Assembly: GCF_024128855.1 (NCBI RefSeq)
Contig: NZ_JAMYDV010000027.1
Span: forward strand, 1-32,014
Source of the DNA: Rhodovulum tesquicola
GTDB taxonomy: Bacteria; Pseudomonadota; Alphaproteobacteria; Rhodobacterales; Rhodobacteraceae
Direction of reading: 5' to 3'
Length of the DNA stretch: 32,014 nucleotides
Part shown: one piece after another, positions 1-32,014 of the stretch
Numbering within the stretch: position 1 is the first letter of the stretch
How the letters are laid out: the number at the start of each line of letters is the position of its first letter
Position numbers and translations under genes: made by a program
The notes under the pieces: generated by a model
Database searches by the model: none
What the model was told of the DNA's origin: nothing
What the model saw: the letters and a program-made list of their open reading frames with translations, nothing else

Positions 1-69
1 CATTCGGCGCTTGGCGGAAGGACACCGGTTGAGGCCCATCAGGGCCAAGACCTGAAGGCGGCGGCATGA
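1..69 (+). CDS. IS3-family transposase OrfB, C-terminal end (5' truncated by window edge)
   Basis: Frame 1 reads through from the window edge to a TGA at 67-69. The 22 residues include HSALGGRTPVEAH, which closely matches the last part of the rve/DDE integrase domain of IS3-family OrfB proteins (usual form RPHSALGGRTPVEAY). The catalytic DDE residues lie outside the window. The frame stops 56 bases before the apparent element end, which is the usual layout for OrfB and the right inverted repeat. Whether the element is intact cannot be judged from here. Confidence 0.75.
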   Translation, partial: HSALGGRTPVEAHQGQDLKAAA

Positions 70-125
70 TCAACAGGCAAGCTTAGCAACGCCGCAAATC
101 TGTCCAGAAAACGGGGACCACCTCA
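1..125 (+). mobile_element. Right end of an IS3-family insertion sequence
   Basis: After the transposase stop at 69 there is a short non-coding tail. Its last part (about 101-125) is rich in runs of A and G and finishes in CA, as IS3-family ends do (5'-TG...CA-3'). Immediately after it, from about 126, the reading frame of an unrelated IS110 transposase begins in mid-protein, so the junction is well placed. The exact last base and any target duplication cannot be fixed without the left end. Confidence 0.55.
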
Positions 126-126
126 G

Positions 127-324
127 TTGATCGTGGGGGCGATGTCCGTCGTGCATTGGCGAGGGCGCGATGGCGGCAGGCCCGGGTCGTGGCTCTCCCG
201 CATGCTGGCCCGGAAACCGCGCATGCTGGTCGCGATCGCCCTGGCCAACAAGATGGCCCGGATGGTCTGGGCCATGCTCTCGCGCAACGAGGACTACCGG
301 GATCCGGTCGGCGCGGTCTGCTGA
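127..324 (+). pseudogene. IS110-family transposase, C-terminal remnant
   Basis: This open frame of 65 codons carries the segment MLARKPRMLVAIALANKMAR and ends in EDYRDP, the typical C-terminal part of IS110/IS116/IS902 transposases downstream of their catalytic Ser region. The N-terminal DEDD domain and the helix-hairpin-helix part are missing. The frame simply begins at the IS3 junction near 125, and TTG at 127 is unlikely to be a real start. The likely history is insertion of the IS3 element into, or recombination with, an older IS110 copy. A separate IS110 N-terminus lies at 25811, but the two pieces do not overlap, so common origin cannot be tested here. Confidence 0.8.
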
Positions 325-740
325 CCGCGGCCGCCGGAGCGTCGGCGATGTGAGGAGGACGACGACCAGCATGGGCAAATGATCGACAAGATCCGGAACG
401 GGAAAACCAGTGGCGTCCAACGCGCCCGAGCTCGCAATTTTGATCTGGACCCCGGTCCGCGCATCACCATACCGGCCCGCGGCATGTCACGGCCGCACCT
501 CAGAGGCCTGAAACATGACCGCATCCGATCACATGCTCAGAAGGTCAGAAAATCCTTGCGTCGAAGGGGGCATCCAAACATGGACGCCGATAAGGGGGCA
601 CGATTCAGTGCCGATTGACATACTGATGCGAGTTAGTGCCGCTTGGTCGGCAAGCGGCGAGAATGACGTCCATGGCGCTTGCGGCCGCCCGATTCTTCGG
701 CCGGCGCGCGGCGCCTCCCCCCGGAGAAGGAACTCGGATC
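325..740. other. Gene-free stretch after the IS110 remnant
   Basis: No convincing gene is seen. The first part is probably the 3' non-coding tail of the IS110 element, and its right boundary could not be located. The last 120 bases form the leader of the CsbD gene. The short frames here lack family resemblance and consistent G/C third positions. Confidence 0.5.
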
Positions 741-914
741 ATGGACAAGGATCGCATCAAGGGAACCGCGAAGCAGGCCGAAGGCGCCGTCAAGGAAGGA
801 TTTGGCAAGCTGACCGGCGACAAGGCGCTTGAGGTCGAGGGCAAGATCGAGAAGGTCGAAGGCAAGGTTCAGAAGACCTACGGTCAGGCGAAGGACGACC
901 TGCGCAAGGCCTGA
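741..914 (+). CDS. CsbD family stress protein
   Basis: This is a 57-aa hydrophilic protein beginning MDKDRIKGTAKQAEGAVKEG, the diagnostic start of the CsbD family (PF05532), followed by a charged helical stretch and ending in AKDDLRKA. CsbD-like proteins are abundant, stress-induced bacterial proteins of unknown biochemical role; in Bacillus csbD depends on sigma-B. The ATG at 741 was chosen because it starts the family domain and has GGAGAAGG about 10 bases upstream; a longer frame back to 636 adds residues unlike the family. The gene is followed 38 bases later by another small gene on the same strand, probably one transcript. No GGAAC-type promoter was seen upstream, although IS debris lies close by. 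Confidence 0.9.
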   Translation: MDKDRIKGTAKQAEGAVKEGFGKLTGDKALEVEGKIEKVEGKVQKTYGQAKDDLRKA

Positions 915-952
915 GGCCCACGACACCGAAACGCAGCGAAAGGTCGGTTCCA

Positions 953-1114
953 ATGGAGAAGAACAAGAAGAAGAAGGCCGGAACCGGCGCCCCGAAGGGC
1001 GCCAGGGTGCCGAGCGAATACAAGTCCCGCGAAGCCGCAGGCAAGATCAGCCAGACCGACGCGGCGTTCCACAAGGCACCCGCCAAGGCGAAGGATGCCG
1101 CCCGCAAGGGATGA
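953..1114 (+). CDS. Small Lys/Ala-rich hypothetical protein (53 aa)
   Basis: The frame starts MEKNKKKKAGTGAPKG and continues with VPSEYKSREAAGKISQTDAA to a TGA at 1112-1114. It is very basic, has no hydrophobic segment, and shows strong G/C third positions, which supports real coding. An AAGG about ten bases before the ATG may serve as ribosome site. It follows csbD by 38 bases and is followed by a strong hairpin, so csbD and this gene probably form one unit. I do not recognise the family. The low-complexity basic composition resembles small nucleic-acid-binding or stress proteins, but no function is claimed. Confidence 0.65.
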   Translation: MEKNKKKKAGTGAPKGARVPSEYKSREAAGKISQTDAAFHKAPAKAKDAARKG

Positions 1115-1128
1115 TGCCATTGCCGGAT

Positions 1129-1161
1129 GGCCCCGCCGCGACACCCTCGCGCGGCGGGGCC
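1129..1161 (+). terminator. GC-rich hairpin, likely terminator or attenuator
   Basis: A perfect 12-bp inverted repeat (GGCCCCGCCGCG at 1129-1140 and its complement at 1150-1161) encloses a 9-base loop. It lies 14 bases after the 53-aa gene. There is no T-run, so it may act as a weak terminator or as an mRNA-stabilising 3' structure. Confidence 0.55.
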
Positions 1162-1193
1162 GTCATCCGTGACGATCCCGAAAGGACACCACC

Positions 1194-1349
1194 ATGCTCG
1201 GCACCATTCTCATCGTCATTCTCGTCCTGATGCTCCTCGGGGTGCTGCCCACCTGGAGCCACAGCCGCTCGTGGGGCTATGCGCCCAGCGGCACCATCGG
1301 CCTGATCCTCGTGATCCTGATCGTGCTGGTGCTGACCGGCCGCCTGTGA
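1194..1349 (+). CDS. DUF3309 family small membrane protein (51 aa)
   Basis: The protein starts MLGTILIVILVLMLLGVLPT, then has a short polar turn (WSHSRSWGYAPSG) and a second hydrophobic helix ending VLVLTGRL. This two-helix hairpin with the central W/Y/P/G motif is the DUF3309 pattern, common in proteobacteria and of unknown function; it is expected in the inner membrane. AAAGGA lies about ten bases before the ATG. It is separated from the upstream small genes by a hairpin and followed by a clear terminator. It is too short for most gene finders. Confidence 0.88.
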   Translation: MLGTILIVILVLMLLGVLPTWSHSRSWGYAPSGTIGLILVILIVLVLTGRL

Positions 1350-1396
1350 CGCGCCCCTGACGGTCAGGCCCCCGGCCTGCTCGGACAAGGCCGGGT

Positions 1397-1425
1397 AAGG
1401 AGACGGGACGCGCCCCGTCTCCTTT
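1397..1425. terminator. Bidirectional terminator
   Basis: An 11-bp perfect stem (AAGGAGACGGG at 1397-1407 and its complement at 1414-1424) has a 6-base loop, with A's at one foot and T's at the other. It sits between the end of the DUF3309 gene (+) and the end of the 77-aa gene (-), so it can serve both. Confidence 0.75.
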
Positions 1426-1438
1426 CGCGTCGGTTCGC

Positions 1439-1672
1439 TCAGCGCCGACGCACCGAGTTGCCGCCTGCGAGGATGTTGTTGATCAGCGCGGCCACGGCGG
1501 CGTTCAGCGCATCCTTTTCGCCCGGCGGGGCGAATTCGTGCGCTGCGGCGGCATCCTTCAGGACGCCGACGATCTCCCTCTCGGGCAGGATATTGTGGTC
1601 ATTGAGCGCGAGCAGGAGCGACTCGCAGATGGCGAGTGCGGCGGTTCCGGCGATGTCGTTGGGAACGGTCAT
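1439..1672 (-). CDS. Conserved small alphaproteobacterial protein (77 aa)
   Basis: The protein reads MTVPNDIAGTAALAICESLL and continues with ALNDHNILPEREIVGVLKDA, ending ALINNILAGGNSVRRR. I recognise this as a short conserved hypothetical common in Alphaproteobacteria; no function is established to my knowledge. It is mostly helical and soluble. The ATG at 1672 was chosen because conserved sequence starts there; the frame runs open to 1852 but the extra residues look like untranslated leader. It is divergent from the Crp/Fnr gene. A perfect GGAAC-N16-CGTT site reading leftward lies about 57 bases upstream of the start, so general-stress control by an EcfG-type sigma is likely. Confidence 0.75.
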   Translation of the reverse strand: MTVPNDIAGTAALAICESLLLALNDHNILPEREIVGVLKDAAAAHEFAPPGEKDALNAAVAALINNILAGGNSVRRR

Positions 1673-1726
1673 GATCGGCTGCGCCTTCAATTCCTGGGAA
1701 ACGATTCGGATCTGCGTCGACCGCAT

Positions 1727-1753
1727 GGAACGTTCCGGTAGCATAGGCGTTCC
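1727..1753. promoter_or_regulatory. Palindromic bidirectional EcfG-type promoter
   Basis: On the plus strand GGAAC (1727-1731) is followed after exactly 16 bases by CGTT (1748-1751). On the minus strand GGAAC (1753-1749) is followed after exactly 16 bases by CGTT (1732-1729). Both match the established EcfG consensus GGAAC-N16/17-CGTT. The two promoters occupy the same 27 bases and face the divergent genes at 1672 (-) and 1851 (+). Confidence 0.75.
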
Positions 1754-1850
1754 CTGACGGTCGTGACTGATCGAGAGCAGTGTCAGGCGCTTCTTTTCGG
1801 CCCCTCGGCAGCTGCGCGACAGACAGCCCATCCTCACCGGAGCCTTTCCC

Positions 1851-2582
1851 ATGCTGATGCTGCAAAGCCCGCTGACACGAAAGCTCGCGGCCTATGTCGC
1901 CCTGTCGGGCGCCGATCTGGAGACTCTGGCGCGCCTGCACAGGCGCCGACGGAGCTTTCAGTCCGGTCACGAGCTGATCCATGAGGGGCAGGGCAGGGCC
2001 TCGGCCTTCATCCTGTCCGAAGGCTGGGCGTACTCCTACAAGCTTCTGCCGGATGGCGGGCGGCAGATCGTCGATTTTCATATCCCCGGCGACTTCCTCG
2101 GGCTGCGCAGCATCCTTTTCCGGACCGCCGATCATTCCATCGAGGCCATAACCCGCATTGAGGCGACCGAGGTCCTGGCCCCGGACATCCTGGATGCCTT
2201 TGCCGAGGCCCCGCGTCTGGCCACCGCCGTCCTCTGGGCGGCATCGCGCGACGAGGCGGTGGTGGTGGAGCATCTGGTCAACGTCGGTCGGCGTTCGGCT
2301 GAGGAGCGCATGGCGCATTTCCTGCTGGAACTCGGGGCGCGGCTGGCCCTCGTGGGGGCGGGCGACCGGACCGGTTTCGATTGCCCGCTGACGCAATATC
2401 ACCTCGCCGATGCGTTGGGGCTGAGCGCGGTGCATGTCAACCGCGTGCTGCGCCACCTGCGCGAGGAGGGCCTCGTGACCTTCCGGAACGGGCGCGTGGA
2501 CTTCGACGATTTCGACAGGCTCAAGAAGGTCGCCGCGTTCGACACCGGCTATCTCGATCAGGACGGCCCGCTGCTGCGCTGA
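1851..2582 (+). CDS. Crp/Fnr family transcriptional regulator
   Basis: The protein has 243 aa. Residues about 25-115 form a cyclic-nucleotide-binding-type jelly roll (LIHEGQGRASAFILSEGWAY, then PDGGRQIVDFHIPGDFLGL), followed by the dimer helix and a winged helix-turn-helix with the recognition segment LSAVHVNRVLRHLREEGLVT (191-210). It lacks the Cys cluster of FNR, so an oxygen-sensing iron-sulfur cluster is unlikely; the ligand is unknown. The ATG at 1851 has GGAG ten bases upstream; an in-frame ATG at 1857 is an alternative. It is divergent from the 77-aa gene, sharing a palindromic EcfG-type promoter about 100 bases upstream, and convergent with the 64-aa gene. A broken paralogue of its C-terminal 53 residues (38 of 53 identical by my alignment) is fused to a transposase at 25811-26419. 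Confidence 0.93.
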   Translation: MLMLQSPLTRKLAAYVALSGADLETLARLHRRRRSFQSGHELIHEGQGRASAFILSEGWAYSYKLLPDGGRQIVDFHIPGDFLGLRSILFRTADHSIEAITRIEATEVLAPDILDAFAEAPRLATAVLWAASRDEAVVVEHLVNVGRRSAEERMAHFLLELGARLALVGAGDRTGFDCPLTQYHLADALGLSAVHVNRVLRHLREEGLVTFRNGRVDFDDFDRLKKVAAFDTGYLDQDGPLLR

Positions 2583-2588
2583 GTGCCC

Positions 2589-2611
2589 TCCCCGGCAGGT
2601 CCAGCCGGGGA
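2589..2611. terminator. Hairpin between convergent genes
   Basis: The stem CCCCGGC (2590-2596) and GCCGGGG (2604-2610) is extended by one T-A pair, with a 7-base loop. It is placed between the stop of the Crp/Fnr gene and the stop of the 64-aa gene. It probably ends both transcripts, although no long T-run is present. Confidence 0.55.
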
Positions 2612-2627
2612 AGGTCAGTGCGGACGC

Positions 2628-2822
2628 TTATGCCAGCGCGCGGGCGGCTGCGTCCAGTTCGCGGCTGCACTCGCTGTCGTGCTTTGCGGCCATGGCCTTC
2701 TCGGCCGCCTGATAATGCTTCAGCGCGGCGTCCTTCTTCGGTCCGGCGGGCGCCTTGTCCCAGGCCGCCTTGACGTACTTCATCTTCTCGGCGGTGCCGG
2801 GTACGGGGGATTTCGCGTCCAT
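2628..2822 (-). CDS. Small helical conserved protein (64 aa), copy 1
   Basis: The protein starts MDAKSPVPGTAEKMKYVKAA and has the conserved core WDKAPAGPKKDAALKHYQAA, then a charged helix ending RELDAAARALA. It is predicted soluble and largely alpha-helical. I recognise the core as a short conserved hypothetical of Rhodobacterales-type genomes; function unknown. A paralogue with an almost identical core lies at 26223-26666, also convergent with a Crp/Fnr sequence, so this gene pair is a conserved module. AAGGA lies about ten bases before the chosen ATG; the frame is open further upstream but only the part from 2822 resembles the paralogue. Confidence 0.85.
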   Translation of the reverse strand: MDAKSPVPGTAEKMKYVKAAWDKAPAGPKKDAALKHYQAAEKAMAAKHDSECSRELDAAARALA

Positions 2823-2862
2823 GGGCTTCGTCCTTGCTGGGTCTGCCCGAATTGACGAAGCC

Positions 2863-2903
2863 TCCCTGCCGGGCCGGACCAGTGCCCGGTTGCCGAGCAG
2901 GGA
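2863..2903 (-). promoter_or_regulatory. Nested hairpin in the leader of the 64-aa gene
   Basis: An outer stem TCCCTGC (2863-2869) with GCAGGGA (2897-2903) encloses a GC-rich inner stem-loop (CCGGGC/GCCCGG). It begins 41 bases upstream of the start codon. The paralogue at 26666 also has a hairpin upstream (26700-26752). A leader or operator role is inference only. Confidence 0.3.
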
Positions 2904-3102
2904 AGCCTCGCCGTCGCTTGAAACAGACAACCGACGGCGGAATATGGTGCCGTCATGAACACCCTACCGACGCTTCTCGCGGGTGGTACTGACGTAGGTT
3001 GGCGTCGCACGGATTAGTGTCGCCACGATCCATGACCCCCGGAAAAGCGATGGGGCCGGGGTTGCCCCCGGCCCTCGCCACTGTCGCAACCGACTTCTGA
3101 GT

Positions 3103-3747
3103 TCAGTTGGTCGGTGTGATCACGATCTCGACCCGGCGGTTCTGCGCCCGGCCGGCGGCGGTCGCATTGGACGTGATCGGCTCGTAGAAGCCGCGCCCGG
3201 AGACCGTGATCCGCGACGCGGCGGTCCCGGCGGCGATGAGCTCGCGCGCCACCGCCATCGCCCGCTCCTGGCTGAGCTGGTTGTTGTAGGCCGCCGAGCC
3301 GACATTGTCGGTGTGCCCCACCACGCGGACCGTCGAGGCCGGATGCTGCCGCAGACTGTCCGATACCGCTCGCAGCGCCGGACGGAACCCCGGATCGACC
3401 ACCGACGACGCGGTGCGGAACGTGACCGCCTCCGGCAGGATGACCCGAAGCTGGGATCCGGTGTTGGTGATGTCGGCTCCGGTGCCGGCAAGCGAGCTTC
3501 GCAACTCCCGTTCCTGCGCTGCCATCTGCGCCCCGATGGCGCCGCCGACGGCCGCTCCGACCGCGCCGCCGATGACCGTCGCCCGGGTATTGCCGCCGAT
3601 GACCTGGCCTGCTGCGGCCCCGGTCAGCCCGCCGATGGTCGCGCCGGTCCCGGGCTGGTTGTACGAACCGTCGGGATTGGTGCACCCCGCCAGTGTCAGC
3701 GCTGCCGCCGTGATGGCAATCGCGATAGTCCTTCCATATCCGCCCAT
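3103..3747 (-). CDS. OmpA-family lipoprotein with glycine-zipper domain
   Basis: The protein has 214 aa. Residues 1-22 form a lipoprotein signal ending in the lipobox LAGC (Cys22). A glycine-zipper stretch follows (GATIGGLTGAAAGQVIGG, then AVGAAVGGAIGAQM). The C-terminal half, about residues 95-212, is an OmpA-like peptidoglycan-binding domain with GHTDN, NNQLSQERA and GRAQNRRVEI. It should sit in the outer membrane with its C-terminus on peptidoglycan, as YiaD/Pal-like proteins do, tying envelope layers together. The ATG at 3747 gives a proper signal peptide; a longer frame to 3837 adds non-signal residues. It stands alone between the 64-aa gene and the large glucan synthase, both on the same strand, with 280 bases on one side and 270 on the other. 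Confidence 0.92.
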   Translation of the reverse strand: MGGYGRTIAIAITAAALTLAGCTNPDGSYNQPGTGATIGGLTGAAAGQVIGGNTRATVIGGAVGAAVGGAIGAQMAAQERELRSSLAGTGADITNTGSQLRVILPEAVTFRTASSVVDPGFRPALRAVSDSLRQHPASTVRVVGHTDNVGSAAYNNQLSQERAMAVARELIAAGTAASRITVSGRGFYEPITSNATAAGRAQNRRVEIVITPTN

Positions 3748-4016
3748 CGTGCATCCCCCTTGATGGAGAGCCCCGGCCATGCATGTGCGCGACTGACTCC
3801 CCCCAATGATCCGGACAATGGCAGGGACGCGGATCATCCGGGCTGATCTGAATTAGCTTGAAATCAAAAATACTTGGGCTTTCCGCGCGCAGAGCACCGC
3901 GTCGGGCCGGCTTGGGGTCGACGGGTTTCGCGGGGGCCGGGTGAAGGTCCGTCAAGTGCTGTCGGGGCGGTGAAAACCAGGCCCCGCTGGCCGGCGCGGC
4001 AACGGCGCGGTCCGCC

Positions 4017-7000
4017 TCACATGACCGGGGGCGAAGGGACAGGACTCAGGGTGACGGCCAGACGGTGCGATCCGCCCGAGAGCTTGACGGTCAGCCGCCC
4101 GTCTGCCGGGTGAAGGGGCGCGCCATCCAGCGTCGCCGTGGCAATGCCGTGGCCGGTCCGGCCGGGGTTGTCGATGGTGATTGCCAGCCGGGTTCTGCCG
4201 ATCGTGACGGTGGCGGACATCCGCGGCCAGGCTTTCGGAAAGCAGGGGTTCAGGACGAGGTCCCCGCCTGCGCGGGTCAGACCCAGCAGGCCCTCGATCC
4301 CCGCGCGATACATCCAGGCCGCCGACCCGGTGTACCACGTCCAGCCGCCGCGCCCCGCATGGGGCGCGCTGGCATAGACATCGGCGGCGACCACATAGGG
4401 CTCGACCTTGTAGCGGGCGGCATCCTCTGGCGTCAGGGCGTGGTTGATCGGGTTGAGCATCGCGAACAGCCGCCCCGCGGCGTCGCCGTCGCCCATGCGG
4501 GCGTGTGCCAGCACCGCCCAGATCGCAGCGTGCGTGTACTGCCCGCCGTTTTCGCGCAGGCCCGGGGGATAACCCTTGATGTAGCCCGGATCCTGCGGGG
4601 TGGCGTCGAAGGGCGGCGCGAACAGCAGGGCGAGGCCGGGGTCGGGGCGGATCAGGTGTTCGGTCATCGACGCCATGGCGGACGCGGCGCGCTCGGGATC
4701 TGCCGCGCCCGAGAGGACGGCCCAGCTCTGCGCGATGCTGTCGATGCGGCATTCCCGGGATGCGGCCGACCCCAGTGGCGTGCCGTCGTCATAGGTGCCG
4801 CGGCGATACCAGGCGCCGTCCCAGCCCTCGCGTTCTATGGCCTGCCGCACCGCCTCGGCGTGGCGGCGCCAGCGTTCGGCCCGCGCAAGGTCGCGGGGCC
4901 GCGCCAGCGGCGCCATTGCCTCGATGGTGGCGATCAGCAGCCAGCCCAGCCAGACCGAGGTGCCGCGCCCCCTCTCGCCCACGCGGTTCATGCCGTCATT
5001 CCAGTCGCCTGTGCCGATCAGCGGCATGCCGTTCTCGCCGGTCAGCGAGATCGCCTGATCGAGGCCCCGCGCGCAGTGTTCGAACAGGCTTGCGCTCTGG
5101 TCCGAGACGCTGGGCAGGAAGAAATCGTCATGCACGCCCGGCAGCAGCGCCGGGCCCTCGATAAAGGGCACCTCCTCGTCCAGCACGTCGGCATCGCCGG
5201 ACACCGCCACATACTGCGCCACCGCATGGCCCAGCCAGACCCGGTCGTCCGAGATCCGGGTGCGCACGCCTTGGCCCGAATGCGGCAGCCACCAGTGCAG
5301 AACATCGCCTTCGGGGAACTGGCGCGCGGCCGCACGCAGCAGATGCGCCCGCGTCAGGTCCGGCCGCAGGGCGGCCAGCGCCATGCCGTCCTGCAACTGG
5401 TCGCGGAAGCCGTAGGCGCCGCTGGCCTGATAGAACCCCGCCCGCGCCCAGATCCGGCAGGCGAGCGTCTGATAGAGCAGCCAGCCGTTCAGCATGATGT
5501 CCATCGCGCGGTCGGGCGAGGTCACCTGAACTGCGCCCAGCAGGTCTGCCCAGTGTTCCGTCACTTCGGCAAGCGTCGCCTCGGGGTCGGTGGCGCGATG
5601 GCGCAGGATCAATTCGCGCGCTGCCTCGCGGCTGTCGGCCTGGCCCAGCAGGAACAGCACCTCCACGCTCTCGCCCGGGGCCAGCACGATGCGGCGTTGC
5701 AGGGCGGCGCAGGGGTCGAGCGCGGGGCCGGTTCGGCCGGACAGGGGCGCGGCCCCGATCCCCTCGGGGTTTGCCATGCCGCCGCCGACGCCGAGGATCT
5801 CGGCCCGGTCGGCGCTGTGGCTGGCGGTGCCGGCGCCCAGATCGGCGAAGGCCACGCGTCCCGCGAAGGCGAGGGAGAACGGGTTGCGGGCAAGGATGGC
5901 GCCGGTCTCCGGGTCGGCCTCGGTGATGACATGGCGCAGGGTCGCTCCGCGCGACGGCCCCAGCACCCATTCGACATAGGCGGTCACCGACAGCGGACGC
6001 GGGCGGTCGGTGGTATTGCGCAGCGTCAGGCGGGTGATCTTGACGGGGTCCTCCAGCGGCACGAACTGCACCATCCGCGCGTCGATCGCGTTGGCGGCAT
6101 GCTCGAAAGTGCTGTGGCCGAATCCGTGGCGCGCGACATAGAGGCCGCTGTCGCGGATCGGTCGAGCCGTCGGCGTCCAGGTCGCGCCGCTGTCGAGGTC
6201 GTGCAGCAAGATCGCCTCGCCCGCCGGGTCCATGACGGGGTCGTTCGACCAGGGCGTGATCTGATTCTCGCGGCTGTTGACGGCCCAGACATGGCCCGCG
6301 CCCAGCGCCGAGACCTGAAAGCCGAAGCCCGGGTTGGCGATCACGTTGATCCAGGGGGCTGGCGTCGTCTGCCCATCGCGCAGGACGGTGACGTATTCGC
6401 GCCCGCCGTCAGCAAAGCCGCCGGTGCCGTTGAAGAACTCCAGCCTGGAGGTGTCGAAGGCTGGGGCGGACGGCCCTGCGGTTTGCGGGCGGGCGAGCGC
6501 CCGCCGTCGCGGCGGGGTGGCGGCGGGCGCCGCGTCGATCTGCTGGCCGATGCTGCCCCGGCCGGCGACCAGCACCACACTGGCCACAGCCAGCAGCAGT
6601 GCCCGCGCCTCCGGCCCGATCAGGTCGCTGCGCAGCACATGTACCGCGCCGTCGGCCATCCCCTCGGGCGGCTGCGCGCGCGGCCGCGACCGGGCCGAGC
6701 GCACCGCGACCTCGATCATGGTCTGCAAATCCTGCATATAGGAGGCCGCGCGGTCGTTCAGCACCACCACATCGACGGCAAGCTGCCGCATCCGCAGGTA
6801 TTCATGGGCCGCCAGAACCTCCTGCAATCTTGGCGCGTCCTCTGCATCCTCGATGCGCAACAGGATGATGGGCAGATCGCCCGAGATCGCATGGGGCCAC
6901 AGCGCAGACTGAGGCCCCGCCCCGGCCAGGATGGTGGCGGCGGGCGCCCGCAACCGGGCGTCCGCCCGGATCAGCATGCCGCCGAGGCGCTGGAAATCGG

Positions 7001-10000
7001 CCGCCGCGGCGTGGGTGATGTCCAGATGCCGGAGCTGCACCTGCGCCTGCGTCCAGGCCAGCGTGACCGCCCGGCCAAAGGCCGAAGGGTCGCGGTGGCG
7101 GTCCACCAGGTCAAGGAGCACATCCGGGTCGTCGGCGACCATGGTCCAGAAGGTCACCCGCGCCACCCCCCCCGCGGGCACCACCACCGACCGGCGGATG
7201 GCAAAGATCGGGTCCAGCACCGTGCCGATGCTCTGCGACAGCGGCGCTGTGGCCATGGCCGCCCGGCCGATGCTGCCGCCCGCGCCGACGAACCTGGCCC
7301 GGTCCGTCTCGATCTGGATCGGCGCGGCCTCCGCCCCCTCGACCACGGCGATGTGGGCGGCCCAGACCTCGGGCTCGGTGGGGGACCGGCGGCGGCGCGT
7401 GGCGACTATCACGCCCAGCTCGGGCAGGTAGTCGGTCACGACGAACAGCTTGGAGAACGCCGGATGCGCCACATCGGCCGCCAGCGGCGCCAGCACCAGC
7501 TCGGCATAGGAGGTCAGGTCGATCTCGCGCGCCCGGCGGCCGGTGTTGGTCAACGTCACCCGCCGCGCCTCGGCGTCGTCCTCGGCCGAGACGACGACCT
7601 CGGTCAGGGTCGTCAGGTCATCGGTCTGGTGGGTAAAGGCGGCGTGGTGCTCGCTGAACACCGCCCCGTGGCGGGCAGGATCGGCGCCGGTGGGTTGTAC
7701 GCCCACCGACCAGAGCGCGCCCGACGCCCGGTCGCGCAGGAAGATGAACGCCCCCTGCGCCGCCGTAGTCGGATCGTCGCGCCAGCGCGTCACCGCCAGG
7801 TCGCGCCAGCGGCTGTAGCCCGCCCCCTTGGGCGTCAGAACGACCCCATAGGTGCCGTTCGACAGCAGATGCGCCGTGGGTGCGGCCTCCGCCGGGGCGG
7901 GGAACCGGCGGACCACCGGCTGGGAGGCGGGTTCGGGCGCGGTGGCGAGCACCTCGCGCGCGCGAGGCGGCGCATCGGTGGCATCGCGCGGCACCCGCTC
8001 CTGCAGCAGCAACTCCACCGCCCGGATCATCGGCTCGGCGTGGAAGCGTGCACGCAGGCGGCTGTCCTGCACGCAATTGGCGATGGCGGCGATGGTCATG
8101 CCATGGTGATGGGCCATGAAACTGCGCACGATGGCGCGGTCGGCCCCGGCCGGCAGGCGCGTTGGGGTGAAATCCACCGCCTCGTAGAAGCCGAACCACC
8201 CCTCGGCCCCCAGCGCTGCCAGCCGGGCAAAGTTGCGCAGCGCGGCCGCCGGGTCGACCATGGCCGCCAGCGCCGTTGCATAGGGCGCGACCACACGGTC
8301 CGCGCCCAGGCCGCGCTTCAGCCCCAGCCCGGGCACGCCGAAGTTGGAATACTGATACGTCATCTCCAGATCGCGGGCGTTGTAGGCGGATTCCGACACG
8401 CCCCAGGGGATACCCAGCGTCTCGGCATAGGCGCGCTGGCGGGCAACGATGCGGCGGCCAGTTTCCTCCAGTGTTGAACCCATCGGTTCCTGCAGCACGA
8501 GGGACGGCATCAGGTATTCGAACATGCTTCCCGACCAGGAGACCAGCGCCGAGCCCGCGCCCAGCGGGGTCGCCGCACGGCCCAGGCGGAACCAGTGGCG
8601 GGTCGGCACGTCGCCCTTGGCGATGGCGACGAGGCTTGCCAGCCGCGCCTCCGAGGCGAGAAGATCGTAGCAGCTGTGGTCCAGCCGGTTTGTGGCCAGC
8701 GAAAAGCCGATGGAGAGGAGTTTCTTGTCGCAGTCGAGCAGAAATGCGAAGTCCATGCCGGTCGCGACCGCGCGGGCGGTGCGTTCGACCGCGGCAAGGC
8801 GGGGGCCGAGATCCAGATTGCGGTCGGCGACGTGGCCGGCCAGCCCCGCGCGCATGGCCTCGCACCAGAAGGCCTCGTCCGAGGCGGGATCGCAGGCGGC
8901 ACGGGCATGCGCCGCGGCGCCCTCGGCCAGCGACAGCAACCGGTCGAGCGGCGCACCCTCCGCCAGCGCCTTTGCCAGGCCCGCCAGCAGATCGTCCAGC
9001 GCCGGGTCGGGCGCGACGGCAAGCGCGCGTTCGGCCAGCCGCAGGCCATCGAGTAGGCCGGCGCGCCAGTCCGCACCCCTGGTGGGCGCCGCCCGCCATT
9101 CGGCGCAGGCCTGCGCCACCACGATCAGGTGCCCGGCCAGATTGCCGCTGTCGACCGAGGATACATAGCCCGGCTCCAGCACGCGCAGGTCGTCGGTGGC
9201 GTGCCAGTTGTGCAGATGGCCCCGGAACCGGGGCATGCGCTGCATGGTGGCCAGCGTCCGCTCCAGCCGCGTCAGGGCATTGGCCCGCCCGATCCAGCCC
9301 AGATCATGCGCCGCGGTCACGGACAGAAGATACATGCCGATATTCGTCGGAGAGGTGCGCCGCGCCAGCGCCGGGCCGGGGGTTTCCTGGAAGTTGTCGG
9401 GCGGCAGGAAGTTGTCGGCCGCGGTGACGAAGGTCTCGAAATAGCGCCAGGTGCTGCGAGCGATCAGCCGCAGGCCTTGTGTGTCCGCCTGCGTCAGGGG
9501 GCCTCGGCGGTGCAGCGGCGCGGGCTGGCTGATGCGGTGGGCGACGGCGGGGCTGGCGAGCCACAGCAGGGCGAAGGGCAGCACCAGCGGCCCGACCGCG
9601 GGGTTGAGCGCCGCCGCCCCGCCCGCCACGCCGAGGCCAAGCGTGATACCCAAACCCATGCGCCGGTACGCACCGGGCTGGTCACCCTTCGTCGTCTGCG
9701 CCGCCGTCACCCATTCCAGCAGGTTGCGGCGCGACACACCCAGCCGCCAGGCGGTGCGCAGGATCGCGTCGCCCATCCGCAGGGCGGTGTCGGGCAGGAA
9801 GGTGACCGCCAGCATGATCTGCGCCAGCGCCGCACGCGCGTCCGCACCCAGCGCCGCGACATGGCTGCGCGCCGTGATCCCGGCCCGGCCAGGCAGCAAC
9901 ACGAAGGGCAGCGGCAGCAGATGCGGCAGCGCGAGCATCGCCAGCACCGCCAGCGTCCAGCCCACCGCCACCGGCAGAGGCAGCAGCCAGCCCGCCGCCA

Positions 10001-12503
10001 GCGCCGCCAGCGTCAGTGGCGGCGTCAGCGACCGGCGCAGATTGTCGATGATCTTCCAGCGGCCGAGCGCGGGCATTGCCCCCCGCCCGACCAGCCAGGG
10101 TAGAAGCTGCCAGTCCCCGCGCACCCAGCGGTGCTGTCGGCGGGCGGCGACGTCGTGGCGCGCGGGGAAATCCTCGACCACCTCGATGTCCGAGACGAGG
10201 CCCGCGCGCGCGAAAATGCCCTCGAACAAGTCGTGGCTGAGCATGGTGTTGTCCGCCACCCGCCCGGACAGCGCCGCGGCGAAGGCGTCGACATCGTAGA
10301 TGCCCTTGCCGGTAAAGGATCCCTCGCCAAACAGATCCTGATAGACGTCCGAGATCGCCGCGGCATAGGCGTCGATCCCCGCGTGACTGGCGTGGATGCG
10401 CTGGAACGGCGAGCCTTCGGGGCCGACCGGCAGGGCCGGTGTGACGCGGGGTTGCAGGATGCCGTAACCTGCCGTCACCCGCCCCAACGCGGGGTCGAGG
10501 CGCGGCCGGTTCAGCGGATGCGCCATCTTGCCGACCAGCCGACGCACCGTGTCGCGCATCAACCGCGTGTCGGCGTCCAGCGTGATGACGAAGCGGACGT
10601 CCTGCGGCACAGCCGCGGGCGCAAGGAAGCTCGTGTCGGTCGCCCCGCGCAGCAGGCGGTTCAGCTCTGCCAGCTTGCCGCGCTTGCGCTCCCACCCCAT
10701 CCAGACGCCCATGGAGGGGTTCCACAGGCGCCGGCGATGCAGGAACAGGAAGCGGTCGCCACCGGGCGATGGGTACGCCGCGTTCAGGCGGGCGACTTCG
10801 GCCCTGGCGAGCGTGATCATCGCGGCGTCCTTTGGCGCGGTCTCGGTGGTGGCATCGGGCCCGTCGGACAGCAGCGCGTAATGCAGCGCGCCTTCGGTAC
10901 TGGACAGGTGGTGCACCTCCAGCTGGACGATGGCGGCGGCGACCTCCTCGGCATTGGCCAGCAGGATCGGCACAGCGACGAGGCAGCGCAGGTCAGGCGG
11001 CACCCCCGCGGCCAGCTCCATCCCCGGCAGGCGCTGCGGGGCGACCGACCGTGTGACCGCGAGGTTGACGAGCGCATTGCCCGCCTCCAGCGCAAGAGCC
11101 AGGCCCGCGACGGCCAACGCCAGCGCGGCCCAGCCCTCTGCCCCCGACAGCCACAGTGCCAGCGCCAGGATGGCCAGCGAGGCCAGGCCGATGGCGGCCA
11201 GATACCCCGTCAGGCCCGCCCGCGCGACAAGGCGCCGGGCGCGCAATCCCGGCCGCGCACCGTAGCCGATGCAGCTCTCCAGCGTCCCGCGTCCCGGCCC
11301 GATCAGCCAGTGGCCGGGGTCGCGGTTGGCCTCCCCCTCGCCCCCGGCGGCGAGCGCCAGCGCGGCTCCGGCGACCTCTGCCTCCGGCTTCCCCGAGCCG
11401 CGCGCAAGCGTTTCGATCGCGTTACGATAGAGGTTGCGCGTCGAGAAATCGAGCGCGGCGAAGTCCGACGCCGCGCGCAGTTGCGCGTCGACCGGGCTGA
11501 CCTCCTCGAAGAAGTCCTGCCAGTCCATCTCGGAGATCAGGCGCATGCTGGTGACGACATTGCGCATGGTGACGTTGGAGGCGCCCTGCCGCTGCTGGGC
11601 GTGCAGGATCACCGCGTCCCGCGTCATGCCCTGTGCGGCGAGCCGGTCGTCGAGCCAGCCGCAGAGGGGGGTCTCGGTCGGGTCGCAGCCGCGCAGGCGC
11701 TTGGCGATCCGGGCAGCCAGGATCTCGGGCAGCGGCGCGCCCTCCAGCGGGGCGACCGCCTGCGCCAGCCGGAGCGTGGGCGAGGATCGGGCAGCGGTCG
11801 CGGGGCCGCGCCCGTCGTCCGTGACGAGCGGGCCATCGACCAGCCTGTCTGCCGCGTCACGCTCTGCATGGGCCGCCACGATCTCGTCCGACAGCCGGCG
11901 CGCGTTCTCGATCAGCACGATGCGCAGGGTGATTGCCACCGCCCACAGCTCGCCGATGGTGAGCGGCTCGACCGTCTGATAGGCACGCACGAAGCGGGCC
12001 AGGACCGGTGGATTGAGCAGGCTGTCGGTGTGGGCGACATAGGCCCAGGCGAGGCCGAGGACGCGCGGATACCCGGCAAGCGGCCCCTCGGCCAGTTTCG
12101 GCAGCTGGCGATAATAACCGGGCGGAAGGTCGCCCCGGATCTGTAGCAGCTGCTGCTCGATGATGTGGAAGTTGTCCAGCAGCCATTCCGCGGCAGGGGT
12201 GATCGTCTGTCGCGCCCGCACCGCCTGCGCGCAGGAGCGATAGGCGGCAAGGAGGACATCGGCGTTGTCGCCGACCCTTGCGGCAAGCGGCATCACGCGC
12301 ATGCGCCGACGCGTGACCCGCTGGGCTTGCGCAAGGGAGATTGCATGATGTTCGAGGCGCTCGGCGCCGAACAGGTCCGCGCGGATGACCGTGCTGTCTC
12401 GCCACAGAGCTGAGCGCGCACGCCTGCGGGCAGTGCCGGGCCAGAGCGATACTCCTGCCCCTGACCCGGCCAGAGAACGCTGGCCTGCGGCTCGGAGGAT
12501 CAC
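4017..12503 (-). CDS. ndvB: Cyclic beta-1,2-glucan synthase (NdvB/ChvB type)
   Basis: This is a 2828-aa inner-membrane protein, close to the size of rhizobial NdvB/ChvB, which makes cyclic beta-1,2-glucan from UDP-glucose for the periplasm. Order of parts: an N-terminal region of about 420 aa; membrane helices near 430-482; a GT84 glycosyltransferase with ITLDADTRL near 640 and QHRWVRGDWQ near 789; more helices near 825-875 and 948-992; a glucoamylase-like domain near 1310-1480 (YQYSNFGVPGLG); two GH94-type beta-sandwich parts near 1550 and 2020; and a C-terminal GH94 phosphorylase domain with GTGDWNDGMNRVG near 2498. In known NdvB/ChvB the first part initiates, elongates and cyclises and the GH94 part sets ring size. 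The GTG start overlaps the stop of the upstream 64-aa CsbD-like gene; the first 30 or so residues are poorly conserved, so a slightly later start is possible. No disruption is seen. Confidence 0.95.
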   Translation of the reverse strand: MILRAAGQRSLAGSGAGVSLWPGTARRRARSALWRDSTVIRADLFGAERLEHHAISLAQAQRVTRRRMRVMPLAARVGDNADVLLAAYRSCAQAVRARQTITPAAEWLLDNFHIIEQQLLQIRGDLPPGYYRQLPKLAEGPLAGYPRVLGLAWAYVAHTDSLLNPPVLARFVRAYQTVEPLTIGELWAVAITLRIVLIENARRLSDEIVAAHAERDAADRLVDGPLVTDDGRGPATAARSSPTLRLAQAVAPLEGAPLPEILAARIAKRLRGCDPTETPLCGWLDDRLAAQGMTRDAVILHAQQRQGASNVTMRNVVTSMRLISEMDWQDFFEEVSPVDAQLRAASDFAALDFSTRNLYRNAIETLARGSGKPEAEVAGAALALAAGGEGEANRDPGHWLIGPGRGTLESCIGYGARPGLRARRLVARAGLTGYLAAIGLASLAILALALWLSGAEGWAALALAVAGLALALEAGNALVNLAVTRSVAPQRLPGMELAAGVPPDLRCLVAVPILLANAEEVAAAIVQLEVHHLSSTEGALHYALLSDGPDATTETAPKDAAMITLARAEVARLNAAYPSPGGDRFLFLHRRRLWNPSMGVWMGWERKRGKLAELNRLLRGATDTSFLAPAAVPQDVRFVITLDADTRLMRDTVRRLVGKMAHPLNRPRLDPALGRVTAGYGILQPRVTPALPVGPEGSPFQRIHASHAGIDAYAAAISDVYQDLFGEGSFTGKGIYDVDAFAAALSGRVADNTMLSHDLFEGIFARAGLVSDIEVVEDFPARHDVAARRQHRWVRGDWQLLPWLVGRGAMPALGRWKIIDNLRRSLTPPLTLAALAAGWLLPLPVAVGWTLAVLAMLALPHLLPLPFVLLPGRAGITARSHVAALGADARAALAQIMLAVTFLPDTALRMGDAILRTAWRLGVSRRNLLEWVTAAQTTKGDQPGAYRRMGLGITLGLGVAGGAAALNPAVGPLVLPFALLWLASPAVAHRISQPAPLHRRGPLTQADTQGLRLIARSTWRYFETFVTAADNFLPPDNFQETPGPALARRTSPTNIGMYLLSVTAAHDLGWIGRANALTRLERTLATMQRMPRFRGHLHNWHATDDLRVLEPGYVSSVDSGNLAGHLIVVAQACAEWRAAPTRGADWRAGLLDGLRLAERALAVAPDPALDDLLAGLAKALAEGAPLDRLLSLAEGAAAHARAACDPASDEAFWCEAMRAGLAGHVADRNLDLGPRLAAVERTARAVATGMDFAFLLDCDKKLLSIGFSLATNRLDHSCYDLLASEARLASLVAIAKGDVPTRHWFRLGRAATPLGAGSALVSWSGSMFEYLMPSLVLQEPMGSTLEETGRRIVARQRAYAETLGIPWGVSESAYNARDLEMTYQYSNFGVPGLGLKRGLGADRVVAPYATALAAMVDPAAALRNFARLAALGAEGWFGFYEAVDFTPTRLPAGADRAIVRSFMAHHHGMTIAAIANCVQDSRLRARFHAEPMIRAVELLLQERVPRDATDAPPRAREVLATAPEPASQPVVRRFPAPAEAAPTAHLLSNGTYGVVLTPKGAGYSRWRDLAVTRWRDDPTTAAQGAFIFLRDRASGALWSVGVQPTGADPARHGAVFSEHHAAFTHQTDDLTTLTEVVVSAEDDAEARRVTLTNTGRRAREIDLTSYAELVLAPLAADVAHPAFSKLFVVTDYLPELGVIVATRRRRSPTEPEVWAAHIAVVEGAEAAPIQIETDRARFVGAGGSIGRAAMATAPLSQSIGTVLDPIFAIRRSVVVPAGGVARVTFWTMVADDPDVLLDLVDRHRDPSAFGRAVTLAWTQAQVQLRHLDITHAAAADFQRLGGMLIRADARLRAPAATILAGAGPQSALWPHAISGDLPIILLRIEDAEDAPRLQEVLAAHEYLRMRQLAVDVVVLNDRAASYMQDLQTMIEVAVRSARSRPRAQPPEGMADGAVHVLRSDLIGPEARALLLAVASVVLVAGRGSIGQQIDAAPAATPPRRRALARPQTAGPSAPAFDTSRLEFFNGTGGFADGGREYVTVLRDGQTTPAPWINVIANPGFGFQVSALGAGHVWAVNSRENQITPWSNDPVMDPAGEAILLHDLDSGATWTPTARPIRDSGLYVARHGFGHSTFEHAANAIDARMVQFVPLEDPVKITRLTLRNTTDRPRPLSVTAYVEWVLGPSRGATLRHVITEADPETGAILARNPFSLAFAGRVAFADLGAGTASHSADRAEILGVGGGMANPEGIGAAPLSGRTGPALDPCAALQRRIVLAPGESVEVLFLLGQADSREAARELILRHRATDPEATLAEVTEHWADLLGAVQVTSPDRAMDIMLNGWLLYQTLACRIWARAGFYQASGAYGFRDQLQDGMALAALRPDLTRAHLLRAAARQFPEGDVLHWWLPHSGQGVRTRISDDRVWLGHAVAQYVAVSGDADVLDEEVPFIEGPALLPGVHDDFFLPSVSDQSASLFEHCARGLDQAISLTGENGMPLIGTGDWNDGMNRVGERGRGTSVWLGWLLIATIEAMAPLARPRDLARAERWRRHAEAVRQAIEREGWDGAWYRRGTYDDGTPLGSAASRECRIDSIAQSWAVLSGAADPERAASAMASMTEHLIRPDPGLALLFAPPFDATPQDPGYIKGYPPGLRENGGQYTHAAIWAVLAHARMGDGDAAGRLFAMLNPINHALTPEDAARYKVEPYVVAADVYASAPHAGRGGWTWYTGSAAWMYRAGIEGLLGLTRAGGDLVLNPCFPKAWPRMSATVTIGRTRLAITIDNPGRTGHGIATATLDGAPLHPADGRLTVKLSGGSHRLAVTLSPVPSPPVM

Positions 12504-12694
12504 CGCAAGGTCGGCAGGCTACTGTTTTCAGACCCCTTTTCGTCCGGGCCTGAATCAACCGGTGTCGCGGACCAGGTCGGCATCGCTTCACGCACGCTGC
12601 GAGGCGCGTTCCTGCCTGCCGGGCCATCCCGCCAGTCCGCTCGGATGCGGCGGGTCATCGTGGTCCATTCTTCCTCGATCCGATCCCAATTCAT
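12500..12694 (-). CDS. Small CsbD-like protein upstream of ndvB (64 aa)
   Basis: The protein starts MNWDRIEEEWTTMTRRIRAD, similar to the CsbD-family opening MNWDRIEGNWKQ, and keeps the second Trp (ADWRD). The rest, from about residue 24 to TLR at the end, is polar and unlike CsbD, so this is either a diverged CsbD protein or a family N-terminus with a replaced tail. AAAGGA eight bases before the ATG is a good ribosome site. Its TGA overlaps the GTG start of ndvB (GTGA), suggesting translational coupling. A GGAAC-N17-TGTT motif lies about 59 bases upstream. Function is unknown. Confidence 0.65.
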   Translation of the reverse strand: MNWDRIEEEWTTMTRRIRADWRDGPAGRNAPRSVREAMPTWSATPVDSGPDEKGSENSSLPTLR

Positions 12695-12752
12695 GTACAG
12701 GTCCTTTCTGGACATGGCAGGCCGCCGTTCCGGCGACGCTGGTCTCCCCTTC

Positions 12753-12778
12753 AACAACTTCCGTCCCGGACGCGTTCC
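12753..12778 (-). promoter_or_regulatory. Probable EcfG-type promoter for the CsbD-like/ndvB unit
   Basis: On the minus strand GGAAC (12778-12774) is followed after 17 bases by TGTT (12756-12753). This is one mismatch from GGAAC-N16/17-CGTT. The distance to the start codon at 12694 is about 59 bases. It is weaker evidence than the perfect sites. Confidence 0.45.
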
Positions 12779-13032
12779 ACCGTGGCGGGGCAGCGGTGGG
12801 CCTGCGTCATGTCCGACAGGCCCCTGACAGGCGCGCTGGCACAGCCGGGCCGACATCGGGCAGGAAGAGGATACCGCTGCCTGGCGGTGACCGGACTGAT
12901 GCATGTTGGTGACGGCCCATGCCTGCCCACCTGTCACGAGACTTTTCCACTTGCAGGTTGCGGTCGGGCACGGCCCCTCCCTCCGCCGCCTTCAAAGGAG
13001 CCGCCGGGTCCGGACCGTTCATCGGGAATAAG

Positions 13033-13057
13033 GGAACGCGCCCTGCTACCGCGCGTT
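13033..13057 (+). promoter_or_regulatory. EcfG-type promoter of the PRC-barrel gene
   Basis: GGAAC (13033-13037) is followed after exactly 16 bases by CGTT (13054-13057), a perfect match to the EcfG consensus. The start codon of the exported PRC-barrel protein lies 65 bases downstream. Confidence 0.72.
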
Positions 13058-13121
13058 GTCCTCGTGTCGGGCAAACACGCGATCGGTTGTCGATCTGCCC
13101 CTTGCCCGCGGAGGACTTTCG

Positions 13122-13997
13122 ATGAAACGGCTTCTTTCAACCACCGCGCTTGCGCTGGCGCTTGGCTTGCCTTCTGCGATTCTGGCCCAGAGCACGCCCG
13201 CTCCCGAGCGCGCGACGCAGAGCCAGAGCGCCAGCATGGCGGGGTTTCTGAGCCAGCGGGACCAATCCGACCTCTTCGCATCCGAACTGATGGGCCATGA
13301 TGTCCATGCGCGTCGGGTATCCGCAGACGCTTCGGCAGCAAGAACCGGGGCCATGGCTACGGTCAGCCGGGCCGATCTGGACGAAATGGACAACATCGGC
13401 CAGATCAACGAGATCGTGCTGTCGCATGACGGTCAGGTCCGCGCCATCGTGATCGGCGTCGGCGGCTTTCTTGGCATGGGCGAGCGCGATGTGGCGGTCA
13501 CGATGGATCAGGTGACGTTCGCCTCCGATCCCGAAGATCGCGCGCAGATGCATGTCATCGTGAATGTCGCAGCGGAGATGCTCGAAGGCTCCCCTGCCTA
13601 TGACCGTTCGTCGATGATAGACGGCGGGCCGATGGACCGGACCGGCGCGGCCACGACCAACCGCACGTCACTTGACCGGCCGGAGATGACCCGCGACGGG
13701 TACAATCTGGTCGATGCGACGCGCGTCACGACCGAAATGCTGGTCGGCGCGACGGTGTATGACCCGTCAGACACATCTGTGGGGACGGTCGAAAAGCTGG
13801 TCCTCGATGCTGACGGGGCGATCACGAACTTGATCATCGATTTCGGCGGTTTCCTGGGGATAGGCTCGCACCAGGTGTCGGTGCGCTTCGACGATCTGAC
13901 GATCTTTTCGAACGACCGCGCCACCGACATGCGCATCTACGTGGATGCCACCAAGAAGCAGATCGAGGCCCTGCCGCAGTACCAGGCGATGAACTGA
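13122..13997 (+). CDS. Exported protein with two PRC-barrel domains
   Basis: The protein has 291 aa with a signal peptide ending AILA before Gln23, so it is periplasmic. Two PRC-barrel-type repeats follow, about residues 75-150 (IGQINEIVLSHDGQVRAIVI, then GGFLGMGERDV) and 205-285 (VGTVEKLVLDADG, then GGFLGIGSHQVSV). Such proteins are common in Alphaproteobacteria, often stress-induced; the biochemical role is unknown. The ATG at 13122 has GGAGG eight bases upstream. A perfect GGAAC-N16-CGTT promoter lies 65 bases before the start, so control by an EcfG-type sigma is likely. The gene ends at a strong terminator and faces a second, cytoplasmic PRC-barrel gene that also has such a promoter. Confidence 0.9.
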   Translation: MKRLLSTTALALALGLPSAILAQSTPAPERATQSQSASMAGFLSQRDQSDLFASELMGHDVHARRVSADASAARTGAMATVSRADLDEMDNIGQINEIVLSHDGQVRAIVIGVGGFLGMGERDVAVTMDQVTFASDPEDRAQMHVIVNVAAEMLEGSPAYDRSSMIDGGPMDRTGAATTNRTSLDRPEMTRDGYNLVDATRVTTEMLVGATVYDPSDTSVGTVEKLVLDADGAITNLIIDFGGFLGIGSHQVSVRFDDLTIFSNDRATDMRIYVDATKKQIEALPQYQAMN

Positions 13998-14050
13998 AGC
14001 ACTCCTGCGGGGCCATGCGTGGCCTCGCAGCCTACCACGGCAACGGGAAA

Positions 14051-14075
14051 GGCCACGCACCCCGGGTGCGTGGCC
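14051..14075. terminator. Strong bidirectional hairpin terminator
   Basis: GGCCACGCACCC (14051-14062) pairs perfectly with 14064-14075, giving a 12-bp stem, preceded by AAA and followed by TCCTCATT. It lies between two convergent PRC-barrel genes. A second imperfect hairpin of similar sequence lies just upstream (about 14007-14030). Confidence 0.7.
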
Positions 14076-14100
14076 TCCTCATTCTGGCCCAGATCTGGCG

Positions 14101-14460
14101 TCAACCGCCGTGATGCGGCATAGCCTTCAGCTTGTCCTTGGTGGTGTCCATGTGAACGCGCACATCGGACCCGCCGGTTGCCCGCAGCACCGTGAGGTCG
14201 CCGAAGGGGACCAGCACCGAATGCGCGCCGATGCCGAGGAAACCGCCGACATCGATCACGGCCGCGGTGATCCGGCCCTCCGATCCGATCTTGAGCGCGC
14301 TGACCGAGCCGATGGACTCGTCCTCGCGGCCATAGACCTTGGCGCCTTCCAGATCCGACGACTTCAGCTCGTGGACTGCCGCCTTGGCATACCCGTCGCG
14401 GGCAAAGGCGTGGGTGCCGCCGCCGGACGCGCCGGTGGGTGTGGTTGTGGTGGGTGTCAT
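14101..14460 (-). CDS. PRC-barrel domain protein (119 aa)
   Basis: A Thr/Pro/Gly-rich start (MTPTTTTPTGASGGG) is followed by one PRC-barrel domain, about residues 33-112 (LKSSDLEGAKVYGREDESIG, then IDVGGFLGIGAHSVLVPFGD). No signal peptide is seen, so it is predicted cytoplasmic. The domain resembles the repeats of the protein at 13122, with the shared VGGFLGIG and DATKK/DTTKD-like tail, suggesting common ancestry. GGGAG lies eight bases before the ATG at 14460; a longer frame to 14634 is not supported. A perfect GGAAC-N16-CGTT promoter reading leftward lies at 14633-14657, leaving a leader of about 165 bases. Confidence 0.9.
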   Translation of the reverse strand: MTPTTTTPTGASGGGTHAFARDGYAKAAVHELKSSDLEGAKVYGREDESIGSVSALKIGSEGRITAAVIDVGGFLGIGAHSVLVPFGDLTVLRATGGSDVRVHMDTTKDKLKAMPHHGG

Positions 14461-14632
14461 GATGTTCTCCCTGTTCCCGGAGGGGCCGGGAACTCTGAGC
14501 GCAGGGGCCCCCTGCAGGGTCGTGGATCGCCGCTCCGCTCGCGCCGCGAAGGTCTTGGCGCGGTGTCGATCAATGACGGGGTCAACGCAGCGCACCCCGG
14601 TATTCGGATCGTGCGGCGGGTCGTACATGGAC

Positions 14633-14657
14633 AACGCCGCAGCGCAGGGGACGTTCC
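14633..14657 (-). promoter_or_regulatory. EcfG-type promoter of the 119-aa PRC-barrel gene
   Basis: On the minus strand GGAAC (14657-14653) is followed after exactly 16 bases by CGTT (14636-14633). It lies between the end of the esterase gene (14673) and the PRC-barrel start (14460), so it can drive only the latter. The implied leader is unusually long. Confidence 0.65.
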
Positions 14658-14672
14658 CTGGCGCGCGCGCCG

Positions 14673-15884
14673 TCAGCGAGGCCGGGCCAGAAAGAACCGC
14701 ACCATTTCCGCCGACGCGTCGGGCCCGCGCGAATCGGTGAAGGAGCCGCCGGCCTTACCCCCCGACCAGGCGTGGCCTGCGCCCGCGACCTGCCAGAGTT
14801 CCACATCGACCGTTCCGTCGGGCAACGCATACTCGGTGCGCAGATAGCTCCGGCCTGCTGCCTCGGCGGGCGTCACCCGGGCCGGGGTCCGGGGTCCGAC
14901 CGCGGCCAGCACGATCTGCGGCGCGTTGGAGGGGTGCACGGCACTGTCGGCATCGCCGTGAAAGACGATCCGGCGGGCGGGGGCACGGCTGCCCGCCGCC
15001 GCTGGTCTGCGTGCCCGCGCGGCCCCCGGTGTGCCGCCACTGCGCATGGCGGAGAGCGCCGACATGACATCGCTGGCAGCCCCGCGCGCAAGCCCCGAAT
15101 GCACGCCCACGGCCGAGAAGACATCCGGATAGGTCTCGGCCACGATCACCGCCATCGCCCCGCCCGCGGACAGGCCGGCGACGAACACGGCCTGTCGGTC
15201 CAACCCGAACTCCCGCATCAGAGCGCGGGTCAGGCCGGCAAGGATCGCCGGCTCTCCCCTGCCGCGGGCCTGGTTGACGGGCACGAACCAGTTCCAGCAG
15301 GACGCACCGTTGTGGTCGCAGGTCTGCTCCGGCCAGGCGACCGCCAGACCGTGCTTCTGGGCCAGCGCGTTCATGTCGGTGCCGGTCGCAAAGTCGGCGG
15401 AAGTCTGTGAACAGCCGTGCAGCATCAGAATCAGGCCCGTCGGCCCCTGCGATTGCCCGGCCGGCAGGAAGAGCTTGAAGTCGCGGGTCCCGGCGCGACC
15501 GCGATAGGTACGGTCCAGATACTGTGCGCCCCGGGGTATAGGCGGCGGGCGCGAAGGCGTGGGGACACGATCGAGCAGCAGGCGGGCGGGCAGCGATGAC
15601 CGCGCCGCGCGCAGCTGCTTCACCACGGCGCTCAGACGCCGGTCCACCTTCGCGCCAGCCCGGGATGCCGCTTTGCGCCGTGCCTTTGCAGGCGGCTTGC
15701 GGTGCTTTATCGCGACGGTCGGCTTGCCCGGCGTCATGGCCTGCAGGGTCGACAGTGTCTCAAGCGTGGTCTTGATCATTGCGGCACCTACAGCCCGCTG
15801 CATTGCCCTTGCGGAGGACCGCGGCTTGCCCGCGCGGGCAAGCCGCATCGCCCGGCGCATCGTGCGCGGGATGGTGAATTTCAT
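14673..15884 (-). CDS. PHB-depolymerase-type esterase (LpqC family)
   Basis: The protein has 403 aa. A basic N-terminal 110 residues, rich in Arg/Lys/Ala, is followed by an alpha/beta-hydrolase of the poly(3-hydroxybutyrate) depolymerase/esterase family: LMLHGCSQT forms the oxyanion region, VAGLSAGGAM holds the nucleophile (Ser near 239), FHGDAD holds the likely acid, and GAGHAWSGG the His. These enzymes hydrolyse short ester substrates or intracellular PHB. There is no signal peptide; the basic N-terminus resembles phasin- or granule-binding tails but this is inference. The gene lies 180 bases downstream of the large kinase gene on the same strand, with an 18-bp palindrome between them. Confidence 0.9.
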   Translation of the reverse strand: MKFTIPRTMRRAMRLARAGKPRSSARAMQRAVGAAMIKTTLETLSTLQAMTPGKPTVAIKHRKPPAKARRKAASRAGAKVDRRLSAVVKQLRAARSSLPARLLLDRVPTPSRPPPIPRGAQYLDRTYRGRAGTRDFKLFLPAGQSQGPTGLILMLHGCSQTSADFATGTDMNALAQKHGLAVAWPEQTCDHNGASCWNWFVPVNQARGRGEPAILAGLTRALMREFGLDRQAVFVAGLSAGGAMAVIVAETYPDVFSAVGVHSGLARGAASDVMSALSAMRSGGTPGAARARRPAAAGSRAPARRIVFHGDADSAVHPSNAPQIVLAAVGPRTPARVTPAEAAGRSYLRTEYALPDGTVDVELWQVAGAGHAWSGGKAGGSFTDSRGPDASAEMVRFFLARPR

Positions 15885-15992
15885 CCGAGGTCCCTCGAGG
15901 CTGGGCGCACCTGTTGTGGCGCCGTCCCGGCATCATGCCCGGCATCGCCCGCCTTGACGCTAACATGCGGTGTTGCCTCCGCCGCGCGGCAG

Positions 15993-16010
15993 TGACTTCG
16001 TCCGAAGTCA
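15993..16010. promoter_or_regulatory. 18-bp palindrome, possible operator
   Basis: TGACTTCG (15993-16000), two bases, then CGAAGTCA (16003-16010) form a perfect dyad. It lies 58 bases after the kinase stop and 109 bases before the esterase start on the minus strand. There is no T-run, so an operator is more likely than a terminator. Confidence 0.4.
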
Positions 16011-16067
16011 GGGGCAGCGCGGATGCACTCTCGCCGTGGCCCCGACACTTCTCCGCCTCGCCCTGGC

Positions 16068-19000
16068 CTAGACGCCCGGCAGTCCGGCTGCCAGCGCCAG
16101 CCGGACGAGGTCCGGCAGCGAGGTGGCTCCGGTCTTGCGCATCACCGCCGCCCGGTGGTTCTCGACCGTGCGCTGGTTGATGCCGAGGTCGGCGGCGATG
16201 ATCTTGTTCGGCGCGCCCTCCAGCACCCTGGCCAGAACCTCGCGTTCGCGCGGCGTGAGATCGGCGAAGGATTTCAGCGCGATGCGCCGGGCACCGTGAC
16301 GGGCGCGATCGTCGATCGCCTGGTCGAGGGCCTGCCCGATGCTGGCCAGGAGATCCGCCGCGCTGGCCGGTTTCTCGATCAGATCCGCGGCGCCCGCCTT
16401 CATCGCGCTCACGGCCATGGCCGTGTCGCCACTTCCCGTCAGCATCACCGCAGGCAGGGACGAGCGCTCCGCCCGCAAGGCCTCCAGCAGCGCCACACCG
16501 CCCATGCCGGGCAACCGGTCGTCGATGACCAGACAGGCCCTGGCGCCCGGACGGGGAGCGGCCAGAAATGCCTCGGCCGACGGGTAGGTGACCACATTCG
16601 ATCCCTCGGCCTCGAACAGGCGACGGGTGGCCTCGCGCACCATGGGGTCGTCGTCCACGATGTGCACTGTCGCCTGGTCGGCCGCAGAGCCGGCGAGGTG
16701 TTGCGCCCGGGCTGCCCCGGCGCCCTGCAGCAGGGCGGCGATCCGGTCCAGCAGCACGTCGGGCAGGACGGGCTTGGCGATCTGCACGAAGGGAGTTCCC
16801 GCGATCTCGCGCATCGTCGCGGCCGTGATGTCGCCGGTCAGGATGATGGTCGGGATGCCATGGCCCAGAACCCGAGGCAGATCCTGCGCCAGCGACAGCC
16901 CCGACGCACCGCCATGCAGGTCGAAATCCGTCAGCAGCAGGTCGGGCGGCGCCGCGGCCCGGGTGGCCCAGGCCAGGGCATCCGGCGCGTTGGCCATGGC
17001 GACGACGCTGTGTCCCTCGGCCGTGAGCGCACGGGCAAGCAACTGACGGAGTTCGTCCTCGTCCTCGACCAGCAGGATCGTGCCGGTCTGTCGGCCACCC
17101 TCGACCGGCGCTGTGTCCGCCAGCGCTGCAGGCTCGGCTGCGGCCAGCGGAAGCGTGACCATGAAGGTCGATCCCTTGCCCTGGACCGACCGGACATCCA
17201 CCGGATGAGCCAGCAGGTCCGCCAGCCGCTGGACGATCGACAGCCCCAGCCCGAGGCCCTGCGCGGCCAGGAACGCAGGCTGCTCGCCCCGATGATAGGC
17301 GTCGAAGATCGCCTTGCGCTCGGACGCGGCCACACCGATGCCGCTGTCGCAGACCTGAATCGTCAGACGGTCGCCGCGGATGCGGCATCCCATCACGATG
17401 CCGCCCCTCGGCGTGTATTTCACCGCATTCGACAAGAGGTTGCGTAGCATCTGCTCAAGAAGCTGCGGATCGGTCCGCACCCAGGCCTTGCTCGGCACCA
17501 CCCGCAGCTTCAGCCCCTTCATCTCGCACAGCGGCGCGAACTCGTCGGCAAGACGCGCCATGAGCGGGGCAACCGCGATGGCCCGCACCTGCGGCCGCAC
17601 GATGCCGGCCTCGATGCGGTTCACGTCGAGCAGCGCGTCAAGCATTTCGGTCATCGTCTTCAGCGTGCGGTCCAGCAGCGCCGCCAGCCGCAGCGCCTCG
17701 GCTCCCTTGCGGCCGCGCGTCATCAGCTCGTGCAGCAGAGCCAACGACTGCAACGGCTGGCGCAGGTCGTGGCTGGCGGCGGCGAGGAACCGCGACTTCG
17801 CAAGCGTCGCGCGGTCGGCCTCCCGCCGGGCGGCGACGAGTTCCTCATGCGTGCACTTGTTCTCGGTGATGTCGACGAAGGTGATCACCACGCCTTCGAC
17901 CCGCCCGCCATCGGCGCGATAGGGCTGGACCCGGCGCAGATACCAGATGCCCCCGGCGCCGGCGATCTCGCGTTCGATCGGGCTTGCCGTCGCCAGGACC
18001 GCGGCCGCGTCGGCGGCAAGATTGGTGTCGCTCGACAGGGCCGCCAGATCGGACAGCGGCCGGCCGATGTCGGTCGGTATGACATTGAAAACCGCGCGGG
18101 CGGTTGGCGTGAAGAACCGGATGTTCAGGGCGCGGTCAAGGAAGATCGTCGCCACATCGGTGCTGTAGAGCACGTTCTGCAGGTCGTTCGCGGTGGTGCG
18201 GTGGCGTTCAACGGTCTCCTGCAACTGGGCGTTCAGCGCGGTCAGCTCCTCGTTGAGCGCCTGCAACTCCTCCTTCGAGGCGAGCAGCTCCTCGTTGGTC
18301 GACTGGAACTCCTCGTTGACCGACAGCGCCTCGGCGGTGTCGGCGGCGTGGCCCTCGACCTCCTGTTCCAGTTCGCGCAGGGCGTCGCTGAGATCGTTGC
18401 GGGTCGCCTCCAGATCGGCTTCGAGTTCGACGATGCGCGATGCGGCATTCGCCGCCCCGGGCGCATCGGCCAGCGACCCGGTCGCCGCGGGCGGGTCCTC
18501 GAGGAAGCAGGCGAGCAGCAGGTCTTCCTTGCCGGCCTGGACGGCGCGCAGCTCGATATTGAACCGGCCCTCGCGCGTCGAGCGTCCGCCGGGAACGACG
18601 ACGACCGGATTCGCGGCGTCGCAGGACGCCGCCGCCGTGCGGAACCGTGCGTGCAGCGTCCGGGGCAGCATACCCAGAAAGCCCGGATCGGGGTGGCCCT
18701 GCGTGACGCTGAGATAGCGTTCGGTCGGGCCCAGCAGAAAGAGACAGTCGAACCGGCGGTTCATCAGCACGGCCGCGGGCGCGTAATTCTCCAGAACGAC
18801 CCGCCGGCACAGCTCCGCGAGGGAGGTCCTGCGACTTGGCTTCGGGTAGGCCTCGACGGGCCTCGCGGTCCGCGCGCCGGCTGCGACATGCAGATCGCCC
18901 GGCCGACCGGGGCCGACGCAGCGCCAGAGCCGGGCGTCCTTGTGGGCGACCTCGAAGCTGCCATCTTCCGGCCCGGGCGTTTCGGCAGCCCCCAGCAGCA

Positions 19001-20384
19001 AAAGGCCGCTCGGACGCAACGAGAATGCGCATAGCCCGATCACCCGCCGCTGCGCCTCCGGCTCCAGATAGATCAGCACGTTGCGGCACGACAGCAGGTC
19101 GATGCGCGAGAACGGCGGGTCGGACAGCAGGTCCGCCACGGTGAAGACGATCACGTCACGCAGTTCCGGCCGGACCCGCCAGCCGCCCGCCTCGGCCTCG
19201 AAGAACCGTGCAAGCCGCGCGGGCGATACCACGCCTGCGATGTCGGCGGGATAGAACCCCTCGCGGGCGGTGGCCACCGCGTCGGCGTCGATGTCCGAGG
19301 CGAAGACCTGAAGGCCGACCTTCGAGCCTGCCGCTTCCAGCGCCTCGATGCAGAGCATGGCCAGGCTGTAGGCCTCCTCGCCGGTGCTGCATCCGGCCAC
19401 CCAGACTCGCAGCGGCCGGTCGGCGGGCTGGGATGCGATCAGTTCGGGCAGGGCTGTCGCGCCGAGGTGCTCGAACACGCCCGGATCGCGGAAGAAGCTC
19501 GTGACATGGATCAGCAGATCGGCCGTCAGCCGCGCAAGCTCGGTGCTGTCGGCGCGCAGCATCGTCAGATACCGCTCCGTCTCGTACGGCCCACAGCCAG
19601 CCATCGCCATGCGACGGGCGATGCGGCGCTTGATCGTTCCAGTCTTGTACAGCGTCACATCCTGAGGGGCCGTTTCCGCGACGAGCGAGATGATGGCATC
19701 GAAGTCCCGCTTCGCCCCCGGCCCCGCAGCGCCGGGCGTCACGGCTGTCCGACCCGCGCCGGCCTTCGCGACTCCTGATGGGTTCGCCACAGCCCCGGCG
19801 GCCAGCTGACCCAGCACCGCCGGCATGTCCGCGATGCCCAGGACGTGATCCACGAGACCGGTGGCAATGGCGCTGTCCGGCATGCCGGAATACCCGGCCT
19901 CCTTCGGGTCCTGCGCAAGGATCAGCCCGCCTGCGTCATGGATGGCGCGCAGCCCGCCGCTGCCGTCCGTGCCGGTCCCCGAAAGCACGATGCAGGCCAG
20001 CGGCGATGACGCCTGCCGTGCCAGAGACTGCAACAGCACGTCGAAGGGCAGGCGCACCGCCTTGCCGCGCTCGGGGGCAGGGGTGTGGAGAACGCCGTTC
20101 TCGACGGTCAGAAAGACGCCCGGCGGGATGACATACAGATGGGCAGGCCGCAGCGTCATGCCCTCGGCGGCCAGAACCACCGACAAGGCGGTGTCCCGTG
20201 CCAGAAGGTCGACCATCATGCTGTCATGCGACGGGTCGAGGTGCAGGACCAGCACGAAGGCCGCCTGCATGTCGCCTGGCATCGCCTTCAACAGCGCCCG
20301 GCATGCCTCGAGCCCGCCTGCGGATGCGCCGATGGCAACGATGGGGAGCGCAGGACCGGGCGTTCGAGCGCGCTCATTCGACAT
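16068..20384 (-). CDS. CheB-CheR-PAS hybrid histidine kinase fused to a FixJ-type response regulator
   Basis: A single 1438-aa frame without interruption. Order: CheB methylesterase (about 10-190; GASAGG Ser21, His48, TGTDG Asp140); CheR methyltransferase (about 224-470; AGCSTGEEAYS, RNVLIYL); a long coiled coil (about 648-740; NEEFQSTNEELLASKEELQ); PAS (about 733-842); HisKA with SHDLRQPL (His872); HATPase (NLLSNAVKYTP, DSGIG, GLGLGL); a first REC domain (about 1100-1220, Asp1153); a second REC (about 1236-1355, IDDRLPGMGG, Asp1288); and a LuxR/FixJ helix-turn-helix (about 1372-1435, LTPREREVLARVLEG). CheB-CheR-PAS kinases are known in many bacteria; the FixJ regulator is normally a separate protein. 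The catalytic residues look intact, so the protein could sense, relay phosphate and bind DNA. It has no membrane segment. It is divergent from the ECF sigma gene, with about 840 bases between. Confidence 0.93.
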   Translation of the reverse strand: MSNERARTPGPALPIVAIGASAGGLEACRALLKAMPGDMQAAFVLVLHLDPSHDSMMVDLLARDTALSVVLAAEGMTLRPAHLYVIPPGVFLTVENGVLHTPAPERGKAVRLPFDVLLQSLARQASSPLACIVLSGTGTDGSGGLRAIHDAGGLILAQDPKEAGYSGMPDSAIATGLVDHVLGIADMPAVLGQLAAGAVANPSGVAKAGAGRTAVTPGAAGPGAKRDFDAIISLVAETAPQDVTLYKTGTIKRRIARRMAMAGCGPYETERYLTMLRADSTELARLTADLLIHVTSFFRDPGVFEHLGATALPELIASQPADRPLRVWVAGCSTGEEAYSLAMLCIEALEAAGSKVGLQVFASDIDADAVATAREGFYPADIAGVVSPARLARFFEAEAGGWRVRPELRDVIVFTVADLLSDPPFSRIDLLSCRNVLIYLEPEAQRRVIGLCAFSLRPSGLLLLGAAETPGPEDGSFEVAHKDARLWRCVGPGRPGDLHVAAGARTARPVEAYPKPSRRTSLAELCRRVVLENYAPAAVLMNRRFDCLFLLGPTERYLSVTQGHPDPGFLGMLPRTLHARFRTAAASCDAANPVVVVPGGRSTREGRFNIELRAVQAGKEDLLLACFLEDPPAATGSLADAPGAANAASRIVELEADLEATRNDLSDALRELEQEVEGHAADTAEALSVNEEFQSTNEELLASKEELQALNEELTALNAQLQETVERHRTTANDLQNVLYSTDVATIFLDRALNIRFFTPTARAVFNVIPTDIGRPLSDLAALSSDTNLAADAAAVLATASPIEREIAGAGGIWYLRRVQPYRADGGRVEGVVITFVDITENKCTHEELVAARREADRATLAKSRFLAAASHDLRQPLQSLALLHELMTRGRKGAEALRLAALLDRTLKTMTEMLDALLDVNRIEAGIVRPQVRAIAVAPLMARLADEFAPLCEMKGLKLRVVPSKAWVRTDPQLLEQMLRNLLSNAVKYTPRGGIVMGCRIRGDRLTIQVCDSGIGVAASERKAIFDAYHRGEQPAFLAAQGLGLGLSIVQRLADLLAHPVDVRSVQGKGSTFMVTLPLAAAEPAALADTAPVEGGRQTGTILLVEDEDELRQLLARALTAEGHSVVAMANAPDALAWATRAAAPPDLLLTDFDLHGGASGLSLAQDLPRVLGHGIPTIILTGDITAATMREIAGTPFVQIAKPVLPDVLLDRIAALLQGAGAARAQHLAGSAADQATVHIVDDDPMVREATRRLFEAEGSNVVTYPSAEAFLAAPRPGARACLVIDDRLPGMGGVALLEALRAERSSLPAVMLTGSGDTAMAVSAMKAGAADLIEKPASAADLLASIGQALDQAIDDRARHGARRIALKSFADLTPREREVLARVLEGAPNKIIAADLGINQRTVENHRAAVMRKTGATSLPDLVRLALAAGLPGV

Positions 20385-20464
20385 CCTGTCTTCCCGCCAG
20401 AGGGGGCACCGCGCCCGGCACGCAAAACCGTCACATGCGCAGGCTATTTCGTCGTCGCGCTGCC

Positions 20465-20490
20465 GTCATGCATGACAACGGTATCATACC
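20465..20490. promoter_or_regulatory. Two adjacent palindromes upstream of the hybrid kinase
   Basis: GTCATGCATGAC (20465-20476) is a perfect 12-bp palindrome. GGTATCATACC (20480-20490) is a second one, 3 bases away. They lie 81-106 bases upstream of the kinase start. Autoregulation by the kinase's own LuxR-type domain is possible but not shown. Confidence 0.35.
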
Positions 20491-20671
20491 TTTCGGCCGT
20501 GCAGAAGCCGGGCTTTTCGGGATCGCCGTGATCGCCCGACGGTCCTGCGGCGCGCAGTTTTCCGACCGGGCTCACTGGTGCACCCGGCGCTCTACGCTTT
20601 GTCTAAGTAGATTCCGGGGCTGTCGGCGCGACCGACCGATGGCTAGCTTCAACCCACGGCATGTAGCCGCA

Positions 20672-20914
20672 TTAACCAGTGTGAAGTTGACCGGACAGCC
20701 GGGTTGCGTTCATGGCGAACGTTTCAAAAGCCCCCAAAGTCGGCTCGCGTTGCTTCGCCGGCAACGAGTCCGGCTGTCCGGCCATTGCGAAGGAATTCTC
20801 GAGGACGGCACGGAACGTGCCCAGCGCGGTGCGTTGAGCGTTCCCGGAAGCCCGTTCTCCATCGCTCGTCCACCGCTGAAAAGGAATGAGAAGCTGGACC
20901 ATGGCCAAGCTCAT
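20672..20914 (-). CDS. Possible small protein (80 aa), unrecognised
   Basis: The frame from ATG 20914 reads MSLAMVQLLIPFQRWTSDGE, then ALGTFRAVLENSFAMAGQ, and ends TRLSGQLHTG. GGAG five bases before the ATG is a good ribosome site. The predicted protein is helical and amphipathic and superficially resembles short phasin-like proteins, but I cannot assign a family. G/C at third positions is less consistent than in its neighbours, which argues for caution. It is on the same strand as the kinase, about 290 bases upstream of it. Confidence 0.35.
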   Translation of the reverse strand: MSLAMVQLLIPFQRWTSDGERASGNAQRTALGTFRAVLENSFAMAGQPDSLPAKQREPTLGAFETFAMNATRLSGQLHTG

Positions 20915-21223
20915 CCCGGCTCCCGGAACGATCGGAGCCTTCATCAGGGCGCCCGGCGTCTCCTCGCCGACCCCGCCATCGCCCTGGAGACAGAAACGTC
21001 GGCTCCCGTGCCAGCGGTGACGCAGATCAAATGCGGCAAGGCGAGCGTGCGGACCCACGCCATGCACGGCCCAGACCTCCGGCGAGGCCGACAGCTCCGA
21101 CCGGAGCCGCAGCACTGCGAGCCGCCTTCATCTCATCCGGACGCAAGCTCGCTCCCCCATCGGACGGGCACGGCCCCGCGGGAGGCCGGCAACTCCCGTC
21201 ATCGGAAAGGTGACACGAAGACC
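20915..21223. other. Region upstream of the ECF sigma gene, no clear gene
   Basis: The 309 bases before the sigma gene hold no recognisable gene. The sigma reading frame is open far upstream (to about 20198), but those residues are unlike any sigma factor. No perfect GGAAC-N16/17-CGTT site was seen here. Confidence 0.5.
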
Positions 21224-21793
21224 ATGATTGACGTCCATCCGTTTCATTTCCTCCTGCCGCCGCAGGCCGCGGTCCTGTTTCGCTTCGCCCTCAGGCTTGC
21301 CGCCGACGAGACTCGGGCCGAGGACCTGGTTCAGGAGACCTTCCTCAAGGCCTGGGCGAATCGCGACAGTTTCACGCCCGGCACCGAACTGAGGGGGTGG
21401 CTGTTCACCATCCTTCGCAACACGTTCTATTCCAGCCTCCGCAAGCACATACGCGAGGTGGAGGACGTGGACGGCAGACTTGCGGCGCTGCTCTTCGAGG
21501 AAGCGGCGCAGGAGCATTCCGTCGACCTGAACAAGCTGATTTCGGCCATGGCAAGGCTCCCCGAAATCCACCGTCGGCCGGTCGTCCTCATGGGGGCATA
21601 CGGATTTTCGCAGCAGGAAGCGGCCGATGCCTGCAACTGCGCCGTCGGCACGATCAAGAGCCGCGTCAGTCGCGGACGGTCCGAACTCGGCCGTGCATTC
21701 GGTCGCGACCCGGTGGAGCCCCACGGAACGATCACGCACCCGGGGCCGTTGGCAGACCGGCATGTCGGGGCTTGCATGAGCGAAACGCCCTGA
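21224..21793 (+). CDS. ECF sigma factor, EcfG/RpoE2-like (general stress response)
   Basis: The protein has 189 aa with sigma region 2 (about 15-85: DLVQETFLKAWANRDSFTPG, then GWLFTILRNTFYSSLRKHIR and REVEDVDG) and region 4 (about 107-155: GFSQQEAADACNCAVGTIKS). The pattern RDSF-PGT-WLFTILRN-FYS-RK-REVEDxDG matches EcfG-type (ECF15) sigma factors such as RpoE2 of Sinorhizobium, which recognise GGAAC-N16/17-CGTT. Several such sites occur in this window. In known systems activity is set by NepR and PhyR; neither is seen here. The ATG at 21224 begins the conserved part, with GGAAAGG about 13 bases upstream. The C-terminal 30 residues beyond region 4 are not conserved. It is followed 25 bases later by a 108-aa gene. 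Confidence 0.85.
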   Translation: MIDVHPFHFLLPPQAAVLFRFALRLAADETRAEDLVQETFLKAWANRDSFTPGTELRGWLFTILRNTFYSSLRKHIREVEDVDGRLAALLFEEAAQEHSVDLNKLISAMARLPEIHRRPVVLMGAYGFSQQEAADACNCAVGTIKSRVSRGRSELGRAFGRDPVEPHGTITHPGPLADRHVGACMSETP

Positions 21794-21818
21794 AACCCCG
21801 CAACGACAGGAGCCGGAC

Positions 21819-22145
21819 ATGGAACGAGCGGACACCGAGAAGGACACCCTGATCATGGATCGTTCGATGCTCCTGCGGAGGGCAAGGGCTCCGCGGCTGC
21901 GGGCACGCTCCCTGGCCGAGTTGCGAGACCTGTCCGCGGCGCTCTCCGATGCCTGTGCGGCGTCCAAGGCGGACGCCCTGCGGAACATACGCGCCCGTTG
22001 GGCCGATGCTCCGGAAGAGGCCGACGAAAGCACATGCGGCTTCGCAGATCTCTTTGCCGCGCTTCGCCGCGTGCGAGCCGAACTCCAGCGTCGTCAGGAC
22101 GAGAGGGCGGCCGCTGCGCAACGGACCCTGGCCCTGGATCGCTAG
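21819..22145 (+). CDS. Unrecognised 108-aa protein co-transcribed with the ECF sigma gene
   Basis: The protein starts MERADTEKDTLIMDRSMLLR and is rich in Arg, Ala and Leu with likely long helices (SLAELRDLSAALSDACAA; LFAALRRVRAELQRRQDE). There is no membrane segment and no zinc-binding anti-sigma HxxxCxxC motif, and I see no NepR signature. AGGAG six or seven bases before ATG 21819 supports this start; ATG 21855 is an alternative. It follows the sigma gene by 25 bases on the same strand, the place where a sigma regulator is often found, so an accessory role in sigma control is possible but unproven. Confidence 0.65.
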   Translation: MERADTEKDTLIMDRSMLLRRARAPRLRARSLAELRDLSAALSDACAASKADALRNIRARWADAPEEADESTCGFADLFAALRRVRAELQRRQDERAAAAQRTLALDR

Positions 22146-22255
22146 CGGCTGTCCGGTCGGGGCTGCTCTCGTCCCGGGACGTTCCGGAGGTCGACGATCT
22201 TCGCCCACTTGGCGCCCCGTCCTTCCGGCCGCGTTCGGTTGCCAGTTGCCGCGCC

Positions 22256-22933
22256 CTACCCCGTCACGACCCCATCGCCCACCACGACCTGTCGCCGGCA
22301 GAGGCTTGCGATCTTCTCGTCGTGGGTGGAGATCAGGAAGGTCGTGCCTTCGTCGCGGTTGATCTCGGAGATCAGCGCCATGACCTGCATGGCGGCGGCG
22401 CGGTCGAGGTTGCCGGTCGGCTCGTCCGCCAGCACCAGTTCCGGCCGGTTCATCAGCGCGCGGGCCACTGCCACGCGCTGCTTCTGACCGCCCGACAGGT
22501 TTGCCGTGGGGAAATCGATCCGTTCGGCCAACCCCATCCGTGCCAGCAACTCGCGCCCGCGGGTCCGGGCGGCAGCCGTCTCGCGGCCCTCTCGCACGGC
22601 GGTGGGGAAGGCCACGTTCTCAAGCGCGGTGAAGTCGGGCAGCAGGTTGTGGAACTGGAACACGAAGCCGATGTGCAGGTTGCGAAACAGCGTCAGCGCC
22701 CTGTCGTCGGCTGCGACCAGATCCGTCCCGAGCATCGAGTGGCTGCCCGCGGTGGGTTTCATCAGCGTTCCGAGGATGGTCAGCAGCGTGCTCTTGCCCG
22801 ACCCTGACGGGCCCAGCAGCGCCGTGAGTTCTCCCCCCTGCAGCGTCAGGGACAGCCCGCGCAGGACCCGCGTCGCCGCCTCGCCCGACCCGAAGGTCTT
22901 GACCAGCCCTTCGACCTCGACCAGCGCGCTCAC
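22256..22933 (-). CDS. ABC transporter ATPase, LolD/MacB type
   Basis: The protein has 225 aa: Walker A GPSGSGKST (41-49), Q-loop Gln93, signature LSGGQKQRVAVARAL (from 146), Walker B LVLADE with Glu171, and H-loop His204. Size and sequence fit the LolD/MacB/FtsE group, which drives mechanotransmission exporters rather than importers. The GTG start overlaps the stop of the permease gene (GTGA). It is the third gene of an adaptor-permease-ATPase operon on the minus strand, together a tripartite export system of the MacAB kind. The substrate is unknown. Confidence 0.95.
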   Translation of the reverse strand: MSALVEVEGLVKTFGSGEAATRVLRGLSLTLQGGELTALLGPSGSGKSTLLTILGTLMKPTAGSHSMLGTDLVAADDRALTLFRNLHIGFVFQFHNLLPDFTALENVAFPTAVREGRETAAARTRGRELLARMGLAERIDFPTANLSGGQKQRVAVARALMNRPELVLADEPTGNLDRAAAMQVMALISEINRDEGTTFLISTHDEKIASLCRRQVVVGDGVVTG

Positions 22934-24135
22934 TGGCTGATCGCCGTGACCGGATCGACCCGCGCCGCCGCACGTGCCGGCAGGATCGAGGCAAGGATCG
23001 CGCCCAGCACCGTCAGCGTGATCGCCAGCCCGTAGGACCCCTGGGTGATGTCCATCGGCAGGGTGCCGGGCCGGAACGCCTCGCGCGAGGGGAAGGGCAG
23101 AAGCGCCAGATAGCCCAGCCCTGCGCCCATCAGCCCGCCCAGGAGCCCGATCAGCGCGCCCTGGGTGACGAAGACGACGACGACGAACCCCCGCCCCGCG
23201 CCCATGGCCCGCATGATGCCGATCTCCGGCCGGCGGCGATAGGTCGAGAGCAGAAGCGCCGAGGCAACCCCGATCACGATGGTGATCAGGGCAAAGGACT
23301 TCAAGAAGTAGCCTGTCTGCGCCTGCGCATTCAGCGCTTCCTTCAACTGTTCGGCGCCGTCGGTCCAGGGAACGGCATCGAGTCCCGTCAGGCCCCGGAT
23401 CCGCAGCGCGGTCGCGTCGGCGGCGTTGAGGTCGGCCAGCTTGATCTCGATCCGGGTGACGCCCTGCGGCATCGCGAAGAGCGTGCGGGCGGTGGGCAGG
23501 CTGACGAAGACGCTGCTGCTATCGATCATGCCATTGCCGGTCTGGAAGATTCCGCTCAGCGTCAGCATGGTTGACACTCCGCCGGACGATTGCAGCCGCA
23601 GCGTCTGGCCAAGCCCGAGCGACAGATCGTCTGCCAGCCTCTGCCCCAGGACGACAAGCCCCGATCCGAGCCGTGCCGCCCCTTCGACCATATAGCCGTC
23701 GAGGTTCAGGATCGCGGATTCGCGCCCCGGTTCCAGCCCCGTTACGCTGACCTGTGCCACCTGCGCGCCGCGCGTCAGGAACCCCGCGCCCGTGATCTGC
23801 GGCGAGACGGCGACCACACCGCGGACGGCCTCGATCAGCGGGATCCAGGTCGCTGCCTCGGCCAGCGTTGCGGTCCGCATGCGGCCCTTTTCGGTGACGG
23901 CAAGGACATGGCCTTCGGGCGAGATCAGGATGGCGGGCTCTGCATCCTCGGCCTTGATCGTGACATGGCTGATGTCGCCCACGGTCCGTGACAGGATGAA
24001 GTCGGCCAGCCCCCCGATCAGCGCCGACATAAAGACGAAGATGAAGACGCCGACCGCAACGCCGAGCACCAGAAGTGCGGTCTGGGCCTTGCTGGCGGTC
24101 AGGTACCGGATGGCGATCTTCAGCGCATAGAGCAT
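22930..24135 (-). CDS. ABC transporter permease, MacB/FtsX type
   Basis: The protein has 401 aa. One membrane helix near the N-terminus (ALLVLGVAVGVFIFVFMSAL) is followed by a periplasmic domain of about 230 residues (MacB-like) and three helices at the C-terminus (ITIVIGVASALLLSTY; QGALIGLLGGLMGAGLGYLA; ITLTVLGAILASILPA), ending in the FtsX-family ARAAARVDPVTAI. This four-helix topology is that of MacB/LolC/FtsX permeases. The ATG overlaps the stop of the adaptor gene by one base and its stop overlaps the ATPase start, so the three are translationally coupled. A partner outer-membrane channel gene is not in the window. Confidence 0.94.
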   Translation of the reverse strand: MLYALKIAIRYLTASKAQTALLVLGVAVGVFIFVFMSALIGGLADFILSRTVGDISHVTIKAEDAEPAILISPEGHVLAVTEKGRMRTATLAEAATWIPLIEAVRGVVAVSPQITGAGFLTRGAQVAQVSVTGLEPGRESAILNLDGYMVEGAARLGSGLVVLGQRLADDLSLGLGQTLRLQSSGGVSTMLTLSGIFQTGNGMIDSSSVFVSLPTARTLFAMPQGVTRIEIKLADLNAADATALRIRGLTGLDAVPWTDGAEQLKEALNAQAQTGYFLKSFALITIVIGVASALLLSTYRRRPEIGIMRAMGAGRGFVVVVFVTQGALIGLLGGLMGAGLGYLALLPFPSREAFRPGTLPMDITQGSYGLAITLTVLGAILASILPARAAARVDPVTAISQ

Positions 24136-25316
24136 CAGCGGCGCTCCACCCGCACGGCCTGCCCGTCGACGATGCCCGCGGCATCGACTATCACGACATC
24201 GCCCGGCGCAAGTCCGGCGGTCACGATCAGGCGCGCGGCGGGCCAGTCGATCACCGCCACAGGGCGACGGTGTGCGATGCCGTCGACGACGACCAGCACC
24301 GCCGTGCCGTCATCCCCTGTGCGGATTGCCGTGCGCGGCACCGTGACGGCCGCATCCTGACGCTCGACGATGATGTTGGCAGTGACGGTCAGTCCGACCG
24401 GCGCGGTCACGGGGTCGTCGAAGGCAAGCTTCACGGCGAGCCCTCCCGTCGCGGGATCCACCCGTTGCGACACGAAGGCGACTCGACCTCCCCGGCCGGT
24501 CGTATCGCCCAACAGTTGCAGCAACGCCTGCTGGCCTGCGCGGATCTGCATGGCATGGGCTTCGTCCACGTCCGTCTCGACGACCAGCTGGCTCAGATCG
24601 GCGATGGTGAGCAGCACCGTCGAGGGGTCGACGTTCTGTCCGGGTTCCACATTCAGCTCCAGCACCGTTCCCGTGATCGGCGCGCTGATGGTGTAGTCCG
24701 CAAGATGGATCTGCGCCTGTTCGACCAGAGTGGTCATCCGGGTCACATCCTGTGTCGCCGCCTGCAGCGAGCGCTCGGCATCCTCCAGTACCGATCGGGC
24801 GACATTGGCGCCCAGTGCCTGTGTTCGGGCATAGGTTGCGGCCGCCTGCTCCCGCGCCACCCGCGCGGCATCCAGCCCCGCCACGGCCTGCCGCACCATG
24901 GCCTGTTGCGTCGACGAGTCGAGCCTTGCCAGCTCGGTGCCCGACTGCACGGCATCCCCCTCATCGACCAGCACCTCGGCCAGTTGGCCGCTGACGAGCG
25001 CGCGAACGTCCACCGAATGCAGTGCGGCGACCCGTCCGTTGACGGCGAGGACCCGTGTGACAGGGGCAAGAGCCGCTGTCTCGACCGCGACCGGGAAAGG
25101 CGCAGGGTCCCAGGGCCGCAACCACAGGCCCAACCCGATCGCCAGCGCCAGCGCTATCCCTCCCGACCACCAGAACGCGAGGCGTCTGCGTCTCGCGGGG
25201 GTATGCGACGCGGTGGCGGGCCCCTCCAGCATTGCCGAAGCTCGGGCCTCCGCTGCCCCATGTGGCGACGGCGTCGCATGGGCTGCTGCGATGGGGTCCG
25301 GTTCAAGTGTCCACAT
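24135..25316 (-). CDS. Periplasmic adaptor subunit (HlyD/MacA/RND-MFP type)
   Basis: The protein has 393 aa: a polar N-terminus, an Arg cluster and a membrane anchor (about 47-66, WSGGIALALAIGLGLWL), then a lipoyl/barrel-sandwich domain (VDVRALVSGQLAEVLVDEGD), an alpha-hairpin of about 70 residues, the second lipoyl half (ISAPITGTVLELNVEPGQNV) and beta-barrel parts. This is the membrane-fusion protein that links the permease to an outer-membrane channel. ATG 25316 with CAGGA upstream was preferred over an in-frame TTG at 25364. First gene of the operon; the promoter probably lies just upstream, where no GGAAC-type motif is seen. Confidence 0.93.
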   Translation of the reverse strand: MWTLEPDPIAAAHATPSPHGAAEARASAMLEGPATASHTPARRRRLAFWWSGGIALALAIGLGLWLRPWDPAPFPVAVETAALAPVTRVLAVNGRVAALHSVDVRALVSGQLAEVLVDEGDAVQSGTELARLDSSTQQAMVRQAVAGLDAARVAREQAAATYARTQALGANVARSVLEDAERSLQAATQDVTRMTTLVEQAQIHLADYTISAPITGTVLELNVEPGQNVDPSTVLLTIADLSQLVVETDVDEAHAMQIRAGQQALLQLLGDTTGRGGRVAFVSQRVDPATGGLAVKLAFDDPVTAPVGLTVTANIIVERQDAAVTVPRTAIRTGDDGTAVLVVVDGIAHRRPVAVIDWPAARLIVTAGLAPGDVVIVDAAGIVDGQAVRVERR

Positions 25317-25382
25317 GGTGCAATCCTGAGGCGGGCCCGCAGGTGACCCTGACGCTTCTGTCAAGCATCACGCCACGCAGGG

Positions 25383-25530
25383 TTATTCGCCCGGCAGGAC
25401 GGCAGCGTTGATGTGGATCAGTTTTGCAATTGCCTTCACGTGCTCCATCCCGTCCGACAGGAAGCCGCCGGTGCCGCAGGTGGGATCGTAGAGGGTCCGG
25501 ATCAGGGTAAGCGAGGGTTTCCGCGCGGGG
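25383..25530 (-). pseudogene. Type I restriction methylase HsdM, internal fragment
   Basis: The minus-strand frame contains LIRTLYDPTCGTGGFLSDGM and then EHVKAIAKLIHINAAVLPGE before a TAA at 25385-25383. This is the S-adenosylmethionine motif I region of HsdM N6-adenine methylases (RTLYDPTCGTGGFLSDGMEHV). After EHV the similarity stops and the frame ends, and upstream of about 25530 it is also lost. A full HsdM has about 500 aa, so only some 45 residues remain. It is a non-functional remnant of a lost restriction-modification locus, adjoining other debris. Confidence 0.7.
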
Positions 25531-25715
25531 GTGATGTCTACGAGTGCGACGAGGTCGTGTCGGCGGACCTGTCCGCGCATGCCCGCATCATGGCCCTCGC
25601 CCGCATCGAAGCGGCACTGTCGCTGGTCCGGGACGGCGCGGTCTATCCGCGGCTCTGCGCACCTTTCTGCAGAAGCTGCCGGTCGCGCGATGTCATCCGG
25701 GTCGATAGCGGATGA
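25526..25715 (+). pseudogene. Unidentified C-terminal coding fragment
   Basis: The plus-strand frame reads DVYECDEVVSADLSAHARIM, then ALARIEAALSLVRDGAVYPR and ends near VIRVDSG at TGA 25713-25715. Third positions are strongly G/C, and the composition looks like genuine protein with a Cys-containing tail (LCAPFCRSC). No start is present at its left edge, which abuts the hsdM fragment. I do not recognise the family. It is probably the tail of a gene truncated by rearrangement; the opposite-strand reading is less protein-like. Confidence 0.35.
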
Positions 25716-25810
25716 GCTGGAGCTGACTGAACTGATGCGGTGGATGCCCCCACCCAGCGGCATCTCGTATGCCATGATGGTTCCGCAGGAACCGAACGGA
25801 GGGCACATCG

Positions 25811-26419
25811 ATGACGACGACGATCAGCATGCTGGCGATCGACCTGGCGAAGGGCAGCTTCCAAGTTTGCGCAATCGGACCGGATTGGGCGGTTCTATAC
25901 AACCGCGTGCTATCCCGGGCCCGTCTGATGACACTATTGGCAGAACAGTCGGCCTGCGTGGTTGCGATGGAGGCCTGCGCCACGTCGCATCATTGGGGCC
26001 GCGTGGCGCAGTCCCACGGCCACGAGGTGCGCCTGGTGTCGGCAGCGTATGTGAAGCCTTTCGTCAAACGGCAGAAGAACGACAAGGCTGATGCCGAAGC
26101 CATCGCGGAGGCGGCCTCGCGCCCGACCATGCGGTTCGTGGCCGTGAAAGGTGCCGAGACCCAAGGCCGGGCGGTGGCGTTCCGGACGCATCAGTGCCTG
26201 GTGCGGCAGCGCACACAGCTCATCAACGCGCTGCGGGGGCATCTGGCCGAGTTCGGCCTGAGTGCGGTTCACGTGAACCGCGTCTTGCGGCAGCTTCGCG
26301 AAGCTGGGCTGGTGACCTTCCGGGACGGCCGTGTGACGTTTCACGACCATGGCGGGCTGGTGAAACTTGCAGAGTTCGATCCGGCCTATCTGGATCAGAC
26401 CGGACCGCTGCTGACATGA
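25811..26419 (+). CDS. Chimera: IS110 transposase N-terminus fused to Crp/Fnr C-terminus
   Basis: This is a 202-aa open frame. Residues 1-149 are the RuvC-like DEDD domain of an IS110-family transposase (AIDLAKGSF with Asp11, MEACATSHHW with Glu54, KNDKADAEAI with Asp91 and Asp94, then RTQLINALRGHLAEFG). From residue 150 the sequence is the C-terminal half of a Crp/Fnr regulator (LSAVHVNRVLRQLREAGLVT to YLDQTGPLLT), 38 of 53 residues identical to the Crp/Fnr protein at 1851. The switch lies at about 26255-26260, where both parents may have shared a short GG-CTGAG-like stretch. GGAGGG precedes the ATG. The transposase lacks its catalytic-Ser C-terminal half, and the regulator part keeps the recognition helix and wing but not the sensor domain or all of the HTH. 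Function, if any, is unknown; it is best seen as a truncated IS joined to a broken regulator gene. Confidence 0.88.
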   Translation: MTTTISMLAIDLAKGSFQVCAIGPDWAVLYNRVLSRARLMTLLAEQSACVVAMEACATSHHWGRVAQSHGHEVRLVSAAYVKPFVKRQKNDKADAEAIAEAASRPTMRFVAVKGAETQGRAVAFRTHQCLVRQRTQLINALRGHLAEFGLSAVHVNRVLRQLREAGLVTFRDGRVTFHDHGGLVKLAEFDPAYLDQTGPLLT

Positions 26420-26666
26420 GAGGGCCGCCCTCCGTCGATCGGCAGGCGGCCCGGGCGGTCGGATCAGACGGCGGAGGACACGCGAGCGCGTGGGTCGCCG
26501 CGTCGAGTTCCCTGTTGGTCTCGGCGTCGTTCTTCGCCATGTCTGCCTTCTCGGCGGCCTGGTAATGCTTCAGGGCCGCATCCTTCTTCGGGCCGGCGGG
26601 CGCCTTGTCCCAGGCGGCCTTGACGGATTTCATCTTGTCGGCCGTGTTGGTCTGTTCGGGAGTCAT
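26223..26666 (-). CDS. Paralogue of the 64-aa helical protein, stop codon lost (147-aa frame)
   Basis: Residues 1-63 (MTPEQTNTADKMKSVKAAWD, then KAPAGPKKDAALKHYQAAEK, to ATHALA) match the protein at 2628-2822. Where copy 1 has its stop after ALA, this copy has TGT, and the frame continues for another 84 codons antisense to the chimeric gene at 25811-26419 before stopping at 26223. The extension (CPPPSDPTARAACRSTEGG and on) has no family resemblance. Either a point change removed the stop or a small indel changed the frame; in the neighbouring frame a TGA occurs at 26464. AAAGGA lies about ten bases before ATG 26666. Like copy 1, it is convergent with a Crp/Fnr sequence. Confidence 0.7.
   Translation of the reverse strand: MTPEQTNTADKMKSVKAAWDKAPAGPKKDAALKHYQAAEKADMAKNDAETNRELDAATHALACPPPSDPTARAACRSTEGGPLMSAAVRSDPDRPDRTLQVSPARHGRETSHGRPGRSPAQLREAAARRGSREPHSGRTRPDAPAAR
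26422..26452. terminator. Hairpin between the chimera and the second 64-aa copy
   Basis: GGGCCGCC (26422-26429) pairs with GGCGGCCC (26445-26452) across a 15-base loop. It holds the same position as the hairpin at 2589-2611 in the intact copy of the module. There is no T-run. Confidence 0.4.
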
Positions 26667-26699
26667 GGGGTGTGTCCTTTCGTGGACGTTCCGAGAATA

Positions 26700-26752
26700 A
26701 GAAGCGTGCCGACATGCCGACCTTTTGGGGATCGGCGCGCCCACACGCTTCT
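26700..26752 (-). promoter_or_regulatory. Hairpin in the leader of the second 64-aa copy
   Basis: AGAAGCGTG (26700-26708) pairs with CACGCTTCT (26744-26752), with an inner GCCGA/TCGGC stem. It begins 34 bases upstream of ATG 26666. It is comparable in place to the hairpin at 2863-2903 before copy 1. The role is unknown. Confidence 0.3.
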
Positions 26753-27179
26753 CGGGTACTCGGAAAACTGCCCCGCCAAATATTCGGCAGGCATGTTCCG
26801 TCTAGCCGATGACAACGTGCTGCCGCACTGACGCAGGTTAGTCCCGACGCGCGCAGCGGATCGATCTCGCAGACGACAGGACAGCAGGGGCCGGCGTCGG
26901 TCGGGCCTAGCCCGTGCGCACGCGGTCGAGAGCCGCCCCCCGGGGACCGAGGGCGGATCGGCAAGACCCCCTCTGGCGGCGGACCAGCCGATACGCGGAT
27001 CCAACCAGGCCCCCGGCTACCAGGAGGTGGGCGCCCGCAACGCTGATCCAGGTAAGTGCATCGCCTGCCGACTGTGAGAAGATTGGAAATCGGGGTCGCT
27101 TGCCGCGCGATGACCGGCGCGTGTCGTCCCGTTTCGGCATTGGCGCCTCCGGCAGGCGCAGGCATCAAGGAAAAAGATC
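26753..27179. other. Mostly gene-free stretch
   Basis: The only candidate here is a weak minus-strand frame at 26907-27140. No GGAAC-type promoter and no RNA gene were recognised before the DUF3185 gene at 27180. Confidence 0.5.
26907..27140 (-). CDS. Possible small membrane protein (77 aa), weak
   Basis: The frame starts MPKRDDTRRSSRGKRPRFPI and has one hydrophobic stretch (ALTWISVAGAHLLVAGGLVG) followed by positive residues. GGAGG five or six bases before the ATG is a good ribosome site. There is no family match, and the tail is rich in Arg and Gly as in shadow frames of GC-rich DNA. It lies divergent to the DUF3185 gene, 40 bases apart. Confidence 0.3.
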   Translation of the reverse strand: MPKRDDTRRSSRGKRPRFPIFSQSAGDALTWISVAGAHLLVAGGLVGSAYRLVRRQRGSCRSALGPRGAALDRVRTG

Positions 27180-27392
27180 ATGACACAGACAAACATCATC
27201 GGGCTCGTCGTGCTCGCAGTCGGCACAATTCTGCTGTTCTTCGCCTGGAGGGCATCGAATACGCCGGTCGAACAGGTATCGGAGGCGCTGACCGGCCGCT
27301 TCACCGGCAATACGATGTGGTATCTGATCGGTGGGGTGATCGGTGTCGTGGCGGGCGGCGCACTGCTTGTCCGCGGCTTTGCCCGCGTCTGA
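27180..27392 (+). CDS. DUF3185 family small membrane protein (70 aa)
   Basis: The protein starts MTQTNIIGLVVLAVGTILLF, has a polar loop (RASNTPVEQVSEALTGRFTG) and a second helix (MWYLIGGVIGVVAGGALLV). Two helices with the central SN...VSEALTG loop and TMWYLIGG are the DUF3185 pattern; function unknown, inner membrane expected. An AAGGAAAAA precedes the ATG. It is followed 98 bases later by another two-helix membrane protein on the same strand, perhaps one transcript. Confidence 0.88.
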   Translation: MTQTNIIGLVVLAVGTILLFFAWRASNTPVEQVSEALTGRFTGNTMWYLIGGVIGVVAGGALLVRGFARV

Positions 27393-27490
27393 ATCGTTCG
27401 GCGGTGACGATCCCGGAAGGGGGCGTCGCCGCAGATGTCTCTCCGGGCCACCACCGGCCCGACAACCTCAACTTTCCAGGAACCGATCCA

Positions 27491-27682
27491 ATGAACCTCG
27501 TAAATCTCGTTGTCACTCTTGTCGTCGTCGGCGTCGGGCTTTGGGCGATCAACACCTATCTCCCGATGGATCGCAAGATAAAGCAGATCCTCAACGTGGT
27601 GGTCGTGATCCTCGTCGTCCTCTGGCTGCTGCGCGGCTTCGGCCTTCTGGGAGACATCGGCACGATCAGCGTCGGTGGCTGA
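27491..27682 (+). CDS. Thivi_2564-family small membrane protein (63 aa)
   Basis: The protein reads MNLVNLVVTLVVVGVGLWAI, then NTYLPMDRKIKQILNVVVVI, and ends GDIGTISVGG. Two helices around the conserved INTYLPMD motif mark the small Thivi_2564-type membrane family, which is of unknown function. AGGAA lies eight or nine bases before the ATG. Its last eight bases overlap the GTG start of the MlaE-type permease, so it may be the first gene of the lipid-transport operon. Confidence 0.85.
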   Translation: MNLVNLVVTLVVVGVGLWAINTYLPMDRKIKQILNVVVVILVVLWLLRGFGLLGDIGTISVGG

Positions 27683-28754
27683 GACGACCACGCTGGCCAA
27701 GTCGACTTTGGCCCTTTCGGGTCCGGTGACACTGGCCACCCTCGGCGCGGTTCGTGCGCGGCTTGACAAGGCCGCAGCCGACGCTGCGGTGGATGTCTCT
27801 GCGGTCACGCGGCTGGATACGGCGGGGGCGTGGCTGCTGAGCGCGACCGGTCGGCGCGTCGAGGGCGGCGACGAAGCCCAGCGCCTGCTGATCCGGACGG
27901 TGGGGGACGCCATGCCGTCGGCTGTCAAGGTCGAGCCGCGCGGCCTGGGGCAGCGTGCAGGCGATGTGCTGGCGGGTGTCGGCATGGCCGTGGGCGGATT
28001 TCTGGCCGCAACGGCGCAGAGCCTCGGGTTTCTGGGCGTCGTCATGGCCCGGCTGGCCGCCACGCTGGCCCGTCCCCGGCGCCTTCGGCTGACCGCCCTC
28101 GTGCACCACATGCAGGATGTCGGGCTGAACGCCGTACCGATCGTGGCGCTGATGGGCTTTCTCATCGGTGTCGTGCTGGCGTTTCAGGGTGCTGCGCAGC
28201 TGCGCCAGTTCGGGGCCGAGGTCTTCGTGGTCGACCTGATCGCGGTCTCGATCCTGCGCGAACTGGGCATTCTGCTGACAGCGATCATCGTCGCGGGGCG
28301 CTCGGCCTCTGCCTTCACCGCGGCCATCGGCTCGATGAAGATGCGCGAGGAGATCGACGCGATGCGCGTGCTCGGGCTGGACCCAATCGAATTGCTGGTG
28401 CTGCCGCGCCTTCTGGCGCTGGTGATCATGCTGCCGATCCTGGGGATGGTCGCCAACCTGTCCGGACTGTTCGGCGGCGGGCTGATGGCCTGGATCGAGC
28501 TTGGCATCTCGCCCAGCCAGTTCCGCACGCAATTGCTGGCGGATGTCGACGCGGCCCAGGCGCTGGTCGGCCTGTCCAAGGCGCCGGTCTTCGCGGCGAT
28601 CATCGCGCTGGTGGGCTGTCAGCAGGGGTTGCTGGTCGAGGGCGATGCGGAATCCCTGGGCATGCGGACCTCGCGCGCGGTGGTGATCGCGATCTTTCTG
28701 GTGATCGTGGTGGACGCGCTTTTCTCGGTGTTCTTTGCGGTCTGGGGGGTGTGA
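27675..28754 (+). CDS. mlaE: MlaE-type lipid ABC permease with N-terminal STAS-like domain
   Basis: The protein has 359 aa. Residues about 1-90 form a STAS-like domain (STLALSGPVTLATLGAVRAR; VTRLDTAGAWLL), related to MlaB. From about 100 it is an MlaE/YrbE permease (VGLNAVPIVALMGFLIGVVL, ELGILLTAIIVAGRSASAFT, and the helical block MREEIDAMRVLGLDPIELL) with five or so membrane helices. The family moves phospholipids between the membranes. The GTG start at 27675 overlaps the preceding gene by eight bases; its stop overlaps the ATPase ATG (TGATG). Having the MlaB-like part fused to the permease explains the lack of a separate mlaB gene. Confidence 0.93.
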   Translation: MAETTTLAKSTLALSGPVTLATLGAVRARLDKAAADAAVDVSAVTRLDTAGAWLLSATGRRVEGGDEAQRLLIRTVGDAMPSAVKVEPRGLGQRAGDVLAGVGMAVGGFLAATAQSLGFLGVVMARLAATLARPRRLRLTALVHHMQDVGLNAVPIVALMGFLIGVVLAFQGAAQLRQFGAEVFVVDLIAVSILRELGILLTAIIVAGRSASAFTAAIGSMKMREEIDAMRVLGLDPIELLVLPRLLALVIMLPILGMVANLSGLFGGGLMAWIELGISPSQFRTQLLADVDAAQALVGLSKAPVFAAIIALVGCQQGLLVEGDAESLGMRTSRAVVIAIFLVIVVDALFSVFFAVWGV

Positions 28755-29527
28755 TGCAGGCCGAGACCGTCATCGAGGTCAGGGGCCTGACCAACCGCTT
28801 CGGCGCGAACGTGGTCCACGAGGACCTGTCGCTCGACGTGATGCGGGGCGAGGTGCTCGGGGTCGTCGGCGCCTCGGGCAGCGGGAAATCGGTGCTTCTG
28901 CGCAGCATCGTGGGGCTGATGACCCCGAGCGCGGGGCAGATCACCATGCTGGGCACGGATGTGCTGGGCGCCAGCGCGGCCGACCGGGCGGCAGCGAGCG
29001 TGCGCACCGGCGTGATGTTCCAGGACGGCGCGCTGTTCTCGGCGCTGACCGTGCGCGAGAACGTCGCGGCGCCGATGCGCGAACGGCTGGGGGTCGACGC
29101 GAAAACCCGGGCTTCGCTGGCCGATCTGCGCATTTCCATGGTCGGCCTGCCGCCCGAGGCGGGCGATCTGTTTCCCGCCGCGCTGTCCGGGGGCATGCGC
29201 AAGCGCGCGGGGCTGGCGCGCGCCCTGTCGCTCGACCCCGAGATCCTGTTTCTGGATGAACCCACGGCCGGCCTCGACCCGATCAGCGCCTCGGCCTTCG
29301 ACACGCTGTTGAATTCGCTGCGCAAGGCCCTCGGATTGACGGTGTTTCTGGTGACCCATGACCTCGACACGTTGCAGGCCACCTGCGACCGGGTCGCCGT
29401 GCTGGCCCGGCGCCGGGTGCTGGTGACGGGGACCATGGCCCAGATGCGGGCCGTCGATGACCCATGGGTGCAGTCCTATTTCAACGGCCCGCGCGCCCAC
29501 GTGGCCCTGGACGTGGCGGGCGGCTGA
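28754..29527 (+). CDS. mlaF: MlaF-type ABC ATPase
   Basis: The protein has 257 aa: Walker A GASGSGKS (39-46), Q-loop Gln90 (VMFQDGALFSALTVREN, typical of MlaF), signature LSGGMRKRAGLARAL (from 144), Walker B ILFLDE with Glu169, and H-loop His202. The LSGGMRKR signature and MFQDGALFSALTV stretch separate it from other ABC ATPases and place it with MlaF/Ttg2A. It powers lipid transfer together with the permease before it and the MCE protein after it; start and stop overlap both neighbours (TGATG), showing tight coupling. Confidence 0.94.
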   Translation: MQAETVIEVRGLTNRFGANVVHEDLSLDVMRGEVLGVVGASGSGKSVLLRSIVGLMTPSAGQITMLGTDVLGASAADRAAASVRTGVMFQDGALFSALTVRENVAAPMRERLGVDAKTRASLADLRISMVGLPPEAGDLFPAALSGGMRKRAGLARALSLDPEILFLDEPTAGLDPISASAFDTLLNSLRKALGLTVFLVTHDLDTLQATCDRVAVLARRRVLVTGTMAQMRAVDDPWVQSYFNGPRAHVALDVAGG

Positions 29528-30429
29528 TGGAAACCCGCGCGCGCTTCGTGCTGATGGGGCTGGTCACGATCCTTGGCCTTCTCGCCGGACTGGGATTTGT
29601 CCTGTGGCTTGCCAAGGTCCAGATCGACCGGACCTACGCGCAATACGACATCCGCTTCGGCACGGTCGCAGGTCTGAGCCAGACCGGCGCCGTCCGCTAT
29701 AATGGCGTGGATGTCGGCAAGGTCGTGAGCATCGCGCTGGACCGGGATGATCCCTCGCTGGTGCGCGTGCGCATCGAGGTCTTCGCCAGCACCCCCATCC
29801 GCGCCGACACCGTCGCGACGCTTGCCTCGCAGGGCGTGACGGGCGTCGCCTTCATCGCGCTCGAAGGGGGCAGCGCCGACGCCGAGCCCCTGAAGCGGGT
29901 GCCTCCGGCGGACGTGCCGGTGATCCCGTCCGGAAGATCGGTGGTGCAGGATCTGATGATCACCGGGCCCGACCTGCTGGCGGAGGCGACCGCCCTCATC
30001 GCCGAGGTCCGGGGCTTTGCCACGCCGCAGAACCGCGAAGCCGTGGCGGGACTGCTCGCCAACCTGGCAGACGCCAGCGGGCGGATCGACGCGCTCGCCA
30101 CGCGTGCCGAGGCGACGCTCTCGCGGGTCGACGCGGTCCTCGCTGCGGCAGAATCGGGGGTCACGGCCGCCGACGGCCTGCTTGCGCGCGACGTGCCGGC
30201 GCTTGTCGCCGATCTCCGCTCTGCCGTCGACAGCACGGCCGGGGCGATGGACGGGATCCGCGGACTGACCCGGGGCGATCTGCCGCGACTCTCGGCGCAG
30301 GTCGGCACGCTGATCCAGGATGCAAGCGGCGTGATCGCGCGGTTCGACGCGCTTGCCCGCCAGATCGGCAGCGATCCCGGCCGTTTTCTTCTGGGCAACG
30401 AGACCCCGGAATACAGGAGGTCCCGATGA
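29527..30429 (+). CDS. mlaD: MlaD-type MCE-domain substrate-binding protein
   Basis: The protein has 300 aa. A single N-terminal membrane anchor (LMGLVTILGLLAGLGFVLWL) is followed by one MCE domain, about residues 38-120 (YDIRFGTVAGLSQTGAVRYN; GVDVGKVVSI; LASQGVTGVAFIALEGG), and a C-terminal part of about 140 residues with long helices (LLANLADASGRIDALATRAE). It is longer than E. coli MlaD (about 180 aa), as in many alphaproteobacterial MCE proteins whose helical tail may form a periplasmic tube. It is predicted to be anchored in the inner membrane and to carry lipid across the periplasm. The ATG overlaps the ATPase stop. Confidence 0.93.
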   Translation: METRARFVLMGLVTILGLLAGLGFVLWLAKVQIDRTYAQYDIRFGTVAGLSQTGAVRYNGVDVGKVVSIALDRDDPSLVRVRIEVFASTPIRADTVATLASQGVTGVAFIALEGGSADAEPLKRVPPADVPVIPSGRSVVQDLMITGPDLLAEATALIAEVRGFATPQNREAVAGLLANLADASGRIDALATRAEATLSRVDAVLAAAESGVTAADGLLARDVPALVADLRSAVDSTAGAMDGIRGLTRGDLPRLSAQVGTLIQDASGVIARFDALARQIGSDPGRFLLGNETPEYRRSR

Positions 30430-31037
30430 GCCTTACGCGCCGCAGTCTTCTGTCGATGTCGGCAATGGCTGGTCTGTCCGGATGCGGCGCCCTGTCCGCG
30501 GTATCGCGGGCGAGCAAGCCGCTTGACACCTACACCCTCTCGCCGCTTGGCCCTGCGGCGGCGCCGCGCACAGGCGCGGGCCATCTGGTCGTCGAACTGC
30601 CGACATCCGGGGGCGAGTTGTCCACGGATCGTATCCTCATCAAGATTTCACCCCGACAGGCGGAATATCTGCCCGATGCCCGCTGGTCCGAACCGACCCC
30701 GGCCATGGTGCAGACCCTGCTGGTGAATTCGCTCCTGAACCGCGGCGGGCTCCGCCTCGTCACGCGGGTCGGGGCCGGGCTCATGCCCGACCACACCCTG
30801 ATGACCGAGATCACGGCGTTTCAGGCCGAATTGATCGGCCCGGACCGGGCGCAGGTCCGAATCGCGCTTCAGTTGACCCTGATCCGCGAAGCCGACCGTT
30901 CGATCACCGGCACGCGGCGCTTCGGGGCAACCGTGGCGTCGGCGTCGGACGGCAGCGCAGCACTGATCGCCAGCCTCGACGCGGCCATGCAATCGGTGCT
31001 CGCCGAGGCCGTCGGCTGGGTGCAGGCAACGACCTGA
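30426..31037 (+). CDS. ABC-type transport auxiliary lipoprotein (PqiC-like)
   Basis: The protein has 203 aa with a lipoprotein signal that also has a twin-Arg start (MSLTRRSLLSMSAMAGLSGC, Cys20). The mature part has the features of the ABC_trans_aux/PqiC family (YTLSPLGPA; LVVELPTSGGELSTDRILIK; YLPDARWSEPTPAMVQTLLV). Such lipoproteins sit in the outer membrane and partner MCE proteins. The ATG overlaps the MCE gene stop by four bases (ATGA), completing a permease-ATPase-MCE-lipoprotein operon. The tail reads through to VGWVQATT with no defect. Confidence 0.92.
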   Translation: MSLTRRSLLSMSAMAGLSGCGALSAVSRASKPLDTYTLSPLGPAAAPRTGAGHLVVELPTSGGELSTDRILIKISPRQAEYLPDARWSEPTPAMVQTLLVNSLLNRGGLRLVTRVGAGLMPDHTLMTEITAFQAELIGPDRAQVRIALQLTLIREADRSITGTRRFGATVASASDGSAALIASLDAAMQSVLAEAVGWVQATT

Positions 31038-31115
31038 GGCCGGCTCGCGCGGCCCGCACCGCAGGATCGCGCGCGCCCTTGAAGGGGCCGCACCCTGCAG
31101 GCGGCGCCGGCCCGA

Positions 31116-31526
31116 CTAATGCGCCGGCGTCTGCTGGTGGGTCAGGCGCACCCAACTGGTGTCATCCCTCAGGTAGGTCGAGGTGCAGAGCGCCTCGCAG
31201 ATCGGATCGCCGCTGCGTTCGGCGGACACGCGATAGGCGAGGACCGCGACATCGCCCGTGCCCGTGAGATAGCGCTCGCTCATCACGACCGAGCGCCACC
31301 TCTGCGCGACGTCCCGTTCGCGCCAGAGCGCATCGCCCTGAAGGATGCCGGCCGGATAGGGAAAGACGAAGACGGCCCCCTTGGCGCTCATCCGGCGCGC
31401 GCTGTCCACGCCGCCGGTCCAGAACCGTTCCTCCATGTCCCAGAGGGCCGCTTCGTCCTGAGCGGGCAGGGACCCCGGCTTTCGGGCCGATGGCAGGCGG
31501 CGCTCGGGGCGCGATGCGGATATCAT
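31116..31526 (-). CDS. DUF4440/SnoaL-like (NTF2-fold) protein
   Basis: The protein has 136 aa. After a polar N-terminus the sequence LWDMEERFWTGGVDSARRMS, then AVFVFPYPAGILQGDA and LTGTGDVAVLAYRVSAER, ending YLRDDTSWVRLTHQQTP, follows the DUF4440 pattern of small NTF2-fold proteins. Members bind small molecules or have unproven enzyme roles. The ATG at 31526 overlaps the stop of the upstream gene (ATGA). It is convergent with the lipid-transport operon, about 80 bases from its end. Confidence 0.75.
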   Translation of the reverse strand: MISASRPERRLPSARKPGSLPAQDEAALWDMEERFWTGGVDSARRMSAKGAVFVFPYPAGILQGDALWRERDVAQRWRSVVMSERYLTGTGDVAVLAYRVSAERSGDPICEALCTSTYLRDDTSWVRLTHQQTPAH

Positions 31527-31942
31527 TCGCCCATCCCCGACGACCCGCCGAACATCATCTGTGCCAGGACAAAGAGTGCCGCGAGGATCGCCCAGAATGC
31601 GCCCGAGGTGACCGGAACGCCGATTTTCGCCGCAGCACCCTTGCTGCCGGGACGGGCGGCGCCTTCGGGAAGCAGACGGGTCAGGTCCCGCCCCACCGGC
31701 CCGTGGTCCTGCCCGAGCGCGGGCACGTCGCGAACGCGCGCCAGCAACAGACCGAACCGTGTCGCCGCTCCCTCCCGGCCCAGCGCGGCAAGCTCTGCCG
31801 CCTCCGCCCACGGGTCGAGGTTCAGTCGCGCCAGCGCCGACAGGACGGTCACCGCGCTGCCGCGCCTGTCCTCGCCGACATAGGCGTAGAGAAAGCGCTC
31901 GAACTCGGGCGGGTTCGGGTTGAGGATATTTGTGCTGGCCAT
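31523..31942 (-). CDS. Small C-terminally anchored membrane protein (139 aa)
   Basis: The protein starts MASTNILNPNPPEFERFLYA and ends with a hydrophobic segment (FWAILAALFVLAQMMFGG) close to the C-terminus, so it is probably tail-anchored with a cytoplasmic helical domain (VGEDRRGSAVTVLSALARLN; DPWAEAAELAALGREGAATR). I do not recognise a named family with certainty. GGAGCAGGA upstream of ATG 31942 is a fair ribosome site. It overlaps the DUF4440-like gene by four bases, so the two are one operon. Confidence 0.75.
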   Translation of the reverse strand: MASTNILNPNPPEFERFLYAYVGEDRRGSAVTVLSALARLNLDPWAEAAELAALGREGAATRFGLLLARVRDVPALGQDHGPVGRDLTRLLPEGAARPGSKGAAAKIGVPVTSGAFWAILAALFVLAQMMFGGSSGMGE

Positions 31943-32014
31943 TGTGGTCCTGCTCCCTGATCGAGGCTGTGCCGCATCCTGCAGCACGACGGTCCGGGCA
32001 TGACGCCAGGCGAC

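Follow-up and report, generated by a model that had tools for sequence, protein, structure and literature searches.

The general stress response of Alphaproteobacteria is normally defined by PhyR-NepR control. EcfG (ECF15) promoters carry the motif GGAAC-N16-CGTT, as described for Rhizobium etli and Sphingopyxis granuli (PMC3892343; PMC7083833), and in Sphingomonas melonis a Crp-type gene and a PRC-barrel gene, both with GGAAC-type motifs, are reported among the top EcfG-dependent genes (PMC6599016). R. etli also has a non-canonical EcfG2, an EcfG-like sigma factor encoded away from phyR and nepR, in addition to a canonical set (PMC3892343). For promoters working in two directions, the closest described systems are those of Escherichia coli, in which Warman and co-workers described pseudo-symmetrical DNA that accommodates polymerase in two mutually exclusive orientations (PMC12825309). 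These are sigma-70 promoters with a shared -10 element, and the distance between their two starts is commonly 10, 18 or 23 bp. Their direction can be biased by adding a CRP site: when placed at -40.5 or -60.5 of one direction of an overlapping divergent promoter, such a site activates that direction and blocks the other (PMC12825309). A search of one open-access collection of papers found none combining EcfG with the term “bidirectional promoter.”

We analyzed a stretch of 32,014 nucleotides from Rhodovulum tesquicola (hereafter, the window) that carries a 27-bp inverted repeat at positions 1727–1753, GGAACGTTCCGGTAGCATAGGCGTTCC. Its two 6-bp arms, GGAACG and CGTTCC, are separated by 15 bp, and the repeat matches the EcfG consensus perfectly in each direction. 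The original prediction that GGAAC-N16-CGTT is complete on both strands within the same 27 bases agreed with our pattern search, which placed one match at 1727–1751 on the plus strand and the other at 1753–1729 on the minus strand. The further statement that the -35 element of one site contains the -10 of the other was right in that the elements overlap, but each -10 has just 3 bases in common with the opposite -35 and does not lie wholly inside it. The locus thus has the exact motif of known EcfG promoters and differs from them by the inverted repeat and by a sigma-70-type promoter that overlaps it on the other strand. It resembles the E. coli promoters in its symmetry, whereas here the -35 overlaps the other -10, there is no shared symmetrical -10, and about 36 bp separate the predicted starts.

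As originally described, the repeat is located between two divergent genes, one encoding a conserved 77-aa protein (1439–1672, minus strand) and the other a Crp/Fnr-family regulator with cNMP-binding and Crp-type HTH domains (1851–2582, plus strand; Pfam PF00027 and PF13545), referred to below as crp. The best segment of the Crp/Fnr protein was 100% identical in R. steppense and 92% identical in R. strictum. At E 0.01, the 77-aa protein matched no family in Pfam or NCBIfam. The pairing of the two genes is old: of 80 orthologous crp loci, 74 also have the 77-aa gene, which within the genus Rhodovulum is present in 7/16 genomes. Small stress-type genes cluster around the pair at 727–1350 and 2628–3747 (CsbD, DUF3309, an OmpA/glycine-zipper lipoprotein, and short unnamed proteins), and parts of this cluster recur around the pair in several relatives.

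The reading that we favor, and consider rather likely, places two promoters head-on over each other: an EcfG promoter driving crp, and an ordinary promoter for the 77-aa gene that probably depends on Crp. A sigma-70-type -10 element for the latter, TATGCT, lies inside the EcfG spacer (1740–1745, minus strand). Beside the repeat, a Crp/Fnr-like operator, CTGATCGAGAGCAG (1767–1780; consensus CTGAT-NNAN-AGCAG), is near-invariant upstream of crp: 77 of 81 upstream sequences contained one scoring at least 9 of 10.5, located 68–116 bp before the matched start, and L081, L082, L092, and L116 were those without a recognizable operator. We aligned 41 orthologous loci on this operator, leaving out of the column counts L042, where the contig ends, and counting apart a second group, whose upstream region differs (L083–L119, 35 usable of 37). 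The minus-strand -10 element starts 28 bp from the operator center in 38/41 loci, including all nine with an EcfG site. Class II Crp/Fnr promoters have their operator centered near -41.5, and the 28-bp spacing fits this geometry, with the operator near -41 of the predicted 77-aa transcript; the 77-aa promoter is therefore read here as probably Crp-dependent. The exact operator consensus occurs twice in the genome and the single other match is inside a coding frame, which fits local autoregulation; the operator at 1767–1780 is probably bound by the adjacent Crp/Fnr protein. Neither this operator nor the absence of PhyR and NepR matches described below had been part of the original prediction.

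The site reading toward crp (1727–1751, plus strand) comprises a -35 GGAAC at 1727–1731 and a -10 CGTT at 1748–1751, from which a crp transcription start would be expected near 1757–1760. GGAAC-N15-17-CGTT in this orientation was recovered in 8 of the 41 aligned loci and was absent at these spacings from the other 33. The eight loci are the window, L040 (R. steppense), L041 (R. strictum), L048, L051, L061, L062, and L072, five of them outside Rhodovulum; L044 carries the site with an N18 spacing. On the Crp tree, the EcfG-site label (L044 included) required five changes, at least two of which were forced by well-supported branches.

The distribution of the plus-strand site was associated with that of an orphan EcfG-type sigma factor gene, a predictor picked after the data had been seen. 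The site was present in 7/12 genomes with this gene versus 1/24 without (Fisher p = 0.0006), in 5/10 versus 1/24 when the three Rhodovulum were treated as one (p = 0.005), and in 2/24 of the genomes without the gene when the N18 site of L044 was counted (p = 0.002). The presence of PhyR, considered as a predictor of the CGTT box, gave no separation of the loci, whereas the orphan gene separated them. Two other -10-like boxes occur on the plus strand, 16 bp before the operator center (21/41 loci) and about 29 bp after it (19/41); both were absent from 7/9 loci with the site (including L044) versus 8/32 of the others (p = 0.006). These association tests were framed post hoc, with respect both to the positions of the -10 boxes and to the grouping of sigma factors, and they ignore kinship among the genomes. 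Five of the 12 genomes with the orphan gene had no CGTT box in the crp copies examined (L077 has GGTT), and the orphan gene was not found in L072, a MAG carrying the site; several of the genomes are MAGs, in which absences may be gaps. We also considered RpoHII as a reader of the site and rejected it, as the -35 reported for this factor stresses TTG and not GGAAC (PMC3441632). With consensus and spacing both matching, and with an EcfG-type sigma factor encoded in the genome and in the window itself, the original assignment of an EcfG-type promoter site stands, and an EcfG promoter reading toward crp appears fairly well supported by these comparisons.

The likely reader of the plus-strand site is encoded at 21224–21793 (plus strand). 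We classified this protein as an EcfG-type sigma factor from its similarity to PhyR-adjacent EcfG-type proteins: it shows 42–45% identity over its length with four such proteins encoded beside PhyR in other Rhodobacteraceae. Its best NCBIfam model was PRK12547 (“RNA polymerase sigma factor”), which scored below the cut-off and does not name EcfG, and its best solved relative was 5uxx. Relatives with 59–68% identity were found in nine further genomes. The orphan class, as defined here, consists of 13 distinct matches in 12 genomes that are nearer to the sigma factor of the window than to the four canonical ones; none of the 19 further sigma matches that we checked was nearer to it than to the canonical ones. 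The sigma gene is on the same contig as crp in both R. steppense and R. strictum, at a distance of about 19 kb, and in the genome of L062 the two are separated by about 1.5 kb.

A Rhodobacteraceae PhyR query that matched 8/16 Rhodovulum genomes gave no match in the R. tesquicola genome at E 1e-8; the other eight genomes of the genus likewise do not match. The PF22233 and PF22029 matches in the genome, in three places, corresponded by eye to ECF sigma factors that lack a receiver domain. For NepR, a short and variable protein, the genome had no match to PF18557, a model of just 35 positions. In contrast to the alphaproteobacterial EcfG response, PhyR and NepR are undetected in this genome, in which the EcfG-type sigma gene is an orphan copy. 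The situation is similar to that of EcfG2 in R. etli, which is encoded away from phyR and nepR, except that the canonical set is also present in that species (PMC3892343) and that the orphan is the only EcfG-type factor found here. This points to lineages in which an EcfG-type sigma factor and its promoters have been retained without PhyR-NepR control.

Two neighbors of the sigma gene could be related to its regulation. Directly downstream is a gene for a 108-aa protein without a Pfam family (21819–22145, plus strand), whose relatives (38–50% identity) adjoin the related sigma gene in 5/10 loci; it is a candidate partner of the orphan sigma, as an anti-sigma factor or another regulator. In the divergent direction, a 1438-aa frame (16068–20384, minus strand) includes CheB-like, histidine kinase, and response regulator parts with a FixJ-like end, and its product is a possible sensor for the orphan sigma.

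GGAAC-N15-18-CGTT matched six times in the window, two of the matches being those of the palindrome, against 0.68 expected. A second perfect EcfG site (13033–13057, plus strand) is located 65 bp before a PRC-barrel gene (13122–13997) and a third (14633–14657, minus strand) upstream of another PRC-barrel gene (14101–14460, minus strand). Neither site differs in sequence in R. strictum or R. steppense, and in R. strictum all 25 bases of the 13033–13057 site are kept within a flank that is 90% identical. CsbD genes are typical EcfG targets, and a perfect EcfG site lies just before a CsbD gene on contig C45. Over the whole genome, the N16 sites were modestly enriched (37 versus 18 modeled, and versus 25.6 per spacing over N10–22, with 333 sites for 13 spacings), and we consider this enrichment to be weak as proof of EcfG use. 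Our own codon test scored 12 of 46 N16-17 places below 6.5, the other 34 looking like coding sequence, and we did not rely on the enrichment.

The mirror site toward the 77-aa gene (1729–1753, minus strand; -35 at 1753–1749 and -10 at 1732–1729) has a much narrower distribution than the plus-strand site. We recovered it in perfect form in just 3/41 aligned loci, all from Rhodovulum (the window, R. steppense, and R. strictum), so that the palindrome is present in 3/7 genomes of the genus having the 77-aa gene. Conservation of the repeat in orthologous loci, a check named beforehand in the original prediction, was thus largely not observed outside three close species. The idea that both strands act as EcfG promoters, one or the other orientation of polymerase producing either crp or 77-aa mRNA and never both at once, would be the more novel result if true. 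Consensus and spacing are perfect on both strands, the divergent genes are at sensible distances on either side, and both arms are kept in the three Rhodovulum although the spacer varies: the three repeats have 3 variable positions of 27 bp, all in the spacer, which is weak evidence. However, these three close genomes, with most of their intergenic sequence in common, carry little weight, and a different -10 element, conserved and of sigma-70 type, serves the 77-aa gene in nearly all the aligned loci. We therefore regard a true bidirectional EcfG promoter as fairly doubtful. The specific form of it in which the 27-bp site is used both ways in Rhodovulum, as a stress-induced choice between crp and the 77-aa gene biased by the regulator via its operator, seems unlikely to us. 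In that form, the operator would occupy about +9 to +22 in one transcript and be near -51 relative to the other, and the site would be a bidirectional ECF promoter with full overlap, its -35 and -10 elements exchanging roles. The mirror EcfG reading is probably a by-product of the near self-complementarity of EcfG elements: CGTTCC is what GGAACG reads on the opposite strand, so that any EcfG site in which a G follows GGAAC turns into a palindrome once CGTT is followed by CC. Since the -35 and -10 elements of EcfG promoters are nearly mutual reverse complements, mirror sites arise easily, and evidence beyond the consensus is needed to interpret them. A quasi-palindrome (template-switch) origin of the right arm is possible; the flanks are much diverged in L042, the next relative.

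The repeat was also compared with what is expected by chance. A search of the window for GGAACGN{12,15}CGTTCC gave a single occurrence, and 100 dinucleotide shuffles gave none. Simulation of 150 Mb from the first-order Markov statistics of the window produced the N16 palindrome form 24 times, equivalent to 0.005 in 32 kb and 0.56 in 3.52 Mb, and palindromic pairs with the site spacings N15–18 taken together amounted to 0.020 and 2.2, respectively. The genome contains four such pairs (C1:360307, N15; C7:86670, N17; C11:60470, N17; and that of the window, C27:1727, N16) versus the 2.2 modeled. The repeat is thus unexpected at 1727–1753 and yet is no genome-wide specialty, the palindromic pairs being near chance and not clearly enriched. 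Two of the other pairs are within frames, C1 inside a strong coding frame and C7 inside a 406-codon open frame of middling score, which also argues against a true bidirectional EcfG promoter, whereas the C11 pair, which looks intergenic by eye and has a low coding score, would be in favor of it. The latter (C11:60470–60497, L189), a second palindromic EcfG site with N17 on both strands, lies about 50 bp before a small lipoprotein-like frame on the minus strand.

These near-chance numbers could suggest that the repeat is functional in neither direction, as could the presence of GGAAC at the same place in many loci without the CGTT box. GGAAC is also kept in L056, L058, and L073, loci of genomes without an EcfG-type match, in which it may have some other role, a point against the reading that we favor. 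Against such an absence of function, the one-sided EcfG form recurs in several lineages, the plus-strand site is linked with the orphan EcfG-type gene, and the other -10 boxes are correspondingly absent; we consider chance to be an improbable explanation. It is still harder to credit that the inverted repeat serves as the operator of some dimeric regulator, and not as a promoter, and that its match to EcfG is incidental, which we view as very improbable. The perfect 6-bp arms would suit such a regulator, and the window and L041 have in common the self-complementary 10-mer GGAACGTTCC, but we rejected this 10-mer as an operator, since it is lost in L040. In addition, none of the other 38 aligned loci has the repeat, five of them having the one-sided EcfG form, and a far better conserved operator adjoins it.

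Returning to the head-on overlap of an EcfG promoter for crp with the promoter of the 77-aa gene, we infer the sigma factors used, the binding of the Crp/Fnr protein, the start sites, and the direction of regulation from the observed sequences, their conservation, and their co-occurrence. The core conserved in the family would be the operator at 1767–1780, situated at about -41 of an older, sigma-70-type promoter driving the 77-aa gene leftwards; the Crp/Fnr protein of the adjacent gene would bind this operator and activate the 77-aa gene. Overlaid on this core, in Rhodovulum and several other lineages, an EcfG-type promoter would drive crp rightwards, its plus-strand site being recognized by the orphan EcfG-type sigma, whose gene is 20 kb distant. 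Both promoters would face each other within the same 27 bp, with one of them occupied at a time. In the crp transcript made from the EcfG promoter, the operator would span about +9 to +22, so that the stress-made Crp/Fnr protein would block its own EcfG promoter. The predicted outcome is an ordered hand-over from the stress sigma to crp, and then to the 77-aa gene with crp switched off. The original view that two polymerases could hardly use the site together is in line with the overlap of the elements between divergent genes, and the either/or switch that it proposed remains plausible, although between two sigma factors and not with EcfG in both directions. If the overlap works as proposed, a stress sigma factor and the housekeeping polymerase would compete head-on on a short piece of DNA, and the product of one direction would decide the next step.

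The second group of crp-type loci that was counted apart (L083–L119) has the same operator, with a TATGCT box directly before it. In several of these loci the upstream DNA is nearly identical across Paracoccus, Tabrizicola, Arenibacterium, and Oceanicola, and such near-identity in different genera suggests recent horizontal transfer.
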